Shown: positions 1 through 64,000 of the stretch, piece by piece
Numbering within the stretch: the stretch's first letter is position 1
Layout of the letters: every line of letters starts with the position of its first letter
Source: Thermoproteota archaeon
Lineage (GTDB): Archaea > Korarchaeota > Korarchaeia > Korarchaeales > Korarchaeaceae
Direction of reading: 5' to 3'
NCBI GenBank assembly: GCA_027491915.1
Contig: JAOZGC010000004.1
Location: 62,001 to 126,000, forward strand
Length of the DNA stretch: 64,000 nucleotides
Program-made: the position numbers and the translations under genes
Notes under the pieces: model-generated
The model's input: the letters and a program-made list of their open reading frames with translations, nothing else
What the model was told of the DNA's origin: nothing
The model's database searches: none

Positions 1-57
1 GGCTGGGGAGGGGGGCGGGGAAGCGGCCCGCGGGGGCGGCGAATCCCGGCGGGAAGG

Positions 58-68
58 GGGTAAAACTT
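58..68 (+). promoter_or_regulatory. TATA box of the replication-translation operon
   Basis: An A/T-rich core (GTAAAACTT) stands in very GC-rich DNA, centred about 33 to 36 bases before the first start codon. An archaeal start site about 25 bases downstream would fall near base 90, giving a leaderless or nearly leaderless transcript for the operon. Confidence 0.5.
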
Positions 69-96
69 CTCGGACCCCGAGCCTGCTGGATTTCCT

Positions 97-435
97 GTGA
101 TGGGGGGCGATGTCCGGGTGAACCTGGTTCCCATATCCATGGTGACCGAGAGGGACAGGAGGGTGGCGATCGTCGGGGTGGTGATCGAGTCGGCCGAGAA
201 CTACCTGGTGCTGGAGGACTACACCGGCAGGGCAAAGGTCTACTACGACGACTCCCCCTCCTTCCCCCCGAAGAGGATAGCCCTGGTCGTGGGGGTGGCC
301 ATGTCGACCGCCGGCGAGGTCAAGGAGGTGCAGGCCGACGCCGTCGCGGACATAACCGGGATCGACCTGAACCTGCTCAAGCAAACCCTAAAATTAAGGG
401 CGGACGCGGCGGCCCTGGGATACGGGAGAGGATGA
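97..435 (+). CDS. Small OB-fold protein at the head of the replication operon
   Basis: This 112-residue protein has the alternating strand pattern of an OB fold, roughly residues 15-80, including a VLEDYTGRAKVYYD segment typical of small single-stranded nucleic-acid-binding OB domains. I recognise no specific family; a link to RPA or another replication factor is inferred from position only. Translation could start at GTG 97 or at the ATG directly after it at 100; both fit the upstream TATA box. Its stop codon overlaps the start of PCNA as ATGA, so the two are almost certainly translated together and the protein is likely a replication or repair accessory factor. Confidence 0.75.
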   Translation: MMGGDVRVNLVPISMVTERDRRVAIVGVVIESAENYLVLEDYTGRAKVYYDDSPSFPPKRIALVVGVAMSTAGEVKEVQADAVADITGIDLNLLKQTLKLRADAAALGYGRG

Positions 436-1193
436 GGATGGCCGAGTTCTCTCTGTCGCTGGAGGATCCGAAGCTCATCAAGAGCGTCGTCGAGTCCATC
501 GAGTCCCTGGTCGAGGAGGCGTCCATAAAGGTCGACCCTGAGGAGGGATTCGCCGTCCGTGCCCTCGAAACGGCGAAGACCGCGCTGGTTCAGGTGCTGC
601 TGCCTAGGGAGGTTTTCTCCAAGTTCGAGGTCCCGGAGAGGAGGTTCTTCGGGGTGAACTTCACCGAGCTCGCCAGGCTCCTGAAGAGGGCCAAGCCGAG
701 CGACGTGGTCCACCTGGAGATCGAGGGGACCACCATGGCCGTCAGGCTAGTCGGGGACTACACCAGGAGGTTCACGATGAGGCTCTACGGGGGAGAGGAG
801 TTCGAGCTCAGGCCTCTGAACGTGAACTTCACGGCGGGGGCGAGGATAGTGAGCTCCGAGTTCCCCAGGATAGTCCAGGACCTGAAGGTCAAGGGGAGCG
901 AGGTGACCCTCTCCATAGACCGGGAGTCCGTCAGGTTCTCCGCGGGGGCGGAGGGGGGAGAGGGGGAGATAAGCCTGCCGAGGGACTCCCCCGTGGTGCT
1001 GGACATATGGGTTGACGAGCCGGCCAGGTCCATGTACAGCCTCGCCTTCCTGGAGAAGATGGTGAAGCCGGCGGCCATCTCAGATGAGCTATCCATTCAG
1101 CTGGCCTCCGACAAGCCTCTTAAGCTCTTCTACGCCCTGCCAGGATTCTCCAAGGCGGGGGTGACCTACTACCTGGCCAACCTGTCGCTGTGA
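432..1193 (+). CDS. pcn: DNA polymerase sliding clamp PCNA
   Basis: This 253-residue protein has the length and pattern of archaeal PCNA: two similar halves, an acidic N-terminal half starting AEFSLSLEDPKLIKSVVESI, an interdomain connector in the middle, and a C-terminal strand-rich tail (YYLANLSL). PCNA forms a ring around DNA and tethers DNA polymerase, FEN1, ligase and other PIP-box proteins. It lies second in the operon, before both primase subunits and GINS, a replication neighbourhood seen in other archaea. The start at 432 overlaps the preceding stop codon; an ATG at 438 is a near alternative. Confidence 0.97.
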   Translation: MRMAEFSLSLEDPKLIKSVVESIESLVEEASIKVDPEEGFAVRALETAKTALVQVLLPREVFSKFEVPERRFFGVNFTELARLLKRAKPSDVVHLEIEGTTMAVRLVGDYTRRFTMRLYGGEEFELRPLNVNFTAGARIVSSEFPRIVQDLKVKGSEVTLSIDRESVRFSAGAEGGEGEISLPRDSPVVLDIWVDEPARSMYSLAFLEKMVKPAAISDELSIQLASDKPLKLFYALPGFSKAGVTYYLANLSL

Positions 1194-1209
1194 GGGAAAG
1201 GATCGGCAG

Positions 1210-2190
1210 ATGGCCTCTCCATGGGCCCGGCGGGGCGGCCTGGCGTGGAAGTACCCCTTCTCTCGGTGGGGCAGGGAGGTAGTGGAGGCCGCCGGACTGG
1301 AGATCTCCGACCTGGCCTACGACCCGCTCCTCGAGCCGGCCAGGAGGGGGGCCCGCCGCAGGCTGGCCGCGGCCGTGGGCGGGAGGGTGTACCTGGGGGA
1401 GGGGTCCTGGACACCCGAGGTGGCCGTTGCGTCCTACCTGACCGCCAGGCTGATAGTCGGAAGGATCTCCGACCCCTACCTCGGGAGGCTCTTCGGGGAG
1501 CACGAGGGCAAGCGGTTCTACGCCCTGGCCTCGGATGAGGATCCGGACGTCCTCTCCTCCCTGGCCGACGATCTGGAGGTCGACTCGGAGAGGGACGGCC
1601 TCCTCTGGGGCGTGGCCCTGGCCGACTACCTCCCCCTGGCCCGGAGGATCAGCGGATCCAGGTGGAGGCTGGTCAACGCGGACGTGAGGCGGGGCCGGGT
1701 GTGGGTCCGCCGGAGGGGGTTCGTCAGGATCCTCCAGGAGGCGGTGAGGGACAGGACCTCGGAGGCCCCAGATCCGGGTCCCCTGCCCCCTCCCCTCGAC
1801 GAGGCGGCCGCGGATGTCGCCGCCATGCTGAGGGAGAGGTCGGCCCGAGCCAGGAGGAAGTCCGGCGCCCCGGGCGGCTTCCCCCCCTGCGTCGTCGACC
1901 TCCTGGACAGGGTGAGGAGGGGGGAGAACCTGAGCCACCTGGAGAGGTTCACGCTGGCCGCCTACCTGCTCAGGGTGGGGTGGTCCGAGGGGGAGGTTAT
2001 CGACCTCTTCAGGGCGTCGCCCGACTTCAACGAGAGGGTGGCCTCCTACCAGGTGAGGCACATAGCCTCCAAGGGCTACAGCCCCCCGGGGTGCGAGAGG
2101 CTGAGGGAGTGGGGGATATGCCGGGCGGACTGCGGCCTCAGATCTCCCCTCCAGTTCGGAAGGAGGGCGAGAAAGGTTGAGGGCCGTTGA
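1210..2190 (+). CDS. priL: DNA primase large subunit (Fe-S)
   Basis: The 326-residue product carries the four-cysteine signature of the PriL/PRIM2 C-terminal domain: Cys227 in a FPPC motif, then Cys295, Cys304 and Cys308, which hold a 4Fe-4S cluster. The N-terminal part is helical and would contact PriS and template. PriL regulates primer initiation and length within the archaeal PriS-PriL primase. It directly precedes priS and overlaps it by 14 bases, so subunit production is probably coupled. The linker around residues 190-215 is basic and proline-rich. Confidence 0.93.
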   Translation: MASPWARRGGLAWKYPFSRWGREVVEAAGLEISDLAYDPLLEPARRGARRRLAAAVGGRVYLGEGSWTPEVAVASYLTARLIVGRISDPYLGRLFGEHEGKRFYALASDEDPDVLSSLADDLEVDSERDGLLWGVALADYLPLARRISGSRWRLVNADVRRGRVWVRRRGFVRILQEAVRDRTSEAPDPGPLPPPLDEAAADVAAMLRERSARARRKSGAPGGFPPCVVDLLDRVRRGENLSHLERFTLAAYLLRVGWSEGEVIDLFRASPDFNERVASYQVRHIASKGYSPPGCERLREWGICRADCGLRSPLQFGRRARKVEGR

Positions 2191-3370
2191 GGAGGCTTTC
2201 TCCAGGTACTACCGGAGGCACTCTGCCTCCATCTACGTGCCAGAGGTGGAGAGGCGGGAGATAATGCTGATGTCCTTCGGCGGGGGCGTCCTGAGGCACC
2301 TCTCCTTCCGGAGCCAGCAGGCCCTCAGGGACGCGCTCGTGAGGGAGAATCCCATGCACGCCTACCACTCGGTCGCCAGCTACCGCAATCCGGGGAGTCC
2401 CGAGATGAGGGAGAAGGGAATCCTGGACGCAGACCTGCTCTTCGACGTGGACGCCGACGAGCTGCCTGATCCGAGGTGCTCCGAGGGCCTCGCCTGGTTT
2501 TGCGGGGACTGCGGGGAATCGGGGGAGGGGCCGGCCCCGCCCTCCTGCCCCGGCTGCGGGGGGGCGCCGAAGACGCTGTCCTGGCCCACCGAGGGCTGCC
2601 TGGAGGCGGCCAAGGAGCACGCCCTGAGGGTGATCGACGCGGCGCTGGGCGACCTGGGCGCCGAGAGGGTGTCCGTCTCGTTCACGGGTCACAGGGGTTA
2701 CCACGTGGCGGTCGGCCTCGGGGGGGAGAAGCCCCTGCTCGGAGGTTTCGAGAGGATGGAGGTCGCCCGGCTCGTGTCGGGGCGGGGGATAGACCCCTCC
2801 GAGCTTGTCAGGGTGGAGGGGTCGACGGGCGCGTTGAGGGTCCCGACCGTGGGGGAGGGTGGGTGGAGGGGCAGGTACGCCAGGCTGCTCCGGTCCGTGC
2901 TGGAGGGGGATCCCCCCGAGTGGGTGTCCGAGTCGGAGGTCTCCCGCGTCTCCGCGATACCCGGCCTGCGCGCGGCCCTCTCCTCCGGTTACGCGGCGGG
3001 TCCCGTGGGGAAGAAGACCGTTGAATTGCTGAGGAGGATGGTGGTCGAACTCGTCGAGTTCTCCGGGGCCGTTATAGACGAACAGGTCACCGGGGACCCC
3101 CAGAGGATGACCAGGATACCAAACAGCCTGCACGGCAAGACGGGCCTCAGGGCGGTCCCCCTGTCTCCGGACGGGATCAGGTCCTTCAGGCCGCTCAGGG
3201 ACGCCGTGGCCCTGGACGGGGAGGAGGTGACCGTGGAGGTCAGGGTCCCGGTGCCGAGGTTCAGGCTGGGCGGCGAGGGCTTCGGCCCCCTCTCGCCGGG
3301 GGACTCGGTCAGGCTCCCGGCCTACGCCGCCGCCATGATAATTCTGAGGGGGAGGGGTGTGGAGGCTTGA
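2177..3370 (+). CDS. priS: DNA primase small catalytic subunit
   Basis: This 397-residue protein is the catalytic primase subunit. The two-metal DxD motif is visible as FDVD (Asp90 and Asp92). A Cys4 zinc knuckle of the form CGDC...CPGC lies about residues 109-131. The nucleotide-binding SFTGHRGYHV motif sits about residues 168-177. Translation starts at TTG 2177 inside the end of priL. The stop overlaps the next gene as TTGA. It synthesises RNA or DNA primers together with PriL. Confidence 0.96.
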   Translation: MRAVEEAFSRYYRRHSASIYVPEVERREIMLMSFGGGVLRHLSFRSQQALRDALVRENPMHAYHSVASYRNPGSPEMREKGILDADLLFDVDADELPDPRCSEGLAWFCGDCGESGEGPAPPSCPGCGGAPKTLSWPTEGCLEAAKEHALRVIDAALGDLGAERVSVSFTGHRGYHVAVGLGGEKPLLGGFERMEVARLVSGRGIDPSELVRVEGSTGALRVPTVGEGGWRGRYARLLRSVLEGDPPEWVSESEVSRVSAIPGLRAALSSGYAAGPVGKKTVELLRRMVVELVEFSGAVIDEQVTGDPQRMTRIPNSLHGKTGLRAVPLSPDGIRSFRPLRDAVALDGEEVTVEVRVPVPRFRLGGEGFGPLSPGDSVRLPAYAAAMIILRGRGVEA

Positions 3371-3957
3371 GGTCCGGGTCAGGATCCGGGGGAGACCGGG
3401 AGGAGGGGGGAGGGGCGGAGGATCACCCCTACACCCGGCTCGTGGAGGCCTGGCTCAGGGAGCTCTCCAGCGGGGAGATTCAGCCGCTGCCCGACTCCTT
3501 CTGGGAGGACCTCGAATCCTGGTTCTCCGACCTGAGGTCGGAGGTCGAGTCGGGCGGCCCCCTATCCCGCCTGGCGGCCGAGGCCCTGGAGATCTGCGGG
3601 GAGGTGGCCGAGAGGCTGAGGTTCCTGAGGTCCCTCAAGGAGGCCGCCGGCCGAGGCGAGATTCCCGCGGCCTCCGCGTCCCCGGGGGCCGCCGGGCGGG
3701 AACCGTCGGAGGGAGTCGGCGGGGGTCGGACCCCGGCCCCGGAGGCCGCGCCCCCCGGGCCGGCGGTCCCGCCGCGGGTCGGGGGATCGGTCCTAGTAAT
3801 CTTTAAAACGGCCGTTCCGAAGTTCGTCGGGCGCGACCTCAACGTGTACGGTCCGTTCAGGGAGGGGGATCTGGCGCTCCTTCCGAGGGAGGACGCGGAG
3901 ACCCTCTCCTCGGGCGGGGCGGCGGAGGTGATCGAGGGAGATGAAGGTTCCGGCTAG
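3367..3957 (+). CDS. gins15: GINS complex subunit (Gins15/51 type)
   Basis: The 196-residue protein has a helical A domain at residues 20-95, a low-complexity Pro/Gly/Ala linker at about 100-138, and a small C-terminal B domain containing VPKFVGRDLNVYGPF followed by a GDLALLP turn, which is typical of archaeal GINS. The order helical domain then B domain matches the Sld5/Psf1-like (Gins15 or Gins51) class. GINS joins MCM and GAN/Cdc45-like protein in the replicative helicase. The TTG start overlaps the priS stop by 4 bases, and the end overlaps rpl44e by 17 bases. Confidence 0.9.
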   Translation: MRSGSGSGGDREEGGGAEDHPYTRLVEAWLRELSSGEIQPLPDSFWEDLESWFSDLRSEVESGGPLSRLAAEALEICGEVAERLRFLRSLKEAAGRGEIPAASASPGAAGREPSEGVGGGRTPAPEAAPPGPAVPPRVGGSVLVIFKTAVPKFVGRDLNVYGPFREGDLALLPREDAETLSSGGAAEVIEGDEGSG

Positions 3958-4219
3958 GATCAACACGTACTGCCCGAGGTGCGGGCGCCACACCGAGCAC
4001 AAGGTCTCCCTGTACAAGGCGGGGAGGCCCAGGGAGGACTCCTGGGGTCAGAGGCAGCTCGCCAGGAAGAGGAGAGGTTACGGCGGGGAGCCGAGGGGCA
4101 AGCTCAGGAGGAAGGCCAAGGTCACGAAGAAGGCCGTGATAATCCTCACCTGCGTCGAGTGCGGGAGGAAGGTCTCCAGGAACCTCGGCAGGCTCAGCAG
4201 GGTGGAGGTGATCAGGTGA
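3941..4219 (+). CDS. rpl44e: Large ribosomal subunit protein L44e
   Basis: This 92-residue basic protein has the L44e pattern: an N-terminal [10 protein letters not shown] zinc half-site, a basic middle segment ([20 protein letters not shown]) and a second CVECG half-site. It binds 23S rRNA near the E site. It sits between GINS and S27e, an arrangement conserved across many archaea that links replication and translation genes. The ATG at 3941 lies within the last codons of the GINS gene. Confidence 0.97.
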
Positions 4220-4455
4220 GCGCCGAGAGGCCGAGGAAGAGGTTGATACCCCTCCCCAAGTCCTACTTCATCAGGGTGAGGTGCGCCAGCTGCGGGAACG
4301 AGCAGGTGATCTTCTCCCACGCCTCCAGGGTGGTCAGGTGCCACATATGCGACGAGGTCCTGGCGGAGCCCACGGGTGGGAGGGCCAGGCTGACCGACAG
4401 GGCCGCGGTCATGGCCGTCTACGGGAGGTTCGCCGAGCGGGAGGGGGCGGTCTGA
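4216..4455 (+). CDS. rps27e: Small ribosomal subunit protein S27e
   Basis: This short gene encodes 79 residues from a GTG start that overlaps the L44e stop as GTGA. The product begins with a basic stretch ([13 protein letters not shown]) and carries a zinc ribbon, CASCGNEQ followed by CHICDEVL, which defines S27e. It is a small-subunit ribosomal protein. The downstream aIF2-alpha gene starts 1 base after its stop codon. Confidence 0.95.
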
Positions 4456-4456
4456 C

Positions 4457-5263
4457 TTGCCCAGGGACTTCCCGCGGCGGAACGACCTGGTGGTGGCCAC
4501 CGTCCTCAGGGTCGAGGAGCACGGGGTCGTCGTCTCCCTGGACGAGTACAGGGGGCTGCAGGGGTACATCCCCCGCGGGCACGTGGCCTCCGGGCGGATA
4601 AAGGACATCAGGGACTTCGTCCGGGAGGGAGACAGGGTAGTCGGCCGGGTCATAAGGGCCGACAGGTCCAAGGGACACGTGGACCTCTCCCTCAGGTACG
4701 TCAGCAGGGAGCAGGCTCGCAGGAAGCTCGAGGAGTGGAAGGAGAGGTCCAGAATAGTATCCCTGCTCAGGGTGGCCGCCTCTAGGGCCGGGAGCCCCGA
4801 CCCCGAGGGGGACGCCGTCAGGGCCTGGGAGACCCTGGAGGAGGCGGCCGGCGACGTGGTGGGGATCCTGGAGGAGGCCGCGGAGGAGGGGGCCGGCGTC
4901 CTGACGGACGCGGGGCTCCCGCCGAAGGTGGCCGAGGAGCTGCTGGCCCTGGTCAGGGAGCACTTCAAGCCGCCCCTCTACGAGAACCAGGTCCTGCTCA
5001 GGCTCTTCGTCCCGACCTCCGACGGGATCGAGGCCATAAGGTCGGCCCTCGGCGGCGCCGAGAGGTACAACTCGGACAAGGTCAGGGTTGAGGCCTTCTC
5101 CGCCGGGGCCCCCAGGTACGTGCTCAAGGTGTACAGCACGGACCCGACCTCGGTCAAGAGGACCACCACCCTGGCGGTCAAGAGGGTGCTGGAGGAGGTC
5201 AGGAGGGCGGGGGGGGTCGGGGAGGTGGTGGGCCAACGGGAGTCCAAGAGGAGGGCCGCCTGA
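4457..5263 (+). CDS. eif2a: Translation initiation factor 2 alpha subunit
   Basis: This 268-residue protein starts at TTG 4457. It has an N-terminal S1 RNA-binding domain (residues 10-85, with a LDEYRGLQGYIPRGHVA core), a helical middle domain (about 90-175) and an alpha-beta C-terminal domain (about 180-260) that contacts the gamma subunit. aIF2 delivers initiator tRNA to the small ribosomal subunit. The gene follows S27e and precedes Nop10, the usual archaeal order. Confidence 0.95.
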   Translation: MPRDFPRRNDLVVATVLRVEEHGVVVSLDEYRGLQGYIPRGHVASGRIKDIRDFVREGDRVVGRVIRADRSKGHVDLSLRYVSREQARRKLEEWKERSRIVSLLRVAASRAGSPDPEGDAVRAWETLEEAAGDVVGILEEAAEEGAGVLTDAGLPPKVAEELLALVREHFKPPLYENQVLLRLFVPTSDGIEAIRSALGGAERYNSDKVRVEAFSAGAPRYVLKVYSTDPTSVKRTTTLAVKRVLEEVRRAGGVGEVVGQRESKRRAA

Positions 5264-5304
5264 CCGGGACCGAGAGGCCCTCCGGCCGATCCGGGGTCCC
5301 CAAG

Positions 5305-5436
5305 ATGCTCAGGTGCCCCCGCTGCTGGACCTACACCTTCTCCGAAATCTGCCCGAACTGCGGGGCCGAGACGGCCGACCCGGCCCCACCGGACTTCAAC
5401 CCCAGGGCGCCGGCCGACCCGGGTCGGCGGGGGTGA
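5305..5436 (+). CDS. nop10: H/ACA RNP protein Nop10
   Basis: This 43-residue protein contains the Nop10 zinc ribbon, MLRCPRCWTYTFSEICPNCG, followed by the PPDFNP linker. Nop10 binds Cbf5 in the H/ACA pseudouridylation complex. The ATG at 5305 lies 41 bases after aIF2-alpha; no better in-frame start codon lies between except a CTG. The C-terminal helix usually seen in the family (around KYRR) is replaced by APADPGRRG, so the protein is slightly short or diverged at its tail. Confidence 0.88.
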   Translation: MLRCPRCWTYTFSEICPNCGAETADPAPPDFNPRAPADPGRRG

Positions 5437-5456
5437 GGTCGTCCCCCCGCAGGGAG

Positions 5457-5529
5457 AGCCCCGGGCGGGACTCGAACCCGCGGCCTGCGGATTACAAGTC
5501 CGCCGCTCCGCCTGCTGAGCTACCGGGGC
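5457..5529 (-). tRNA. tRNA-Thr (anticodon TGT)
   Basis: Read on the minus strand, the sequence folds into a complete cloverleaf: acceptor stem GCCCCGG/CCGGGGC, D arm GCTC/GAGC, anticodon stem GCGGA/TCCGC with loop CTTGTAA (anticodon UGU), and T arm GCGGG-TTCGAGT-CCCGC. The discriminator base is U, as is usual for archaeal tRNA-Thr. No intron and no encoded CCA are present. It faces the upstream operon tail to tail. Confidence 0.96.
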
Positions 5530-5641
5530 GCGGCGCCGGGCGCCGACCCGCTTATGAAGTTTCCCCGGGGCCCGCGGCTTCGGCGCAGGTCGAAGGCGGC
5601 GCCGGCCGACGACTAGGTCCAAGACTTTGATCCCACCTCTA

Positions 5642-5736
5642 AACGTTCTGAGACGTTCTAACGCCGATAGAAACGATCGCTTTTGAAAGAGGGGAATATC
5701 CAGAATTATCGGGCCCTCATACAACGTTCTGAAACG
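5642..5736. repeat. Operator-like repeat cluster upstream of the S-layer gene
   Basis: The element AACGTTCTGAGACG at 5642-5655 recurs as AACGTTCTGAAACG at 5723-5736. A third ACGTTCT lies at 5653-5659, and AGAAACGAT at 5669-5677 resembles the tail of the second copy. The core CGTT-CTGA-AACG is an inverted repeat, and CGTT-CT-AACG occurs at 5654-5663. The copies end 15 bases before the TATA box of the S-layer gene, so they may bind a regulator or chromatin protein. The function is inferred from position. Confidence 0.5.
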
Positions 5737-5750
5737 ATTTCAATGGCAAC

Positions 5751-5760
5751 GCATAAATAC
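5751..5760 (+). promoter_or_regulatory. TATA box of the S-layer gene
   Basis: GCATAAATAC stands out in GC-rich flanks, preceded by an A-rich stretch that may act as BRE. A start site near 5780 would leave a leader of about 45 bases with a purine-rich ribosome-binding segment (GAGGGGGAGTG) shortly before ATG 5828. Confidence 0.6.
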
Positions 5761-5827
5761 GTCCGGGCGGGCTGCCGCGAAGCCCCTTAGCCCGGCCCGA
5801 GCCGGGCGCGAGGGGGAGTGTGAAAGC

Positions 5828-8494
5828 ATGAACTGGAGAAAGGCAGCTCTGGCTGCGGCCCTGCTGGCCGTGATGGGTCTCACGACCGTCCCGGCCGCGG
5901 CTCAGCCCAGACTGAAGGACTTCCCGGCTCCATTCGTCCAGAACGGCGCCATAGACTACAACGGAGACGGCGTTCCCGACATCGCCATAATACTGGGATC
6001 CAACGCGGCCGCCGAGGACGTCAGGGGCGCAGCCCTCATAGGGACCAAGATAGGCTCCCACCTCTACTACACCAAGGCGCCCAACTTCGGGGCGTTCAGG
6101 ATACCCGAGCTGACCGCCGACGCCTACCACTACGCCTTCACCAGGTTCCACTTCGTCAACGGGAGCGCCCAGGAGAGGCACGGCTTCTACTTCGTCAGCG
6201 GCGCCGGGGTGACCTTCCCGCCGTTCAGCTCCATCAACCCGGCGGGAGACAGGGGCCTCGTGATGTACCACCTGGCGTACGCCATGGAGGACATGGCGAC
6301 CCACGACATAGTGCCCGACTACCTCTTCGTCCCCAGGGACAACACCAACTTCACCGTGACCTCGACCATAGCCCCGTGCCCCGCCTGCCCCATGTTCACC
6401 CAGACCACCAGGTGCGTCTACCCCAACATAACCTACAGCGCGGCCGCCATACTGACCGACAACCAGAGGGACCAGCTCACCGGCGGGTCCGGGGCCGTCC
6501 TCTTCGCCGGACTCAGGCCCACCGGGACCGTCTGGTTCATCGACTACAGGGCCTCGGACAACACCACTGCAGACGCCGTGGTGTTCTGGAACGGCACCGT
6601 CAGAACTCAGGTGGCCGCGGGTAACCGTTACTACATAAACGCCACCGACTGGTGGCTCCAGGACAACGGCGTGACCGCCCCCGACAACCGCATGGTCTAC
6701 TACCCGAACGCCTCCGGCTTCGCCATGATCTACCAGACCACCCCGGTCCACACCGCCATCCTCAATGAGGGACAGGAGTACTACATACCGTTCCTGGGCT
6801 ACACCTTCTACGTCGAGGACGTGAACCTGGACAACACCACCATCATAGTGAGGGACTCCAGCGGCTCCGCCGTGACCATAATGACCCTGATATACACCGC
6901 GCTGGCCAGCGGGACCGACCCGGTGGTGGACAAGCTCTTCATATCCTACAGGGACCTCGGCGGCATGAGGATACTGGACCCCGAGGGCAACAACATGACC
7001 TTCTTCATATACGTCTACAGGGTCGACAACATAAACCAGCGCTGGATAGAGGTCGGCATAAGCAGCCCCTGGATCGACAAGGACGTCTTCATCGATAACG
7101 ACACCACCGGAATGGCCGAGTCCTGGCCCAGGGAGTGGAACCTCACCCCGACCTGGGCTCCCGGGTTCCTCAACTGGACCATCCACTACGAGGACGGCGA
7201 CCCGTACTTCATAGGCAACATAACCCTGGCCGACGTGAACGCCGCCGGCGCCATAGGGGCCAAGTTCAGGTCGGTGGTCTCCGTCAAGGCCGACCCGTGG
7301 AACACGCTGCCCTACAGTCCCATATACGGCATAGTCAGCTACGGGTCCATCTGGAACTGGTCCGCATCGGCGTGGTACGACGGACCGTTCTGGTACGTGA
7401 TCTACGACAACGGCACCTGGCCCTACGGCCAGACCAAGACCTTCGGGTCCAACGAGTTCATACTGACCGCCATAGTCAACAACTCCAGCGCCCCGCTCGG
7501 CTGCTCCATGCCGGCCTGCAACTCCACCGGGTTCGGCGTCTACCTCTACGAGGCGGGCGAGCAGAACCTCACCGAGGGCTTCTGCAACCTCACCGGCAGC
7601 CTGTTCTTCCTCGGTAGGCGTCCCCCTGCCCCCGGCGCACCCAACCTCTCCCAGGACTTGATTGAGTGGTTCTGGTTCCTGCCTGGCGCCAACCCGGCTC
7701 CGTTCCACTACGAGACCTGGGACATATTCCCGATCAACGTGACCGGCGTCTTCGCCGGCGCCTACGACAGGTTCGAGAACGTCACCGGCAACTGGACCGG
7801 CACCATAGTGCTCGACGCCTACAACAGGGACGTCACCCCCGCCGACGAGAAGGACCAGCTCTTCGAGCTGGAGGACGTCTTCAGCTTCGTCAAGGCCCCG
7901 CTGGTCTTCATGGACTACCAGTTCCTCATGCCCAACGGCTCCGTCAACGAGGACCTGGCCGACAAGAACCTCATCGTGGTGGGCGGTCCGGTGGCCAACA
8001 CCGTGGCCGACTTCCTCAACGACAGCGGCCTCCTGTGGGTCGAGTACGTCGGTGACAGGCTCTTCGACACCAGGTTCAGGCACGACGGCACCGTCGAGGA
8101 GCTCGGCTACGTCGACCTCGCGGCCGTCAGGCTCTGGACCGGCGGCGCGACCGTCGGGTTCATCGGCGGCCTCGGCGTGGTCCAGTACGCCAAGGACGAC
8201 CCGTGGGGCGGCGACAACACCATCCTCGTGGTGGCCGGCAACAACAGGTGGGGAACCTACGCCGCCGCGGTGGCCATCTCCGACCCGACCAAGATAATCA
8301 GGGACGGATACAGCCCGGCCGTGTTCTACCTGGCCGGCACCGACGAGAGCGAGCACCCGCCGTTCGTCATAGTGGCCGCCATCGTCCCTGGAGTCGCTCC
8401 GCCCGCCGCGTGGGTGCCGCCCACCGAGCGCGGAGTGATCCAGATCGAGTGGCCCACCGGCATCGTCAACGAGCCCGTGGAGCTCGGGGGCTGA
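5828..8494 (+). CDS. S-layer surface glycoprotein
   Basis: This 888-residue protein begins with a signal peptide (residues 1-26, ending AAAQ). Its mature N-terminus has the archaeal S-layer hallmark, KDFPAPFVQNG...IAIILGSNAAAEDVRGAALIG, a domain repeated in function near the C-terminus (LIVVGGPVANTVADFL). Many N-x-S/T sequons (for example NNTT, NGTV, NWTG) suggest heavy N-glycosylation. There is no C-terminal membrane span, so anchoring would need a partner or lattice contacts. The nearby membrane-anchored CARDB proteins are candidates. Codon use is strongly biased to C/G-ending codons, as expected of a very highly expressed gene, and the gene has its own promoter and terminator. Confidence 0.88.
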   Translation: MNWRKAALAAALLAVMGLTTVPAAAQPRLKDFPAPFVQNGAIDYNGDGVPDIAIILGSNAAAEDVRGAALIGTKIGSHLYYTKAPNFGAFRIPELTADAYHYAFTRFHFVNGSAQERHGFYFVSGAGVTFPPFSSINPAGDRGLVMYHLAYAMEDMATHDIVPDYLFVPRDNTNFTVTSTIAPCPACPMFTQTTRCVYPNITYSAAAILTDNQRDQLTGGSGAVLFAGLRPTGTVWFIDYRASDNTTADAVVFWNGTVRTQVAAGNRYYINATDWWLQDNGVTAPDNRMVYYPNASGFAMIYQTTPVHTAILNEGQEYYIPFLGYTFYVEDVNLDNTTIIVRDSSGSAVTIMTLIYTALASGTDPVVDKLFISYRDLGGMRILDPEGNNMTFFIYVYRVDNINQRWIEVGISSPWIDKDVFIDNDTTGMAESWPREWNLTPTWAPGFLNWTIHYEDGDPYFIGNITLADVNAAGAIGAKFRSVVSVKADPWNTLPYSPIYGIVSYGSIWNWSASAWYDGPFWYVIYDNGTWPYGQTKTFGSNEFILTAIVNNSSAPLGCSMPACNSTGFGVYLYEAGEQNLTEGFCNLTGSLFFLGRRPPAPGAPNLSQDLIEWFWFLPGANPAPFHYETWDIFPINVTGVFAGAYDRFENVTGNWTGTIVLDAYNRDVTPADEKDQLFELEDVFSFVKAPLVFMDYQFLMPNGSVNEDLADKNLIVVGGPVANTVADFLNDSGLLWVEYVGDRLFDTRFRHDGTVEELGYVDLAAVRLWTGGATVGFIGGLGVVQYAKDDPWGGDNTILVVAGNNRWGTYAAAVAISDPTKIIRDGYSPAVFYLAGTDESEHPPFVIVAAIVPGVAPPAAWVPPTERGVIQIEWPTGIVNEPVELGG

Positions 8495-8523
8495 GAGGCC
8501 CCCAACCCCCCTCTTTTTTCTTC
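8486..8523 (+). terminator. Hairpin plus T-run terminator of the S-layer gene
   Basis: A perfect 6-bp stem GGGGGC/GCCCCC (8486-8491 with 8498-8503, loop TGAGAG) spans the stop codon. It is followed by a T-rich tract with six consecutive T at 8514-8519. Archaea usually terminate on T-tracts alone, so this looks like a reinforced terminator for an abundant mRNA. The remaining 190 bases to the next promoter hold only small hairpins, such as CGAGA/TCTCG at 8588-8602, and no gene I can support. Confidence 0.6.
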
Positions 8524-8717
8524 CTGACGGATCCTATTCTCTCTGACCCTTCCGGGGGACGAAGATCGCGGGCCGAAGGTCGCCTCTCGAGAATTCCTCT
8601 CGCCTTCTCCTTTTATCTCATCCCCTCGGGAGATCCGGCCGAACCTCTCCGGTTCCCGACCTGGAGGGGCCGCCCTCCGTCGGGAGTGGGCCGCGCCTCC
8701 CGTGTCCCCCGTAGTCC

Positions 8718-8726
8718 ATTTTTAAG
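8718..8726 (+). promoter_or_regulatory. TATA box of the toroid/CARDB gene
   Basis: ATTTTTAAG lies about 35 bases before ATG 8757 and is the only A/T-rich core in the region. It predicts a leader of about 10 bases. Confidence 0.5.
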
Positions 8727-8756
8727 TCCCACCCGGACGGCCCGCCCGGTAGGCTC

Positions 8757-11237
8757 ATGGGGAGAAGGAAGAAGGGGTGGACCGCCAGGGTCGCGGCCGC
8801 GTCCCTCGCGATCCTGGCCGCGGCTTCCCTGGCCGGGTCTCGGACCTCGGCGGACGTGACCGAGGCCCAGATACTGGACTCTATCGCCAGGTTCAGCGCG
8901 TTCGTCACGGACGAGATCCCGGAGGCCCAGACCGTCGGCGGCGACTACACCTACGTCTTCGTGGGCGGGGTCCTCTACGTCAACGTCGGGTACTCCGGCT
9001 GGGAGCCCCACCTGGTGGCCAACTCCCTGGCCCTCGAGTCCCTGAGCTTCCTCCTCAAGAACGCCGATCTCCTGGGGATGGGGGGCGACTCCGAGAGGCT
9101 GGGCAAGGCCAGGAGGATAGCCGAGTCCATATGCGAGTTCCTGCTCAGGCAGTCCTCCGACAGGCTGTCGGGATCCCTGTGGGCGGGGCTCAGCGGCAGG
9201 TTCGTCGACATGACCGCCTCCTACTACGCGCTGAGGGGGCTTATGGAGGCCGCCGAGGCGGGAGTCATCTCGACCTCCGACCAGGACCTCAGGGCCGTGG
9301 TCGCGTCCCTGGTGGCCCTGCAGAACACCGACGGCGGCTACGGCATAAGCCCCGGCCACTCCCAGAGGGACCTGTCGGAGTCGAACCTGCTCACCACCTC
9401 CATGGCCCTCGACGTGCTCGTCAGGGCCAAGAGGCTGGGGTTCGGCTCCACGGTGGGCGGCCTGGACGGGGCCATAGAGAGGGCCGTCGCCTACCTCCAG
9501 GGTTCCTCGGTCAGGCAGGGGGACCAGGTCAAGTGGGAGGGTTTCAAGTTTCAGGGATACCCCCTCTCCGACGAGGAGGTCACCGTTAGGGTGGCCGGGA
9601 CCCTGGCCAGGGCCGACCTGGACGGCGTGCCCGTGGACGAGGACGTGCTGGCCGGGGCGGCCGGGTACATAACCAACTACGCCTCGCTCAACCCGAGGTG
9701 GGACGAGGCGCCGGACGTGCTCCACTCCCTCCTGCTGATGAGCAGCCTGGGGCTCGTGGAGACCCGCGTGGTCAAGGGACTGGCCCTCCAGGGGGCCAAC
9801 ATAGAGACCCTGCTGAACAACCAGTACGAGGACGGGCTGTGGTACCCCCCCGGAGGGCCGGGGGACCCCATATCCGGGCTCGACTTCTCGACCAAGGTGG
9901 CCTCCTTCCTGCTGGACTGGGCGAAGATAGTCTCGCTGGACGTCACCCTCTCCGCCTCCGGCAGGGGGTACTTCGGAGACTCGGATCCCCCGAGGCTGGT
10001 CGAGTCGGGCGTCGTGGGGATCACGATCTCCGTGGCCAACTCCGGCACGTCCAACCGGCTGATCTCGGTCTCCCACGACTCCCCCCCTGGTCTGGACGTC
10101 GTCAACGAGACCCAGGGCCCGATATCCGTGCCCCCCGGGGGGGAGGGCAGGTACACCCTGACCTTCAGGGCCCCCGAGGTCGTCTCGGAGCCCACCACCC
10201 TGGTCATGACCTTCTCCCTGCGGGACGCCTCCTCCGGGGATCCCCTGTACACCAGGAGGGTGACCCTGGAGATTGTGAGGGACGCCCGGCTGAAGATAAT
10301 ATCGAAGACGGCCTCTCCCCAGAGGGTGAGGCTGGGGGGGACCGTCACGGTCAGCGTGACCGTGAAGAACGTGGGGGACGTGCCCGCCCAGGGCTGCACC
10401 ATATGGGAGGACCTGGCCGACGGGTTCGTCCTGACCCAGGCCGGCAACTACTCCGAGGTGGCCGCCGCCTCGACCACCGGCTACCCGTACCTCTCCTTCA
10501 TACCGGCCGGCAGGCAGATCGAGTACACGTACACCCTCAGGGCCGAGAGGGCCGGGCCCGGCGAGGTGAGCCTCTCCACCACGAAGATATCCTACTCCAA
10601 CTCACTGGGCGACATCCTGAACGCCACGAAGGAGGTCTTCGTCACCGTGGAGAGGCCCCTGGTCGAGACGACCCTGAACGCCAGCGAGGTCGAGCTGGAG
10701 TGGGGTCAGGGGGCGGCCGTCAGGGTGGACGTGACCAACGAGGGGAACGCCGCCAGCGGGGGGGTCAGTCTCAGGGTGAAGTTCGGCGGAGACCTCGACC
10801 TCGAGGTGGCCGGGGAGAACGTCTCCATCAGCAGGCCGTCGGAGAACGAGTACTACCTGGACCTGGGCGGGTTGGATCCTAACGAGACGAGGAGCGTCGT
10901 CTTGAAGATCTCGACCAGCGCCATCTACCTGAACCTAGGCTCCGAGACCCGAATAGACGTGATCACCACCTACCTCGACCCGGACGGGAGGGTGTTCCAG
11001 GGCTTCGAGGACAGCGACTCCGCCGACGTGATCCTCCTGATGTCCACCTCGGTTAAGGTCGCCGCGGGGATAGTCTCCGGCCTGATCGCCCTGCTGGCCG
11101 CCGTGAGGCTGTCGGCCTACAGGAGGCGCAAGAAGAGGGAGGCCCGGTACAGATACAGGGCCTACAGGCCATCGTCCCGCGCCAGGAGGACCGGTAGGTC
11201 GGCTCGCGGTATCAGGAGCAGGAGGGGGGAGAAGTAA
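8757..11237 (+). CDS. Membrane-anchored surface protein with alpha/alpha-toroid and CARDB/DUF11 domains
   Basis: This 826-residue protein has a basic N-terminus and signal peptide (1-32), then a helical region (about 35-385) carrying prenyltransferase/terpenoid-cyclase-type repeats (LQNTDGGYG, NQYEDGLWYPP). Three Ig-like CARDB/DUF11 modules follow (about 395-770). A single C-terminal membrane span (about 772-794) ends in a very basic tail. The DxDD or metal motifs of active cyclases are not visible, so the toroid is more likely a binding module. The domain order places the whole body outside the cell. Position right after the S-layer gene suggests a role in envelope structure or S-layer anchoring; this is inference. 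Confidence 0.8.
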   Translation: MGRRKKGWTARVAAASLAILAAASLAGSRTSADVTEAQILDSIARFSAFVTDEIPEAQTVGGDYTYVFVGGVLYVNVGYSGWEPHLVANSLALESLSFLLKNADLLGMGGDSERLGKARRIAESICEFLLRQSSDRLSGSLWAGLSGRFVDMTASYYALRGLMEAAEAGVISTSDQDLRAVVASLVALQNTDGGYGISPGHSQRDLSESNLLTTSMALDVLVRAKRLGFGSTVGGLDGAIERAVAYLQGSSVRQGDQVKWEGFKFQGYPLSDEEVTVRVAGTLARADLDGVPVDEDVLAGAAGYITNYASLNPRWDEAPDVLHSLLLMSSLGLVETRVVKGLALQGANIETLLNNQYEDGLWYPPGGPGDPISGLDFSTKVASFLLDWAKIVSLDVTLSASGRGYFGDSDPPRLVESGVVGITISVANSGTSNRLISVSHDSPPGLDVVNETQGPISVPPGGEGRYTLTFRAPEVVSEPTTLVMTFSLRDASSGDPLYTRRVTLEIVRDARLKIISKTASPQRVRLGGTVTVSVTVKNVGDVPAQGCTIWEDLADGFVLTQAGNYSEVAAASTTGYPYLSFIPAGRQIEYTYTLRAERAGPGEVSLSTTKISYSNSLGDILNATKEVFVTVERPLVETTLNASEVELEWGQGAAVRVDVTNEGNAASGGVSLRVKFGGDLDLEVAGENVSISRPSENEYYLDLGGLDPNETRSVVLKISTSAIYLNLGSETRIDVITTYLDPDGRVFQGFEDSDSADVILLMSTSVKVAAGIVSGLIALLAAVRLSAYRRRKKREARYRYRAYRPSSRARRTGRSARGIRSRRGEK

Positions 11238-11258
11238 TTGTGAGAGGGGGGCGATTCC

Positions 11259-11870
11259 GTGGTGGATAAGAAGAGGATCTTGGGGGCCGCCGCGGCCGCG
11301 GCCCTGCTCTTGGCGGCCCTGGCCGCCCTGTGGATCATGGTCGCGAACAGGCCGCCCCCTCCCTACACGCTGGTCCTCGTCTACTCGGACGAGGACGCCT
11401 CCTCCTACCCCGAGGCGCTGGGGAAGGGCGGCTACGCCATAACCATGCTGGTCGGGATAATGACCGGGGGGTACCTCAACCAGTCTAACACCCTGGTGAT
11501 ATCCCCCCGGCAGCTGGACTCGGTCAGGGGCCCCAACACCTCCTACGTGCTGGTAAGGGGGCCCAACTGGGGCGCGGACTCCCTCGGGCTTAGGGTCTTT
11601 CTTGACAACAGGACCGTCGTCGTGGAGGGTAGGAGCGAGGAAGAGCTCGAGATGGCCATAGACAGACTCCTGGTATCCATAGCCGGGGAGAACGCCCTCG
11701 ACGTATCTCCAAGGGGCGATCAACTCGTCGTCCTCTCACCCTCGGGCCAGAGGGTGGGGGTCCAGTGGCTCGGCGGGAAGAGGCTGGACGAGGTGCTGGC
11801 CGTCCCGCTGCTCGGGGGCTCGGGGGAGGACGTCAGGGAGGCGGTTCTGGACGGACTGGCCCGAGGCTAG
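11259..11870 (+). CDS. Membrane-anchored extracytoplasmic protein of unknown function
   Basis: The 203-residue product begins with a short basic segment and one hydrophobic span (about 7-29). A mixed alpha-beta domain without recognisable motifs follows and would lie outside the cell. It contains two or three N-glycosylation sequons (NQSN, NTSY, NRTV). I do not recognise a family. It follows the toroid/CARDB gene by 21 bases on the same strand and is probably cotranscribed with it. GTG 11259 and the next codon, GTG 11262, are both possible starts. The stop codon abuts a tRNA gene on the other strand. Confidence 0.7.
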   Translation: MVDKKRILGAAAAAALLLAALAALWIMVANRPPPPYTLVLVYSDEDASSYPEALGKGGYAITMLVGIMTGGYLNQSNTLVISPRQLDSVRGPNTSYVLVRGPNWGADSLGLRVFLDNRTVVVEGRSEEELEMAIDRLLVSIAGENALDVSPRGDQLVVLSPSGQRVGVQWLGGKRLDEVLAVPLLGGSGEDVREAVLDGLARG

Positions 11871-11962
11871 CGGGCCCGGCGGGACTCGAACCCGCGGCCT
11901 GCGGCTCTCCCCGGCTGACCCGTAGAAGGCCGCCGCTCTGGTCCGTGCTGAGCTACGGGCCC
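11871..11962 (-). tRNA. tRNA-Arg (anticodon TCT) with a 16-base intron
   Basis: On the minus strand a full cloverleaf forms with acceptor GGGCCCG/CGGGCCC, D arm, T arm GCGGG-TTCGAGT-CCCGC and anticodon stem GCGGC/GCCGC. The anticodon loop contains 23 bases and folds as a bulge-helix-bulge: helix CTTC/GGGG, bulges TAC and AGA. Splicing after the second base of each bulge removes the 16 bases at 11907-11922. This leaves loop CTTCTAA with anticodon UCU and a canonical 37/38 intron. No CCA is encoded. The body is nearly identical to the tRNA-Arg at 55684-55759. Confidence 0.92.
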
Positions 11963-11983
11963 GGTTCGATGGTGGACGAATCC

Positions 11984-11993
11984 CAAATTAATA
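11984..11993 (+). promoter_or_regulatory. TATA box that fixes the start of the second CARDB protein
   Basis: AAATTAATAT lies just outside the tRNA gene. A start site about 25 bases downstream falls near 12013, so translation begins at ATG 12020 or 12023 rather than at any upstream codon inside the tRNA region. Confidence 0.65.
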
Positions 11994-12019
11994 TGTTGCG
12001 TGGCCGCCGCGACGATGGG

Positions 12020-14179
12020 ATGATGAGGTCCATCTCGTCGGGGGACTGGAGGAGGGTGCTGGCGGCCGCCCTGTGCGTCGCGGCGGCCGCGTCCCTGGGG
12101 GCGCCCCCGGCGGCCCCCTCGGCAGCCTCCAAGACCTACGACTGGAAGGACGTGGTGCTGGAGAACAACTCTGTCATGCTCATAGGGCCATTCTCCGTGT
12201 ACGTCACGGTGAGCAACCCGCCCGGAGGGACCACCGTCCTCTACACGGCGAAGATAAAGAAGGGGGACGTGGTCTGCGAGACTGCCCAGGTCTCCAGCCT
12301 CCTCGAGTCCGACGTCAAGGTCGTCCGCGAGGGGTGCGGGGGAGGGAACGCGGCCTTCACGTTCAAACTCTACGGCGAGGCCTCGGCGGCCGAGGGGCCG
12401 ACCAAGATAAAGTTCGACATACTGGACGCCATCTACTCGCCGGAGACGAAGCTCGACCTGTCCACGTCGGCCAACCGAACCCTCTCGACCAACGAGACCC
12501 AGCTGGTGGTGGACGTGCCCATCTCCGTGACCAACGTCGGGTGGATAACCCCGACGGAGGCCCACATGGCGGTCGGCTACGGCAGGGTCGAGGGGAACGA
12601 GAGCGCCCACATGAGCCTCGTGACTACGATCCCGCCGGTCGCGGATCCGACCAACTTCACCCTCCAGCCGCCGATGCCCGGCCTCAGCAGGAACTACACC
12701 TACCAGTTCTCGCTGGACGCGGGGGGCAGGGCGTACGCCAAGTTCACCCTGACCTTCACCCTGACCTACCCGGCGGACTTCGAGAAGGACGAGCAGCACT
12801 CGACGGCGACGCACGAGGTGTGGAGGTACTCCCCCGGGAGGGAGGTGACCAAGACCCTGACATTCGACTTCGTCGTCGGTGCTCGCTACAAGAACGTGGG
12901 CCAGCCCAGCATGCAGCTCAGGCTGAACCACTCCCAGCTGGTGGCCCAGCCCGGCAGCTCGCTCAGCTTCACCCTCAACATAGAGAACAGGGGGACCGGG
13001 GACGCGTACAACGTCAGCATATACCTGGGGGTCGAGCCGGAGGTCCCCCGGATAGTGCTCACCAGCCCGGACGTGCCCGGCCTCACGGGGGAGCCCTTCA
13101 CCGGGATGATGTCCCGCCCCCTCCTGATAAGGAAGTTCCCGAAGAACGCCTACTCTCCGCCCATAAAGTTCAACGTGGTGTTCCCGGAGGACGTCTACCT
13201 CTCCGACACGGTGTTCACCGTGACCATCCTGGTCGAGTGGCAGAACGCCCTGGGCAAGTGGTTCAACCAGACCCTGACCAGGCAGATAGTGTCGCAGGAG
13301 CCCACCCACCCCAGCATATCCGTCAGCAAGAGGGTGTCCGCCGACAGGATAGGGGTCAACGGGACGGTCGCCGTGTTCGTCCTGGTGACCAACACGGGGG
13401 ACGCGCCGGCGACCGACGTGACGATAACCGACTCCTTCCCGGAGGAGTTCTTCGAGCTGGTGCAGGGCTCCGCCTCGGCGAGCATCAGGACCCTCCCGCC
13501 CGGCGGCAACGCCACAGTGAGCTACAGGCTGAGGGCCCTTAAGGAGGGCGTGGCCACCCTGCCGCCGGCCCAGGTCGACTACTACGACAGGGACGTGCCC
13601 CACACGGAGTTCTCCAACGGAGGGTACGTCACCGTGGTCATGCCCCGGGTCTCCCTCGAGGTCATACAGCTGCCGCCGAGCCCCATGCTGGTCAGGGAGA
13701 CCGCGGACCTGAGGTTCGTCCTGACCAACCAGGGCACCGGTACTGCCAGGGACGTCTCCATCACCGTCATAATCCCCAGGGGGGTGGACGTCATAGACGC
13801 CCAGGGCGACGGCCTGCTGCCGCTGACCAGGACCGAAGACCTCGGGTGGAACGTCTCCTACAGGATAGAGTCGATAGAGCCGGGGTCCAGCGTCGCATGC
13901 GGGATCACCGTGTCTCCCCTCGCCCAGGGCAGGTACCTGATCAACGTGACCAACGCCACCTTCTGGTCTCCCGACGGGGCGGCCCGCTTCGACGTGGAGG
14001 GGGCCTCGGCCCTCCAGGCCAACTTCACCGCCATAGTCCCCTACTCCTTCAGGGTCTTCGCCTCCGTTGCCTTCGCCGGCATGGTGGCCGCCGTCGGGGT
14101 GGGGGTCTACCTGGCTGCCAGGGGGCCGTCGCTGCCGGGCTTCAGGAAGGCCCGCCCCAGGCTCGGCCCGGGGGGCTAG
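12020..14179 (+). CDS. Membrane-anchored surface protein with CARDB/DUF11 repeats
   Basis: From ATG 12020 the product is 719 residues. A signal peptide occupies about 1-37. Several Ig-like modules follow, with CARDB/DUF11 signatures such as VFVLVTNTGDAPATDVTITDSFP and LRFVLTNQGTGTARDVSITVIIP. There are many N-glycosylation sequons. A C-terminal membrane span (about residues 683-703) is followed by a short basic tail. The reading frame stays open upstream through the tRNA-Arg region, but the promoter at 11984-11993 rules that part out. It resembles the protein at 8757-11237 without the toroid and probably works in the same cell envelope. Confidence 0.8.
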   Translation: MMRSISSGDWRRVLAAALCVAAAASLGAPPAAPSAASKTYDWKDVVLENNSVMLIGPFSVYVTVSNPPGGTTVLYTAKIKKGDVVCETAQVSSLLESDVKVVREGCGGGNAAFTFKLYGEASAAEGPTKIKFDILDAIYSPETKLDLSTSANRTLSTNETQLVVDVPISVTNVGWITPTEAHMAVGYGRVEGNESAHMSLVTTIPPVADPTNFTLQPPMPGLSRNYTYQFSLDAGGRAYAKFTLTFTLTYPADFEKDEQHSTATHEVWRYSPGREVTKTLTFDFVVGARYKNVGQPSMQLRLNHSQLVAQPGSSLSFTLNIENRGTGDAYNVSIYLGVEPEVPRIVLTSPDVPGLTGEPFTGMMSRPLLIRKFPKNAYSPPIKFNVVFPEDVYLSDTVFTVTILVEWQNALGKWFNQTLTRQIVSQEPTHPSISVSKRVSADRIGVNGTVAVFVLVTNTGDAPATDVTITDSFPEEFFELVQGSASASIRTLPPGGNATVSYRLRALKEGVATLPPAQVDYYDRDVPHTEFSNGGYVTVVMPRVSLEVIQLPPSPMLVRETADLRFVLTNQGTGTARDVSITVIIPRGVDVIDAQGDGLLPLTRTEDLGWNVSYRIESIEPGSSVACGITVSPLAQGRYLINVTNATFWSPDGAARFDVEGASALQANFTAIVPYSFRVFASVAFAGMVAAVGVGVYLAARGPSLPGFRKARPRLGPGG

Positions 14180-14201
14180 GTGGGCGCGGGGCGGGCGCCA
14201 A

Positions 14202-14210
14202 GTTTTATTA
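14202..14210 (+). promoter_or_regulatory. TATA box of rpl12
   Basis: GTTTTATTA stands about 45 bases before the L12 start. The leader contains GGGGTGATC at 14236-14244, a strong match to the 16S anti-Shine-Dalgarno sequence, 7 bases before ATG 14252. Confidence 0.6.
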
Positions 14211-14251
14211 CGGCGGGGCGCCCCGCGGCCCGCTGAGGGGTGATCTCGCGG

Positions 14252-14584
14252 ATGGGTATGGAGTACGTGTACGCCGCCCTCATGCTCCACGAGCTGGGCA
14301 AGCCCATAGAGGAGGAGGCCCTCTCCGCCGTCTTGAAGGCGGCCGGGGTGGAGCCGGACGAGGCCAGGGTGAAGCAGCTCGTCGAGTCGCTCTCCGAGGT
14401 GGACATAGACGAGGTGATCAGCTCGGCCGCGGCGGCTCCGGTGGCCGCCCCGGTGGTCTCCGCCGCTGAGGCCAAGGCGGAGGAGAAGGAGAAGGGGAAG
14501 GAGGAGGAAGAGGCGAAGGAGAAAGAGAAGGAGAAGGAAGAGGAGGAGGCCGCCATAGCCGGCCTCGGGGCGCTCTTCGGGTGA
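14252..14584 (+). CDS. rpl12: Ribosomal stalk protein L12 (P1)
   Basis: The 110-residue product has the archaeal L12 layout: an N-terminal dimerisation domain beginning [17 protein letters not shown], an alanine-rich hinge (about 60-75), a highly charged Lys/Glu tract (about 75-100) and the conserved tail ending GLGALFG that binds elongation factors. The start at ATG 14252 is preferred because of the ribosome-binding site GGTGATC. The usual gene order L1-L10-L12 is not present here; L12 stands alone before alaS. Confidence 0.95.
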
Positions 14585-14594
14585 GCGCCCCTCA

Positions 14595-14603
14595 CTTTTT
14601 AAG
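14595..14603 (+). promoter_or_regulatory. TATA box of alaS
   Basis: CTTTTTAAG follows the L12 stop and precedes ATG 14637 by about 38 bases. The T-run in it may also serve to end the L12 transcript. Confidence 0.5.
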
Positions 14604-14636
14604 ACCCCCGACCGACCAACGGTCGGGAGCCCTCAC

Positions 14637-17435
14637 ATGGGAGAGATAGACCTTTCCAAGGCTCTGAACATAGAGTTCCTCAGGGAGAGGGGGTACGTCA
14701 GGAAGAGGTGTCCCTCCTGCGGGGAGCACTTCTGGACCCTCGACCCGGATCGCGAGACGTGCGGGGAATCACCCTGCGAGCCCTACTCCTTCATAGGCCG
14801 CGGGATGGGGAGGAAGGCCGACCTCCCTGAGGTCAGAGAGGGGTTCCTCTCCTTCATGGAGAGGAACGGGCACACCAGGGTGGGCAGGTACCCCGTGGCC
14901 GCCAGGTGGAGGGACGACCTCTTCCTGACCAGCGCCTCCATAGTGGACTTCCAGCCGTACGTGACGGCCGGGCTGGTCCCTCCCCCGGCCAACCCCCTGA
15001 CGATCTCGCAACCCTGCATAAGGTTGAAGGACGTCGACAAGGTCGGGCTGACCATGGGGAGGCACCTCACCATATTCGAGATGATGGCCCACCACGCCTT
15101 CAACCTCCCGGGCAGGGAGATATACTGGAAGGACGGGACCGTCGAGCTCTTCCACAGGTACGCAACCGAGGTGCTGGGCATAGGGGAGGAGGACATAACG
15201 TACAAGGAGGGGATCTGGGTCGGAGGGGGTAACGCGGGGCCCGATCTGGAGCCCATAGTCGGCGGGCTGGAGATAGCCACCCTCGTCTTCATGGAGTACA
15301 GGGACGTGGACGGGCGCTACGAGAGGATGGACGTCCGGGTGGTGGACACGGGATACGGACTTGAGAGGATAACCTGGCTGGTCCAGGGGACTCCCACGGC
15401 ATTCGAGGCGATATACGGCCCGCTGGTCGACAGGTTCCTCTCTGAGTTGGGGGTTGAGAAGCCGGATCGGCGGATACTGGAGGATTACTCGAGGATATCC
15501 TCCCTGATGGCCAGGGTCGAGAAGGGCGCCGCCCTCAGGGAGCTGAGGGAGGCCGCCGCGAGGAGTCTCGGGGTGGAGGCCCCCGCCCTGGAGGACATGC
15601 TGGGTCCCCTCGAGCGGGCCTACGCGATACTAGATCACACCAAGACTGTGACCTTCATGCTGGCCGACGGGATCGTCCCGTCCAACGTCAAGGAGGGTTA
15701 CCTGGCCAGGCTCGTCATAAGGAGGGCCCTCAGATCCGCGGCCGAGATAGGGGCGGAGGTGGATCTCGCCCGCCTGGTAGACATGCAGATCTCCCACTGG
15801 TCCAGGGACTTCCCTGAGATCGCCGAGAAGAGGGATCGAATGCTCGACATGGTCGAGCTGGAGCAGAAAAGATACGAGGAGACCATAGAAAGGGGTAGGG
15901 ACCTCGTCAGGAGGAGGTTGAGGAAGAGGGGGAGGTCTGGGGAGGGGCCGTCCCTCTCCCTAGAGTACCTGATAGAGCTGTACGACTCCCACGGCGTCCC
16001 CCCGGAGGTGGCCGCCGAGGTGGCGGAGTCGGAGGGCGTCGAGGTGGAGATCCCAGACAACTTCTACGAGATAGTGGCGGCCCGCCACGAGGCCCCCGAG
16101 GTGAGGCCCCCCGAGGTTTCCCCCTACGTGGACGAGGTCGAACCGTTCCCGGAGACCGAGCTGCTCTTCTACGAGGACGTCTACAGGACCGAGTTCGACG
16201 CCAAGGTCCTCGGCGTGGTCCGCGGCCGCGGCATCCTGCTCGACAGGACCGCCTTCTACCCGGAGGGAGGGGGGCAGCCCGGCGACGTCGGGATCCTAAG
16301 GGTGGACGGGGAGGACCTCAGGGTATCCAACGTCGAGAAGGTCAAGGGCAGGGTGATCCACTGGGTGGAGGGCGAGGTCCCGGGAGACCCGGTCGGGAGG
16401 GTCGCCCACGGGCTCATAGACTGGCCGAGGAGGCTCTCCCTCATGAGGCACCACACGGGAACCCACATAATCCTAGAGTCGGCCAAGAGGGTTCTCGGCG
16501 ATCACGTGTGGCAGTGGGGCGCCCAGAAGGGGGTCGAGGTAAGCAGGCTGGACATAACCCACTACAAGCCCGTTTCGGACGAGGAGATCCGCGAGATAGA
16601 GGAGTTGGCCAATCGGGTGGTCATGGAGAACAGGCCCGTCATAGCCTCCTGGATGCCCAGGGACCGGGCCGAGGCGAAATACGGCTTCGAGATATACCAG
16701 GGCGGCGTCGTACCCGACCTGATCCTCAGGATAGTGGAGGTGAAGGACTTCAACGTCCAGGCCTGCGCCGGAACCCACGTGACCATGACCGGCGAGGTTG
16801 GACCCATCAAGATATGGCGCGCCAGGAGGATCCAGGACGGGGTGGTGAGGCTGGAGTTCAGCACCGGGATGGCCGCCGTGGGGAGGCTGCTCTCCGTGTT
16901 CGATCAGGCCAAGAGGTCCGCCGAGATCCTGGGCACCGGGACGGACGATCTACTGAGGGCCGTGAAATCTCTCGCGGAGCAGAATAAGATCCTGGTAAAG
17001 GAGGTCAGGAGGCTCTCCAGGAGGGTGGTCGAGGAGGCCGTGTCCTCCTCCGTCAGGGCCGCCCGGGTGGTCGAGGGGATCCGGGCGGCGGCCGTGGAGG
17101 TGGACCTCGGGGACATGGGGGTGCTGACCGAGGCGGCCGAGTCCGCGCGCAGGGAGATCCCAGACATCGCTCTCCTTCTGGTGGGTCCCCGCGGGGGGGA
17201 GAAGGGGAGGCCCGTCGTGATCGCCCTTGGTAGCTCGGCCGTCGCGGCCGGTCTCTCCGCATCCGAGCTCATGTCCGACGTGCTCGCCGGCATCGGCAGG
17301 GGAGGCGGGAGGGAGACGATGGCGCGGGGATCGGTCGGCGTGGACGTCGACGTGGATAAGCTGGAGGTGAGGCTCCTCGAGTCTGTTCGGAGGCGCCTCC
17401 GGTCTACGCGGGCAGGGGCAGAGGCTGAGGATTGA
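14637..17435 (+). CDS. alaS: Alanyl-tRNA synthetase, archaeal type
   Basis: The 932-residue protein matches archaeal AlaRS. It has an N-terminal zinc-knuckle extension (CPSCGEHFWTLDP...CGESPC, residues 20-46), a class II catalytic core, a tRNA-recognition domain, an editing domain with the zinc site RHHTGTH (about residue 604) and CAGTH (about residue 709), and a C-terminal coiled segment (C-Ala). It charges tRNA-Ala and removes mischarged Ser or Gly. Its stop is 4 bases before the next gene, suggesting an operon with the DUF434 protein and perhaps mtnA. Confidence 0.97.
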   Translation: MGEIDLSKALNIEFLRERGYVRKRCPSCGEHFWTLDPDRETCGESPCEPYSFIGRGMGRKADLPEVREGFLSFMERNGHTRVGRYPVAARWRDDLFLTSASIVDFQPYVTAGLVPPPANPLTISQPCIRLKDVDKVGLTMGRHLTIFEMMAHHAFNLPGREIYWKDGTVELFHRYATEVLGIGEEDITYKEGIWVGGGNAGPDLEPIVGGLEIATLVFMEYRDVDGRYERMDVRVVDTGYGLERITWLVQGTPTAFEAIYGPLVDRFLSELGVEKPDRRILEDYSRISSLMARVEKGAALRELREAAARSLGVEAPALEDMLGPLERAYAILDHTKTVTFMLADGIVPSNVKEGYLARLVIRRALRSAAEIGAEVDLARLVDMQISHWSRDFPEIAEKRDRMLDMVELEQKRYEETIERGRDLVRRRLRKRGRSGEGPSLSLEYLIELYDSHGVPPEVAAEVAESEGVEVEIPDNFYEIVAARHEAPEVRPPEVSPYVDEVEPFPETELLFYEDVYRTEFDAKVLGVVRGRGILLDRTAFYPEGGGQPGDVGILRVDGEDLRVSNVEKVKGRVIHWVEGEVPGDPVGRVAHGLIDWPRRLSLMRHHTGTHIILESAKRVLGDHVWQWGAQKGVEVSRLDITHYKPVSDEEIREIEELANRVVMENRPVIASWMPRDRAEAKYGFEIYQGGVVPDLILRIVEVKDFNVQACAGTHVTMTGEVGPIKIWRARRIQDGVVRLEFSTGMAAVGRLLSVFDQAKRSAEILGTGTDDLLRAVKSLAEQNKILVKEVRRLSRRVVEEAVSSSVRAARVVEGIRAAAVEVDLGDMGVLTEAAESARREIPDIALLLVGPRGGEKGRPVVIALGSSAVAAGLSASELMSDVLAGIGRGGGRETMARGSVGVDVDVDKLEVRLLESVRRRLRSTRAGAEAED

Positions 17436-17439
17436 GCTC

Positions 17440-18072
17440 GTGGAGAGGGCGGCCTCGGACCTCCTCCTGATGGAGGCCATGGGCCTACAGAGGGAGGGGA
17501 GCCTGGACCTGGTCGGCCGAAAGTACGGGCTGAGCAGGCCCGAGCGGGCGGCCCTGGCGAAGCTGGTGCGGTGGAATCCGGGGGAGGCCGCCAGGAAGAA
17601 GATCCCCCCCGAGATGGCGGCTGGCAGGAGGGTCGGGGTGGACGGCTTCAACGTCCTGATAACCCTCGAGGCCATAGTCCGGGGGGAGCCCGTGTACCTA
17701 TGCAACGACTCGTTCGTCAGGGACCTGACCTCCTTCAGGAGGGCTAGCCCGAAATCTGAGATCTCGGACGAGGCCGTCGACCTGCTGCTGTCCACGCTCG
17801 GGCGCCTCGGGGCCTCGGAGGTTGTGGTGCTCCTGGACAGTCCCGTCTCGAGGAGCGGGGAGATGGCCGCCGAGTTGAGGCGCAGGATGTCGGACTCTGG
17901 GTTGAGGGGGACGGCCAAGACGTCCCGCTCCGTCGACGCCGATATACTGGGTTACGGAGTCGTCGCCACCAGCGACGAGGCGATAATCTCCAGGGCGGCT
18001 GCGGTGGTCGACCTGCCCGAGGTCGCGTGCGGCGAGTTGGGTGTGCGCCCGAGGAGGGTGGGCTCCTTATAG
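17440..18072 (+). CDS. DUF434-family PIN/NYN-like protein
   Basis: This 210-residue protein starts at GTG 17440. Its N-terminal 60 residues match the DUF434 pattern of a helical domain with arginine-rich LSRPERAALAKLVRW. The rest looks like a Rossmann-type PIN/NYN nuclease domain: VGVDGFNVL (Asp and Asn of a NYN-like motif), VVVLLDSPVSRSG, and a late VDADILGYG segment with acidic residues. This suggests a metal-dependent RNase, but the activity is not established for the family as far as I know. It follows alaS closely, so a role in RNA metabolism is plausible. Confidence 0.75.
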   Translation: MERAASDLLLMEAMGLQREGSLDLVGRKYGLSRPERAALAKLVRWNPGEAARKKIPPEMAAGRRVGVDGFNVLITLEAIVRGEPVYLCNDSFVRDLTSFRRASPKSEISDEAVDLLLSTLGRLGASEVVVLLDSPVSRSGEMAAELRRRMSDSGLRGTAKTSRSVDADILGYGVVATSDEAIISRAAAVVDLPEVACGELGVRPRRVGSL

Positions 18073-18094
18073 GGTAGGGGGCCCCGTCGGCTCG

Positions 18095-19174
18095 ATGGAT
18101 CCGAGAGGCAACCCAGGACGGGGTTCGGATCGGATCGACATACCCCTGCCGAGGACCGTCGGCATGTCCGAGGGGAAGGTCGTGATGATAGATCAGAGGA
18201 AGCTCCCGGCCAGTCTGGAGTTCCTGGAGTGCGCCGACGTGGAGTGCGTCGCCAGGGCCATAGAGACCATGGCCGTGAGGGGGGCGCCGGCCATAGGGGC
18301 GGCTGCCGCCTACGGCCTGGCGCTGGCCGCCTCAGCCGCGGGCGGTGGGTCCAGGGAGGAGGTGCTCGAGGAACTTTCCAGGGCGGCCGATAGACTCAGA
18401 TCGACCAGGCCGACGGCCGTCAATCTCTTCTGGGCCGTAGACCGGGTTCTGCGCGCCGCGCGTCGGGTTGAGGACGCCGGCGCGATCGCGTCCGCGGTCC
18501 TCAGGGAGGCGAACGCGATAGCCGAGGAGGACGTGAGGGCCAACCTGGCCATAGGGGAGCACGGCAAGTCCCTCATAGGGGACGGCTCCGTCGTGATGAC
18601 CATCTGCAACGCGGGCAGCCTGGCCACGGTCTGGTACGGGACGGCCACGGCGCCCATGTACAGCGCACACCGGGAGGGGAGGAAATTCAGGGTCGTGGCT
18701 CTGGAGACCAGGCCCGTCCTGCAGGGCGCCCGCCTGACGGCCTTCGAGCTGAGCCGCGCCGGGATCCCCGTCACCCTGATAGTGGACGGGGCCGCCGGCC
18801 ACGTGATGAGGGAGCTGGGGGTGGACCTGGTGATAACCGGGGCCGACAGGATCCTCTCCGACGGCACGGTGTACAACAAGATAGGAACCTTCAACCTGGC
18901 CGTCCTGGCCCACGAACTGGGCATCCCGTTCTTCGTGGCCGCGCCGACCTCATCCTTCGACCTGGAGGCCGAACCCGGGGAGGTCGAGATAGAGGTCAGG
19001 CCCCCGGAGGAGGTGACCACCCTGGGCGGCTCCAAGATAGCCCCGCGGGGCGTAGACGTCTACAACCCCGCCTTCGACTTCACCCCGCCCAAGTACCTGT
19101 CGGGCATAATCACCGAGAGGGGGATCCTGCGACCGCCCCTCTCCCTCTCCATACGGAGGGCCTTCGGAGGATGA
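18095..19174 (+). CDS. mtnA: S-methyl-5-thioribose-1-phosphate isomerase
   Basis: The product (359 residues from ATG 18095) belongs to the eIF2B-like isomerase family. MAVRGAPAIGAAAAYGLALAA, TICNAGSLAT (the conserved cysteine) and VITGADRILSDGTVYNKIGTF (the conserved aspartate) are MtnA hallmarks. The enzyme converts methylthioribose 1-phosphate to the ribulose form in methionine salvage. A GTG at 18041 is an alternative start but would overlap the upstream gene. Ribose-1,5-bisphosphate isomerase is a relative, but the NKIGT region favours MtnA. Its last 65 bases overlap the convergent GIY-YIG/HAD gene. Confidence 0.85.
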   Translation: MDPRGNPGRGSDRIDIPLPRTVGMSEGKVVMIDQRKLPASLEFLECADVECVARAIETMAVRGAPAIGAAAAYGLALAASAAGGGSREEVLEELSRAADRLRSTRPTAVNLFWAVDRVLRAARRVEDAGAIASAVLREANAIAEEDVRANLAIGEHGKSLIGDGSVVMTICNAGSLATVWYGTATAPMYSAHREGRKFRVVALETRPVLQGARLTAFELSRAGIPVTLIVDGAAGHVMRELGVDLVITGADRILSDGTVYNKIGTFNLAVLAHELGIPFFVAAPTSSFDLEAEPGEVEIEVRPPEEVTTLGGSKIAPRGVDVYNPAFDFTPPKYLSGIITERGILRPPLSLSIRRAFGG

Positions 19175-20240
19175 GCATCCCGGGCAGCTCCCAGAGATCG
19201 CCCACCCTGGGAACCCCGGGGACGCGCCCGGCGGACCGGCCCCTGTCCACCAGGATGGGCCTCACCCCGGCGGAGAGCGCCGGCAGGACGTCCTGATCCG
19301 GCGAGTCTCCCACCATCACGGCATTGTGGGGGGCCAGCCCGAGGAGATCCAGGGCGGCCTCGTAGCACCCCGCCTCGTCCTTGTTCCTGCCGACGTCTCC
19401 CGAGAAGACCAGGCCGTCGAAGTCCCCCGGGTCCAACCCGGCGGCCCTCATCTTGGAGAGCTGGATCCTCCTGGCCCCGTCGGACAGGATGCAGACCCTG
19501 AAGCCGGCTCGCCTCAGGTCGTGGACGACCCCCGCATCCGGATAGGATGAGATCCTCGAGAGGACCTGCCCCCAATACTCCCGCTCGAGCATCGCCGCCC
19601 TCTCCGGAGGCAGCCCCATCTCGAGGAAGACCCCCAATTTGGAGAACCTGTCCGGCCCTGACCTGGTCCGGTATACCCTGTCCCGGGCCTCCCTGTACCT
19701 CGACGAGAAAAACCCGGGATCGACCCCCTCGCTGCCCGCGACGGCCCTGATCGCCTCCTCCCTGACCTCGGGGTAGTCGGTGAGGGTTCCGTCGAGATCC
19801 ATCAGGACGGCCTCCGCGGCCTCCAGGTACCTGGGATCCAATCCGACGCCCGATACGGCCCGCTCGGCCGAGGATCTGGCCTCTCTCAGGTCCTCCCCCA
19901 GGTATCTGAGGTGGCTCCCCCTCGGGGAGTCGCTGGCCCCGAACCCTGGGACCTCCTCCCCGGGGACCAGGTCGTAGACCTCGTCCTCCAGCCGCTCGTT
20001 CGTCAACCCGTAGACCGCCGTCATGGGGACGATCCGCGGGGAGGAAGTCAGGTAGTCTATGTGCCACCTTATCCTCCCCGGCCCGGTGAGGTGCCTCCTG
20101 ACCCTGGAGAGCACTCCCCCCAGGGCCGATCCGACGTAGCAGTAATAACCCCTCTTGAGGCGGATCCGGCCGAGGGAGCCGACCCCAATCTCCCCCTCCC
20201 CGAGGGAGAGGAGGAGGAGGCAGTAGACGCCGCCCTCCAC
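19110..20240 (-). CDS. Fusion of GIY-YIG (DUF123) domain and HAD-family hydrolase
   Basis: This 376-residue protein joins two modules. Residues 1-95 match the DUF123 GIY-YIG type: GGVYCLLLLSL, GYYCYVGSALGG, RRHL and RWHIDYL. Residues about 138-350 form a HAD hydrolase: motif I MDLDGTLTD, motif II ILSDGARR, a motif III lysine in GRNKDEAG and motif IV MVGDSPDQD. GIY-YIG domains usually cut DNA; HAD enzymes hydrolyse phosphoesters. The fusion suggests nucleic-acid or nucleotide end processing, which is inference. Translation starts at GTG 20240, 1 base after the glyoxylate reductase stop, so the two genes form an operon. Confidence 0.85.
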   Translation of the reverse strand: MEGGVYCLLLLSLGEGEIGVGSLGRIRLKRGYYCYVGSALGGVLSRVRRHLTGPGRIRWHIDYLTSSPRIVPMTAVYGLTNERLEDEVYDLVPGEEVPGFGASDSPRGSHLRYLGEDLREARSSAERAVSGVGLDPRYLEAAEAVLMDLDGTLTDYPEVREEAIRAVAGSEGVDPGFFSSRYREARDRVYRTRSGPDRFSKLGVFLEMGLPPERAAMLEREYWGQVLSRISSYPDAGVVHDLRRAGFRVCILSDGARRIQLSKMRAAGLDPGDFDGLVFSGDVGRNKDEAGCYEAALDLLGLAPHNAVMVGDSPDQDVLPALSAGVRPILVDRGRSAGRVPGVPRVGDLWELPGMLILRRPSVWRGRGAVAGSPSR

Positions 20241-20241
20241 C

Positions 20242-21237
20242 TCAGAACCCCGGGGGCCTCACCCTCAGGACTTCCCTGTTAACGAGGGTCGGCGGCTCCC
20301 TGCCCTCCAGGAAGGCTATCAGATTGTCGGCCACTATCTCGGCCATCTTCGACCTGGTCTCCAGGCTCGCGCTCGCCGCGTGGGGCGCGAGGACGACGTT
20401 GGGCAGACTCAGGAGCGGGTCGTCCGCCGGTATGGGCTCCCGCTCGAACACGTCCAGGGCGGCCCCGGCGATCCACCCCTCCTTCAGGGCCCTGTAGAGG
20501 GCCTTCTGGTCGACCACCCTACCCCTGGCCGTGTTGATCAGGTAGGCGGTCGGCTTCATGAGCCTCAACTTCTCCTCGTCTATGAGGTGCTCGGTCTCCG
20601 GGGTCAGCGGGGTGTGGAGGCTAACGAAGTCGGACTCCCTCAGGAGGTCGTCGAGCTCCCTATACTCGTATCCCCTCTCCCTCTCAAGGTCCTCGTCCCT
20701 GCGGACGTCGTAGTACAGGATCTTCATGCCGAACCCCTCCGCCCTCCTGGCCACCGCCCTCCCTATCCTGCCGAGCCCCACGATCCCGAGGGTGGCCCCG
20801 TGGACGTCCCTACCTATCATCATCAGGGGGTGCCACCCCACCTTCCAGTTCCCCTCCCTGACGTACCGATCTGCCTCGACGACCCTCCTCGCCACCGCCA
20901 GCATCAGCGCGAAGGCGAAGTCGGCCACGGTCTCGGTTAGGACCCCGGGCGTGTTGGTCACGTAGATCCCCCTCTTGGTGGCCTCTCCCACGTCTATGTT
21001 GTCGTAGCCCACCGCGTACTGGGAGATTATCCTGAGCCTGGGCGCCGATTCCATGACCTCGGCGTCTATGGGATCGGTGAGCAGCGGAACCAGGGCGTCG
21101 ACGTCCCTGACCCTCTCCAGTATGACCTCCTTGGGTGGGGGGGCCTCCTCTGTCCACAGATCGACGTCGAAACGCTCCCTTATCCTGCTCAGACCCCTCT
21201 CGGGTATCTCCCTCGTGATGAAGACTTTGGGCCTCAA
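20242..21237 (-). CDS. gyaR: Glyoxylate/hydroxypyruvate reductase (D-2-hydroxyacid dehydrogenase)
   Basis: The 331-residue protein has the D-isomer-specific dehydrogenase layout: substrate lobe with [15 protein letters not shown]-binding motif [16 protein letters not shown] (about residues 152-167), catalytic Arg in [10 protein letters not shown], Glu in FEREPIP, and His in LAPHAASA. It closely resembles archaeal glyoxylate reductase, which reduces glyoxylate to glycolate. It is the first gene of a two-gene operon with the GIY-YIG/HAD fusion. Confidence 0.9.
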
Positions 21238-21286
21238 GGTGTCACCCGATCGAGCCGGGCTCGTCCGCTTTAAACGGTTCCCGCCC

Positions 21287-21934
21287 TCACCTGAACACGA
21301 ACCCCTTCCTCATGTACCACAGGTAGAGGTCCGCCTCGGCCATGCTCATGCCGGCGGCCTCGACCACGCCCCTCAGGGCCCCTTCCAGCTCCAGGTACCT
21401 CCTCCTGGTCAGGGACCTGGGTCTCCTCGCCACCCCGTACTCCTCCATCAGGGATAGCACGTGCCTGTCCAGTATGGCCAGATCCCTCCTGCCGACGTTC
21501 CTGAGGAAGTGACTAGCCTCCTTCATTCCAATCCCCCTTATCTCCCTCCTCAGAACGTCCCTGGCCTCTCCGGACGGCAGCCGGGGGATCACCCTTCTGA
21601 CCCACCCTATCCTCTCCCTGGCCCCGACGATGAAACCGGCCCGGGCCGCCGGGAACCTGTGCCCGGCCCTCCTGAGGAACGCCTCTATCTCCCCCTCTTC
21701 CCCCTCCCACAGGAGGGAACTCTCGTCCAGCCCCACGGCCATCTCGTAGGCCGCTACACCGGAGAAGTTGGCCGCCAGCAGGCAGAAGGCCAGCTCCCTC
21801 ATCCAGGCCCGTTCGCCCGATCTCCCTATCCTCTCAAATTCCCTCAGCCTCTCCTCCACCCTCTCGGCGACGCTGGTCCCCCTAAGCCTGATGAGCTCCC
21901 TCACCAGGTCTACCGCCGACGGCACGATCTCCAT
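21287..21934 (-). CDS. ogg: 8-oxoguanine DNA glycosylase/AP lyase (Ogg2 type)
   Basis: This 215-residue helix-hairpin-helix glycosylase has the Ogg2 signature: [17 protein letters not shown] with the catalytic lysine, followed by [12 protein letters not shown] with the catalytic aspartate. It removes 8-oxoguanine and cleaves the abasic site. Its length fits archaeal Ogg2 (about 200-215). It is transcribed away from radA from a shared intergenic region of about 50 bases, so two DNA-repair genes share control sequence. Confidence 0.9.
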
Positions 21935-21950
21935 CCGCCGGGGGAACTCC

Positions 21951-21957
21951 TTAATTA
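21951..21957. promoter_or_regulatory. Shared TATA element between ogg and radA
   Basis: TTAATTA is symmetric and lies 35 bases before radA ATG 21987 and 17 bases before the ogg start. It could direct transcription both ways, with ogg leaderless or starting slightly internally. Confidence 0.45.
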
Positions 21958-21986
21958 GGGCAGCCCCGGCGGACTACTTGAGGGGA

Positions 21987-23036
21987 ATGCCGAAGAAGAA
22001 GGTTGAGGATACCCACGAGGAGGAGGTCCCCGAGGGCTCGGGGGAGGTCCCGGCGGATCTCCTGGAATCGGTGGAGGAGGTGTTCGTCGAGGGCGGGGAG
22101 GGGGTGGACCTCACCGTTTTGGAGGGGGTCGGCCCCACGACCGCCAAGAAGCTCACCGACGCGGGATTCCTGACCCTGGAGTCGATAGCCCTGTCCAGTC
22201 CGGTGGAGCTCTCCGTGGCGTCGGGGGTCCCGGAGTCGACGGCCAAGAAGATAATAGCGGCCGCCAGGAAGAGGCTGAAGATAGACGTCATGACCGCTCT
22301 GGAGTACTACCAGCAGAGGAAGTCCGTCCAGAGGATCACCACCGGCAGCAGGGGGCTGGACGACCTCCTGGGAGGGGGTCTGGAGACCCAGGCCATAACC
22401 GAGATATACGGACCCTATGGATCGGGGAAGACCCAACTGTGCCACCAGATAGCCGTAACCGTTCAGCTCCCGCCTGAGAGGGGCGGCCTGGGCAAGGGGG
22501 CTTTCTACATAGATACGGAGGGGACCTTCCGCCCCGAGAGAATAGTTCAGATAGCGGAGAGATTCGGCCTGGACCCGGAGAGCGCGCTAAAGAACATACT
22601 GGTGGCCAGGGCCTACACGAGCGACCATCAGATGGTCGTCACCGAGAAGGCCGAGCCCTACCTGGCCGGGCGCAACGTCGGCCTGGTGATAGTGGACTCC
22701 CTGATAAGCCACTTCAGGGGGGAGTACACCGGCAGGGAGACCCTGGCCGAGAGGCAGCAGAAGCTCAACAGGTACATACACAGGCTCCTGAGGTACGCCA
22801 TGGCCTACAACCTGGCGGTCCTGGTCACTAACCAGGTGGTCTCCGAGGTGGGCTTCGTATGGGGCGACCCGACCAAGCCGGCCGGCGGGCACGTAATAGG
22901 GCACGGGGTCACCGCCAGGCTCTACATAAAGAGGGGGAAGGCCGGCAGGAGGGTGATAAAACTCGTCAAGAGCCCCTACCTCCCGGAGGATCAGGTTGAG
23001 GTCGCGATAACGGAGGGGGGGGTCGTCGACGTCTGA
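21987..23036 (+). CDS. radA: DNA recombinase RadA
   Basis: The 349-residue protein starts at ATG 21987. It has an acidic N-terminal extension, a helix-hairpin-helix domain (LEGVGPTTAKKLTDAG, about residues 43-60), a RecA-type ATPase core with Walker A GPYGSGKT (142-149) and Walker B LVIVDSLI, and the L2 region GGHVIGHGV. RadA polymerises on single-stranded DNA and performs strand exchange. The open frame extends upstream but reads through the ogg gene and promoter, so 21987 is the start. Confidence 0.97.
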   Translation: MPKKKVEDTHEEEVPEGSGEVPADLLESVEEVFVEGGEGVDLTVLEGVGPTTAKKLTDAGFLTLESIALSSPVELSVASGVPESTAKKIIAAARKRLKIDVMTALEYYQQRKSVQRITTGSRGLDDLLGGGLETQAITEIYGPYGSGKTQLCHQIAVTVQLPPERGGLGKGAFYIDTEGTFRPERIVQIAERFGLDPESALKNILVARAYTSDHQMVVTEKAEPYLAGRNVGLVIVDSLISHFRGEYTGRETLAERQQKLNRYIHRLLRYAMAYNLAVLVTNQVVSEVGFVWGDPTKPAGGHVIGHGVTARLYIKRGKAGRRVIKLVKSPYLPEDQVEVAITEGGVVDV

Positions 23037-23064
23037 GGGATCTCGGGCGGGCGGCCTGATCCGG

Positions 23065-23265
23065 GTGTCCGTCGGCGGCGAGACTCTCCTCCTCGGTCGT
23101 GGGTCCACCGCCCGCTCCCTCTACGCCAAGCTGAACCTGCATCCAGAGGCATACCTGCTGATATCGGGGGGATCCCCCGTGCCGGACGGGGCATCCCTCG
23201 AGGACGGAGACGAGGTCTCCGTGCTCCGCGTGACCTATCACGTGTCCCCGGTAGATGGGAGATGA
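23065..23265 (+). CDS. Ubiquitin-like sulfur-carrier homologue without C-terminal Gly-Gly
   Basis: This 66-residue protein has the beta-grasp pattern of MoaD/ThiS/TtuB carriers: VSVGGETLLLGRGSTARSL, an LLISGGSPVPDGASLEDGDEVSVLRV segment, then a tail. Active carriers end in Gly-Gly, but this one ends in VSPVDGR about ten residues past the usual end. It overlaps the downstream tRNA-thiolation gene as ATGA, so coupling is clear. The start may be GTG 23065 or CTG 23056, which would give an IRVSV start typical of the family. Either the tail is trimmed, or the protein is not a classic adenylated carrier. Confidence 0.72.
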   Translation: MSVGGETLLLGRGSTARSLYAKLNLHPEAYLLISGGSPVPDGASLEDGDEVSVLRVTYHVSPVDGR

Positions 23266-24227
23266 GGTTCCCAACATGCCACTCGTGCGGGGAGAGGCCC
23301 GCGGCGATAACCCTCAGGGACCTCGGGGCCGAGTACTGCGCCGCCTGCCTCGAGAGGTCCGTCCTCCGCAGGGCGAGGTCGTCGGTGGCCGACCTGCTCT
23401 CTGAGGGGGATCGGGTGGTGGTGGCCCTCTCGGGGGGGAAGGACAGCTCCGTGGCCCTCTACGTCCTGAGCCGGATGGCGAGGGAGGGGGGCATGGACGT
23501 CGACCTCGCTGCGCTCACGGTCGACGAGGGGACTCCCTACAGGAGGGGGGCCATCCGGGCGGCCTCCGAACTCGCGGCCATGCTGGGGGTCCCCCACAGG
23601 GTGGTGAGCCTGAAGGACTATCACGGGATCTCCATAGGAGAGCTGGAGGGATCCCTTCCCCCGGGACACAGGAGGTCTCCCTGCACCTACTGCGGGGTCC
23701 TCAGGAGGCAGACCCTGAACGTGGCCGCCAGGGAGATGGGGGCCGACTGGCTTGCCACCGGGCACAACCTGGACGACCTGGTTCAGACCTACGTGATGAA
23801 CCTGATAAGGGGGGACGTGAACGCCATGGGCAAGCTGATCTCCGGGGTCAGGTCCCCGTCCGAGGCGCTGATCCCCAGGATCCGTCCCCTGGAACTCGTC
23901 TACGAGAGAGAAACCGCGGCCCTGTCGGTCGCGCTCGGGCTGCCGGCCCAGCTCGGAAAGTGCCCCATGACGAGGGGGCTGAGGATACCCGTGAGGAGGG
24001 CCCTGGACGACGTCGAGCTCTCGAACCCCGGGTTCAAGAGATCCCTATACGAGGGACTCACCGAGCTGCTCCGGCGCAGGAGGACAGATATTCTCTCCCA
24101 CATAGAGGTGAGGCCGTGCGAGATCTGCGGGGAACCGACCACGGGGACCGTGTGCAAGGCCTGCGAGCTGAAGGGAGAGCTGGAGTCCATCCTGGGGAGG
24201 AGACTCCCCAGACTCCACAGCGCCTAG
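23262..24227 (+). CDS. ttuA: tRNA thiolation enzyme, TtuA/Ncs6 family
   Basis: The 321-residue protein has an N-terminal zinc finger (CHSCGERP...CAACLE), the PP-loop VVVALSGGKDSSVAL (about residues 48-62), an internal CTYCGVLRR motif and HNLDDLVQT, a conserved cysteine in GKCPM, and a C-terminal zinc finger (CEICGEP...CKACE). The CxxC and later Cys fit the 4Fe-4S-dependent TtuA/NcsA group that thiolates tRNA uridine 34 or 54. The sulfur-carrier-like gene just upstream supports this role. Confidence 0.92.
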   Translation: MRFPTCHSCGERPAAITLRDLGAEYCAACLERSVLRRARSSVADLLSEGDRVVVALSGGKDSSVALYVLSRMAREGGMDVDLAALTVDEGTPYRRGAIRAASELAAMLGVPHRVVSLKDYHGISIGELEGSLPPGHRRSPCTYCGVLRRQTLNVAAREMGADWLATGHNLDDLVQTYVMNLIRGDVNAMGKLISGVRSPSEALIPRIRPLELVYERETAALSVALGLPAQLGKCPMTRGLRIPVRRALDDVELSNPGFKRSLYEGLTELLRRRRTDILSHIEVRPCEICGEPTTGTVCKACELKGELESILGRRLPRLHSA

Positions 24228-24235
24228 ATTAAAAC
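24227..24235 (+). promoter_or_regulatory. TATA box of the first PAC2 gene
   Basis: GATTAAAAC begins at the end of the thiolation gene and predicts a start site near 24257. The leader then contains GGTGGGAG at 24253-24260, before TTG 24265 and ATG 24274. Confidence 0.5.
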
Positions 24236-24264
24236 CCCCCAGGCCTCAGGCTGGTGGGAGTCCC

Positions 24265-25038
24265 TTGGGCTGGATGAGGATCAGGAGGTTGGCCGAGGTA
24301 GACGGCGGACATAGGTACGCCATCGCCGGATTCGCCGGAGTAGCCAACGTCGGCGAGCAGACCGTGTCCCATGTGAGAAGCTCCCTCGGGGGGAGGCCCG
24401 TGGTCGAGATATACTCGGAGTACCTCCTCCTGCCGGGGAACATGGCCGGGATATCCGTCTCGGAGGACGGGAGCTTCGAGCTCCCATCCATACGAATATC
24501 CGAGGCCGAAGCCCCCTCGGGAAAGATCCTGCTGGTCTCCTCCCCGGTTCAACCCCTTCCCTGGGGCCAGATGGAGGTGGCCGACGCCGTCGTGGGAGAG
24601 CTCAGGGCCATGGGATGCGAGACCCTGATAGTGGTGACCGGGTTCGCGGAGGAGGAGATGTCCGGCAGCGTCCTCGTCTTCGGAGGCGACAGGGAGACCG
24701 TGGACCTGCTCGTCGGGGCCGGCGCCAGGGAGGTGGAGCCCATGAGGTCGATAGTCGGCCTGGCCGGGGCCCTGCTCGCGACCGCCAAGATAGAGGGGAT
24801 GAGATTCGTCTCGGTCACCGGCGTGGCCGAGGCCGTGTCCACCGATCCGAGGGCCGCCAGGGAGGTCCTCAGGGTGCTGTCCTCCGGGCTCAACCTGAAC
24901 CTGGATCTCTCCAAGGTTGAGAGGGAGGTCGAGGAGTACGAGGAGCTGAAGAGGAGGGTGCTGTCCGAGCTCGAGCGGCAGCTCCAGGCCCTCGGGGAGG
25001 AGGGGAGGCCTCCCATAGAGTCGGACTACGTGGGGTGA
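24265..25038 (+). CDS. PAC2-family protein (proteasome assembly chaperone-like)
   Basis: The product (257 residues from TTG 24265, or 254 from ATG 24274) belongs to the PAC2 fold family: IAGFAGVANVGEQTVSHV, SSPVQPLPWGQMEVADAVV and VTGVAEAVSTDPRAAREVLRVL are typical. Archaeal PAC2 proteins include PbaA/PbaB, chaperone-like proteins linked to proteasome assembly. A C-terminal helical tail (about residues 215-250) is strongly charged. It precedes a PadR regulator by 6 bases, and a second paralogue lies at 27801-28571. Confidence 0.82.
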   Translation: MGWMRIRRLAEVDGGHRYAIAGFAGVANVGEQTVSHVRSSLGGRPVVEIYSEYLLLPGNMAGISVSEDGSFELPSIRISEAEAPSGKILLVSSPVQPLPWGQMEVADAVVGELRAMGCETLIVVTGFAEEEMSGSVLVFGGDRETVDLLVGAGAREVEPMRSIVGLAGALLATAKIEGMRFVSVTGVAEAVSTDPRAAREVLRVLSSGLNLNLDLSKVEREVEEYEELKRRVLSELERQLQALGEEGRPPIESDYVG

Positions 25039-25044
25039 GCCACC

Positions 25045-25392
25045 TTGCCCCTCGACAGGCTGAGGGAGAAGATGACGAGGGAAAACCTGTGGCTCTACAT
25101 ATTCGCCCTCCTGCTCGAGGGGCCGAAGTACCCGTACGAGATGGCCGACCTGATAGAGAAGAGGTTCGGCTGGAGGCCCGCCAGGGTGACTGCCTACATA
25201 GTGATGAACAGGCTGAGGGCCGAGGGCTACCTGAGGGCTGTCAGGGTTCGGGGTGAGAACGGCAAGGCCCGCAACTACTTTGAGCTGACGGAGAAGGGGA
25301 GGAAGACCTTCTCCGAGGCGGAGAGGCTCCTGAGGTTGATATACAGGGAGCTGTTTGACAGGGAGATAGAGGATGGCCCGGATATGGCTTGA
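25045..25392 (+). CDS. PadR-family winged-helix regulator
   Basis: The 115-residue protein has the PadR pattern: LWLYIFALLLEGPKYPYEMADLIEKRFGW, then VTAYIVMNRLRAEGYLRAV (recognition helix and wing) and a C-terminal dimerisation helix. It probably controls nearby genes as a dimer; the ligand is unknown. TTG 25045 is the start. It overlaps the downstream DUF354 gene by 20 bases, making an operon PAC2-PadR-DUF354. Confidence 0.87.
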   Translation: MPLDRLREKMTRENLWLYIFALLLEGPKYPYEMADLIEKRFGWRPARVTAYIVMNRLRAEGYLRAVRVRGENGKARNYFELTEKGRKTFSEAERLLRLIYRELFDREIEDGPDMA

Positions 25393-26431
25393 CGCGGGGG
25401 CGCCCCGCGAGGCGCGCTACTTCTCCGTGATAGCCGAGTTGGCCCGGGAGAGGGGTCACGAAGTCCTCCTGACGGCGAAGGATCACGCCGAGACGGTAGG
25501 GCTCCTCCGTCGGCTTGGGGCGGATTTCGTCCCGGTCGGGAAGCACGGAGGCGGGACCAAGCTGGGGAAGCTCATCTCCTACGCCGAGAGGGCCGCCTCC
25601 CTCGCCTCCGTGGTATCCAAGTTCGACCCCGACGTTCTGGTCTCCCTGTCGGTGCCGGAGGCAGTCAGGGTGGCCTTCGGCCTGGGTAAGAGGATAATCT
25701 CCATAGACGACGCGCCTCACGCGTACCACGTCGGGAAGCTCTCCCTCCCCCTGTCCGACGCCGTCGTCTTCCCCGCCGCCATACCGCCCGAGCTCTTCCT
25801 CCGGCTGGGCGCCCCTCGGGAGGCCCTTCACCCCTTCGACGGGATAGATGAGGTGGCCTGGATAAGGAGGTTCTCCCCCGACGAGCGGGTCCTGGATGAG
25901 CTCGGACTGGAGCGCGGCGACCTGATAGTCGTGGCCAGGCCGGAGGAGTCCAAGGCCGCGTACCTGATGGACAGGGGGGACCTGGGCGTCGTCCTCCCGG
26001 TGGTCAGGCTGGCCCTGGAGGAGGGGGCCAGGGTGGTCTTCTTCCCGAGATATCCAGACCAGAGGAGGGCCGTTCAGGAATTCTCGGGAGGATCCGTAGT
26101 GATCCCGGACAGGCCGGTGGACACCCTGAGCCTCTACCACTTCTCGTCCATGGTGGTGACCGGCGGCGCGACCATGGCCAGGGAGGCGGCCATGTTGGGA
26201 GTCCCATCCCTCGTCATGTTCCCCCTTGAGGTGCCCCTCCACATAGAGAAGTACCTCGGGCGGCTGGGTCTCCCCATCCGCAGGGTCGGGGGGGTGGAGG
26301 AGGCCCTGGGGCTGGCCCGGTCCATACTGAGGGATCCGGAGTCGCACAGGGTGGATCCGAGACCCATCGTGTCCGCCATGGAGGATCCGGCCGAGCTGAT
26401 CCTCTCGATCATAGATGGCTGGTCCTCCTGA
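25373..26431 (+). CDS. DUF354-family glycosyltransferase-like protein
   Basis: This 352-residue protein resembles DUF354, a GT-B-fold family related to UDP-GlcNAc 2-epimerase-like enzymes. It begins ARIWLDAGAPREARYFSVIAELARERGHEVLLTAKDH, has a central ISIDDAPHAYH segment, and a C-terminal nucleotide-sugar-like site VVTGGATMAREAAMLGVPSLVMFP. The activity is unknown. Its end overlaps the convergent FAD oxidoreductase gene by 23 bases. Confidence 0.85.
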   Translation: MARIWLDAGAPREARYFSVIAELARERGHEVLLTAKDHAETVGLLRRLGADFVPVGKHGGGTKLGKLISYAERAASLASVVSKFDPDVLVSLSVPEAVRVAFGLGKRIISIDDAPHAYHVGKLSLPLSDAVVFPAAIPPELFLRLGAPREALHPFDGIDEVAWIRRFSPDERVLDELGLERGDLIVVARPEESKAAYLMDRGDLGVVLPVVRLALEEGARVVFFPRYPDQRRAVQEFSGGSVVIPDRPVDTLSLYHFSSMVVTGGATMAREAAMLGVPSLVMFPLEVPLHIEKYLGRLGLPIRRVGGVEEALGLARSILRDPESHRVDPRPIVSAMEDPAELILSIIDGWSS

Positions 26432-27740
26432 AGTACTTCCTCCATAAGACCTCGGCCAGCACCACGGCCGGCTCCGCGACGTCGCACACCTCCGGGTTGT
26501 AGGGGTACTCCAGGAGCCTCAGGTCCTGGATCCTCATCCCCATCCTTATCGCCAGGGTGGCCAGCGCGACCCTCTCCCTGATCCCCCTCCTGCCGAAGAA
26601 CTGGGCTCCCAGGAGCCTGCCCTCCGGATCCGCCACGAACCACCCGGTGACCCTCTCCCTGTCCGGGGAGTACCGTGGCCTGTCAGATCCGGAGAAGGAC
26701 CCCGTCTTATATTCCATTCCGAGCCTGAAGGCCTCCCCGGCGGTTAGCCCGACCCCCCCGAGCTCGTACTCGCCGAAGCGCAGGACGTAAGGGCAGAGGG
26801 CCCCGGGATACTTCGTCCTGCCGCCGACCGAGTTCTCCCCGGCCACCCTCCCCTGGACCAGGGCCGTGGAGGCCAGCCCCGTCACCATGGGCCTGCCGCT
26901 GACCAGGTTCTTGACCTCCGCCACGTCTCCCGCCGCGTAAACGTCCTTCACCACCCTCATCTCGTCGTCAACCACGAGTCCGCCGGTCTCTCCTATCGGG
27001 AGGCCTGCCTCGGCCGCCAGCCTCGATTCCGGCCTGACCCCCGCGGCGAGTATGACGGTATCCGCCTCCACGAACCTCCCGCCGGCCGCCGCGACGCCCG
27101 TGACCCTGCCGCCGGACCCCCTTATCTCCTCCACCCTCGCCCTCAGCATGACCTTGACCCCCATCTCGGACAGGGCCTTGGCCGCCGCGGAGGCGATGGG
27201 GGGGTCCACCTTCCCCGGCATGAGCTGGTCCATCATCTCCATGAGGGTGACCTCCCTCCCGGTGGTCGCCAGCTCGGCCGCCGTCTCTATCCCCGTCGCG
27301 CTCCCCCCGACCACAGCGACCTTCTCGCCGAGCCACCCCAGTATCCTCTCGGCGTCTTCCACGTCCCAGAGCTTGCTTACCCCCTCCAGGTCCCTCCCGG
27401 GTATGGGCGGCAGGACCGGCCTCAACCCCGTGGCTATTATCAGCGAGTCGTAGTGGACCCTCTCCTCGTCTCCGTCCGCCTCGAAGGTTACCTCCTTCCT
27501 CTCCGGGTCGATTCTTCTGGCCTCCGCCCTCACTATCACCTGGACCCCAGGCCTGGATCTCCTCTCCACCACGTCGTCTAAGCCGAGCTTCCCGGAGAGG
27601 ACGTAGGGGAGGGCGCACGGGTGATAGGATGGATACGGGTGCCTCTCCAGCACCAGGACCTCGGCCCCCCTGGAGGAGAGCCTCGCGGCGGCGGCCGCCG
27701 TCTGCCCCGCCGTCCCGTTCCCTATGACCACGACCCTCAT
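26409..27740 (-). CDS. FAD-dependent pyridine nucleotide-disulfide oxidoreductase (CoA-disulfide reductase/NADH oxidase type)
   Basis: From ATG 27740 the product is 443 residues. It has FAD-binding GNGTAGQTAAAAARL at the N-terminus, the redox-active cysteine in YHPCALPYVLSG (about residue 42), NAD(P)-binding VVGGSATGIETAAELA, the second FAD motif DVYAAGDVAEV and a C-terminal dimerisation domain. The single cysteine is characteristic of CoA-disulfide reductase and NADH oxidase (Nox) relatives; the substrate cannot be settled by eye. The start agrees with a TATA box 25 bases upstream, giving a leaderless message. Confidence 0.88.
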   Translation of the reverse strand: MRVVVIGNGTAGQTAAAAARLSSRGAEVLVLERHPYPSYHPCALPYVLSGKLGLDDVVERRSRPGVQVIVRAEARRIDPERKEVTFEADGDEERVHYDSLIIATGLRPVLPPIPGRDLEGVSKLWDVEDAERILGWLGEKVAVVGGSATGIETAAELATTGREVTLMEMMDQLMPGKVDPPIASAAAKALSEMGVKVMLRARVEEIRGSGGRVTGVAAAGGRFVEADTVILAAGVRPESRLAAEAGLPIGETGGLVVDDEMRVVKDVYAAGDVAEVKNLVSGRPMVTGLASTALVQGRVAGENSVGGRTKYPGALCPYVLRFGEYELGGVGLTAGEAFRLGMEYKTGSFSGSDRPRYSPDRERVTGWFVADPEGRLLGAQFFGRRGIRERVALATLAIRMGMRIQDLRLLEYPYNPEVCDVAEPAVVLAEVLWRKYFRRTSHL

Positions 27741-27760
27741 CTCCCCGGACTCCGGCCGCC

Positions 27761-27770
27761 TAAATTTTAA
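27761..27770. promoter_or_regulatory. Bidirectional TATA element
   Basis: TAAATTTTAA is nearly symmetric. It is centred 25 bases before the oxidoreductase ATG on the minus strand (27740), a leaderless arrangement, and about 35 bases before the second PAC2 ATG on the plus strand (27801). Confidence 0.6.
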
Positions 27771-27800
27771 GCCGGGGGGGCGCGGCCCGCCGACGTCCTG

Positions 27801-28571
27801 ATGCCCTATCTCAGGGTCGTTCCGGTGGCCGGGAAGATCAGGGCCTCCAAGCCGGTGGTCCTGGTTCAGGGGGTGCCGGGCCTCGGCCTGGTTGGGAAGA
27901 TAGCCGTCCAGTACGTCATAGACCTGCTCTCTCCACCTATGGTGGCCAGGATGTACAGCGACTACCTCCCCCTGCCCGACGGGTCGGCGGGCGTCGCCGT
28001 CGGGGAGGGAGACGTCGATCCCCCCTCCTACGACTTCTACCTGCTCAGCCAAGACGGGGCCCGGGTTGACCTGGTGCTGCTCACGGCGGAGGCCCAACCC
28101 ATACCCTGGGGCCAGTACAGGATAGGGGAGGCGGTCCTGGACTACGTCGAGGGACTGGGCGAGGTGGAGGCCGTCCTAACCTTCGGCGGATACGTACCAG
28201 CAGATCCGGCGACCGTCGGGGTGTTCGCCGCCAGCAACGACCCGGACCTGATGGAGATCCTGGAGTCCCACGGGGTGAGGCGGCTGGACGGGGGATTCGT
28301 CACCGGGGCGGCGGGCCTCCTGATAGCCCTGGCCCACCTCCGGGGGTTGAGGAGCGCCTGCCTCCTAAGCACAACCCGCGGCCACTCGCCCGATCCCGGC
28401 GCGGCGCTCCGCCTTGTCAGGCTGCTCAGCTCCCTGTTCGGGTTCGACATAGACACCTCCGAGCTGGAAGAGGCGGCCAAGCCGTCCGAGATCCCGAGAC
28501 CACCGGTCGGCATAGTTCAGGGAGAGGGGGAGGAGCCCAAGGGTGAAGAGGGGCTGCCCTACCACATGTGA
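27801..28571 (+). CDS. Second PAC2-family protein
   Basis: The 256-residue product is a paralogue of the protein at 24265-25038: VLVQGVPGLGLVGKIAVQYVIDLL, TAEAQPIPWGQYRIGEAVLDYV and VTGAAGLLIALAHLRGLRSACLLSTTRGHSPDPGAALRLV are PAC2 motifs. Two PAC2 paralogues fit the archaeal PbaA/PbaB pairing. It is divergently transcribed from the FAD oxidoreductase. The C-terminal 25 residues are acidic and end in YHM; some PAC2 chaperones use a C-terminal HbYX-like tail, which this does not clearly match. Confidence 0.82.
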   Translation: MPYLRVVPVAGKIRASKPVVLVQGVPGLGLVGKIAVQYVIDLLSPPMVARMYSDYLPLPDGSAGVAVGEGDVDPPSYDFYLLSQDGARVDLVLLTAEAQPIPWGQYRIGEAVLDYVEGLGEVEAVLTFGGYVPADPATVGVFAASNDPDLMEILESHGVRRLDGGFVTGAAGLLIALAHLRGLRSACLLSTTRGHSPDPGAALRLVRLLSSLFGFDIDTSELEEAAKPSEIPRPPVGIVQGEGEEPKGEEGLPYHM

Positions 28572-28579
28572 TCTGTCCT

Positions 28580-29182
28580 CTAAGAGATCTTCCTGAGCCT
28601 GACCTCTAGGATGCCGTTGTTGTAGGAAGCCTTCGTCCCCTTCGCGTCTACCTTCGCCGGCAGATCCACGTCGGCCCGGTAGTGACCTGCCCTAACCGAG
28701 AGCCTGCCCCCCTTCAGCCTGAGCTTGATATCCTCCTTCTTGACACCCGGTATCTCCGCGACGACGACGATCTCGTCGCCGAAGTCCATCACGTCGACCA
28801 CGGGCTCCCTGACGAGCTTCGTCTCCACCCCCTCCCCGGACCCGTGACCGACCTCTGCAGCCTCGACCTCCTCCTCCACCTCCTCTATCTCCTCTTTGGG
28901 CTCCCCCCCACCAACGTTTCCGAAGTACCTTATCCTCGGCTTGCCGTCCGGCCCTATGGTCATGTAGTAACCGTACACCATGGGACCCCTTATCTCCATG
29001 CCCGATGGGGTCCTCAGCCTCGGGAACTTCTCCTCTATCTCATCCAGGTCCACGCCCTCCTCCATCAACTCTCTGAACTGTCTCTCCAGATCCTCCTGCA
29101 TCTTTCGGAAGAGCCTCATCATCTGCCTGAGCCACTCCTCGAAGGGATCCTCTTCATCCCCAACCGTCTCGGACACCCTCAT
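28580..29182 (-). CDS. hsp20: Small heat-shock protein Hsp20
   Basis: The 200-residue protein has an acidic helical N-terminal region (residues 1-50), a Glu-rich linker near 100-115, and a C-terminal alpha-crystallin domain: DVMDFGDEIVVVAEIPGVKKEDIKLRLKGGRLSVRAG, ending with NNGILEVRLRK. The IxI tail motif is not evident beyond LRKIS. It prevents aggregation of unfolded proteins. ATG 29182 is preferred over TTG 29203 because a TATA-like GTTTATTG on the minus strand (29201-29208) fits a leaderless start. That element lies in the last codons of rad50. Confidence 0.88.
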   Translation of the reverse strand: MRVSETVGDEEDPFEEWLRQMMRLFRKMQEDLERQFRELMEEGVDLDEIEEKFPRLRTPSGMEIRGPMVYGYYMTIGPDGKPRIRYFGNVGGGEPKEEIEEVEEEVEAAEVGHGSGEGVETKLVREPVVDVMDFGDEIVVVAEIPGVKKEDIKLRLKGGRLSVRAGHYRADVDLPAKVDAKGTKASYNNGILEVRLRKIS

Positions 29183-29199
29183 CGTTGGAGGCGCGCCGG

Positions 29200-31941
29200 T
29201 CAATAAACCCTTTGCGCCCGGACCCGGCGGCGGGCGGGTGGAAGGGAGATCACCTCGTCGGCCGACTGCTCGAACTCCCCCGTGTGCGACACCACTATCA
29301 CCTGGGGCAGGTCCACCTCCCCGAGGAGCCCGACGAGCTCGGCCCTCCTGTCCTCGTCGAGGTGGATGGTGGGCTCGTCCAGCATCAACATCTCGATCCT
29401 CCCGCCGGACAGGGCGCGGGCCAGTCCCATCCTCAGGCTGAGGGCGACCGCGACGGCCTCTCCCCCGCTCAGCTCCGCCAGGTCGTAGGATTCACCCCTC
29501 CTGATCAGTCGGATCTCCCAATCGTCGCTCAGGGTCAGCCCGTCGCACTCTATCCCGAACTTCGAGAGGTACTCCCACGCGTGGGCCTCTACGATCGGCC
29601 TCACCCTCTCCCTCATGACCCTCTGAATCCCCTCCTTCCCGAAGGCCTGCTTGACGCGCTCCAGAATAGAGATGAATCTCTCCAGCCTCTCCGACTCTTC
29701 CCTCGCCTTCTCAGCCCCTTCCAACTCCCTGAGGATCTCCCCCTCCTCCCTCCTCATCCTCCCCAACTCTCCCTCGAGCCGCGCCAACTCCCTCTCAGCC
29801 CCCTCCAACCTACGCTCCAGGTCCTCCTCCCTGCTCCGGAGGTAGGATTCCTCAGATTCGTCGTACCCGATCGATCTCATCTCTCCCTCGAGCTCAACTT
29901 CCCTCTCCCTCATCCTCTCGATGTCCTCCCCGATGATCTCCGCCTCCCTCTGGAGGGACCGATACTCCTCTAGGATCTCGGAGATCTTGTCCAGCCTCTC
30001 CCTCGCCTCCTGGGCCTCCCTGTAGGCCGCCTCCAGGTCCTCCGGAACTGCGCCCACCGCCCCCATTATCAGCCCGACGACCACGTCCCTCTCCCTCTCC
30101 AGCTTCTCCCTCTCCCTCTCCAGCCTCTCCCTCTCCATCCTCCTGCTCTCCCCCTCCTCTTCCATCTCCTCTACCCTTCTCCTCAGATAGTTCAACTCTA
30201 CTTCCCTCTCCCGCAGCCTCTTCAGCTCCTCCTCTATCTCTGAGATGCGAGCTTCCATCCCGGACAACCTCTCCCTCTTAGATCCGAGCCGCGAGAGTCT
30301 CTCCCTGAGCTCCTCCACCTCGGACTCGACGGACGTCAAGTCGGCGATCCCGCTCTCGGCGCACGCCCTAACCACCCTCAGCAGGGTCTCCCTCCGCGCG
30401 CGCAGCTCCCCCATCCTCGCCACCGTGAGGGACAGCCTCTCCTCCAGGGAGGCAGCCTCCTCAGAGAGTTCCCTCCGCCTATCCTCATATTTCGATATCA
30501 ACATCCTCCTCTTCTCATCCTCCAACTTGGAGCCGCACAGGGGGCACTTTCCCTCAGCCCCCTCAAGCGAGGAGATCCACCCGTCGATCCTCCCTATCTC
30601 GGCCCTCGCCTCTCCGATCCTCCTCTCCAGGTCGGATCTCTCCCCCTCCAAGACGGCGATCTCCCTATCCGCGATTTCCAGGGCCTCGTTCACCTTCGAC
30701 AGGGCCCCGTCCGGGGACCTCAGGGTTATCCCGCCTCCGGCCGCGGCCTCGGAGATCTCGACCCAGGCGGCCCGGAGCCTCTCGGCCCTCCCCTCCAGCT
30801 CCCTCAGCCTGGACCTGACCTCCGGCTCCCCGCTCAACTCCGCCCTCAGGGAACCGACCTCCGACTCCAACCTCCCTTTCTCCTCCCTCAACGCCGAAAT
30901 GGCCTCCCTCAAGCTCGCCTCCTCCATCAGCCTCCCTCTATATTCTCTTAGCCTATCCTCCCACCTATCCAACTCCCGCAGCCTGCCGTCCAGCGCCTCC
31001 TCCCTGATCCTGATCTCTCTGAGTCGCCTTATCGGCTCCGCCGCCTCGGCCATCTTCCTGAGCTCGTCTCTCTCCTCCAAGTGTCCCGACAGCTCCCTCA
31101 TCCTCCGCCTTATCTCCCTCAGCCGCTCCTCTCGAGATGACCGGTCCCTCCTCAACCTGTCCAGTGAGGTGGAAACCGCCTCGTGGGCCGATCGCCTGCC
31201 CTCCACCTCCCTGAGCCTCTCCCTCACCGAAATCAATTCCCCCCTCAGCTTGGATATCTCTCCCCTGAGCTCCTCGGAGCGGGACTCTCCCTCCACGATC
31301 TCTCTCCTCAATCTGTCCAGCCTCTCCCTGAGCTCTGATGCTCTCTCTGCCCTGGCCGACGCCCTGGCCCTCCTCTCGCGATACCTGACCAGGGCCCCCT
31401 TGACCTCCCCCTCCAGGTGGGAGAACAGCTCGGAGCCGAGGAGCTTCGACACGACCTCCTTCCTCCTGGCGGGCGTTTCGTTCAGGAACCCGAGCATCTC
31501 GCCCTGCCTCACGTAGACCGCGTCCACGAAGGCGGTGGGGCCGACGCCGAGGATCCTCCGCATCTCCTCCGAGACGTCCCTCTGACCGAACTGGACCGGC
31601 CTGAACTCCCCCGACCCTCCCTCCCCCTCCTCCCACACCAGCAGCCTGGCCGAGGCCTGCCCGTCCCTGGTCCTCTCCCTGACGACCCTGTAGGTCCTCC
31701 CTCCCGCCTCGAACGTCAGGGAGACCCTCATCCTCTCGGCCCCCCTCCTTATGAGGGAGGCCATCCTGCCGGAGAAGAGCCCGGGGTATATCGCGTAGGC
31801 TATCCCGTCCAGCACGCCCGTCTTTCCGGATCCGTTAGGTCCCAGCAGCAGGATTACGCCGTCCCCGAACTCCAGGGAGATCCTCTCGTGAGATCTGAAG
31901 TTTTCCATGGAGAGGCCCCTCACCCTCACCCTCTCACCCAC
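29200..31941 (-). CDS. rad50: DNA double-strand break repair ATPase Rad50
   Basis: This 913-residue SMC-like protein has N-terminal Walker A GPNGSGKTG (about residues 34-42), two long coiled-coil arms, a zinc hook CPLC near residue 464, and C-terminal ABC signature LSGGEAVAVALSLRMGLA with Walker B MLMLDEPTIHLD. It forms the Mre11-Rad50 complex for DNA end processing. The GTG start overlaps the mre11 stop by 16 bases; GTG codons at 31929 and 31923 are also possible. It is the last gene of the nurA-herA-mre11-rad50 operon. Confidence 0.97.
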   Translation of the reverse strand: MGERVRVRGLSMENFRSHERISLEFGDGVILLLGPNGSGKTGVLDGIAYAIYPGLFSGRMASLIRRGAERMRVSLTFEAGGRTYRVVRERTRDGQASARLLVWEEGEGGSGEFRPVQFGQRDVSEEMRRILGVGPTAFVDAVYVRQGEMLGFLNETPARRKEVVSKLLGSELFSHLEGEVKGALVRYRERRARASARAERASELRERLDRLRREIVEGESRSEELRGEISKLRGELISVRERLREVEGRRSAHEAVSTSLDRLRRDRSSREERLREIRRRMRELSGHLEERDELRKMAEAAEPIRRLREIRIREEALDGRLRELDRWEDRLREYRGRLMEEASLREAISALREEKGRLESEVGSLRAELSGEPEVRSRLRELEGRAERLRAAWVEISEAAAGGGITLRSPDGALSKVNEALEIADREIAVLEGERSDLERRIGEARAEIGRIDGWISSLEGAEGKCPLCGSKLEDEKRRMLISKYEDRRRELSEEAASLEERLSLTVARMGELRARRETLLRVVRACAESGIADLTSVESEVEELRERLSRLGSKRERLSGMEARISEIEEELKRLREREVELNYLRRRVEEMEEEGESRRMERERLEREREKLERERDVVVGLIMGAVGAVPEDLEAAYREAQEARERLDKISEILEEYRSLQREAEIIGEDIERMREREVELEGEMRSIGYDESEESYLRSREEDLERRLEGAERELARLEGELGRMRREEGEILRELEGAEKAREESERLERFISILERVKQAFGKEGIQRVMRERVRPIVEAHAWEYLSKFGIECDGLTLSDDWEIRLIRRGESYDLAELSGGEAVAVALSLRMGLARALSGGRIEMLMLDEPTIHLDEDRRAELVGLLGEVDLPQVIVVSHTGEFEQSADEVISLPPARRRVRAQRVY

Positions 31942-33122
31942 CTCGCGAACCAGCGATCTATCTCCTCCTGGATCTCCCCTCCCCTCTTTCCCTCGGAGGC
32001 CAGCCTGTAAATCTCCTTGGCCAGGGATGCCGCGTCTCCTTCGAGCATCTCCTCGAGGATCTCCTCCGGAGATACGGAGGAGACGGCCTCCCCGACAGTC
32101 CTCCCCCCGACGCCCTCCGCGGTCACGTGGATCCTCAGGACCCTGTCCCCCAATTCGTCGCCCAGTTTCCTCTCGAACCTCCTGAGCTCCTCGGGCGAGC
32201 CCCTGAACCTGAGCCTTATCCTGACCATCGGCCTCTTGCTGCCGCCGGCGGCGTCCAGTTCTGATAGCACCCTCTCTCGGATCCGCTCCAGATCCCCCTC
32301 GGATTCCGCGTCATCTCTCACCAACACGAACGGCCTGACGGACCTCAGATCCCACTTCTCCATTCTGATCTCCCCCCCCTCTTCCATCTCAACCGAGAAG
32401 AAACCCTTCCCGTTCACCTTGGCGCGGGGGATCTCCCTCTCCTCCACTATCTCGGTCGATCCGGCGTACACCACGGGCCCCCTCAGCACCTCCCCCGCTG
32501 GGATCGTCCTGTCGTGGACGTGACCCAGGGCGACGTAGTCGAACCCCAGGGCCGCCACGTCCCTGCGCCTCAGCTCAGCCCTGAAACGGGGCACGGCCGG
32601 CTCTACCGCCTGGTGGAGCACCAGCACGGATCTCCCGCCGCGCCTCCTCCTCTCCCCGCCCAGGGCCCTCAGCGCCCTCCTCAGGTCCGGCGCCTCCTGC
32701 CTCGGGGTGTAAGGGAGGCCCGCGATCAGGACGTCCCCCTCCTCCATCAGGGGCCTGTGATACCCGAGGTCCACGAACCACCCGTCCAGGGCGGCGGCCA
32801 GGAGCGGGAGCTGGGATCCCCTGCCGCCCCCCGGTCTGGGCCCGAGGTCGTGATTTCCCGCGACGCAGTAGACCCTGATGCCGGCCTCCGCCAGCCTCCT
32901 CAGCCCCTGGAAGGCAACGAGCATGACGTGGGGATACGGCCTGTGAGAATCGAACAGGTCGCCCGAGTGGACGACGAAGTCCGGTCTTATCTCCAGGGTC
33001 TTCTCGACGAACTCCTGGAACGCCTCGGCGAAATCCGCCTCCCTCTCGATCAGACCGTACTGCCTCCTCCCAAGGTGGTTGTCGGCGACGTGGACGAACC
33101 TGGCCAGGGTCACCGCGATCAC
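31926..33122 (-). CDS. mre11: DNA double-strand break repair nuclease Mre11
   Basis: From GTG 33122 the product is 398 residues. The calcineurin-like nuclease motifs are present: FVHVADNHLG, SGDLFDSHRP, AGNHD and LGHVHD. A C-terminal region of about 120 residues binds Rad50. The start is chosen because it overlaps the herA stop as GTGA and places the first strand at the right position. Mre11 trims DNA ends with Rad50, then HerA-NurA continue the resection. Confidence 0.96.
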   Translation of the reverse strand: MIAVTLARFVHVADNHLGRRQYGLIEREADFAEAFQEFVEKTLEIRPDFVVHSGDLFDSHRPYPHVMLVAFQGLRRLAEAGIRVYCVAGNHDLGPRPGGGRGSQLPLLAAALDGWFVDLGYHRPLMEEGDVLIAGLPYTPRQEAPDLRRALRALGGERRRRGGRSVLVLHQAVEPAVPRFRAELRRRDVAALGFDYVALGHVHDRTIPAGEVLRGPVVYAGSTEIVEEREIPRAKVNGKGFFSVEMEEGGEIRMEKWDLRSVRPFVLVRDDAESEGDLERIRERVLSELDAAGGSKRPMVRIRLRFRGSPEELRRFERKLGDELGDRVLRIHVTAEGVGGRTVGEAVSSVSPEEILEEMLEGDAASLAKEIYRLASEGKRGGEIQEEIDRWFARWVRG

Positions 33123-34753
33123 CTCACGACCGACCCGTACCCCCTCCGGGGCCACCCTTCCCCAGCGCCCCCACTCCTCCCCCTCTCCCACATGTCGACG
33201 GCCCTGGGGGTCGCTCCTCCCCTCTTCCCGCGGAACTCGTCGACCCTGACCATGGCCGGCACCCTCACCATGGGGCCCACCACCACGGCCTCCCCCACGT
33301 TCAGCGACGGGAGGTAGGAGACCAGGTCCTCACTCAGGAACTCCGTCGCCCGCCTGACGTAGCTCTGATCGTCCGGCTCAACTATCCTGAGTATCACCTT
33401 GTTGACCATCTGGGACAGGACGTCCTGATCCAATCTCTTCGGCCTCTGACTCACGAGGCACAGCCCGACGCCGAATTTCCTACCCTCCCTGGCTATCCTC
33501 GAGGCCGCGAACCCGGTGTACGTTCCCCCCGCCCTAGGCACCAGGAGGTGGGCCTCCTCGAGGAAGAGCATGGCGGGTAGGGGGAGCTCCCCCCCATCCC
33601 TCCCGCCGGCGACGGCGGCCCTGGCCCTGGAGAGGAGCCTCATCATCGAGTGGCCGACCAAGACGTCTGCGGCGTCCAGACCAAGCGATCCCAGGTCCAC
33701 CACCACGGCCCTGCCGTAGTCTATGAGGTCCGCCAGGTCGGCGACCTGGGTAACGAGGATCCTTCCGTACGCGTCTCTGATCCGCTCCATCCTCGCTATC
33801 AGCCCGTAGACGCTGGACTTGGCGTCCCTGTCTACCGCGACGTCGACCCCGGGGAAGCTGGCCAGCCTCCTCCCCTCCGCGGCGGCCTCCGCCACCCCGT
33901 AGAGCATGGAGAGCATCCCGTCCAGCACGCTGTCCGGATTGGCCCCGTCTATCCCGGAGTCCGCCACGACCTCCGCCAGGCGGCCCTCCCCCCTGAGCTT
34001 CCTGGCCCCCTTCCACACCCTGGAGAGGTATATGTACTGTCTCGGGGCCGTGTCGTACGAGATCCCGAGGAGCTGGGCGATCTCACCCAGGCTGAGTAGG
34101 TTGACGTTTATCACCGGGTCCACCCGGAGGACCTCCCCGGACCCCGTGAGCTCCAGGTCCCCGTACTCGGAGTGCAGGTCGAATATCGCGACCACACCTC
34201 CCAGGTCCAGCAGCCTGTCGACCAGCACCGCCACGGTGTTGGACTTGCCCGCTCCCGTGACCGCCAGTATCGCCAGGTGCCTCGAGACCAACTCGTTTGG
34301 GTCCAGGCTGACCCTCACATCGTCCCTGGTGAGCAGCCTCCCTATCTCCACCCCCCGGCCGTGGTCCGGCACGAAGAGGGAACGCAGCGCCTCCCTGGGC
34401 GCCCTGAACACCCCGGCCCCCGACGGCGGGGGGACCCTTGGGAGGCTCAACCTGATCCCTCCTCCCCCCTCCTCGACGACTCCCAAGAGCTTCACCGTGG
34501 CCCTGGACCACTCCCTGGGCTCGCCCACCAACCTGATTATCTTGTCCGCGTCGTCCGCCGACACTATGTCCCGGCCGGTGAGCTCCCTGCTCCCCCTCTC
34601 CACGTGGGTTATCATGCCCAGGACCCACCTGCCCTCCCCGAGGGCCACCGAGACGTAGTCCCCTATCATCGGGAAGACCCCCTCGGCCGCGACGAACTCC
34701 ACCCGGTACGGGGTGGTCACCTCCACCACCGTGCCCAGCCTCTCCGCGATCAC
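33119..34753 (-). CDS. herA: Bipolar DNA helicase/translocase HerA
   Basis: The 544-residue protein has the N-terminal HAS beta-barrel (about 1-110), a RecA-like hexameric ATPase with Walker A AVTGAGKSNT (about residue 153), Walker B LFLEEAHL, and a conserved arginine-rich region (RIAREGRKFGVGLCLVSQRP). It works as a hexamer with NurA in DNA end resection. The GTG start overlaps the nurA stop by 4 bases, and its stop overlaps mre11 in the same way. Confidence 0.96.
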   Translation of the reverse strand: MIAERLGTVVEVTTPYRVEFVAAEGVFPMIGDYVSVALGEGRWVLGMITHVERGSRELTGRDIVSADDADKIIRLVGEPREWSRATVKLLGVVEEGGGGIRLSLPRVPPPSGAGVFRAPREALRSLFVPDHGRGVEIGRLLTRDDVRVSLDPNELVSRHLAILAVTGAGKSNTVAVLVDRLLDLGGVVAIFDLHSEYGDLELTGSGEVLRVDPVINVNLLSLGEIAQLLGISYDTAPRQYIYLSRVWKGARKLRGEGRLAEVVADSGIDGANPDSVLDGMLSMLYGVAEAAAEGRRLASFPGVDVAVDRDAKSSVYGLIARMERIRDAYGRILVTQVADLADLIDYGRAVVVDLGSLGLDAADVLVGHSMMRLLSRARAAVAGGRDGGELPLPAMLFLEEAHLLVPRAGGTYTGFAASRIAREGRKFGVGLCLVSQRPKRLDQDVLSQMVNKVILRIVEPDDQSYVRRATEFLSEDLVSYLPSLNVGEAVVVGPMVRVPAMVRVDEFRGKRGGATPRAVDMWERGRSGGAGEGWPRRGYGSVVR

Positions 34754-35928
34754 TCCCCCAACGCCTCCCTCCCGGTGGAATCGGGCAGCAGGTCCAGAAC
34801 CGATATCACGGCCCTGACGTGATCCCTGGTCACCTTGGCCAGCTCGTGGGCCCTCCTCAGCGGGTAGGGGTAGCCAGAGACGGAAACCCCGTCCAGGACG
34901 GCCAGAACATCCTCCAGGTCTGGCCCGCCGCCGTCCGAGAGGACCTCCAGCTTCACCGGGGTGATCCCCCTGGAGAACCTGACGTAGGTCACCGTCAGCT
35001 CGAGGTTCGCCGGCAGCCTGAGACCCACCCCCCTGGCCACCTCCTCCATGCTAGGGTGGACGGACAGCGGGAAGCTCCTCGGCTCCGTGTACCCCTCGCC
35101 CCTGGTCAGCCAGTGGACTAGGGTCAGGTCCGGAATCCCGGCGCCGGCCAGGATCCTGGAGGACGACGTCTTCGACACGCCCACCATGGTGGATCCCGTC
35201 TCCAGGGCCTCCCCTATCATCTTCAGGACCGAGGCACCCTGCTCCAACCTCTCGACCATGGAGATGGCCAGGGAAGTCCTCCTGTCCCCCAGAAGCCCGC
35301 CGCCCTCGGCCAGTTCGATCAGGTCTCCCGCTATGGCCAACTTCTCTTCCTCGGCCCCCGGATCAGCGGTGATCACCTCCAGGGATTCCAGACACCTTTT
35401 CTTGGAGCACAGATCCAAGAAATTCTTCACTATCCTTTCCCTGGCGCGCTCCGGCAGCTCCTCCCTTCTGACCGGGACCGCCGCGTAGAAGAGGGGCTCG
35501 TGGGATAGCAGGACGTCTATCGACCCGTCCAGCAGGACCACGTCCGGCCTGAGGCTCCTGATCAGGAAGTATGTGGTCTTCGCCTCCAGGGTCTCCCTGT
35601 ATATCCTGATCCTGTCCTCGGCCTTGAACAGGTCCACCACGCCCACCTGATAAGTCCTGTGCTCGACGAACTTCTCCCCTGAGAAGGCCCCCGCCCCGCT
35701 CAGGACGAAGATCTTCTGACCCAGACCTACCTGTACGGAGTTGCTGCTCCCGTCCACGGCCAGTATCCCCCCTCCACCGAGATCGCCGCGGGACGGGATG
35801 CCACTCCTCCAGGCTGAGGCGATCCCACCGCCTATCTCCGCGGGGACGAGGTTCCTTATGTACGGCCTGATCTTGAGGGCCGCCTCCCTCACGTCCTCCA
35901 CCGCTGGGAGGACCCTCTCCGGAAGCAT
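34750..35928 (-). CDS. nurA: 5'-3' DNA nuclease NurA
   Basis: The product is 392 residues from ATG 35928. It has the NurA catalytic motif ILAVDGSSNSVQ, a second acidic motif VVLLDGSIDVLL and a late acidic region (LEDVLAVLDG). NurA is the nuclease partner of HerA. ATG 35928 is preferred over ATG 35937 because the TATA box at 35948-35957 predicts a start site almost exactly there. It is the first gene of the resection operon. Confidence 0.93.
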   Translation of the reverse strand: MLPERVLPAVEDVREAALKIRPYIRNLVPAEIGGGIASAWRSGIPSRGDLGGGGILAVDGSSNSVQVGLGQKIFVLSGAGAFSGEKFVEHRTYQVGVVDLFKAEDRIRIYRETLEAKTTYFLIRSLRPDVVLLDGSIDVLLSHEPLFYAAVPVRREELPERARERIVKNFLDLCSKKRCLESLEVITADPGAEEEKLAIAGDLIELAEGGGLLGDRRTSLAISMVERLEQGASVLKMIGEALETGSTMVGVSKTSSSRILAGAGIPDLTLVHWLTRGEGYTEPRSFPLSVHPSMEEVARGVGLRLPANLELTVTYVRFSRGITPVKLEVLSDGGGPDLEDVLAVLDGVSVSGYPYPLRRAHELAKVTRDHVRAVISVLDLLPDSTGREALGE

Positions 35929-35947
35929 CCCTCCCATCCCGCCCGGC

Positions 35948-35957
35948 GAAATTTAAG
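35948..35957 (-). promoter_or_regulatory. TATA box of the nurA-herA-mre11-rad50 operon
   Basis: On the minus strand CTTAAATTTC is centred about 25 bases before ATG 35928, which predicts leaderless transcription. The element sits between the divergent nurA and acdA genes and could also serve acdA, whose TTG start is 35 bases away on the plus strand. Confidence 0.6.
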
Positions 35958-35988
35958 GGGTTGCGGGACCTCCGGCGGTCGATCGGAG

Positions 35989-37374
35989 TTGGACGAGAGG
36001 ATAGGCGCCTTCTTCCGGCCGAGGTCTGTGGCGGTCGTGGGAGCCTCCTCAAACCCGGAGAAGCTCGGCGGGGTGATCCTGAGGCAGCTGGCCTCCGGGT
36101 TCAAGGGCGAGGTTTACGCGGTAAACCCGAGGTACGATCGCATAGACGGGATTCCCTGCTATCGGAGCGTGGGAGACATCCCAGGGAGGGTTGACCTCGC
36201 GGTGATCGCGGTCAGAGCCGAGCTCACGCCCCGACTGGTGGAGGAGTGCGGCGAGGCGGGGGTCATGGGCGCCATAGTGATAGCCGGGGGATTCTCCGAG
36301 GTCGGCAGGAGGGACTTGGAGGAGGAGCTCGCCGCCTCTGCCCGGCGATCTGGGGTCAGGCTCCTGGGGCCGAACTGCATGGGGGTCTACGCCCCGTCCA
36401 CCGGCCTGGACACCCTCTTCACGCCCTCTAACCTCCTCCCGAGACCGGCCAGCGGCAACGTGGCCGTCCTAACTCAGAGCGGGAGCTTCGGCGGTATCGC
36501 CATGGCCATGATGGCCAGGGAGGGGATCGGGATGTCCTACTTCGTCAGCTACGGGAACAGGGCCGACGTGGACGAGGCCGACCTGATAGACTACCTGGCG
36601 GTGGACCCGGAGACCAGGGTGATTGCCGTCTACCTGGAGGGCCTGGCCGACGGCCGGAGGTTCATGGAGTCGGTGGCCAGGGTGGGCTCCGAGAAACCCG
36701 TCCTGGTCTTCAAGGCCGGGACCACCGAGGCCGGCCGCAGGGCCGCGGCCAGCCACACCGGGTCGCTGGCCGGCTCTGACCTGGTCTACGAGGGGGCGCT
36801 GAGGCAGGTGGGGGCCATCAGGGCCAGGACCACGGAGGAGTTCCTGGACCTGGGCAAGGCCCTCTCCACCCAGCCGCCGTCCCACGGCCCGAACGTCGGC
36901 GTAATAACGAACGGCGGGGGGTACGGGGTCGTGGCGGTGGATTCCCTCGTCAGGGCTGGTCTGAGGGTTCCCCCCGTCGGGGGAGAGCTCAGGGCCAGGC
37001 TGTCCCGGGAGCTCCCCCCATTCTATCCGATCGGGAATCCCATAGACCTGACGGGGAACTCGACCGCCGACCAGTACGAGAGGGCCGTGAGAGCCTTCAT
37101 GGAGGACGAGCTGTACCACGCCCTGATGGTGATCCCCCTCTTCTCGGTTCCCGCCCTGGACCCGCGCGAGACCGTCGACGTCCTCCTGTCGGCGTCCGAG
37201 GACTACCGAAAGCCCATGGTGGTCGTGTCGGTCGACGTCACGGCCGAGGTTTCGAGCCAGCTCGGCCGCCTGGAGAGGGGAGGGATACCGGTCTACGGGA
37301 CCCCGGAGAGGGCGGCCGTCGCCCTGGCCGCCCTGCACCGGAGGGCCCGCGCCTCTAGGCCGTGGCCGCCGTGA
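35989..37374 (+). CDS. acdA: Acetyl-CoA synthetase (ADP-forming) alpha subunit
   Basis: The 461-residue protein matches the alpha subunit of archaeal ADP-forming acyl-CoA synthetase: CoA-binding FFRPRSVAVVGASSNPEKLGG, LLGPNCMGVY, LTQSGSFGG, and the phosphorylated histidine in AASHTGSLAG (about His256). The enzyme makes ATP while releasing acetate or other acids, typical of peptide- or sugar-fermenting archaea. The ATP-grasp beta subunit is not next to it. TTG 35989 is the start. The last 20 bases overlap the convergent tldE gene. Confidence 0.92.
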   Translation: MDERIGAFFRPRSVAVVGASSNPEKLGGVILRQLASGFKGEVYAVNPRYDRIDGIPCYRSVGDIPGRVDLAVIAVRAELTPRLVEECGEAGVMGAIVIAGGFSEVGRRDLEEELAASARRSGVRLLGPNCMGVYAPSTGLDTLFTPSNLLPRPASGNVAVLTQSGSFGGIAMAMMAREGIGMSYFVSYGNRADVDEADLIDYLAVDPETRVIAVYLEGLADGRRFMESVARVGSEKPVLVFKAGTTEAGRRAAASHTGSLAGSDLVYEGALRQVGAIRARTTEEFLDLGKALSTQPPSHGPNVGVITNGGGYGVVAVDSLVRAGLRVPPVGGELRARLSRELPPFYPIGNPIDLTGNSTADQYERAVRAFMEDELYHALMVIPLFSVPALDPRETVDVLLSASEDYRKPMVVVSVDVTAEVSSQLGRLERGGIPVYGTPERAAVALAALHRRARASRPWPP

Positions 37375-38707
37375 ATCCCACTTCCCCCACGGCCATCATG
37401 GGGGTCGTCACCGACGGCCCCCACTCCGTCCACCAGTGCACGACCTGCCTCGACTCCCTGGTGAGTCCCCGAACCGATTCCAACATCCGCAGGACGTTGT
37501 CGCTGAGCCTCAGCCCGCGGACGGCGGCGATGGGCTCTCCCCCCCTTATCAGGAACACCCCATCCCTTATCACCGCGGAGAAGTCGCCGGACAGGTAGTT
37601 CTGGAAGCGGAGGTAGGTGACGTTCTTCACCAGCAGGCCTCCCTCGGCCTCCTCCAGCAGCTCGTCCTCGGAGAGGTCCCCGGGGTCGAGGGTCAGGTGC
37701 CAGGCCCTGGGGAAGACCCAGCCGGCGTTCCCGGTGGACCTGGTCCCGAACATCCTCGCCGTTATCCTGTTGTGCAGGTAGGTCTTCAGCACCCCCTCCT
37801 CGAATATGACGTTCCTCCTGGTGGGGTACCCCTCCAGATCGAAGGACCTGGCCCCGTAGTTCCCGTCGCCGACCGGGTCGTCCGCCAGGTTGACCAGGTC
37901 GCTCCCCACCTTGGTCCCTAGCCTGTCGGCGTAGGGGGACATCTGGCTGACCACCCTCATCGCGGACGCCATGGATCCGAACACCCCGAGCAGGGTCGCC
38001 ATTGCGCTCCACCCGAACACGGCGCCGCGCCTCCCGGGGCCCACCTTCTCCACCCCCTTGGACGACAGAAGGGCGTCCTCCCCGGCCTCCTCACCGACCC
38101 TCTCCGGATCTATCCCGTCCAGACTCCTGGAGCACGTCGCGCCGTGCCCGGTCGACTGAGGGTCGACGAAGGCCCTGGCCTCGAGCTGAATCCTGGTCTC
38201 CCTCTCGCACACCCTGACCCCGCCGGTGGTCAGCAGACACTCGTGTCCGGCCTCGGCCATCAGGGACCCCGCCACCCTCTTGGCCCCCGCCCTGCGGGCC
38301 GATCCAATGGCCGTCTCGACGGCCTCGACGAGGGCCGATCCTGGGTCCTCCAACTTCGGATCGTAGAGCCCTCCTATGTTGGGGTAATCGAAGGGGCCGT
38401 CCGGCAGGGGCGCGTAGACCCGCCTCTCGGGCAGCCTCTCGAGCCTCTCCACCGCGGCCCTCAGGAAGGACCTGAGTCCCCCCTCCCTCAGGTCGCTCGT
38501 CTCGAGCACCGTCACCCTCCTCCCCTTGACCACCTGTAGGGTCATGCTCGTCTCCATCCACGTCTTGACCACGTCTATCTCGTTGTTCGAGTACCTGACC
38601 TGCCTCCTCCTGCCGGAGGTCACCAGGACCGCGGCCTCCTCGACGCCCAGGGATTCCAGGATGTCCAGGGCCTGCTCGGCCACCGCCTCGCTTCTCTCGT
38701 GGAACAC
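37355..38707 (-). CDS. tldE: TldE/PmbA-type protease subunit
   Basis: The 450-residue protein is the partner subunit of TldD: VRYSNNEIDVVKTW, a central region without the HExxxH metal motif, and a C-terminal GDFSAVIRDGVFLIRGGEPIAAV segment typical of TldE/PmbA. TldD-TldE form a heterodimeric metalloprotease acting on peptides and some modified microcins. GTG 38707 directly follows the tldD stop. The two genes are translated together. Confidence 0.9.
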   Translation of the reverse strand: MFHERSEAVAEQALDILESLGVEEAAVLVTSGRRRQVRYSNNEIDVVKTWMETSMTLQVVKGRRVTVLETSDLREGGLRSFLRAAVERLERLPERRVYAPLPDGPFDYPNIGGLYDPKLEDPGSALVEAVETAIGSARRAGAKRVAGSLMAEAGHECLLTTGGVRVCERETRIQLEARAFVDPQSTGHGATCSRSLDGIDPERVGEEAGEDALLSSKGVEKVGPGRRGAVFGWSAMATLLGVFGSMASAMRVVSQMSPYADRLGTKVGSDLVNLADDPVGDGNYGARSFDLEGYPTRRNVIFEEGVLKTYLHNRITARMFGTRSTGNAGWVFPRAWHLTLDPGDLSEDELLEEAEGGLLVKNVTYLRFQNYLSGDFSAVIRDGVFLIRGGEPIAAVRGLRLSDNVLRMLESVRGLTRESRQVVHWWTEWGPSVTTPMMAVGEVGFTAATA

Positions 38708-40117
38708 TCATATCCCCCCCAGCCCCACCCCCCTGAGCCTGAGGGTCGGCCCCCCGGTCCACACCGGGACCCCCTGGCCGGGATCCCCCTTGCCGCAGGT
38801 CGCGGCCTCGAACTCAAGGTCCCTCCCGATCCCGTCGACGCTGGAGTAGAATCCCGGGGTCGTGACCTCCAGGACCGGCCTGAGGACCGGCCCCGCCAAC
38901 CTGCCGCCCCTGATCAGGTAGGCCTCCGACCCGACGTACCTCTGGTTGAACCTCCTGTCGTCTATGTTCCACTCCATGAACCTCTTCATGTAGACCCCCT
39001 CCGACACTCCCTCTATCAGCTCCTCGGGGGTCTCGTCCCCGGGCGCTATGTAGGTGTTGGCCATCCTGACTATCGGCTCCCTGTCGTACCTGGAGGCCCT
39101 GGCCGCGGCGTTGCTCCTCACGCCGAAGACGCTGGCGGTCTCCCTGTTGTGGAGGAACTCGTTGATCAGACCCTCCTTCATCAGGAACCTGGGGCGCGCC
39201 CTCACACCCTCCCAGTCGTAGAGGTAGAAGCCGTAGCTTCCCTCAAGGGTCGGGTCGTCCACCACGCTGACCACCTCCGACCCTATCCTCTCCCCCAGCA
39301 TGTCTGGCCTCACGAAGGACTCCCCAGCCTGGGCGGCCTCCCTGCCGAGCACCCTGTCGGCCTCGTAGGGGTGACCGGTTGACTCGTGCGCCACGAGGCC
39401 GGACACGGACGGCCCTATCACCACATCCATCTTCCCCCTGGGGGCCGGAACGCCCTTCTCCAACCTCTCCTTCATGCTCTCGGCCATCCCCTCAAGCTCG
39501 GCCAGCAGGCCCCACCCGGACAGGATCTCCCACCCGCCGCTCCCCCCGCGCGACACCCTGTCCTGGGTGGATCTAGCCCCGTCGACCAGGGTCAGCGTCG
39601 CCGTGGAGGAGATCCTGGTCACGTCCCCTCTCACCTCCAATCCCTCTGAGGTCCGGATGAGCACCACCTGCCTGGAGTCCTCCAGCATGAGGGATCTAGC
39701 CGTTATCCCCATCTCTGCCATCCTCTCGTCAATCTGACGCAGGAACTCAATCTTCTCATCCAGCGGAACGTCTCTAGGATCCCTGACCACCCTCGAACTG
39801 TAAGAGTCCCTGACCGGCTCCTCCCGACTCAACCTCGTCCTGCCGCCTCCGCCGGCCGCCCCGGCGACGGCCTCCTCCACGACCTCCGCCCCGGTCTCCG
39901 CGTCGTTGGTGGACGCGAACCCCATTCTCCCGTTCGATATCACCCTCACCGACCCGCCGGCGGAGGACTCCATACCAAAAGCCTCCAGAACCCCATTCCT
40001 CATCCAGAGGATGCTGCTCTCGTCGATCTGCACCCTCACCTCGTAGTACCTCAGCCCCCTGCCCTCGGCCGCCTCGACCATGCGGTCCGCCAGCCGCGCG
40101 AAATCTCCGATCCCCAT
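38708..40117 (-). CDS. tldD: TldD metalloprotease subunit
   Basis: From ATG 40117 the product is 469 residues. The zinc motif HESTGHPYEADRV (HExxxH) lies about residue 265, and a downstream LYDWEGVRARPRFLMKEGLI with conserved cysteines near the C-terminus completes the usual site. The start is chosen because it is preceded by GGAGATGG, and the longer open frame upstream enters the pspA promoter region. TldD is the catalytic subunit of the TldD-TldE protease. Confidence 0.92.
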   Translation of the reverse strand: MGIGDFARLADRMVEAAEGRGLRYYEVRVQIDESSILWMRNGVLEAFGMESSAGGSVRVISNGRMGFASTNDAETGAEVVEEAVAGAAGGGGRTRLSREEPVRDSYSSRVVRDPRDVPLDEKIEFLRQIDERMAEMGITARSLMLEDSRQVVLIRTSEGLEVRGDVTRISSTATLTLVDGARSTQDRVSRGGSGGWEILSGWGLLAELEGMAESMKERLEKGVPAPRGKMDVVIGPSVSGLVAHESTGHPYEADRVLGREAAQAGESFVRPDMLGERIGSEVVSVVDDPTLEGSYGFYLYDWEGVRARPRFLMKEGLINEFLHNRETASVFGVRSNAAARASRYDREPIVRMANTYIAPGDETPEELIEGVSEGVYMKRFMEWNIDDRRFNQRYVGSEAYLIRGGRLAGPVLRPVLEVTTPGFYSSVDGIGRDLEFEAATCGKGDPGQGVPVWTGGPTLRLRGVGLGGI

Positions 40118-40175
40118 GCGACCATCTCCGCCAGGAGACCTGGTCTCCCTCAAAAAGTCTCGGCCCGCTGGCTCA

Positions 40176-40184
40176 AGTTTAATA
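40176..40184 (+). promoter_or_regulatory. TATA box of pspA
   Basis: AGTTTAATA lies about 43 bases before ATG 40223. Transcription would start near 40205, leaving a short leader with AAGGAGGAAG, a strong ribosome-binding site 7 bases before the ATG. Confidence 0.6.
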
Positions 40185-40222
40185 ATCCGCGCTCCCTCCT
40201 CCTCCCAAGGAGGAAGCCCGGA

Positions 40223-40927
40223 ATGACCGGATTTTGGGACAGGCTGGCCGCCACGATTGAGGCCAAACTGAACAAACTCCTGAACGTTTTTGAGGACCCA
40301 AGGGAGCAGCTGGATTACGCGTACGACAAGCTGATCCAGCAGCTCCACGACGTCGACATGGCCCTGGCCAGGGCGATAACCGCCCGGAAGAAGCTCGAGT
40401 TCACGAGAAACAGGATGAAGGAGAGGATGGACGATCTGGAGGATAAGGCGAAGAGGGCCCTGAGGATGGGGAGGGAGGACCTGGCCAAGAAGGCCCTGGA
40501 GAGGAGGGCGGTACTGGCCGCCCAGATGAAGGATCTGGACAGGAGGATAGAGGAGATGAAGGAGGACGAGGAACAGCTCAAGCAGGTCAGGGAGACTCTG
40601 AGGACCAAGATAGACATGTTCAGGGCCAAGAAGGAGCAGTTGAAGGCCGAGTACGAGGTGGCTAAGGCCAAGGTCGACGTTAAGGAGAGTTTGAGCGGCC
40701 TGGGAGGCGACATAGCCTCCGCCGGCAGGGCCATAGAGAGGGCCGAGGAGAGGGTCCAGGAGATGCAGGCCAGGTCGGCCGCGATAGACGAGCTGGTGGC
40801 GGCCGGCGGCGAGCTCGACATGTTGGAGGGCGAGGAGAAGGACGAGATAGAGAGGGAACTGTCAAAGGTGGAGATCGAGTCCGCCGTGTCCGAGGAGCTT
40901 GAGAGGCTGAAGGCCGAGCTGTCCTAG
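40223..40927 (+). CDS. pspA: PspA/IM30 (ESCRT-III-like) membrane-protection protein
   Basis: The 234-residue protein is almost entirely helical and coiled coil, with the PspA/Vipp1 N-terminus GFWDRLAATIEAKLNKLLNVFEDPREQLDYAYDKL and long Lys/Glu-rich helices. PspA-family proteins oligomerise on damaged membranes and support membrane integrity under stress. It precedes a two-span membrane protein with a winged helix by 51 bases, which may sense the membrane state or regulate the pair. The strong ribosome-binding site suggests high translation on demand. Confidence 0.9.
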   Translation: MTGFWDRLAATIEAKLNKLLNVFEDPREQLDYAYDKLIQQLHDVDMALARAITARKKLEFTRNRMKERMDDLEDKAKRALRMGREDLAKKALERRAVLAAQMKDLDRRIEEMKEDEEQLKQVRETLRTKIDMFRAKKEQLKAEYEVAKAKVDVKESLSGLGGDIASAGRAIERAEERVQEMQARSAAIDELVAAGGELDMLEGEEKDEIERELSKVEIESAVSEELERLKAELS

Positions 40928-40978
40928 GCCGGAGGGTCGGATCGGCTGGACCTTCTGAGGGACCGGGAGGGTGGGGAC

Positions 40979-41398
40979 TTGGGATCCCCCCTCAAGATCC
41001 TACTGCTGTCGCTGGCCGCCATCCTGACGGCCCTGGGGTTCATATTCCTCATAGCGGCAGTCCTCAACCCAATCAGGGTGCTCACCGCCCTGGGGCTGTT
41101 CTCGCTGGCCGGGATCATGGTCTACTTCGTCGGGAGGCAGGGGGCCCTCGAGCGGGCCGAGGCCCGGATGGAGGCGGAGGTGCTCCGCCTGGCCCGGGCG
41201 AGGGGAGGGAAGCTCACGGCGGAGGACGTCTCAATAAACCTCAGGCTTCCCCTGGACAAGGCGAGGGCCATACTTATCGGGCTGGAGAGGAAGGGCAGCG
41301 CCTTGATGGACTTCGAGGAGGTGGAGGAGAGGGGGGTTGAGGTCTTCAGGTTCCCCCAGTTCGAGTCACCTGACCGGAGATCCCGGGGGGACGTCTGA
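40979..41398 (+). CDS. Two-span membrane protein with cytoplasmic winged helix
   Basis: The 139-residue product has two hydrophobic segments (about residues 5-29 and 32-51). A cytoplasmic domain with EAEVLRLARARGGKLTAEDVSINLRLPLDKARAILIGLERKG follows, a clear winged-helix pattern. It is probably the partner or regulator of the upstream pspA; this is inferred from gene order. TTG 40979 follows a GGGAGGGTGG ribosome-binding segment. The last 33 bases overlap the convergent tRNA-binding protein gene. Confidence 0.7.
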   Translation: MGSPLKILLLSLAAILTALGFIFLIAAVLNPIRVLTALGLFSLAGIMVYFVGRQGALERAEARMEAEVLRLARARGGKLTAEDVSINLRLPLDKARAILIGLERKGSALMDFEEVEERGVEVFRFPQFESPDRRSRGDV

Positions 41399-41698
41399 GT
41401 CCGGCCGGAGCAGCACCGGCCTGCCGTCGACGTCTGCCGCCAGGAGCATCCCCTGGGACCAAAGCCCCCTTATCTTCTTGGGTCTGAGGTTGGCCACCAC
41501 CACTATCTCCGTGCCGATCAACTCGGATGGGTCGTAGTACTGGGCTATTCCGGCTATAAGCTGTCTCCTTTCTCCTCCCAGGTCAACCTCCAGCCTGAGG
41601 AGCTTGTCGGTCCCGGGGACTGGTTCAGCCTTCTCTATCCTGCCGATCCTGAGGTCAATCTTCGAGAACTCGGAGATCTCGACGAACCCTCCTCCCAT
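41366..41698 (-). CDS. tRNA-binding domain protein (MetG C-terminal/CsaA-like)
   Basis: From ATG 41698 the product is 110 residues with an OB-fold tRNA-binding domain: FSKIDLRIGRIEKAEPVPGTDKLLRLEVDLGGERRQLIAGIA, then LIGTEIVVVANLRPKKIRGLWSQGMLLAA. In archaea such stand-alone domains are often annotated as the MetRS beta subunit; they bind tRNA in dimeric form. ATG 41722 is an upstream alternative, but the TATA box at 41725-41734 is too close to it and fits 41698 instead. Confidence 0.88.
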   Translation of the reverse strand: MGGGFVEISEFSKIDLRIGRIEKAEPVPGTDKLLRLEVDLGGERRQLIAGIAQYYDPSELIGTEIVVVANLRPKKIRGLWSQGMLLAADVDGRPVLLRPDSDVPPGSPVR

Positions 41699-41724
41699 GG
41701 GGATCCCCTTCCCCTGCCCCATCC

Positions 41725-41734
41725 TTTATATAAC
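41725..41734 (-). promoter_or_regulatory. TATA box that fixes the start of the tRNA-binding protein
   Basis: On the minus strand GTTATATAAA ends 2 bases before ATG 41722. A start site about 25 bases downstream lies near 41705, so the real start is ATG 41698 with a very short leader. Confidence 0.7.
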
Positions 41735-41823
41735 CTCGGCGCCGATAATTCGTGTTAAGGTTCATCGGTCGGAGATTGCCGTTCCGGCGGATTCGCGGTA
41801 ATCTGCGTTAGGAGGTAGGTGCT

Positions 41824-43095
41824 ATGGGACGAATGACCGTCCAAGTCGTCAGTGGATATGACGAAGTCGGAAAGTCGGCCGTGTTGGTGGAGGCCGGTGG
41901 TAAGAGGATCCTGCTGGACTACGGAATGAAGCTCGTGCCGAAGCAGGAGCCCGTCTTCCCTCCCCCCGTGGAGGACGTCGACGCCGTGCTGCTGACCCAC
42001 GCCCACCTGGATCACTCCGGGGCCATCCCCACCCTGTTCAAGAATGGGAGAGGGCCCGCAATATACGGGATAGACGTGACCAGGGAGTACTCGGACATAC
42101 TGCTCTCGGACGCCATAAAGGTGGCCAGGATAAGGGGCCACAGCATCCCCTTCGGCATGAGGGAGGTCAGGACGACGCTGTCGAGGTTCAGGTACGTGGA
42201 GTACGGGGTGCCCTTCAGGATAGGCGAGGTCGAGGTGATACCCTTCAACGCCGGCCACATACCGGGGTCGGCCATGTACTACCTGTCCTACGACGGCAGG
42301 TCCATGCTCTACACGGGGGACTTCAACCTGACCGAGACGAGGCTCATGCCCAGGGCCGACCTGGACATTCCCAGGGTAGACCTCCTCGTCATGGAGTCCA
42401 CCTACGCCTACAGGGAGCACCCGGAGAGGAGCGGGCAGGAGCAGCTGCTGAGGAACCTGGTGGAGGACGCCCTGAAGAGGGGGGGGTCGGCGGTCGTTGC
42501 CGGGTTCGCCATAGGCAGGCTGGTAGAGGTGGCCATGGCCCTCAGGTCCAGGGGGTTCAGGGGGCCCCTCTTCTTGGACGGGATGGCCAAGAGGGGACTC
42601 GACATAACCGAGGCCTTCGCCGACAGGGTGAAGGATCCCGACTACCTGAGATACGTGTCACGCGGCATAAGGAGGGTAAACGGGTGGAACCTGAGGAAGA
42701 GGATAGCGTCCTCGAGGTCGGTCATCCTGACCACCTCCGGGATGCTGGAGGGGGGACCGGTTCACTTCTACATAAAGAGGCTCAAGGACGACCCCAACAG
42801 CTCGCTGACCCTCACCGGGTACCAGATTCAGGGTACGGAGGGTAGGAGACTCCTGGAGGAGGGGAAGATGACGTTGGACGACGAGGAGGTTAGGGTCGAG
42901 ATGAGGGTCACCCAGCTCAACTTCTCGGCCCACGCCAGCAGGAGGAATCTGCTGGAGCTGATCCGCGAGATATCACCCAAGACAGTCATACCCATGCACG
43001 GGGACGCCACAGACAGGTTCGCCGAGGAAATATCGGAGAGGTACGGGATCTCCGCCTTCTCCATAGGGGGCCTGGGGGAAGAGGTAACCATATGA
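41824..43095 (+). CDS. Beta-CASP metallo-beta-lactamase ribonuclease (aCPSF2 type)
   Basis: The 423-residue protein has the MBL metal motif LTHAHLDHSGAIP (about residues 57-69), GDFNLTETRLMP, and beta-CASP motifs including MESTYAYREHPE, LTTSGMLEGGP, VTQLNFSAHASR and the final IPMHGD. The lack of an N-terminal KH domain places it with aCPSF2 rather than aCPSF1. Such enzymes process mRNA ends in archaea. The ribosome-binding site GGAGGTAGGTG at 41810-41820 supports ATG 41824. Confidence 0.92.
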   Translation: MGRMTVQVVSGYDEVGKSAVLVEAGGKRILLDYGMKLVPKQEPVFPPPVEDVDAVLLTHAHLDHSGAIPTLFKNGRGPAIYGIDVTREYSDILLSDAIKVARIRGHSIPFGMREVRTTLSRFRYVEYGVPFRIGEVEVIPFNAGHIPGSAMYYLSYDGRSMLYTGDFNLTETRLMPRADLDIPRVDLLVMESTYAYREHPERSGQEQLLRNLVEDALKRGGSAVVAGFAIGRLVEVAMALRSRGFRGPLFLDGMAKRGLDITEAFADRVKDPDYLRYVSRGIRRVNGWNLRKRIASSRSVILTTSGMLEGGPVHFYIKRLKDDPNSSLTLTGYQIQGTEGRRLLEEGKMTLDDEEVRVEMRVTQLNFSAHASRRNLLELIREISPKTVIPMHGDATDRFAEEISERYGISAFSIGGLGEEVTI

Positions 43096-43140
43096 TCCTC
43101 TGCCCGCCCTTATCCTCCTGCCCGCCCCGACGCCGAAGCG

Positions 43141-44253
43141 TCACCCCTCGACTTCTTCCTCGCTCCGAGAGACCCGCCTGAGCAGGTACTCCCACGGGTA
43201 GCTGGCGAGCTCGATCCTGTCATCCGTCGGGGACACCTCGACGAGGCGCGCGGTCGCCCCCATCCTGATCAGCCTATCGAGCACCGAGGGGTCCAACAGC
43301 TCCTCCGGCCTCACGGCCACCCCATCCCCAACCCTCGCCAGGTGCCGGACCCCGGCGCCCCTGAGCTCCGCCTCGACCCTATCTGGATCCCCGGAGAAAC
43401 TAACTATCCCATAAGCCAGGGTCCCATCATCGGTCGGCGTCTCGTGGTCGAGGGCCACCCTCTCCGCCCTCCTCCTCCACCTGGCCCACATCTGGTAATC
43501 CTTCTGCTCCGCCGGGCAGAAGTACCCCATTATGGAGGTCTCCGCCTCCACCCACCTGAGCACCTCCTCTGCCGCCTCCGCGCTTCCCGAGACGGCCACC
43601 TCACTGTCCGGCCTGGGCACGAGCCCCCAGGATCTCAGGACGTCCCTGTTCACCTCACTGAACTCCAACTCGTTCAGGTTGACGAAGTCCCCGCCAACCC
43701 TGTCCACGTACCCAGCCAGCTCCTTGAGCCTCCTGACCCACCCCCTGCCGGGTATGGCCGGCACCTCGGCCCCGGCCGACATGCCAAGATCCTTCGCCTC
43801 GGAGATGAAACTCCAGTCCTCCTCCCTCCAGGAGTGTATCCTTATCTCGTCCAGCCCAGCGTCCGCCCACCTGGAGAGGATTCGGGGGGTGAGACCCCTG
43901 GCGTTCGTGTAGAGGTGCACGTGGAATCCGGATCCGAACTCCTCCTTCAGAAGCCTCACCCACCTCTCCACCCTCTCAGGAACCTCGCTCGGCTCTCCCC
44001 CAGTTATCCCGGCCCCGCCGGCCCCTATGGCCTCGGCCTCGAATATCAGATCCTCCGGACCGCGTATCTCCACCTCGTCCGCGTAGGAGACGTCTCTCCC
44101 CCTCCTGTCGGCCGTTATGGTGCAGTAGGGGCACTCCCCGTACAGGGGGCACACGCCGGTGGAGAACACCACCATCTTGGCCCCCTCCCAGCAGAGCTCG
44201 CACCCCCTGCTCCACCCCCTTACCCGGAGTGCCCCGAACCTGAGCCTCTCCAA
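43141..44253 (-). CDS. Radical SAM protein with unusual CX5CX2C motif (COG2108-like)
   Basis: The 370-residue protein belongs to the radical SAM group related to pyruvate-formate-lyase activating enzymes. The cluster motif is CPLYGECPYC, spacing CX5CX2C instead of CX3CX2C. A GITGGEPSEVPERVERWV motif (SAM-binding GGEP) follows, and a further CWEG cysteine lies before the motif. The C-terminal region ends with an unrelated alpha-beta domain. The substrate is unknown. It starts at TTG 44253, 7 bases after the SAH hydrolase stop, so the two may be cotranscribed. Confidence 0.78.
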   Translation of the reverse strand: MERLRFGALRVRGWSRGCELCWEGAKMVVFSTGVCPLYGECPYCTITADRRGRDVSYADEVEIRGPEDLIFEAEAIGAGGAGITGGEPSEVPERVERWVRLLKEEFGSGFHVHLYTNARGLTPRILSRWADAGLDEIRIHSWREEDWSFISEAKDLGMSAGAEVPAIPGRGWVRRLKELAGYVDRVGGDFVNLNELEFSEVNRDVLRSWGLVPRPDSEVAVSGSAEAAEEVLRWVEAETSIMGYFCPAEQKDYQMWARWRRRAERVALDHETPTDDGTLAYGIVSFSGDPDRVEAELRGAGVRHLARVGDGVAVRPEELLDPSVLDRLIRMGATARLVEVSPTDDRIELASYPWEYLLRRVSRSEEEVEG

Positions 44254-44260
44254 TTCAGCC

Positions 44261-45496
44261 CTACCTCCAGCTCCTGAGGTACGCCTCCTGCTCCGGGCTG
44301 AGCTTGTCTATGGAGATGCCCATGGACTCCAGCTTGAGGGAGGCTATCTCCCTGTCAACCTCCGGCGGGACCCCGATGACCCTGGGCTGGAGCCTCCCCC
44401 TCTCCGCGACCAGCCTCTCCACCGCCAGTGCCTGGTTGGCGAAGCTTATGTCCATTACCTCGCTCGGGTGCCCCTCGGCCGCCACCAGGTTCACCAGCCT
44501 CCCCTCGGCCAGCAGGTAGATCCTCCTCCCGTCCGGCATCACGTACTCCTCCAAGTTCGGCCTCACCCTCCTCACCTCCCTCGCCGCCTCCCTGATCTCC
44601 CCCACCGATATCTCCACATCGAAGTGTCCGGCGTTGGCCAGCACCGCCCCGTCCCTCATGACCGCGAAGTGCTCCCCCCTCAGGACGTCCACGTTCCCGG
44701 TGGCCGTCACGAAGACGTCCCCCACCCTGGCCGCCTCGGACATGGGCATGACGTCGTAGCCGTCCATGACCGCCCTGAGGGCCTGCACGGGATCCACCTC
44801 GGTAACTATCACCCTGGCCCCCATCCCCCTGGCCCTGGCGGCTATGCCCCTTCCCACGTGTCCGTACCCGGCCACCACCACCCTCTTGCCGGCCAGCAGG
44901 ATGTTGGTGGCCCTGATTATCCCGTCGAGCGCGCTCTGGCCCGTGCCGTAGACGTTGTCGAAGTCCCACTTCGTCGCCGCGTTGTTCACCGCCACGACGG
45001 GATAGGCCAGCCGCCCCTCCCTCTCCAGGGCCCTTATCCTGATCACCCCGGTTGTGGTCTCCTCCGTCCCACCCCAAACCCCTTCCGCGGCCCCCGCCTC
45101 GTGTATGGCCACCGTGAGGTCCCCCCCGTCGTCCATGGTAACGTTCGGACCTGATCTTATCACCATGTCTATGGCCCACCTGTACTCCTCCTCGGTCTGA
45201 CCCCTCCAGGCGTAGACGTCCGTCCCCCCCTCCGACAGGGCGGCCGCCACGTCGTCTTGGGTCGACAGCGGGTTGGAGGCCGCCAGGCAGACCTCCGCGC
45301 CGCCGGCCTCCAGGGTCCTCACCAGGGCCGCCGTCTCCTTGGTGACGTGGAGGCACGCCCCTATCTTGACCCCCTCGAGCGGGGTCTCCCTGGCGAACCT
45401 GGACCTTATCCTGAGCAGGACCGGCATGTGCCGCTCCGCCCACTCTATCTGCCGCCTTCCCCTCTCTGAGAGGGAAGGGTCCCTTATCCTGCCCAA
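44261..45496 (-). CDS. ahcY: S-adenosylhomocysteine hydrolase
   Basis: From TTG 45496 the product is 411 residues. Archaeal SAHH motifs are clear: [60 protein letters not shown], and NAD-binding [21 protein letters not shown]. It removes the SAM-methylation by-product SAH. TTG 45496 is preferred: it is about 10 bases downstream of the predicted transcription start and is preceded by GGTGGTGAG. The N-terminus then reads [26 protein letters not shown], as in other archaea. Confidence 0.95.
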
Positions 45497-45525
45497 GGGC
45501 TCACCACCAGGTGGATCCGGCGGTC

Positions 45526-45536
45526 TCAATTAATGA
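45526..45536 (-). promoter_or_regulatory. TATA box of ahcY
   Basis: On the minus strand TTCATTAATTG lies directly after the TusA-like gene. It predicts a start site near 45506, so ahcY can be transcribed separately from the genes upstream of it. Confidence 0.55.
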
Positions 45537-45537
45537 A

Positions 45538-45777
45538 CTAGACCTTGGTCACGTCCACCTCCCAGTGTCCCCCGGCCTCCCTTGGCTCCCCCACCCTGTT
45601 CCCCGTCCTCCTGGACCACCTCCTCAGGTCCTCCAAGGTCGCCACGTCGGTGATCAGCGCGACTATGGTCTCCCCGGGCCTCATCCTCTTGACGACCCTG
45701 GCTATCTCGACGATGGTCAGGGGGGAGACCTTACCCCTCAGGTCGATCCTCCTGACCTTCTGCCGCGGGGAGGGCAT
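45538..45777 (-). CDS. TusA/SirA-like protein without the catalytic cysteine
   Basis: The 79-residue protein matches the TusA fold: IDLRGKVSPLTIVEIARVVKRMRPGETIVALITDVATLEDLRRWSRRTGNRV. In TusA the motif after the first strand is CPxP; here it is SPLT, so the sulfur-carrying cysteine is replaced by serine and no other cysteine is present. It therefore cannot carry sulfur in the usual way and may act as a structural or regulatory relative. It follows the RimI gene by 3 bases. Confidence 0.75.
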   Translation of the reverse strand: MPSPRQKVRRIDLRGKVSPLTIVEIARVVKRMRPGETIVALITDVATLEDLRRWSRRTGNRVGEPREAGGHWEVDVTKV

Positions 45778-45780
45778 CCC

Positions 45781-46338
45781 TCAACCCGGATGACTATGTA
45801 AAATACCCTTTCGCACCCTGCCCGCGAACGCCTCCTCGACGGCCCCCCTGCTCACCCCCTCGGACAGGAGTTTGTACATGAGGTACGCGTCCTCCCCGTC
45901 GGAGTAGTAACCGGGTATGGTCCCGAGCACCTCGTACCCCATCTTCCTGTACATTTTTATGGCCGGCGCGTTGGAGATCCTGACCTCCAAGAACATGAGG
46001 TCTATCCCGCCGGATCTGAGCAGCCCCTCCTCCGCCCTTTTCATCAGGCTCGTTCCAATTCCTCTTCTCCTGTAGCCCCTGTGGACGGCGATCGACAGGA
46101 CGTGCCCCGCCATGAGGGTCTCCCTCCTCGTGTACTTCGGCTCCACCCGGCACATTATGTATCCCACGACCCTGCCGTCGATCTCGGCCACCCAGAACCC
46201 GTCTGGCCATCTCCTGAAGTTCTCCAGGAAGAAGGATCTGTGGTAGTTCTCCGGGAGGAAAATCCTGTTCAGGCTCACCACCTGATCTAGGTCGAACCTC
46301 GGATCGAACCTCCTGATCGTCCACTCCTTCCCGTTCAA
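45781..46338 (-). CDS. rimI: GNAT-family N-acetyltransferase (RimI-like)
   Basis: The product is 185 residues from TTG 46338 (189 from TTG 46350). GNAT motifs are clear: FWVAEIDGRVVGYIMCRVEPK, LSIAVHRGYRRRGIGTSLMKRAEE (acetyl-CoA binding) and ISNAPAIKMYRKMGYEVLGTIPGYYSDGEDAYLM, which is typical of archaeal RimI/ArdA-type protein N-terminal acetyltransferases. A minus-strand TATA box, GTTAAAAGG (46366-46374), predicts a start site near 46345. Confidence 0.88.
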   Translation of the reverse strand: MNGKEWTIRRFDPRFDLDQVVSLNRIFLPENYHRSFFLENFRRWPDGFWVAEIDGRVVGYIMCRVEPKYTRRETLMAGHVLSIAVHRGYRRRGIGTSLMKRAEEGLLRSGGIDLMFLEVRISNAPAIKMYRKMGYEVLGTIPGYYSDGEDAYLMYKLLSEGVSRGAVEEAFAGRVRKGILHSHPG

Positions 46339-46400
46339 GACGCCTCCCAAGGCCGGGTCGGGCAGCCTTTTAACGCTGATCTTGGGCCGGGTCGGGGACG

Positions 46401-47501
46401 GTGAGATGGGGGTTGATCCTGATGGGAGTCGGCCGCCGCCTCACCGCCCCTCCCACTCGACCTGGATCTGGCAGGATGATCGTCGGGGCATATCCCAAGA
46501 CCTATGAGAGCGGGGCGGTCGGGGAAGATGATCCCACCTGGCCGGCCGGGCCCCCATCAAAGAGGAGTTCCCCCCGATCGCCTCACCTCACAGGAAACCG
46601 GAGGTTCTCGCGGCGACTCGGGTTCGCAGCGGGGGAGATCCGGCCGACCCTGAGGGTATTAGCCCTCGCCGTTACCGCGGCTACCGTCGCGTTCAGCGGC
46701 CACCTGTTGTCCTCTAGATTGGGCGAGATCCTTTCCCAAATTCCCCATCAATATTCCGGGCGTCCAGAGCTCTCCACCGGTTTCGTCGGCGCCGCGCTGT
46801 TCGTCGCTTCGGTGTTCTCGGTGCTCGGGCTGCACGAGATCGGTCACGTTCTCGCGGGCAGGTTCTGGGGGGGAGGGTGGGAGTTTCCGGTGTTCATACC
46901 GGCACCCCCGCCGCTGGGCACGTTCGGCGCGGTCATAACGGCCCACCGACCCCTCGTCAGCAGGGACGCGGCGTACGATCTTGGGATCTCCGGCCCACTC
47001 CTGGGATTCGCCTCGTCGGTTCTGGTCTCCACCCTGGGTCTGGCCTCCTCTATCTACCTTCCGCCGGAATCAGCCCCGAGCGAGGTCGGGTGGTCTCCCC
47101 TATCGGCGGAAGGCCTCCCTCAACCCCTGATCTTTCGGATGATCGCGGGGCTCTTCTCCCCTGCCGGGAATTGGAGGCTCATAATGTCTCCCGTCGCGTT
47201 CGCCGGGTGGGCGGGCCTGGTCCTCACATTCCTGAATCTCCTGCCCGCCGGTCAGCTCGACGGGGGTCACGTCGTCTACGCCCTGTTGGGCGGCGGGACG
47301 CGGGCGAGGATCCTCCTGCTCTTCCTGATCGCTGCGGCCGCCGTCTACAGTCCGACCATGGCGATCCTGGCCATACTGATGTCGTTGGGAGGCCACCCCC
47401 CGGTGGTGGACCGAGACTCCCCCCTCTCAGGGTGGAGGCGGGCGCTCGGTCCTCCCATCTACGCCGGCCTCCTGGTGGCCACGGCCCCCCTGCCCCCCTG
47501 A
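46401..47501 (+). CDS. Membrane metalloprotease of the M50 (site-2 protease) family
   Basis: The 366-residue protein has the zinc motif LHEIGHVLAG (His145, Glu146, His149) in a hydrophobic helix and a second metal motif LLPAGQLDGGH near residue 285. It has about six to seven membrane spans. The first 60-70 residues are polar and Pro/Ser-rich, so the true start may be downstream; GTG 46401, ATG 46422 and ATG 46476 are candidates. Site-2-like proteases cleave within membranes, often in signalling. A TATA-like element (46367-46374) may serve both this gene and rimI. Confidence 0.83.
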   Translation: MRWGLILMGVGRRLTAPPTRPGSGRMIVGAYPKTYESGAVGEDDPTWPAGPPSKRSSPRSPHLTGNRRFSRRLGFAAGEIRPTLRVLALAVTAATVAFSGHLLSSRLGEILSQIPHQYSGRPELSTGFVGAALFVASVFSVLGLHEIGHVLAGRFWGGGWEFPVFIPAPPPLGTFGAVITAHRPLVSRDAAYDLGISGPLLGFASSVLVSTLGLASSIYLPPESAPSEVGWSPLSAEGLPQPLIFRMIAGLFSPAGNWRLIMSPVAFAGWAGLVLTFLNLLPAGQLDGGHVVYALLGGGTRARILLLFLIAAAAVYSPTMAILAILMSLGGHPPVVDRDSPLSGWRRALGPPIYAGLLVATAPLPP

Positions 47502-47620
47502 TCGGCCAGACCCGTCCCGATCGCGCGGCGGGTGCCCCCCGCCCCCTCAGCTCAACCCAACCAGATCCGCCTTCTCACGTTAATAATATCCCGGCCGCCC
47601 GGATCCCGGGGACCGATGGG

Positions 47621-48556
47621 TTGGTGGTATCCGGCGCCGACGACCCGGACACCGAGGGTGCCCCCGAGCTCATCGAGAGGAGGGACGCGCTCCAATCCCA
47701 GCTGGCCGACCTGAAGGAGGAACTCGAGAGGACCAGGGAGTCGCTGGCCAATACCAACGCGGAGTTGGAGAGGGGTTTGGAGGCCCTGAACAGGTTGAGA
47801 GATCTGAAATCCGAGTTAGAGGCATCTGTCGAGCGCCTCAGCGCCGAGAGGGATGCCCTGAGATCGGAGATATCCGAGATAGAGGGAGACCTGGAGGCCT
47901 TGAGGGAGGGGAGGGAGAGGCTGAGGGCGGAGGTCGCCAGGCTCTCGGAGCGCAAGAGCGCGCTGATGTCCGAGGTGGGGAGATTGGAGTCCGCCATAAG
48001 GGAATTGGAGGAGAGGAGATCCAGCCTTCAGTCCAGGGTTTCGTCGCTCGAGAGGGAGGTGAAGTCTCTCTCGGACGAGAGATCCAGGCTGGCATCGGAC
48101 ATAGAGCTGCTGACCGGGAGGCAGCTGGAGCTTTCCTCTTCGCTGGAATCGCTGACGAGATCCCTCCAATCCCTCGTGGACGGGGCCGCCAAGAATATGG
48201 TCGCGGTGATTGAGGACGTCAAGAGGAACTCGAACCTCCTGATCGATATATCCTCCAAGGTTGCCGAGATCTCTGACTCCCTCAAATCCGTCGTCGCCGA
48301 GATAGACAGGCTCTCCTCCATGGAGAGGAGGGCGGCCGCGCTGGAGTCGGAGATAGCGACCAGGTCGGCCGAGGTACTCAGGCTCAGATCCGAGCAAGTC
48401 TCGCTGAGCTCGAGGGTGGAGGCCCTGAGATCGGAGCTCAAGAGGCTGGAAGCCGAGCTGGAGGGGAAGCTGAGCCTCTTGGAGGAGAGGGTATCCCCCG
48501 AAACCTTTAAGGGATCGAATTCTCGACCTCCCGGTTCGGAGGGAGATGAGCCGTGA
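47621..48556 (+). CDS. Long coiled-coil protein of unknown function
   Basis: From TTG 47621 the product is 311 residues and nearly all heptad-repeat coiled coil (about 20-190 and 225-300). A short break contains TRSLQSLVDGAAKNMVAVIEDVKRNSN. There is no signal peptide or recognisable enzyme domain. I do not recognise a family; SMC-, RmuC- or chemoreceptor-like coiled coils are possible relatives. A TATA box at 47580-47588 (TTAATAATA) supports this start. The stop overlaps rps25e as GTGA, which is unusual company for a ribosomal gene. Confidence 0.68.
   Translation: MVVSGADDPDTEGAPELIERRDALQSQLADLKEELERTRESLANTNAELERGLEALNRLRDLKSELEASVERLSAERDALRSEISEIEGDLEALREGRERLRAEVARLSERKSALMSEVGRLESAIRELEERRSSLQSRVSSLEREVKSLSDERSRLASDIELLTGRQLELSSSLESLTRSLQSLVDGAAKNMVAVIEDVKRNSNLLIDISSKVAEISDSLKSVVAEIDRLSSMERRAAALESEIATRSAEVLRLRSEQVSLSSRVEALRSELKRLEAELEGKLSLLEERVSPETFKGSNSRPPGSEGDEP
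48503..48512 (+). promoter_or_regulatory. Possible internal promoter for rps25e
   Basis: ACCTTTAAGG lies inside the end of the coiled-coil gene. It would start a transcript near 48533, just before the ribosome-binding segment GGAGGGAGATGAG (48538-48550) and GTG 48553, letting the ribosomal gene be expressed independently. Confidence 0.4.
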
Positions 48557-48837
48557 GCTCCGAGGTTAAGGAGGAGAAGGTGACGAGGGAGCTGATCCCG
48601 CCGCCGGACGTCGAGGCGGAGATGAGGAGGTACGTAGAGAGGGCCCGGGTGGTAACTCCCCAGTCGCTGGCCATCAAATTCGGGATAAGGGTGAGCACGG
48701 CCAGGAAGATGCTCAGGAGGTACGCCGAGGAGGGCCTCGTTTTTTACGTCGACGGCAACTCCCGCCTCCGGATATACTCCGGGGCCAAGGCCGGTCGGAC
48801 CCCGGAGAGGAGGGGCGGATCTGACGATAACGCTTAA
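48553..48837 (+). CDS. rps25e: Small ribosomal subunit protein S25e
   Basis: The 94-residue protein contains the winged-helix S25e core: RYVERARVVTPQSLAIKFGIRVSTARKMLRRYAEEGLVFYVDGNSRLRIYSG. S25e is found in TACK archaea and eukaryotes and is generally absent from euryarchaea, so it is a useful taxonomic marker here. Translation starts at GTG 48553 with a good ribosome-binding site. A polar tail of about 20 residues follows the core. Confidence 0.92.
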   Translation: MSSEVKEEKVTRELIPPPDVEAEMRRYVERARVVTPQSLAIKFGIRVSTARKMLRRYAEEGLVFYVDGNSRLRIYSGAKAGRTPERRGGSDDNA

Positions 48838-48898
48838 TTAAGAAGGGGCCGCCCTTCCCTCGGAGTTTTTCTCTCTCGCGAGTTGAGGAGGGTTCCGA

Positions 48899-49282
48899 TT
48901 GGAGAGATCCCCAGACGGGAGAAGCTCATACCTGATGAGGCTGAAGGCTTCGGGGGTGGAGCTGAAGGTGAGGCTCTCCCGCCACCGCTCCCCGATAACG
49001 GTGGAGCGGCTGTACAGGATTCTGCCGACCTCCGGACTGGCCGTCGTCAGAGAATCCTGCGTCTACGTGTTCTTGAATCTCAAGTCCAAGCTGGAGAAGC
49101 CGGTGAGGAGGTTGTCCCGGGGCGAGGTGGCCTTCGCCCCATCCGAGTCGGCGCTGGTCCTGGCGCTGGAGGACACGGCGCTGAACACCCCCGCCAGTCC
49201 CATAGGTACGGTGGACGGGAATCCGGCCGACCTCTCCAGGCTCAGGACCGGGGAGACCATCGAGCTGTCGAGGTGCTCTTGA
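48899..49282 (+). CDS. Archaeal cyclophilin-like protein (COG2164/DUF369-type)
   Basis: The 127-residue protein resembles the small cyclophilin-like beta-barrel family: VELKVRLSRHRSPITVERLYRILPTSG, CVYVFLNLKSKLEKPVRRLSRGEVAFAPSESALVLALED and NTPASPIGTVDG are characteristic. The function is unknown; the fold is shared with peptidyl-prolyl isomerases but catalytic residues are not conserved. TTG 48899 starts after GAGGAGGG. A TATA-like CTTAATTAAG (48833-48842) and a T-run at 48866-48870 lie upstream. The next gene starts 1 base after its stop. Confidence 0.75.
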   Translation: MERSPDGRSSYLMRLKASGVELKVRLSRHRSPITVERLYRILPTSGLAVVRESCVYVFLNLKSKLEKPVRRLSRGEVAFAPSESALVLALEDTALNTPASPIGTVDGNPADLSRLRTGETIELSRCS

Positions 49283-49283
49283 C

Positions 49284-49964
49284 TTGAGCGGGGATCGGCG
49301 CGTGCTCTCCTTCATATTCTTCGGCCGCGCGGCGATTCTGCTCTCCTCCGGCGGGAGATCCGTTCTGATAGATCCGGGGGTCAACTTGGGACTCAGGTTG
49401 GAGCGTCTCCTAGGCGAATCGAACGACCTCTCGTGCGTGATCGTCAGCCACGAGCACCCGGATCACTTCGATCGGGATCTCGTCGGGAGGCTCGCCTCGA
49501 GGGGAATCCCAGTCCTCGGGAGCAGGTACCTGCTGTCCGGGCTGTCAGGGGCGGCCGGACCAGACGCGGACCTCAGGATCATGAGGCACGGCGAATCGGT
49601 GGAGGTCGGGGGGGTTGAGGTGAGGCCCTTCAGGGCGAAGCACACCGGCCTGGGACCCTTCGTAGTGTTCGTCGAGCTCGGGGGCATCTCCGCCTTCCAC
49701 GGCTCCGACTCCGGATTTACTCCCTCCATAAGGTCTTCGGCCGGGGTGGATGTGGCCTTCCTGCCGGCCGGCGGCGGATCTCCCACGGCGTCCGTATCGG
49801 AGTCCCTGCGGATCGCCAGGCTCCTCAACCCGAGGTGGATCGTCCCCATCCACGGCACCCGCAGGGAGCTGTCCTCCCTGGCTAAGAAGGCGTCCAGGGT
49901 CCTGGGGGTTGGGACGGTCGTCCCAGAGAGGGGCGAGACCGTCGAACTGCCCCTGGGAGATTAG
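49284..49964 (+). CDS. Metallo-beta-lactamase-fold hydrolase (UlaG-like)
   Basis: The 226-residue protein has the MBL motif VSHEHPDHFD (about residues 52-61), FHGSDSG in place of the usual GDT site, and a C-terminal IHGTRRE histidine. This matches the L-ascorbate-6-phosphate-lactonase/UlaG-like group. The substrate is unknown. It begins at TTG 49284 right after the cyclophilin-like gene and ends with a 4-base overlap with the convergent thiL. Confidence 0.82.
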   Translation: MSGDRRVLSFIFFGRAAILLSSGGRSVLIDPGVNLGLRLERLLGESNDLSCVIVSHEHPDHFDRDLVGRLASRGIPVLGSRYLLSGLSGAAGPDADLRIMRHGESVEVGGVEVRPFRAKHTGLGPFVVFVELGGISAFHGSDSGFTPSIRSSAGVDVAFLPAGGGSPTASVSESLRIARLLNPRWIVPIHGTRRELSSLAKKASRVLGVGTVVPERGETVELPLGD

Positions 49965-50935
49965 AAGGAGTGCTCCCACCCCCCGGACCTCAGCCTCCTG
50001 ATCTCACCCCCTCCTCCCTCCCTCAGCCACACCCCCTCTCCCTCTATCACCCTCCCTATCGTCATCAGTCGAACCCCCCTGGATTCAAAGGCCTTCACAG
50101 CCTCGTCCAGGAACTCGGGCCTTATGGTGAGGACCAGCTCGTACTCCTCCCCCCCATAGAAGGCTGCGTCGACGGGATTCACCCCCATCTCCAGGAGGGT
50201 CGAGAGCAACTCTTCCTCCACCGGGAGCCAGCTTATCTCGAACCCGACGCGGCTGGCGGCGCCCAGCTCCTCGAGCGTCCTCAGCAACCCGTCGCTGCTG
50301 TCGGCCGAGGAGGAGATGCCCTCCCAGAGCTCCCCAACGGCCTCCCCCTCGGGGAGGGGGGGAGACGGCTCCATCACGGCCTTGATGGCCCTCTCCTCCA
50401 GGGGCCTGGGGAGGGACACCTCCCCGAACGCCGCCCTGTAGCCGACCCAGGTCCACCCGAAGTACCCGGTGACCCCGACGACGTCCCCGGGGCGCGCGCC
50501 CCCCCTCCCCACCGGGTGCTCCGAGGATCCAAAGGCGACCGAGGTGAGCGAGACCTCGGGGGAGGCCCCGACGTCCCCGCCCAGGAAATCGGCGCCCAAC
50601 TCGCGCAGCCCGTCGGCCACCCCCCTGGCCAGCTGAACGACTTCTCCGGTCGACACGCCCCTCTTCAACCCTACCGCGATCATGAAGGCCTCTGGCCTGG
50701 CCCCCTTGGCCAGCACGTCCGAGAATCCCTGGACTACCGATTTCCTCCCAAATTGGCGGTAAGTCATGCCGGGCAGCCGGTCGGTCGACTCCGTCATCGA
50801 ATCCACGTTGACGACGGCCTTTCCCCTGAACTCCCAGGCGGCCGCGTCGTCGAACCCGACCCTGAGGGGAGATCTCCCCGCTCCGATCTCCCCGAGGAAA
50901 ATCTCTATGACCTCCCTCTCCCTCAACGGGCTCAC
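49961..50935 (-). CDS. thiL: Thiamine-monophosphate kinase
   Basis: The 324-residue protein is a PurM/AIR-synthase-fold kinase: VGFDDAAAWEFRGKAVVNVDSMTE, FGRKSVVQGFSDVLAKGARPEAFM, GGDVGASPEVSLTSVAFGSSE and SSSADSSDGLLRTLEEL match ThiL. It phosphorylates thiamine monophosphate to thiamine diphosphate. The usual N-terminal DD pair reads DDAA here. It is divergent from the cpgS-like gene and shares a promoter region. Confidence 0.9.
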   Translation of the reverse strand: MSPLREREVIEIFLGEIGAGRSPLRVGFDDAAAWEFRGKAVVNVDSMTESTDRLPGMTYRQFGRKSVVQGFSDVLAKGARPEAFMIAVGLKRGVSTGEVVQLARGVADGLRELGADFLGGDVGASPEVSLTSVAFGSSEHPVGRGGARPGDVVGVTGYFGWTWVGYRAAFGEVSLPRPLEERAIKAVMEPSPPLPEGEAVGELWEGISSSADSSDGLLRTLEELGAASRVGFEISWLPVEEELLSTLLEMGVNPVDAAFYGGEEYELVLTIRPEFLDEAVKAFESRGVRLMTIGRVIEGEGVWLREGGGGEIRRLRSGGWEHSF

Positions 50936-50973
50936 CGCTCAACCCGTGGTCGCGCCCCCCCCGCCAGCATGGG

Positions 50974-50983
50974 TTAATATTTT
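50974..50983. promoter_or_regulatory. Bidirectional TATA element between thiL and the cpgS-like operon
   Basis: TTAATATTTT lies between the divergent genes. On the plus strand it predicts a start near 51004 and a short leader with CGGAGGC before ATG 51021. On the minus strand the related ATATTAA predicts a start near 50953, 18 bases before GTG 50935. Confidence 0.5.
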
Positions 50984-51020
50984 GTAAGACGCGGCGGGTG
51001 GAATTCGGAGGCAGTACGCC

Positions 51021-52364
51021 ATGGGATTCGAGGTCGGGGTCCGCCGGGTGGTCATACTCGGGGCTGCCGGGAGGGACTTCCACAACTTCAACGTCTTCTT
51101 CAGGGACAACCCGTCCTACAGGGTCGTGGCCTTCACCGCGGCCCAGCTCCCCAACATATCCGGTAGGAGGTATCCCCCAGATCTGGCCGGTAGCCTCTAC
51201 CCTGAGGGTATACCGATCCTGAGCGAGGAGGACCTCCCCAAGATAATAGAGGAGAACTCGATCGACCTGGTCGTCTTCTCCTACAGCGACGTCCCCCATC
51301 AGTACATAATGGAGAGGGCGGCCGTCGCCCAGGCCCACGGAGCAGATTTCATGCTTCTGGGGCCGAAGAGCACCATGCTGAAATCGAAGAAGCCGGTCGT
51401 GGCCGTCACGGCCGTCAGGACCGGGTCCGGGAAGAGCCCCACCTCCAGGAGGGTGGCCCGGATCCTGAGGGAGAGGGGCATCAGGGTCGCCGTGATAAGG
51501 CACCCCATGCCCTACGGGAACCTCAGCGAGCAGGCTGTCCAGAGGTTCGAGACCCTGGAAGATCTCGACAGGGAGAAGTGCACCATAGAGGAGAGGGAGG
51601 ATTACGAGCCCCACATAAGGATGGGGAGCGTGGTGTTCGCCGGCGTGGACTACGCGCGCATACTGGAGAGGGCCGAGGCCGAGGCCGACGTCATACTCTG
51701 GGACGGGGGGAACAACGACTTCCCGTTCTACGTGCCGGATCTCTGGATAACCGTCGCCGATCCGCTGCGGGCTGGTCACGAGCTGACCTACTGGCCCGGC
51801 TCTGTCAACATAAGGGCCGCCGACGTGGTGATAATAAACAAGGTCGACGTCGCCAGCTCGGCCGAGATAGAGGAAGTCCGATCGAACGTCATCAGCGTGA
51901 ACCCGGGGGCCACCATAATAGAGGCGGCCATGCCCATATCCGTGGACCGGCCCGAGCTGATAAGGGGCAAGAGGGTCCTGGTGGTCGAGGACGGGCCCAC
52001 AGTGACCCACGGGGAGATGGGATTCGGGGCCGGGTACCTGGCGGCCCTGAGGTTCGGGGCCTCCGAGATAGTTGACCCGCGGCCCTTCGCCGTAGGATCC
52101 ATAAGGGAGACCTTCGAGAAGTACGGCCACCTGAAAGACGTCCTCCCGGCCGTGGGCTACGGAGACAGGCAGATGAGGGAGCTCGAGGAGGTAATAAACG
52201 GGGCAGACGCCGACACCGTCATCCTGGGGACCCCGACCGACCTGTCCCGGTACCTGAGAATCAACAAGCCGGCGGTCCACGTGACCTACGAGATCCAGGA
52301 GATAGGGAGTCCCACGCTGGCGGACGTGGTGGACGAATTCCTGGAGAGGGTGAACTTACCTTGA
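51021..52364 (+). CDS. Cyclic 2,3-diphosphoglycerate synthetase-like GTPase/ATPase
   Basis: The 447-residue protein matches the CpgS-like family: RRVVILGAAGRDFHNFNVFFRDNP at the N-terminus, P-loop TGSGKSPTSRRVARIL (about residues 135-150), WDGGNNDFPFYVPDLWITVADPLRAGHE and IINKVDVASSAEIEEV. In methanogens CpgS makes cyclic 2,3-diphosphoglycerate, a thermoprotectant. Related proteins are widespread in archaea without proven cDPG, so the function is not certain. It leads an operon with a creatininase-family protein and pyruvate kinase. Confidence 0.85.
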   Translation: MGFEVGVRRVVILGAAGRDFHNFNVFFRDNPSYRVVAFTAAQLPNISGRRYPPDLAGSLYPEGIPILSEEDLPKIIEENSIDLVVFSYSDVPHQYIMERAAVAQAHGADFMLLGPKSTMLKSKKPVVAVTAVRTGSGKSPTSRRVARILRERGIRVAVIRHPMPYGNLSEQAVQRFETLEDLDREKCTIEEREDYEPHIRMGSVVFAGVDYARILERAEAEADVILWDGGNNDFPFYVPDLWITVADPLRAGHELTYWPGSVNIRAADVVIINKVDVASSAEIEEVRSNVISVNPGATIIEAAMPISVDRPELIRGKRVLVVEDGPTVTHGEMGFGAGYLAALRFGASEIVDPRPFAVGSIRETFEKYGHLKDVLPAVGYGDRQMRELEEVINGADADTVILGTPTDLSRYLRINKPAVHVTYEIQEIGSPTLADVVDEFLERVNLP

Positions 52365-53131
52365 AAGTGGAGAGGAGGATCTGGAGGCTGAGCTGGCCGG
52401 AGCTGGCCGAGGCCACCTTGGAGAGGGACCTAGCAATCCTACCGGTCGGGGTCGTGGAGGCCCACGGCCCGCACCTCCCGCTAGGGACGGACTTCATCAT
52501 CCCAACCTGGCTCGCGGAGAGGCTGGCGGACGAGCTGGACGCCATGATAGCCCCGACCATCCCGTACGGCAACGTGGAATCCCTGTCCGGGTACGTGGGA
52601 TCCATGTCCATAGGCCCAGACGTCTTAGAGGGACTGGTCTACGACGTCGTTAGGTCTCTGGCCGAGAGCGGATTCTCCAGGATCATACTGCTCAACGGTC
52701 ACGGCGGATCGAGGCACCTGGACGCCTTGAAGAGCGCGATCAGGAGAGCCTGGAGGGATCTGGGCGTGAAGACCGTGCTGGTCAACTGGTGGATCCTCGG
52801 ATCCGAGGCGGCCAGGGAGGTGCTCGGTTCGGTCGGGGGTCACGCCGGGACCGAGGAGACCGCGGCCATTATGGTCGTGGACCCCTCCCTCGTCAAGCGG
52901 AGCCTGTTCGACAGGTCCGAGGTGTACCTCTACGAGGAGGGGATCGACCCGTATCCGTCGCCGGGTTCCATCCTGCTCTACTCCGGGGACGACAGGGCCG
53001 AGCTGCCCGACGAGGGGGCCGCCGAGGCCTTCATGGAGAGGCTGGTCTCCGATCTGTCCGAGAAGATCAGGAGGATCCTGATGGGGTGGGACGGTCAGGA
53101 GGGCGCGGGGTGGGAGTTGTCCCGGGATTGA
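52361..53131 (+). CDS. Creatininase-family amidohydrolase
   Basis: The 256-residue protein has the creatininase family metal site: LPVGVVEAHGPHLPLGTDFIIP (Glu, His, Asp), LLNGHGGSRH and GGHAGTEETAAIM. Members include creatininase, the archaeal FAPy deformylase ArfB of flavin biosynthesis and MftE. Which activity applies cannot be told here. TTG 52361 overlaps the preceding stop as TTGA, and its stop overlaps pyruvate kinase in the same manner. Confidence 0.88.
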   Translation: MKVERRIWRLSWPELAEATLERDLAILPVGVVEAHGPHLPLGTDFIIPTWLAERLADELDAMIAPTIPYGNVESLSGYVGSMSIGPDVLEGLVYDVVRSLAESGFSRIILLNGHGGSRHLDALKSAIRRAWRDLGVKTVLVNWWILGSEAAREVLGSVGGHAGTEETAAIMVVDPSLVKRSLFDRSEVYLYEEGIDPYPSPGSILLYSGDDRAELPDEGAAEAFMERLVSDLSEKIRRILMGWDGQEGAGWELSRD

Positions 53132-54495
53132 GGAAGACCAAGATCCTGGCTACCCTCGGACCCGCATCCGGCGGGGGTGAGGTCCCCCTCCTCCTGGCCA
53201 GGGAGGGGGCGGACTGCTTCAGGATAAACTTCTCCCACGGGAACAGGGAGAGGTGGGCCGCCTACGTCTCGGCGGCGAGGAAGGTGGAGGAGAGGCTGGG
53301 CCGCCCGGTGGGCCTGGTGGGGGACCTGACCGGCCCGACCGTGAGGATCTCCCTCGAGAGACCGGTGGAGATCCAGAAGGGGGAGGGACTGACCTTCTCC
53401 TACGGCGAGGGGGAGGGGGTGAGGCTCGAGGGCGCGGACGTGCTGGGCTCTCTGGAGGTGGGAGACGAGGTCGTGATCGACGAGGGGAGGCTGAGGTTCG
53501 TCGTCCAAGGGGTGGGCGTTAGGTCGTTCGAGGCCCTCGCCCTGGTGGGCGGCGTTCTCAAGCCCGGTAAGAAGCTGGCCGTGACCGGAAAGGAACTGGA
53601 ATCTCCTCCCCTCACCGAGAAGGACTTTAGGGACCTGTCCTTCGTCGTCAGCAGCGACTTCGACTACGTGGGCCTGAGCTTCGTCAGGTCGCCCTCCGAC
53701 GTCAGGGCCCTGAGGGATCTGCTGGACTCCAAAGGCAGGGACGACGTCAGGGTGATCGCCAAGATAGAGACTTCTTCGGCGGTCGATCGCGTCGAGGACA
53801 TAGCCCGGGAGTCGGACGCCCTCATGATAGCGCGGGGGGACCTGGGGATACACTTCCCGCTGGAGGAGATACCGGCGATCCAGAGGAGGATAATAAGGGC
53901 CGCCCGATCCGCAGGGAAACCCGCCCTCGTTGCCACCCAGCTGCTGGAAAGCATGGTGAGCAATCCGGTTCCCACCAGGAGCGAGGTGGTCGACGTCATG
54001 ATGGCAGTGTCCCAGGGGGCCGACGCTCTGGTCCTCGCCGGCGAGACGGCCGTGGGGGGCTTCCCGGTGGAGGCGGTCAGGTGGATCAGGAAGATAGTTG
54101 AGAGGGCGGAGGAGGAGTACAGGCCGCCCCCACCGGAGATAGAGGGCGCCACGATATACGACAACTTCGCCAGGGGAGTGGCCCTGCTGGCCGACAGCCT
54201 GGGAGCCAAGATACTGATCTACACCAGGAGCGGCAGGACAGCCGAGAGGATATCGAGGTACAGGCCGAGCTCGCCCATACACGCCTCCACCGGATCTAAG
54301 AGGGTAGCCCGACAGATGTCCCTCCTGTGGGGAGTCAATCCGATCCACGTCGACTCCACCGACAGGGAGGGCGCACTGAGTAGGCTCGTCGCCGAGCTGA
54401 AGGAGTCCGGGGCGGTCTCCTTCGGAGACCTCCTGGTGCTTGCCTACGGCCTCACCCCGGGCGCCACAGACGTCCTCAGGATAATGGCCGTATGA
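53128..54495 (+). CDS. pyk: Pyruvate kinase
   Basis: From TTG 53128 the product is 455 residues. Core motifs are TKILATLGPAS, RINFSHGN, GDLTGPTVRI, the catalytic lysine region VRVIAKIETSSAVDRVEDIARESDALMIARGDLG, and KPALVATQLLESMVSNPVPTRSEVVDV. The C-terminal domain is complete. The reading frame continues far upstream but overlaps creatininase, so the TTGA junction marks the start. It makes ATP and pyruvate from phosphoenolpyruvate at the end of glycolysis. Confidence 0.95.
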   Translation: MRKTKILATLGPASGGGEVPLLLAREGADCFRINFSHGNRERWAAYVSAARKVEERLGRPVGLVGDLTGPTVRISLERPVEIQKGEGLTFSYGEGEGVRLEGADVLGSLEVGDEVVIDEGRLRFVVQGVGVRSFEALALVGGVLKPGKKLAVTGKELESPPLTEKDFRDLSFVVSSDFDYVGLSFVRSPSDVRALRDLLDSKGRDDVRVIAKIETSSAVDRVEDIARESDALMIARGDLGIHFPLEEIPAIQRRIIRAARSAGKPALVATQLLESMVSNPVPTRSEVVDVMMAVSQGADALVLAGETAVGGFPVEAVRWIRKIVERAEEEYRPPPPEIEGATIYDNFARGVALLADSLGAKILIYTRSGRTAERISRYRPSSPIHASTGSKRVARQMSLLWGVNPIHVDSTDREGALSRLVAELKESGAVSFGDLLVLAYGLTPGATDVLRIMAV

Positions 54496-54914
54496 CCCCA
54501 CGCTAAGCTAAAGAAAATGAGGGTGACCGCGTCACATAGGCCACGATCCCAACGAACGTCCGGCTAAGTCTATCCAATATAATTTACACAATCCAGATTT
54601 TAGATTTACTTCATTTAAATTTGTTTTGGGGCGGGTCGGCTCTCCGATTCCGTCGGCGAGCTACCGCGCATCCCGATTCGTTTTTCAGCAGCCCCCCTTC
54701 AATTGCGCGGCCGTGATGAAATTCGATCTCGCCGAGAAGCTCGACGATGGCCTGGTTCTACCCGACTTAGGACGGTCAGGCGGATGGTCAACATAATTAA
54801 TTTCTGGGTGAATTTTTCAAATTAAATATCTTACAACCGTGGTGGAATCCTCATTATGATCAAATTTGAAGCCTCGCGTCAATATGAGAGAAACTGGATC
54901 TCCTAACCTTTCCA

Positions 54915-54999
54915 GACCGCGCGAGCCCGGCTCCCCGGGCCGCGGATGACAGGGAATTCGGGGCGGCACCTTCGGATCTCGAAGGGAGAGATCGCGGTC
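54915..54999 (+). ncRNA. Candidate structured RNA upstream of the histone gene
   Basis: A 7-bp stem GACCGCG (54915-54921) with CGCGGTC (54993-54999) encloses two perfect hairpins: GCCCGG-CTCC-CCGGGC (54925-54940) and CCTTCG-GATCT-CGAAGG (54969-54985). The segment CCGCG at 54917-54921 can pair instead with CGCGG at 54941-54945, so two alternative folds are possible. The strand is assumed from the downstream gene. It matches no RNA family I recognise. Confidence 0.3.
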
Positions 55000-55012
55000 C
55001 GATCATAGAAAA

Positions 55013-55023
55013 GATTAAATAAC
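55013..55023 (+). promoter_or_regulatory. TATA box of the histone gene
   Basis: GATTAAATAAC predicts transcription from about 55043. The leader would begin with a hairpin TCCCAA-GAGAT-TTGGGA (55045-55061) and end with a GGTGTATGAGGG segment right before ATG 55087. A 5'-terminal hairpin may stabilise the message. Confidence 0.6.
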
Positions 55024-55086
55024 GTAGCCGACCCGACTGATCAATCCCAAGAGATTTGGGAGCAAAAGAATGGGGGTGTATGAGGG

Positions 55087-55317
55087 ATGCCGCAGAAGGC
55101 CGCGAAGTACCTGCCCCTGGCGCCCATATATCGGATCATAAAGGAGGCCGGCGCCGAGAGGGTTAGCGACAGCGCGAAGATCCGGCTGGCCTACCACCTG
55201 GAGAAGTTCGCCTCTGAGGTTGCCAAGCAGGCCGTCGACCTCGCTCGGCACGCCAAGAGGAAGACCGTCACCGACAAGGACATAGAGCTGGCCGTGTCCT
55301 CCGTCTGGAGGAGGTGA
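55087..55317 (+). CDS. Archaeal histone
   Basis: The 76-residue protein is a single histone fold like HMf: LPLAPIYRIIKEAGAERVSDSAKIRLAYHLEKFASEVAKQAVDLARHAKRKTVTDKDIELAV. The KTVTDKDI loop and RVSDSA loop contact DNA. It wraps and compacts chromosomal DNA. Presence of a histone excludes most Sulfolobales-type crenarchaea and fits Korarchaeota, Thaumarchaeota-related or other TACK lineages. It has its own promoter and a T-run after it. Confidence 0.95.
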   Translation: MPQKAAKYLPLAPIYRIIKEAGAERVSDSAKIRLAYHLEKFASEVAKQAVDLARHAKRKTVTDKDIELAVSSVWRR

Positions 55318-55326
55318 AGAGCCTCC

Positions 55327-55659
55327 TCATCCTCTCTTCTTTTTTTGGACCTCCTCTAGAATCTTGAGTATCTCTTCTCCCGCCTCCAGGGCGCCCCTGG
55401 CGTCTATCTCGGAGCAGGATCCCTCCTCCGGCGGGATTGGAGGCCCTATCTCCGGCTCGCATATCGGAGTCAGCCAGGGTGAGGATCTGCACAGGGAATC
55501 TATCCTCTCCCTGGCCCATTCTGGCAGGTCGATGGATCCGGCGAACTTCATGGCCTCGGAGATCGCCTTCTGAACGGCGACGACGGAGGTGACGCACTTG
55601 CCCGAGGAGTACACCTCCCGGGCCTGTCTCAGGAGATCCCTCACCCTCTCGATACTCAC
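55327..55659 (-). CDS. Small helical protein of unknown function
   Basis: The 110-residue product is mostly helical, with VRDLLRQAREVYSSGKCVTSVVAVQKAISEAMKFAGSIDL resembling a helical-repeat hairpin and a C-terminal charged helix (EEILKILEEVQKKKRG). Four cysteines are present (one in GKCVTS, others near residues 57, 67 and 82) but not in a clear metal motif. I do not recognise the family. GTG 55659 is the start. It lies just downstream of a tRNA-Arg on the same strand and converges with the histone gene. Confidence 0.6.
   Translation of the reverse strand: MSIERVRDLLRQAREVYSSGKCVTSVVAVQKAISEAMKFAGSIDLPEWARERIDSLCRSSPWLTPICEPEIGPPIPPEEGSCSEIDARGALEAGEEILKILEEVQKKKRG
55337..55346 (+). terminator. 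T-run terminator of the histone gene
   Basis: A pyrimidine tract ending in eight or nine T follows the histone stop by about 20 bases. The same bases encode the Lys-Lys-Lys tail of the convergent gene at 55327-55659. Confidence 0.5.
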
Positions 55660-55683
55660 CGCGCATCCCCCACATCCACTTGG

Positions 55684-55759
55684 CGGGCCCGGCGGGACTC
55701 GAACCCGCGGCCTGCGGCTCCGAAGGCCGCCGCTCTAATCCTTACTGAGCTACGGGCCC
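55684..55759 (-). tRNA. tRNA-Arg (anticodon TCG)
   Basis: On the minus strand the cloverleaf has acceptor GGGCCCG/CGGGCCC, D arm GCTC/GAGC, anticodon stem GCGGC/GCCGC with loop CTTCGGA (anticodon UCG), and T arm GCGGG-TTCGAGT-CCCGC. There is no intron. CCA is encoded at 55681-55683. Its first 10 bases are also the last codons and TAG stop of the upstream gene on the same strand. Confidence 0.96.
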
Positions 55760-57012
55760 GTCGTCCCCGTCCGCCCTACCGACTTTAACCTTTTCTTCCT
55801 GAACAGCCCGTAGGCCACCCCACCCACCACCAGGACGATCAGCACGGCTGCCAGGGGGATCCAGTCTCCCTCCACCATCTTAACTCCCAGAAACCCGAAG
55901 AGCGCCGCCCTCGGCACCAGGGCGACCACGTTGGCCCCCAGGAAGGGGAGGAGCTCCATGTTGGACAGCCCCGCCGCGTAGGAGACCAGGTCCACCGGGC
56001 TGAAGGGGAGCAGCCGGGCGACTACCACCGCCAGGACCCCCCACCTCCGAAACCACCCATCCACCGCCGAGATCACCTCTTCCCTGAACAGCCTCGTGAC
56101 GAAGGGCCTGCCCGCGAGCCTGGCGATGTAGAAGTTGGTCAGGGCCCCCAGGGTCCCCCCTATCCCGCCGTATACTCCCACCTCCACGGGGCTCATACCA
56201 AGGGCTCCGGCCGCTATTAGGAGGGCGTCGGCCGGGATGGGGGATATCACCGACTGGGCTATCATCGCCAGTATGAGGCCCGGCCCGCCATAGGAGTGCA
56301 CCCACCCCACCACGGTCTCTATGGCCGGCTGGTAGCTGGCCGCCATCCCGTAGAGGTCGGGGACGAACCGGACGTTCAGCAGTCCCAGGGAAGCCAAGAC
56401 CATACCCAGGTAACTCGGTCTGATCTTCTCGTCGAGGGCGGAGGCCTTCCAGACCAGCAGCGCCGCCGTGGAGACCAGCAGGGCCATGGGGGAACGGAGG
56501 TCCGCGGGTGAGAGGAACATCACCGGGATGGAGGAGAGGGAGGCCAGGGCGGCGGCCTTCCTCCCTCCCACCCCGGAGGCAGTAAGGGCGGCCAGCGCCG
56601 CGCCCGACCCGCCAAAACCCATGACAGACATACCCTGGACGAATCCGGAGACGAAGCCGTCGGAGGCGCCCGGATCCCTGCCCTCCTCCGCGGCCAGCAG
56701 GTCGAACCTCATCATCAGCGCGGCGATCCACACCATCGCAGAGAGGGCGGCGCAGGCCGATCCCCCGATCACCGCGTTGCCCGCCGGCACCAGGGATCGG
56801 AAGGCCGCCCCGACGACCGCCGAGGTTATCAGCGCAGAGACCGCCGGAGCGAGCATTTCCCTCGATGAGATCTCCTCCCCGTAGACCAACAGTCCCGCTA
56901 TGGCCTGAATCCGCCCCCCGGTCACCGGCCGCGCCGGGATCCACTCCGTCAACCCCGCCAGAGCCCACCCGTAGTCCAGGCCCGAACCCTGAGCGCCGGT
57001 GATGCAGCACAT
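55750..57012 (-). CDS. Fusion of UppP-like domain and DedA (VTT) membrane domain
   Basis: The 420-residue polytopic membrane protein joins two modules. Residues about 15-235 resemble undecaprenyl-diphosphatase UppP in layout: AGLTEWIPARPVTGGRIQAIAGLLVYG and a second half VQGMSVMGFGGSGAALAALTASGVGGRKAAALASLSSIP. The Glu of GLTEW is kept, but the His of the first motif and the Arg of PGxSRS are not. Residues about 245-395 are a DedA domain with MIAQSVISPIPADALLI and VVVARLLPFSPVDLVSYAAG. DedA proteins flip polyprenyl phosphates, so the fusion fits lipid-carrier recycling. It ends inside tRNA-Arg. ATG 57012 is the most likely start. Confidence 0.8.
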   Translation of the reverse strand: MCCITGAQGSGLDYGWALAGLTEWIPARPVTGGRIQAIAGLLVYGEEISSREMLAPAVSALITSAVVGAAFRSLVPAGNAVIGGSACAALSAMVWIAALMMRFDLLAAEEGRDPGASDGFVSGFVQGMSVMGFGGSGAALAALTASGVGGRKAAALASLSSIPVMFLSPADLRSPMALLVSTAALLVWKASALDEKIRPSYLGMVLASLGLLNVRFVPDLYGMAASYQPAIETVVGWVHSYGGPGLILAMIAQSVISPIPADALLIAAGALGMSPVEVGVYGGIGGTLGALTNFYIARLAGRPFVTRLFREEVISAVDGWFRRWGVLAVVVARLLPFSPVDLVSYAAGLSNMELLPFLGANVVALVPRAALFGFLGVKMVEGDWIPLAAVLIVLVVGGVAYGLFRKKRLKSVGRTGTTGP

Positions 57013-57022
57013 TCTTAATCTA
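57012..57022 (+). promoter_or_regulatory. TATA box of the TIM-barrel isomerase gene
   Basis: TTCTTAATCTA is centred about 26 bases before ATG 57043 on the plus strand, predicting a leaderless message. It is too close to ATG 57012 to serve the divergent fusion gene. Confidence 0.5.
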
Positions 57023-57042
57023 TTGCGGCCTCCCCCGGCTAG

Positions 57043-57873
57043 ATGTCCGGCGGCCTGCAGCTGTCCTTCGGAGCCATGAACAATCCGGAGAAGAGGTTGA
57101 AGTCCGACCTCAACCTCCTGGCCGATTTGGATCTGGAATACATTGAGCTTACGGTGGAGTGGCCAGAATCTAGGCCCGAACTCGTCAGGGAGAACCTCCC
57201 CTGGCTGGCCGACTTCCTGGCCGAGCGGGGTCTGGGGATCCTGATCCACACGCCGTGGTACCTCGAGATAGCATCTCCCTACGCCCCCGTCAGGGAGGGG
57301 GCGCTGTCGATCGGCAGGGACATCATCGAGCTGGCCGCCGAGCTGGACTCCCCCCTGGTGACCTTTCACCCCTACACCCCGGGATGGCTGTCCGGCACCT
57401 CCAAGAGGAGGGTGGAGGCCAGGAGGCTCAACGCCTCCTCGATGTCGAGCCTGGTCGAGATGGGATCCGAGGTCGGAGTTCAGGTCCTGGTGGAGAACGT
57501 GGATCACGGGGCCTTCAGCTCGGTCTCCGACCTGGCTTTTCTGTTGAACGAGGTTCCCCACCTCGGCCTGACCCTGGACATCGGGCACGCCTTCCTGGGG
57601 GGAGGGGAGGACAAGCTTAGGTCATACTTCGACAAGTTGGGGGAGAGGGTACTCCACGTCCACGTGCACGACAACTTCGGTCGGGGGGACGACCACCTCC
57701 CGGTGGGGGCCGGCAGGGTTCCCTGGAGGAAGGTGGGAGAGCTCCTGGCCTCCCTGCCCTACGAGGGAACGGTCACGATAGAGGCGCACGTTCAGGATCG
57801 CGAGTACCTGAGGTTCTCCCGCGAGAGGCTCCTCGCGTACTGGCGCCGCTGGCTCTCGGCGGAGGAGGAGTGA
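57043..57873 (+). CDS. Sugar phosphate isomerase/epimerase-like TIM-barrel protein
   Basis: The 276-residue protein belongs to the AP endonuclease 2/xylose isomerase-like fold family: EYIELTVEWPES, GILIHTPWYLEIASPYAPVREGALSIGRDIIELAAELDSPLVTFHPYTPGW, VLVENVDHGAFSS, LTLDIGHAFLGGG and VLHVHVHDNFGRGDDHLPVGAGRVPW give a typical metal site (His, Glu, Asp, His). It could be a sugar isomerase or an endonuclease-IV relative; the lack of a full set of DNA-binding loops favours an isomerase. It has its own promoter. Confidence 0.83.
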   Translation: MSGGLQLSFGAMNNPEKRLKSDLNLLADLDLEYIELTVEWPESRPELVRENLPWLADFLAERGLGILIHTPWYLEIASPYAPVREGALSIGRDIIELAAELDSPLVTFHPYTPGWLSGTSKRRVEARRLNASSMSSLVEMGSEVGVQVLVENVDHGAFSSVSDLAFLLNEVPHLGLTLDIGHAFLGGGEDKLRSYFDKLGERVLHVHVHDNFGRGDDHLPVGAGRVPWRKVGELLASLPYEGTVTIEAHVQDREYLRFSRERLLAYWRRWLSAEEE

Positions 57874-57925
57874 GAGCCGGGAGGGATGGTGGGGATCCGC
57901 CCGGCCCCCCGGCGCCGCGGCTATC

Positions 57926-57936
57926 CCTAATATAGG
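57926..57936 (+). promoter_or_regulatory. TATA box of dtdA
   Basis: CCTAATATAGG is palindromic around TATA and centred 34 bases before TTG 57965, so the leader would be about 8 bases. Confidence 0.6.
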
Positions 57937-57964
57937 CGTCGGCGGCCTTGGGTGGGGAGGACCG

Positions 57965-58786
57965 TTGAGGGTCTCCTTCGTAGCCTCTACTTCCGACCCG
58001 GCGGCCGCCACCATGCTAGACCTGGTGGAGGACAGCCAGGAGCTCGCGGCCAAGCTCGATCGCTGGGGGCCCCTGATAAGGCTGGACGGTGAGGTCCTCT
58101 ACTCTGAGGAGCCGGACGAGGTGAGGGAAGAGAGGCCGGACCTCGTCGTGGTGCTCTCGAGGCACTCGGGCACCCCAGGGAGGCCGATCCTGACGACCCA
58201 CGTCCCGGGGAACTTCGGCGACGCGCCGTTCGGCGGCGAGCCCAGGAGACTCGGCGTGGCCGCGCCCCTCTTCATGAAGGCCTTTCTGAGGAGGGCCAGG
58301 GCGGAGGCCCCCCCGGGGTACGAGGTCCACATGGAGCCGACCCACCACGGGCCCACCTGGGACGTCCCCACGGCTTTCGTAGAGGTCGGATGCTCCGAGG
58401 AGAACTGGCTGCACCGCCCGGCCGCGGAGTCTGTCCTGAGGTCCGTCGTCGGCGCCCTGGAGGATCTAGAGTCTCCCGAGTCTAGCGGCCTGAGCGGCGC
58501 GACCATCGCGGCCGGCTTCGGCGGTCCCCACATCAACAGGAGGTTCTCCAAGATACAGCTCCGATCCGGCGTCGCCCTGGGACACATACTCCGTAAGTTC
58601 GACTCTGGATCGGCCGATAGGTCCACCGTCATCCAGTCCATCAGGCGCGTCTGGCCGAGGAGGGCGAGCTTGGCCGTCGTCGACAGGAAGGGCCTGCCCG
58701 GAGAGAGGAGGAGGTGGATCCTTGGGATCCTGGAGGAGGAGGGGGTCGAGGTCGTCAGGGCCGACAGGATCCCGCTCGAGGACTGA
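57965..58786 (+). CDS. dtdA: D-aminoacyl-tRNA deacylase (DTD2 type)
   Basis: The 273-residue protein matches archaeal/plant DTD2 (GEK1): RVSFVASTSDPAAATMLDLV, RPDLVVVLSRHSGTPGRPILTTHVPGNFG, YEVHMEPTHHGPTWDVPTAFVEVGCSEENW and AAGFGGPHINRRFS. It removes D-amino acids wrongly attached to tRNA. TTG 57965 is the start, supported by the TATA box just upstream. Its end overlaps the region where the next gene may begin. Confidence 0.93.
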   Translation: MRVSFVASTSDPAAATMLDLVEDSQELAAKLDRWGPLIRLDGEVLYSEEPDEVREERPDLVVVLSRHSGTPGRPILTTHVPGNFGDAPFGGEPRRLGVAAPLFMKAFLRRARAEAPPGYEVHMEPTHHGPTWDVPTAFVEVGCSEENWLHRPAAESVLRSVVGALEDLESPESSGLSGATIAAGFGGPHINRRFSKIQLRSGVALGHILRKFDSGSADRSTVIQSIRRVWPRRASLAVVDRKGLPGERRRWILGILEEEGVEVVRADRIPLED

Positions 58787-58814
58787 GCGTCCGAGGTATC
58801 GCACGCTCTTCCTC

Positions 58815-59135
58815 ATGGATCGGACGGTGCCCCGCGAGCTCTACTACTCGGTCCAGAGGAGGCTGAACATGATGGGCCTGGGAGCCGTCTGGACGCCGAG
58901 GTCCGCGGTCTCCGGGAGGGTCGACCCGGAGGAGCTGGTCGACTACTGCCTGGCCAGGGGGATCAAGGTGATAGCCACCTTCGACAGGAATTTCAGGCTC
59001 CCGACCCGGGCCCGGGGTAGGATAGCCCTGGTCCGGCTGAGGGGGGGTAGGGGTTCAACCGTGAACAAGGTCATCGCGGCCCTGGCCGGGGCCGCCAGGA
59101 GGCTCGAGGGGCTGGAGCCGAGCTCGAGCCTTTAA
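58815..59135 (+). CDS. PIN-like (DUF5615/Mut7-C-type) protein
   Basis: From ATG 58815 the product is 106 residues: MDRTVPRELYYSVQRRLNMMGLGAVW, then VDYCLARGIKVIATFDRNFRLPTRARGRIALVRL. The acidic residues in MDRT and TFDRNF fit a PIN-like nuclease site. The preceding residues TLFL look like the first strand of the fold, yet the only in-frame upstream start is TTG 58722 within dtdA. Hence either the protein starts there, or at an unusual codon. It may be an RNase working with the tRNA-related neighbours; no antitoxin is visible. Confidence 0.65.
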   Translation: MDRTVPRELYYSVQRRLNMMGLGAVWTPRSAVSGRVDPEELVDYCLARGIKVIATFDRNFRLPTRARGRIALVRLRGGRGSTVNKVIAALAGAARRLEGLEPSSSL

Positions 59136-59198
59136 ATCACCGGAGAAAAGATTATAGCCTGACCCGACTCCTCCACCGAGGAGGAGGTCCAGAGAGGC

Positions 59199-59516
59199 TT
59201 GTTCGGATCTAGGTCTGCCGGAGAGGCGGCCGAAGAAGGTAAAGAAAGGGAGATTTTCATAACGAAGATAGTCCTCGATATAGTCAAACCCCACAACCCG
59301 AGCATAATAGAACTGGCCCAAGGCCTGGGCGAGCTGAGGGGCGTGGACAGGGTCGACATATCGGTTCAGGACTACGACAGCAACATAGAGAGGCTCAAGC
59401 TGACGATAGAGGGGGAAGACCTGGACTACGAGGAGATAGCCAGGCTCGTGCGGTACTACGGGGGGAACGTCGCCAGCCTCGACGGGGTGACCGCCCTGGC
59501 CAGGGAGGAGGAGTAA
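59199..59516 (+). CDS. DUF211-family protein
   Basis: The 105-residue protein contains the DUF211 core: IFITKIVLDIVKPHNPSIIELAQGLGELRGVDRVDISVQDYDSNIERLKLTIEGEDLDYEEIARLVRYYGGNVASLDGV. This is a ferredoxin-like fold known in archaea with possible allosteric or metal-binding roles. About 19 residues before the core are extra compared with family members. TTG 59199 is the only in-frame start. A TATA-like AAAGATTATA (59145-59154) lies upstream. Confidence 0.8.
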   Translation: MFGSRSAGEAAEEGKEREIFITKIVLDIVKPHNPSIIELAQGLGELRGVDRVDISVQDYDSNIERLKLTIEGEDLDYEEIARLVRYYGGNVASLDGVTALAREEE

Positions 59517-59800
59517 GCCGGGGGCCGAGTAGACCGGACCTGACCTCAGACAGGGGTGGCCCTAACCGCTTGGGCAACCCGCCCTCGACCCTGACACTCT
59601 CCGAGCCGGGACCTGCGGGTTCGGGTACCCTCAGTCCGAGGTCTCTCGGGTAGATTTGTCGCCATCCCGCGCAGTCCAGTCCGGGGGGCGGTCCCATCCC
59701 CAGCCCGAGACGCCCCCTCCACCCTTTCAGGCCGAGCGCCCGACCCGAGCCCGCGCGACCGGGTCGGGTATATAACGCCCGACCCGGGTCCCCCGGCGGC
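59517..59800. other. Non-coding, possibly structured region before the methylthiotransferase gene
   Basis: This 284-base GC-rich gap holds several stable stems: CCTG/CAGG (59539-59554), GCCC/GGGC (59560-59575), CCGAG-GTCT-CTCGG (59636-59649), GGGGGCG/CGCCCCC (59684-59690 with 59711-59717) and CCCGACCCG/CGGGTCGGG (59739-59747 with 59760-59768). On the minus strand it is preceded by a TATA-like element, so an RNA of about 220 bases on that strand is possible. I cannot assign it to SRP RNA, RNase P RNA, 5S rRNA or a tRNA. Confidence 0.4.
59760..59786 (+). promoter_or_regulatory. TATA box flanked by a 9-bp inverted repeat
   Basis: CGGGTCGGG (59760-59768) and CCCGACCCG (59778-59786) form a perfect inverted repeat around TATATAACG. 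The TATA box is about 29 bases before ATG 59801, so the message is probably leaderless. A regulator binding this repeat would block or recruit TBP directly. Confidence 0.6.
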
Positions 59801-61093
59801 ATGGCCCGCGTGCACATAGAGACCCACGGGTGCACAATGAACAGGAGCGACTCTGAGATAATGGCCGGGCTGCTCTCGTCGGCCGGGCACGTGATGGTTG
59901 GATCCCCGGAGGAGGCGGACGTCGTCATCCTGAACACCTGCAACGTCAAGCTCCCCACGGAGAGGAGGATGGTGAGGAGGGCCGCGGAGCTGTCCGCCTC
60001 CGGAGTCCCCCTGGTGGCCGCCGGGTGCATGGCCAGGACCCAGCCGGACCTCCTCAGGCCTTACGCGTCGGTCCTCCTGGGGCCGAGATCCTTAATCGAC
60101 GTGGTATCCGCGGTGGACGCGGCCCTGTCGGGGCGAGAATCCGAATTCTTGGAGGACAGGGCGCTTAACAAGGCGTCCATGCCGCGGGTCAGGTTGAACC
60201 CGACGTCGGCGCCCGTACCCGTCGAGGAGGGCTGCCTCGGCGCCTGCACGTACTGCATAACCAGATTCTCTCGGGGCAGGCTGAGGAGCTTCCCCCCAGA
60301 TGACGTGATCTCGGCCGTTGCAAAGGCCCTGAAGGGGGGAGCCGTAGAGATACTGCTCACCGGCGAGGATCTAGGCGTTTACGGGTGGGACCTGGGGATC
60401 ACGCTCGCCGACCTGCTGGGGGCGATCCTCTCGGAGATTGGAGGGTCATACAGGATCAGGGTCGGGATGGCCACCCCGGACTCCTTCTCCTCACTCCTTC
60501 CGGGGATACTGGACGTTTGGGGGGACGAGAGGGTGTACAGGTTCTTCCACCTGCCGGTCCAGAGCGGCAGCGACGAGATCCTGGCCGCCATGGGGAGGAG
60601 GTACACCTCGGCGGACTTCCTCTCCCTGGCCTCGACCCTGAGGGGGTGGGACCCCGACTCCTCCATATCGACGGACGTCATAGTGGGATTCCCCGGCGAG
60701 GATGGGGAGGACTTCGAGGCGACTCTGAGGCTCTTGGAGTCGGTGAAACCGGACTTCGTGAACATGAGCAGGTACGGACCCAGGCCGGGCACCAGGGCGG
60801 CCGCCTGGACCCCGCCGCCGCTGTCGGAGGTCAAGAGGAGATCCAGGGAGCTCCACGACCTGGTCATGGAGATAAAGATGAGGAGGAATGAGAGGCTCGT
60901 CGGACGGGAGCTCAAGGTCTTGGTCACCGAGAGGGCCCCCGGCGGTCGCTTTCAGGCTAGAACGGACTTCTACACCCCAGTCGCCCTGGAGGGGGAGGTT
61001 GAGGTGGGGAAGTTCTACCGCGCGGTGGTGGAGGAGGCCAGGAGCAACTACGTCGTCGCCAGGGTCGTCGGGGGGGCTCACGGCGGGAAGTAA
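59801..61093 (+). CDS. tRNA threonylcarbamoyladenosine methylthiotransferase (CDKAL1/MtaB-like)
   Basis: The 430-residue protein has the methylthiotransferase layout. The N-terminal UPF0004 domain carries cysteines in ETHGCTMN, LNTCNV and AAGCMARTQ. The radical SAM motif is CLGACTYC (Cys145, Cys149, Cys152). A C-terminal TRAM domain follows (about residues 365-425). It adds a methylthio group to t6A37 in tRNA. Its last 16 bases overlap the convergent bpsA gene. Confidence 0.93.
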   Translation: MARVHIETHGCTMNRSDSEIMAGLLSSAGHVMVGSPEEADVVILNTCNVKLPTERRMVRRAAELSASGVPLVAAGCMARTQPDLLRPYASVLLGPRSLIDVVSAVDAALSGRESEFLEDRALNKASMPRVRLNPTSAPVPVEEGCLGACTYCITRFSRGRLRSFPPDDVISAVAKALKGGAVEILLTGEDLGVYGWDLGITLADLLGAILSEIGGSYRIRVGMATPDSFSSLLPGILDVWGDERVYRFFHLPVQSGSDEILAAMGRRYTSADFLSLASTLRGWDPDSSISTDVIVGFPGEDGEDFEATLRLLESVKPDFVNMSRYGPRPGTRAAAWTPPPLSEVKRRSRELHDLVMEIKMRRNERLVGRELKVLVTERAPGGRFQARTDFYTPVALEGEVEVGKFYRAVVEEARSNYVVARVVGGAHGGK

Positions 61094-62133
61094 TCGTAGG
61101 GATCCCCTTCGACCTCCGGGGGTGCGGACGTTCCCGCGGAAACCATCATCAGGACGTAGAGGTTGCTGTAGTAGCCGATGGACTTCCTGCCCAGGGCTTC
61201 GCTTCCCAGCCTGACCCCCTCGGCCACCGTCGGCTCGCTTATCGGGCCGGATGGGGGGACCTCGTACTCGTTGAATCCAGGGTGCATCCGCCACAGGGTG
61301 AAACCGAGGTCCGCCGCGAACCCCAAGACCTCAGCCTCCCTCCTCCCCATCTCATCCGGCAGGTAGGAGATCACCCCGGCCGATCCCCTCTCCTTGCGCA
61401 GGGACTCCCATCCCCTCAGCAGGAAGGTCTCCACCCCCGGGGCGGTGTAGGGCGGATCGGCGATGAAGAGGTCGAACCTATCCCTGTACTCCCGAGGGAG
61501 TGGTTCCCTGAGGTCGGTCCTCGCCACCCGGACTTCCACGCCCAGGGCGTCCGCGACCTCGCCCGTCAATCCTATCACCCTCTCGTCCAGCTCGAATACT
61601 GTAACCTCCGCCCCGGTCGACGCCGCCAGGGGGGCCGCCACGAAATCGTCGTCCCCCATGACGGCCACCTCCCTCCCCCTGAGGGGGAACAATTCACCTA
61701 TCAGCCTGATCCTGCGGTTCAGGGTCTCCTCGGTGCACTGCAGCTGGTCCAGGTTCAGGTCCACCTCTATGGTCGGCCTCTCGAACCTGATCGGAGAGGG
61801 CCCGGAGAACCACCGGTCCAGGGGGGTGACCCTACCGTCCTCCGAGAGCTCTATGAGTCCCTCCTCCCTCAGGGATCCAGCCAGCCTGAGGGCCTTGTCA
61901 GAGAGCATGGGATAGTCCCTTGCCAACTCCCTCACCCCGCCAACCCTAGCCAGCCTCCAGGCCATTATCTCGAACTCCCTCGGCGACGCCATCGAGTTGT
62001 TCCTCCAAGACAGCCTCGCGGCCTCCTCGTCCTTGCCGTAGTGGTCTCGGGCTACCCTGACGTTGGCCTCCTCGTCCCACCTGAGGAACCTCCTGTAGGC
62101 CCGGAGCATGGCGGCGGTGAGGCCCCCACCCAT
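61078..62133 (-). CDS. bpsA: Branched-chain polyamine synthase
   Basis: The 351-residue protein matches N4-bis(aminopropyl)spermidine synthase: a helical N-terminal domain, VAVMGDDDFVAAPLAASTGAEVTVFELDERV (cofactor site), LFIADPPYTAPGVETFLLRG (catalytic Asp-Pro-Pro-Tyr) and a C-terminal FNEYEVPPSGPISEP segment. It adds two aminopropyl groups to spermidine, giving quaternary or branched polyamines typical of hyperthermophiles. ATG 62133 overlaps the stop of the SpeD-like gene by 1 base, so the two are translated together. Confidence 0.92.
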   Translation of the reverse strand: MGGGLTAAMLRAYRRFLRWDEEANVRVARDHYGKDEEAARLSWRNNSMASPREFEIMAWRLARVGGVRELARDYPMLSDKALRLAGSLREEGLIELSEDGRVTPLDRWFSGPSPIRFERPTIEVDLNLDQLQCTEETLNRRIRLIGELFPLRGREVAVMGDDDFVAAPLAASTGAEVTVFELDERVIGLTGEVADALGVEVRVARTDLREPLPREYRDRFDLFIADPPYTAPGVETFLLRGWESLRKERGSAGVISYLPDEMGRREAEVLGFAADLGFTLWRMHPGFNEYEVPPSGPISEPTVAEGVRLGSEALGRKSIGYYSNLYVLMMVSAGTSAPPEVEGDPYDYFPP

Positions 62134-62498
62134 CAGACCCCCACCCTCCCCCTGAGCTCGACTATGTTGTGGGCCGACGGCCTGAGGATCTCCATCAGGA
62201 CTTCCACGGCCCCCTCCGCCCACTCCCTCTCGGAGAAGGAGACCGAATTCACCGTGGCATATGAGTGCTCCGGCCAGGTGTGCACGGCCACGTACCCCCT
62301 GGTGGTGAGGAGGAAGGCGCTCACGCCGTAGGGTTCGAACTCGTGCACGTGGAGGGCCCTCACCTCGTCTCCCATCCTGGCGGCCACGGCCTCCAGGGAG
62401 GCCCTCAACCTCTCCGGGGAATCGAGGATCGACGGATCCGCCACGTCGTAGAACTCCACTATGAGCCTGCTCCCGAGATCCGGCGCGTCCCGACTCAA
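62133..62498 (-). CDS. S-adenosylmethionine decarboxylase homologue lacking the pyruvoyl serine
   Basis: The 121-residue protein has the SpeD fold: RLIVEFYDVADPSILDSPERLRASLEAVA, VHEFEPYGVSAFLL and VHTWPEHSYATVNSV. Active SpeD enzymes have an ESH motif five residues before the IH(T)WPE histidine, where serine becomes the pyruvoyl group. Here the aligned residues are Arg67-Gly68-Tyr69, and the protein contains no cysteine. The enzyme cannot process itself in the usual way. It lies between the MBL gene and bpsA with overlapping codons, so it probably still serves polyamine synthesis, perhaps as a regulatory subunit. Confidence 0.8.
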   Translation of the reverse strand: MSRDAPDLGSRLIVEFYDVADPSILDSPERLRASLEAVAARMGDEVRALHVHEFEPYGVSAFLLTTRGYVAVHTWPEHSYATVNSVSFSEREWAEGAVEVLMEILRPSAHNIVELRGRVGV

Positions 62499-63172
62499 AT
62501 CTCTCCCTCCTCTCCCGGCTCGAACTCCACGACCTCGGCCTCGATCCCCCTGTCCCTGAGCGCGGCCCTCAACTCCGCCGGGGTCCCCCTAAGGACGGGA
62601 AAGGTGCCGTAGTGCATCGGCACCACCTTCCCCGCGCCCAGCAGCTCCACCGCCTTGGCCGCCTCCCTGGGTCCCATGGTGTAGTGCCCCCCTATGGGGA
62701 GCATCGCCACCTCCGGCCTGTACAGCTCCCCCAAGAGGGCCATCCCCGGGAAGACGCCCGTGTCCCCGGCGTGGTAGAAGGTGACCTCCCCCGTGGACAC
62801 GACGAACCCGACCGGAACCCCGAGAGAGGAGCTGTGGAGGGCCTGAGTCAGGACTACCTCGGCGCCCCTCAGGCTTACCGGCCCGCCCACGTTCGCCCCG
62901 ATGGCCTTGGCCCCCTCGCTCTGGGCGTGGTTCGCCAGCTCGAACACGCCCACCACCTCGGTACCCCACCTCTTGGACGCCTCTATGGCCTCTACCAGCC
63001 CGTGGTCGCCGTGGCTGTGCGTCACCAGCGCGTAATCCACCCCCTCGAGGACGTCCATCCCGACGTTCCCCTTGGCCGCCGAGGGGTTCCCCTCTATCCA
63101 GGGATCCAGCGCCACCTTGAGGCCGGAGCTCTCCACCAGGAACCCCGCGTGCCCCACGTACTTGACCAACAT
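62495..63172 (-). CDS. UPF0173-type metal-dependent hydrolase (MBL fold)
   Basis: The 225-residue protein (from ATG 63172) matches the UPF0173 family: MLVKYVGHAGFLVESSGLKVALDPWIEGNP, VTHSHGDHG, FYHAGDTGVF and PMHYGTFPV give the full MBL metal site. The substrate is unknown. ATG 63172 follows GGTGATC with a 6-base spacer; GTG 63184 is an alternative. It heads the operon UPF0173-SpeD-like-bpsA, with a TATA-like CTAAATTAT on the minus strand at 63208-63216. Confidence 0.87.
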   Translation of the reverse strand: MLVKYVGHAGFLVESSGLKVALDPWIEGNPSAAKGNVGMDVLEGVDYALVTHSHGDHGLVEAIEASKRWGTEVVGVFELANHAQSEGAKAIGANVGGPVSLRGAEVVLTQALHSSSLGVPVGFVVSTGEVTFYHAGDTGVFPGMALLGELYRPEVAMLPIGGHYTMGPREAAKAVELLGAGKVVPMHYGTFPVLRGTPAELRAALRDRGIEAEVVEFEPGEEGEI

Positions 63173-63247
63173 CCTCCGGATCACCTGGCGTCATCCACCG
63201 GCCCGCCATAATTTAGGCTAGCCGGCTCCGACCGTTCCCCAGAATAG

Positions 63248-63258
63248 CCTTATATAGG
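63248..63258 (+). promoter_or_regulatory. TATA box of the Tes-like gene
   Basis: CCTTATATAGG is palindromic and predicts a start near 63280. A leader of about 58 bases ends with GGGAGGTCGGTG before ATG 63338. Confidence 0.55.
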
Positions 63259-63337
63259 GTCGGCGGCCGGCCGGAGGAGCGATATTGCGCACGTTAACTC
63301 TATCTAATTCCAGCGTGGCGCGGGAGGTCGGTGTCTC

Positions 63338-64000
63338 ATGGGTCAGCGGGTGGTGGGGAACCTGATATCGGTGGCCGGCAGGGACATACCGATAGGCGGG
63401 CCGACGCCGGATGTGAGGGAGGGGGAGACCCTCCTGAGGAGAACCCTGTCCCTCTGCCCGGATTGCTACAGGCTCCTCCCGGCGATCGTCGTCGAGAGGG
63501 AGGGGAAGACCTACATAAGGAGGGTGTGTCCTGATCACGGCGAGATCGAGGAGATCTACTGGGGGGACTCAGATTTCTACAAGAGGGCCATGAAGTACGA
63601 GGTCCCCCCCATCCGAGTCTCGCCGAACGTCCAGGAGGTCACAGCCCCGTGCCCCTTCAACTGCGGGCTCTGCCCCATGCACGGCGACATGACGGCGCTA
63701 GCCAACATAGTGTTGACGAACAGGTGCAACCTGAACTGCTGGTACTGCTTCTTCTTCGCCGAAAAGGCCGGATTCGTCTACGAGCCATCCATAGATGAGA
63801 TAAGGAAAATGGTGAGGGTCCTCAGATCCCAAAAACCGGTTCCCGGCCTGGCCGTCCAGCTAACCGGGGGGGAGCCCACCCTGAGGGACGACCTGGTAGA
63901 GATCGTTAAGATGATAAGAGAGGAGGGGGTAAGACATATACAGCTCAACACCCACGGTATAACCTTCCTGGAGAAGCCTGACCTGATGAGGAGGGTGAGG
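63338..64000 (+). CDS. tes: Radical SAM protein of the tetraether synthase (Tes) type, 5' part
   Basis: Only the first 221 codons are in the window. The N-terminal region has a zinc or cluster site (SLCPDC, Cys40 and Cys43, with a CPDHG motif near 66), then VTAPCPFNCGLCPMH and the radical SAM motif RCNLNCWYC (Cys130, Cys134, Cys137), followed by LTGGEPTLRDDLVEIV. This order matches the archaeal Tes family, which joins lipid chains to form membrane-spanning tetraethers. Other members of the wider family act on different substrates, so the call is probable, not certain. Confidence 0.75.
   Translation, partial: MGQRVVGNLISVAGRDIPIGGPTPDVREGETLLRRTLSLCPDCYRLLPAIVVEREGKTYIRRVCPDHGEIEEIYWGDSDFYKRAMKYEVPPIRVSPNVQEVTAPCPFNCGLCPMHGDMTALANIVLTNRCNLNCWYCFFFAEKAGFVYEPSIDEIRKMVRVLRSQKPVPGLAVQLTGGEPTLRDDLVEIVKMIREEGVRHIQLNTHGITFLEKPDLMRRVR

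Follow-up and report, generated by a model that had tools for sequence, protein, structure and literature searches.

What can a SpeD protein do once it has lost the serine from which its pyruvoyl group would be made? The question is raised by an open reading frame in the window, the 64,000-nucleotide stretch of a Korarchaeota contig that was analysed here. Its product (named A below; Table 1) matches the Pfam family AdoMet_dc (PF02675; 75.3 bits, cut-off 25, E 5.6e-21), and scores 67.1 for the NCBIfam SpeD equivalog, under the cut-off of 75.65. The nearest solved relative by sequence is the AdoMetDC of T. maritima (E 8e-13). In the alignment to this enzyme Ser63 is replaced by Gly68 and Cys83 by Phe88, and Ser55 and His68 are kept as S60 and H73. 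The AlphaFold model of A, based on 13 homologues, is a complete SpeD fold (pLDDT 90.1) and has 1tmi as its top Foldseek match (TM 0.82/0.84). The original prediction, that glycine stands in place of the pyruvoyl serine and the catalytic cysteine is gone while the rest of the fold is kept, is thus borne out. Of the features of a class 1b AdoMetDC (SpeD), A has the domain, the fold and His68, and lacks S63 and Cys83. Judging from its sequence, the window ORF is a class 1b AdoMetDC/SpeD homologue that is unable to form its own pyruvoyl group.

Table 1. Features of the A locus, with positions in the window.
Feature	Position	Strand	Remarks
Paralogue A, SpeD/AdoMetDC-fold subunit without pyruvoyl serine	62133..62498	-	121 aa, TTG start
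Gly68 codon (GGG) of A, where T. maritima has pyruvoyl Ser63	62295..62297	-	
Phe88 codon of A, at the position of catalytic Cys83	62235..62237	-	F/Y in 21/21 A rows
His73 codon of A, equivalent to T. maritima His68 / human His243	62280..62282	-	Invariant in 21/21 A rows
Ser60 codon of A, equivalent to T. maritima Ser55 / human Ser229	62319..62321	-	Invariant in 21/21 A rows
bpsA-like gene, divergent, BpsA_C domain	61078..62133	-	351 aa; downstream of A
UPF0173-type metal-dependent (MBL-fold) hydrolase gene	62495..63184	-	Upstream of A

The loss could mean that the gene copy is decaying or has no function, or that an error was made in assembly or sequencing; a sequencing error had been named as a way in which the prediction might fail. 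Nothing beyond the missing serine and cysteine favours this explanation. The survey of homologues that had been proposed as a check found 21 distinct intact A sequences from at least four genera, with invariant motifs and with glycine at the serine position in 21/21 of these Korarchaeota proteins. The dN/dS of A is 0.02-0.28 in the informative pairs, well below 1 in most of the pairs compared (one very close pair gives 0.49), and that of B, the paralogue described below, is 0.06-0.16. A is under purifying selection. Its conservation rules out a sequencing error or a pseudogene, so that we give decay or error a negligible probability and regard A as a conserved and probably functional gene.

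The window genome encodes two SpeD homologues only. The second PF02675 gene (B) is found on another contig (G000 C2:27409-27711; L001:1471-1860), and its product also folds as SpeD according to its structure model and Foldseek. B has S63 and Cys83, the two class 1b features that are missing from A. Ca. Methanodesulfokora, of the Korarchaeota, is among the relatives. Of 24 genomes of the family, 18 carry both A and B, three carry A only and three carry neither in full length; A is present in 18/18 Korarchaeota genomes with a full-length B. The A-only genomes (G014, G021, and G022) are all drafts. In genus g4, B is usually located ~25.5 kb upstream of A. At this distance, as judged from related complete contigs, the expected B site of the three drafts falls beyond the contig end, and B may therefore simply be unassembled. 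The two genes are on separate contigs in the window genome; across the genomes they are unlinked or ~26 kb apart, and do not share an operon. The search for an active SpeD elsewhere in the genome, which had also been suggested, is thereby answered in part: B has the cleavable serine and the catalytic cysteine, but it is incomplete in its own way (F49, S55, and H68). This paralogue, absent from the original prediction, offers an explanation for the lost serine of A.

We compared the residues at seven sites that are known from human AdoMetDC (49, 55, 62, 63, 68, 72, and 83 in T. maritima numbering) across 21 distinct A-type rows, 17 distinct B-type rows and canonical archaeal SpeDs. A-type proteins retain F49, S55, H68, and E72 in 21/21 rows each, S63 is Gly in 21/21, C83 is Phe or Tyr in 21/21, and E62 is variable. 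B-type proteins retain E62, S63, H64, and C83 in 17/17 rows each, while F49 and S55 are found in none of the 17, H68 in 13 and E72 in seven. The H68 position of B is Thr in the window genome and Arg in g5. In the canonical archaeal SpeDs, S63, H68, and C83 are all conserved at 100%, and G025 (L003) and G027 (L005), from the same class and phylum, encode canonical proteins that keep all three. In human AdoMetDC the N-half carries E67/S68/C82 and the C-half F223/S229/H243/E247 (positions checked in the sequence). By residue content, A is the holder of the human C-half set and B of the N-half set. By simple counting that ignores relatedness, the chance that the three losses of A make up exactly the N-set is 1/35, and the chance that the four lost or variable sites of B make up exactly the C-set is likewise 1/35. 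The same register is reproduced independently by hhalign, which aligns A with the human C-half (E 1.9e-4) and pairs F54/F223, S60/S229, H73/H243, and E77/E247. No hhalign match was obtained for A against the human N-half, or for B against either human half; the putative assignment of B to the N-half is based on its residues, without a sequence match. The A and B pair displays one feature of eukaryotic class 2 enzymes, two SpeD-fold halves with the N-set and C-set partitioned between them.

From these patterns we infer that A and B are probably the two chains of an obligate AdoMetDC heterodimer whose single active site is a composite of both; A would be the non-cleaving subunit, B would be processed in trans and AdoMet would be the substrate. 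B would supply S63 (the future pyruvoyl group), its neighbour E62 and the catalytic cysteine, C83. A would supply H68 and S55 in trans, assisting the self-cleavage of the serine of B, as well as F49 and E72 for binding of the adenosyl moiety. We expect A and B to meet face to face, as do the two chains of the bacterial homodimer or the eukaryotic halves, but to have one working active site per dimer instead of two. The trans geometry is deduced from the human halves and from published descriptions. Packing through the faces of the beta-sheets is common to the bacterial half-enzymes and the eukaryotic monomer (PMC5201418), and the eukaryotic enzyme is a face-to-face fusion of two folds of the bacterial type (PMC5201418; PMC10407285). 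In the bacterial dimer, each chain would by homology complete the other in trans. His68/His243 acts in ester cleavage during processing (PMC3975893). In the human enzyme, S229A abolishes processing and H243A halts it at the ester made by S68, which shows that C-half residues act on the serine of the N-half (PMC3975893).

Two observations bear on how strictly B would depend on A. H68 is still His in 13/17 distinct B rows, which counts against a split enzyme, and a B homodimer might consequently be able to process itself in genus g4. In addition, T. maritima S55A still self-processes, so the loss of S55 alone is not disabling (PMC3975893). The location of the two genes, outside a common operon, also speaks against the model.

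An inactive paralogue that accompanies an active one also recalls the prozyme of trypanosomatids, an idea put forward in the original prediction. According to this explanation B would be a complete enzyme, as a homodimer or monomer, and A only an allosteric activator or stabiliser. The trypanosome precedent is solid (PMC5201418), and A resembles the prozyme in that it lacks pyruvoyl capacity, is under selection, always accompanies B and is expected to be needed by it. However, the trypanosome AdoMetDC retains both halves of its own active site, whereas F49 and S55 are missing from every B row, and H68 from B of the window genome and of genus g5, so that B alone is incomplete. These missing residues are kept in A at 100%, and an allosteric partner would have no need of them. 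The prozyme, moreover, derives from a whole fused eukaryotic enzyme and acts allosterically via a separate dimerisation domain, without completing the active site (PMC5201418). We therefore consider a prozyme-like regulator unlikely. The part of the idea that stands is that A probably acts through a partner, B, encoded in the same genome; allostery beside a complete enzyme is not supported. Since B lacks S55 and F49 (and H68 here) and A keeps exactly these residues, the partnership points to a shared active site, and a split active site appears the more likely mechanism.

The gene order around A suggested another partner. The stop codon of A overlaps the start codon of the downstream bpsA-like gene (TGATG), which agrees with the overlap originally described. 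It had been proposed that A could bind or deliver substrate for BpsA. A would then be a dimerisation or substrate-delivery domain for BpsA, similar to the dead AdoMetDC-like domain at the N-terminus of human spermine synthase. The adjacency recurs in G001 and G005, and in the Foldseek search human spermine synthase is the next match of A after the SpeDs. But A has bpsA as its neighbour in g1 and g2 only (BpsA_C matches above the cut-off), which indicates that the conserved role of A is not tied to BpsA; in the g4 and g5 genomes, which carry A with the same invariant residues, no BpsA_C match above the cut-off was found. The retained catalytic H68 and S55 would also be of no use in a dimerisation domain. 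As most A-bearing genomes lack bpsA, a BpsA-specific partnership is ruled out as the general role of A, and we consider a BpsA partner domain very unlikely. Under the heterodimer model, co-transcription at this locus would couple the supply of decarboxylated AdoMet to its user BpsA, and the product could feed the co-transcribed BpsA in the window genus and the neighbouring genus.

Several features of the neighbouring genes were recorded. The bpsA-like protein is divergent, with 108.7 bits to a partial BpsA_C domain and no NCBIfam match, and its product may differ from those of known BpsA proteins. On the other side, the start of A overlaps the stop of the UPF0173 hydrolase gene (TTGA). A UPF0173-type gene directly precedes A in 10/10 of the loci examined, in most cases with an overlap or close to one, and is found there in genera with and without bpsA. 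The B loci have a constant setting of their own. In 12/12 B loci compared, B directly follows, on its own strand, the gene for a conserved protein of ~350 aa with no Pfam match (L001:158-1237, + strand). A cas6-type gene (L001:1881-2714, - strand) is convergent and just downstream of B, with a homologue there in all 12 of these loci. Human spermine synthase ranks next after the bacterial SpeDs in the Foldseek results of both the A and B models, in line with the AdoMetDC-like domain present in that enzyme.

Decarboxylated AdoMet made by A and B would feed the spermidine-synthase homologue of the genome. A homologue of this enzyme, over or nearly over the cut-off, is present in the window genome and in 13/15 other family genomes scanned; g3 genomes without A and B have either no match or a weak one. 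Agmatinase was detected in all genomes scanned. The window genome also encodes an AAT-fold Orn/Lys/Arg decarboxylase homologue (OKR_DC_1, G000:C4:506849-507631). Given the spermidine-synthase homologue, the universal agmatinase and the OKR_DC_1 homologue, A and B are the only candidate AdoMetDC of the genome, and a role as arginine decarboxylase is not needed. OKR_DC_1 homologues were also found in g2 and g5, with no match over the cut-off in the g4 genomes scanned; most g4 genomes have only PF02784 homologues. The family seems to have swapped its source of agmatine or putrescine.

The pair could instead be a neofunctionalised arginine or ornithine decarboxylase of the SpeDA/SpeDC type, and not an AdoMetDC. 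SpeD became ADC or ODC several times, Crenarchaeota included (PMC10407285), the crenarchaeal and bacterial SpeDA/SpeDC paralogues are likewise second SpeD copies in their genomes, and the pyruvoyl ADC PF01862 is missing from all genomes of the family scanned except G014. Yet SpeDA/SpeDC proteins keep S63, H68, and C83 and are self-processing, whereas A lacks S63 and C83. The spermidine-synthase homologue requires decarboxylated AdoMet and the genome has no other SpeD to provide it, and the equivalents of the adenosyl-binding residues F49 and E72 are retained in A. The decarboxylation of amino acids could be covered by homologues of other families, predicted as OKR_DC_1 in G000, G001, G004, G005, G008, and G010 and as PF02784 in most g4 genomes. 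We regard a change of substrate as improbable.

A and B have a single origin. The A, B and canonical SpeD sequences each form one group in a 73-row tree, and a support of 97/90 unites A with B. Both are long branches; when either is left out, the remaining one stays a single group outside the canonical SpeDs, its exact position being weak. These results fit best with a single duplication in the korarchaeal lineage and subsequent reciprocal loss. No A-type (Gly) SpeD outside Korarchaeota was detected among the genome, virus and phage matches listed. A scan of genome contigs gave 72 non-korarchaeal sequences among the best 80 matches, which were extracted; the displayed centres of these SpeDs are all canonical ESH or xSH, with a few rows showing the wrong stretch. 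S63/H68/C83 are present in all of 20 archaeal and 72 viral SpeDs, the archaeal search covering one phylum with 36 genomes. No B-type SpeD was found in viral contigs, and the phage relatives of A are only distant annotated SpeDs. A literature search, with subscription papers outside its scope, found no publication linking Korarchaeota to AdoMetDC.

The best structural and sequence matches of both A and B are with class 1b AdoMetDC (T. maritima TM0655, PDB 1tmi/1tlu, PF02675), with which they share fold and family. In that enzyme two identical, self-sufficient chains form a dimer in which both active sites are equivalent, whereas the korarchaeal residues are divided between two gene products. 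The same division of labour is found in human AMD1 (class 2, PF01536), where each pair of SpeD folds has a single active site. In eukaryotes, however, a single chain comprises both halves together with a dimerisation insert, whereas A and B are separate, distant genes, detected by PF02675 and not by PF01536. The latter gave no match in 25 genomes, but the control genomes gave none either, so that this search carries no information by itself. It is very doubtful that the pair is a true relative of the eukaryotic class 2 halves, an archaeal pair that was later fused. Because canonical SpeD likewise matches the human C-half weakly in the profile comparison, and because the tree places A with B, convergence with the eukaryotic halves appears much more likely than common descent.

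Bacterial SpeD-SpeDC fusions are also cases of two SpeD folds acting together, and in the degenerate fusion of Victivallis vadensis one fold lacks the self-cleavage site and at least two critical residues, like A (PMC10407285). These fusions are single ORFs of bacteria whose N-terminal domain is a bona fide AdoMetDC (PMC10407285), whereas A and B are separate. The reciprocal loss in the active copy, seen in B, is not described for SpeD-SpeDC fusions, and no SpeD fusion was detected in archaea (PMC10407285). If the heterodimer is real, the self-cleaving serine of a pyruvoyl enzyme and the residues that drive its cleavage are located on two separately encoded proteins. The pair would then be a living, unfused counterpart of an assumed step in the origin of the eukaryotic enzyme, in which duplication is followed by reciprocal loss of one of two active sites and then by fusion. 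The proposed order is fusion first and decay of one domain later (PMC10407285); the korarchaeal pair suggests that reciprocal active-site loss is possible without fusion. It would also be a warning for annotation, since the Gly paralogue would not be an inactive pseudoenzyme, nor B a self-sufficient SpeD.

Finally, the draft genome G006, in which A was not found, encodes a short divergent B-like SpeD (QSHLSFETWPE..., SCKE; L041:2083-2433, + strand) that adjoins an ORF resembling a plasmid or phage primase/helicase.
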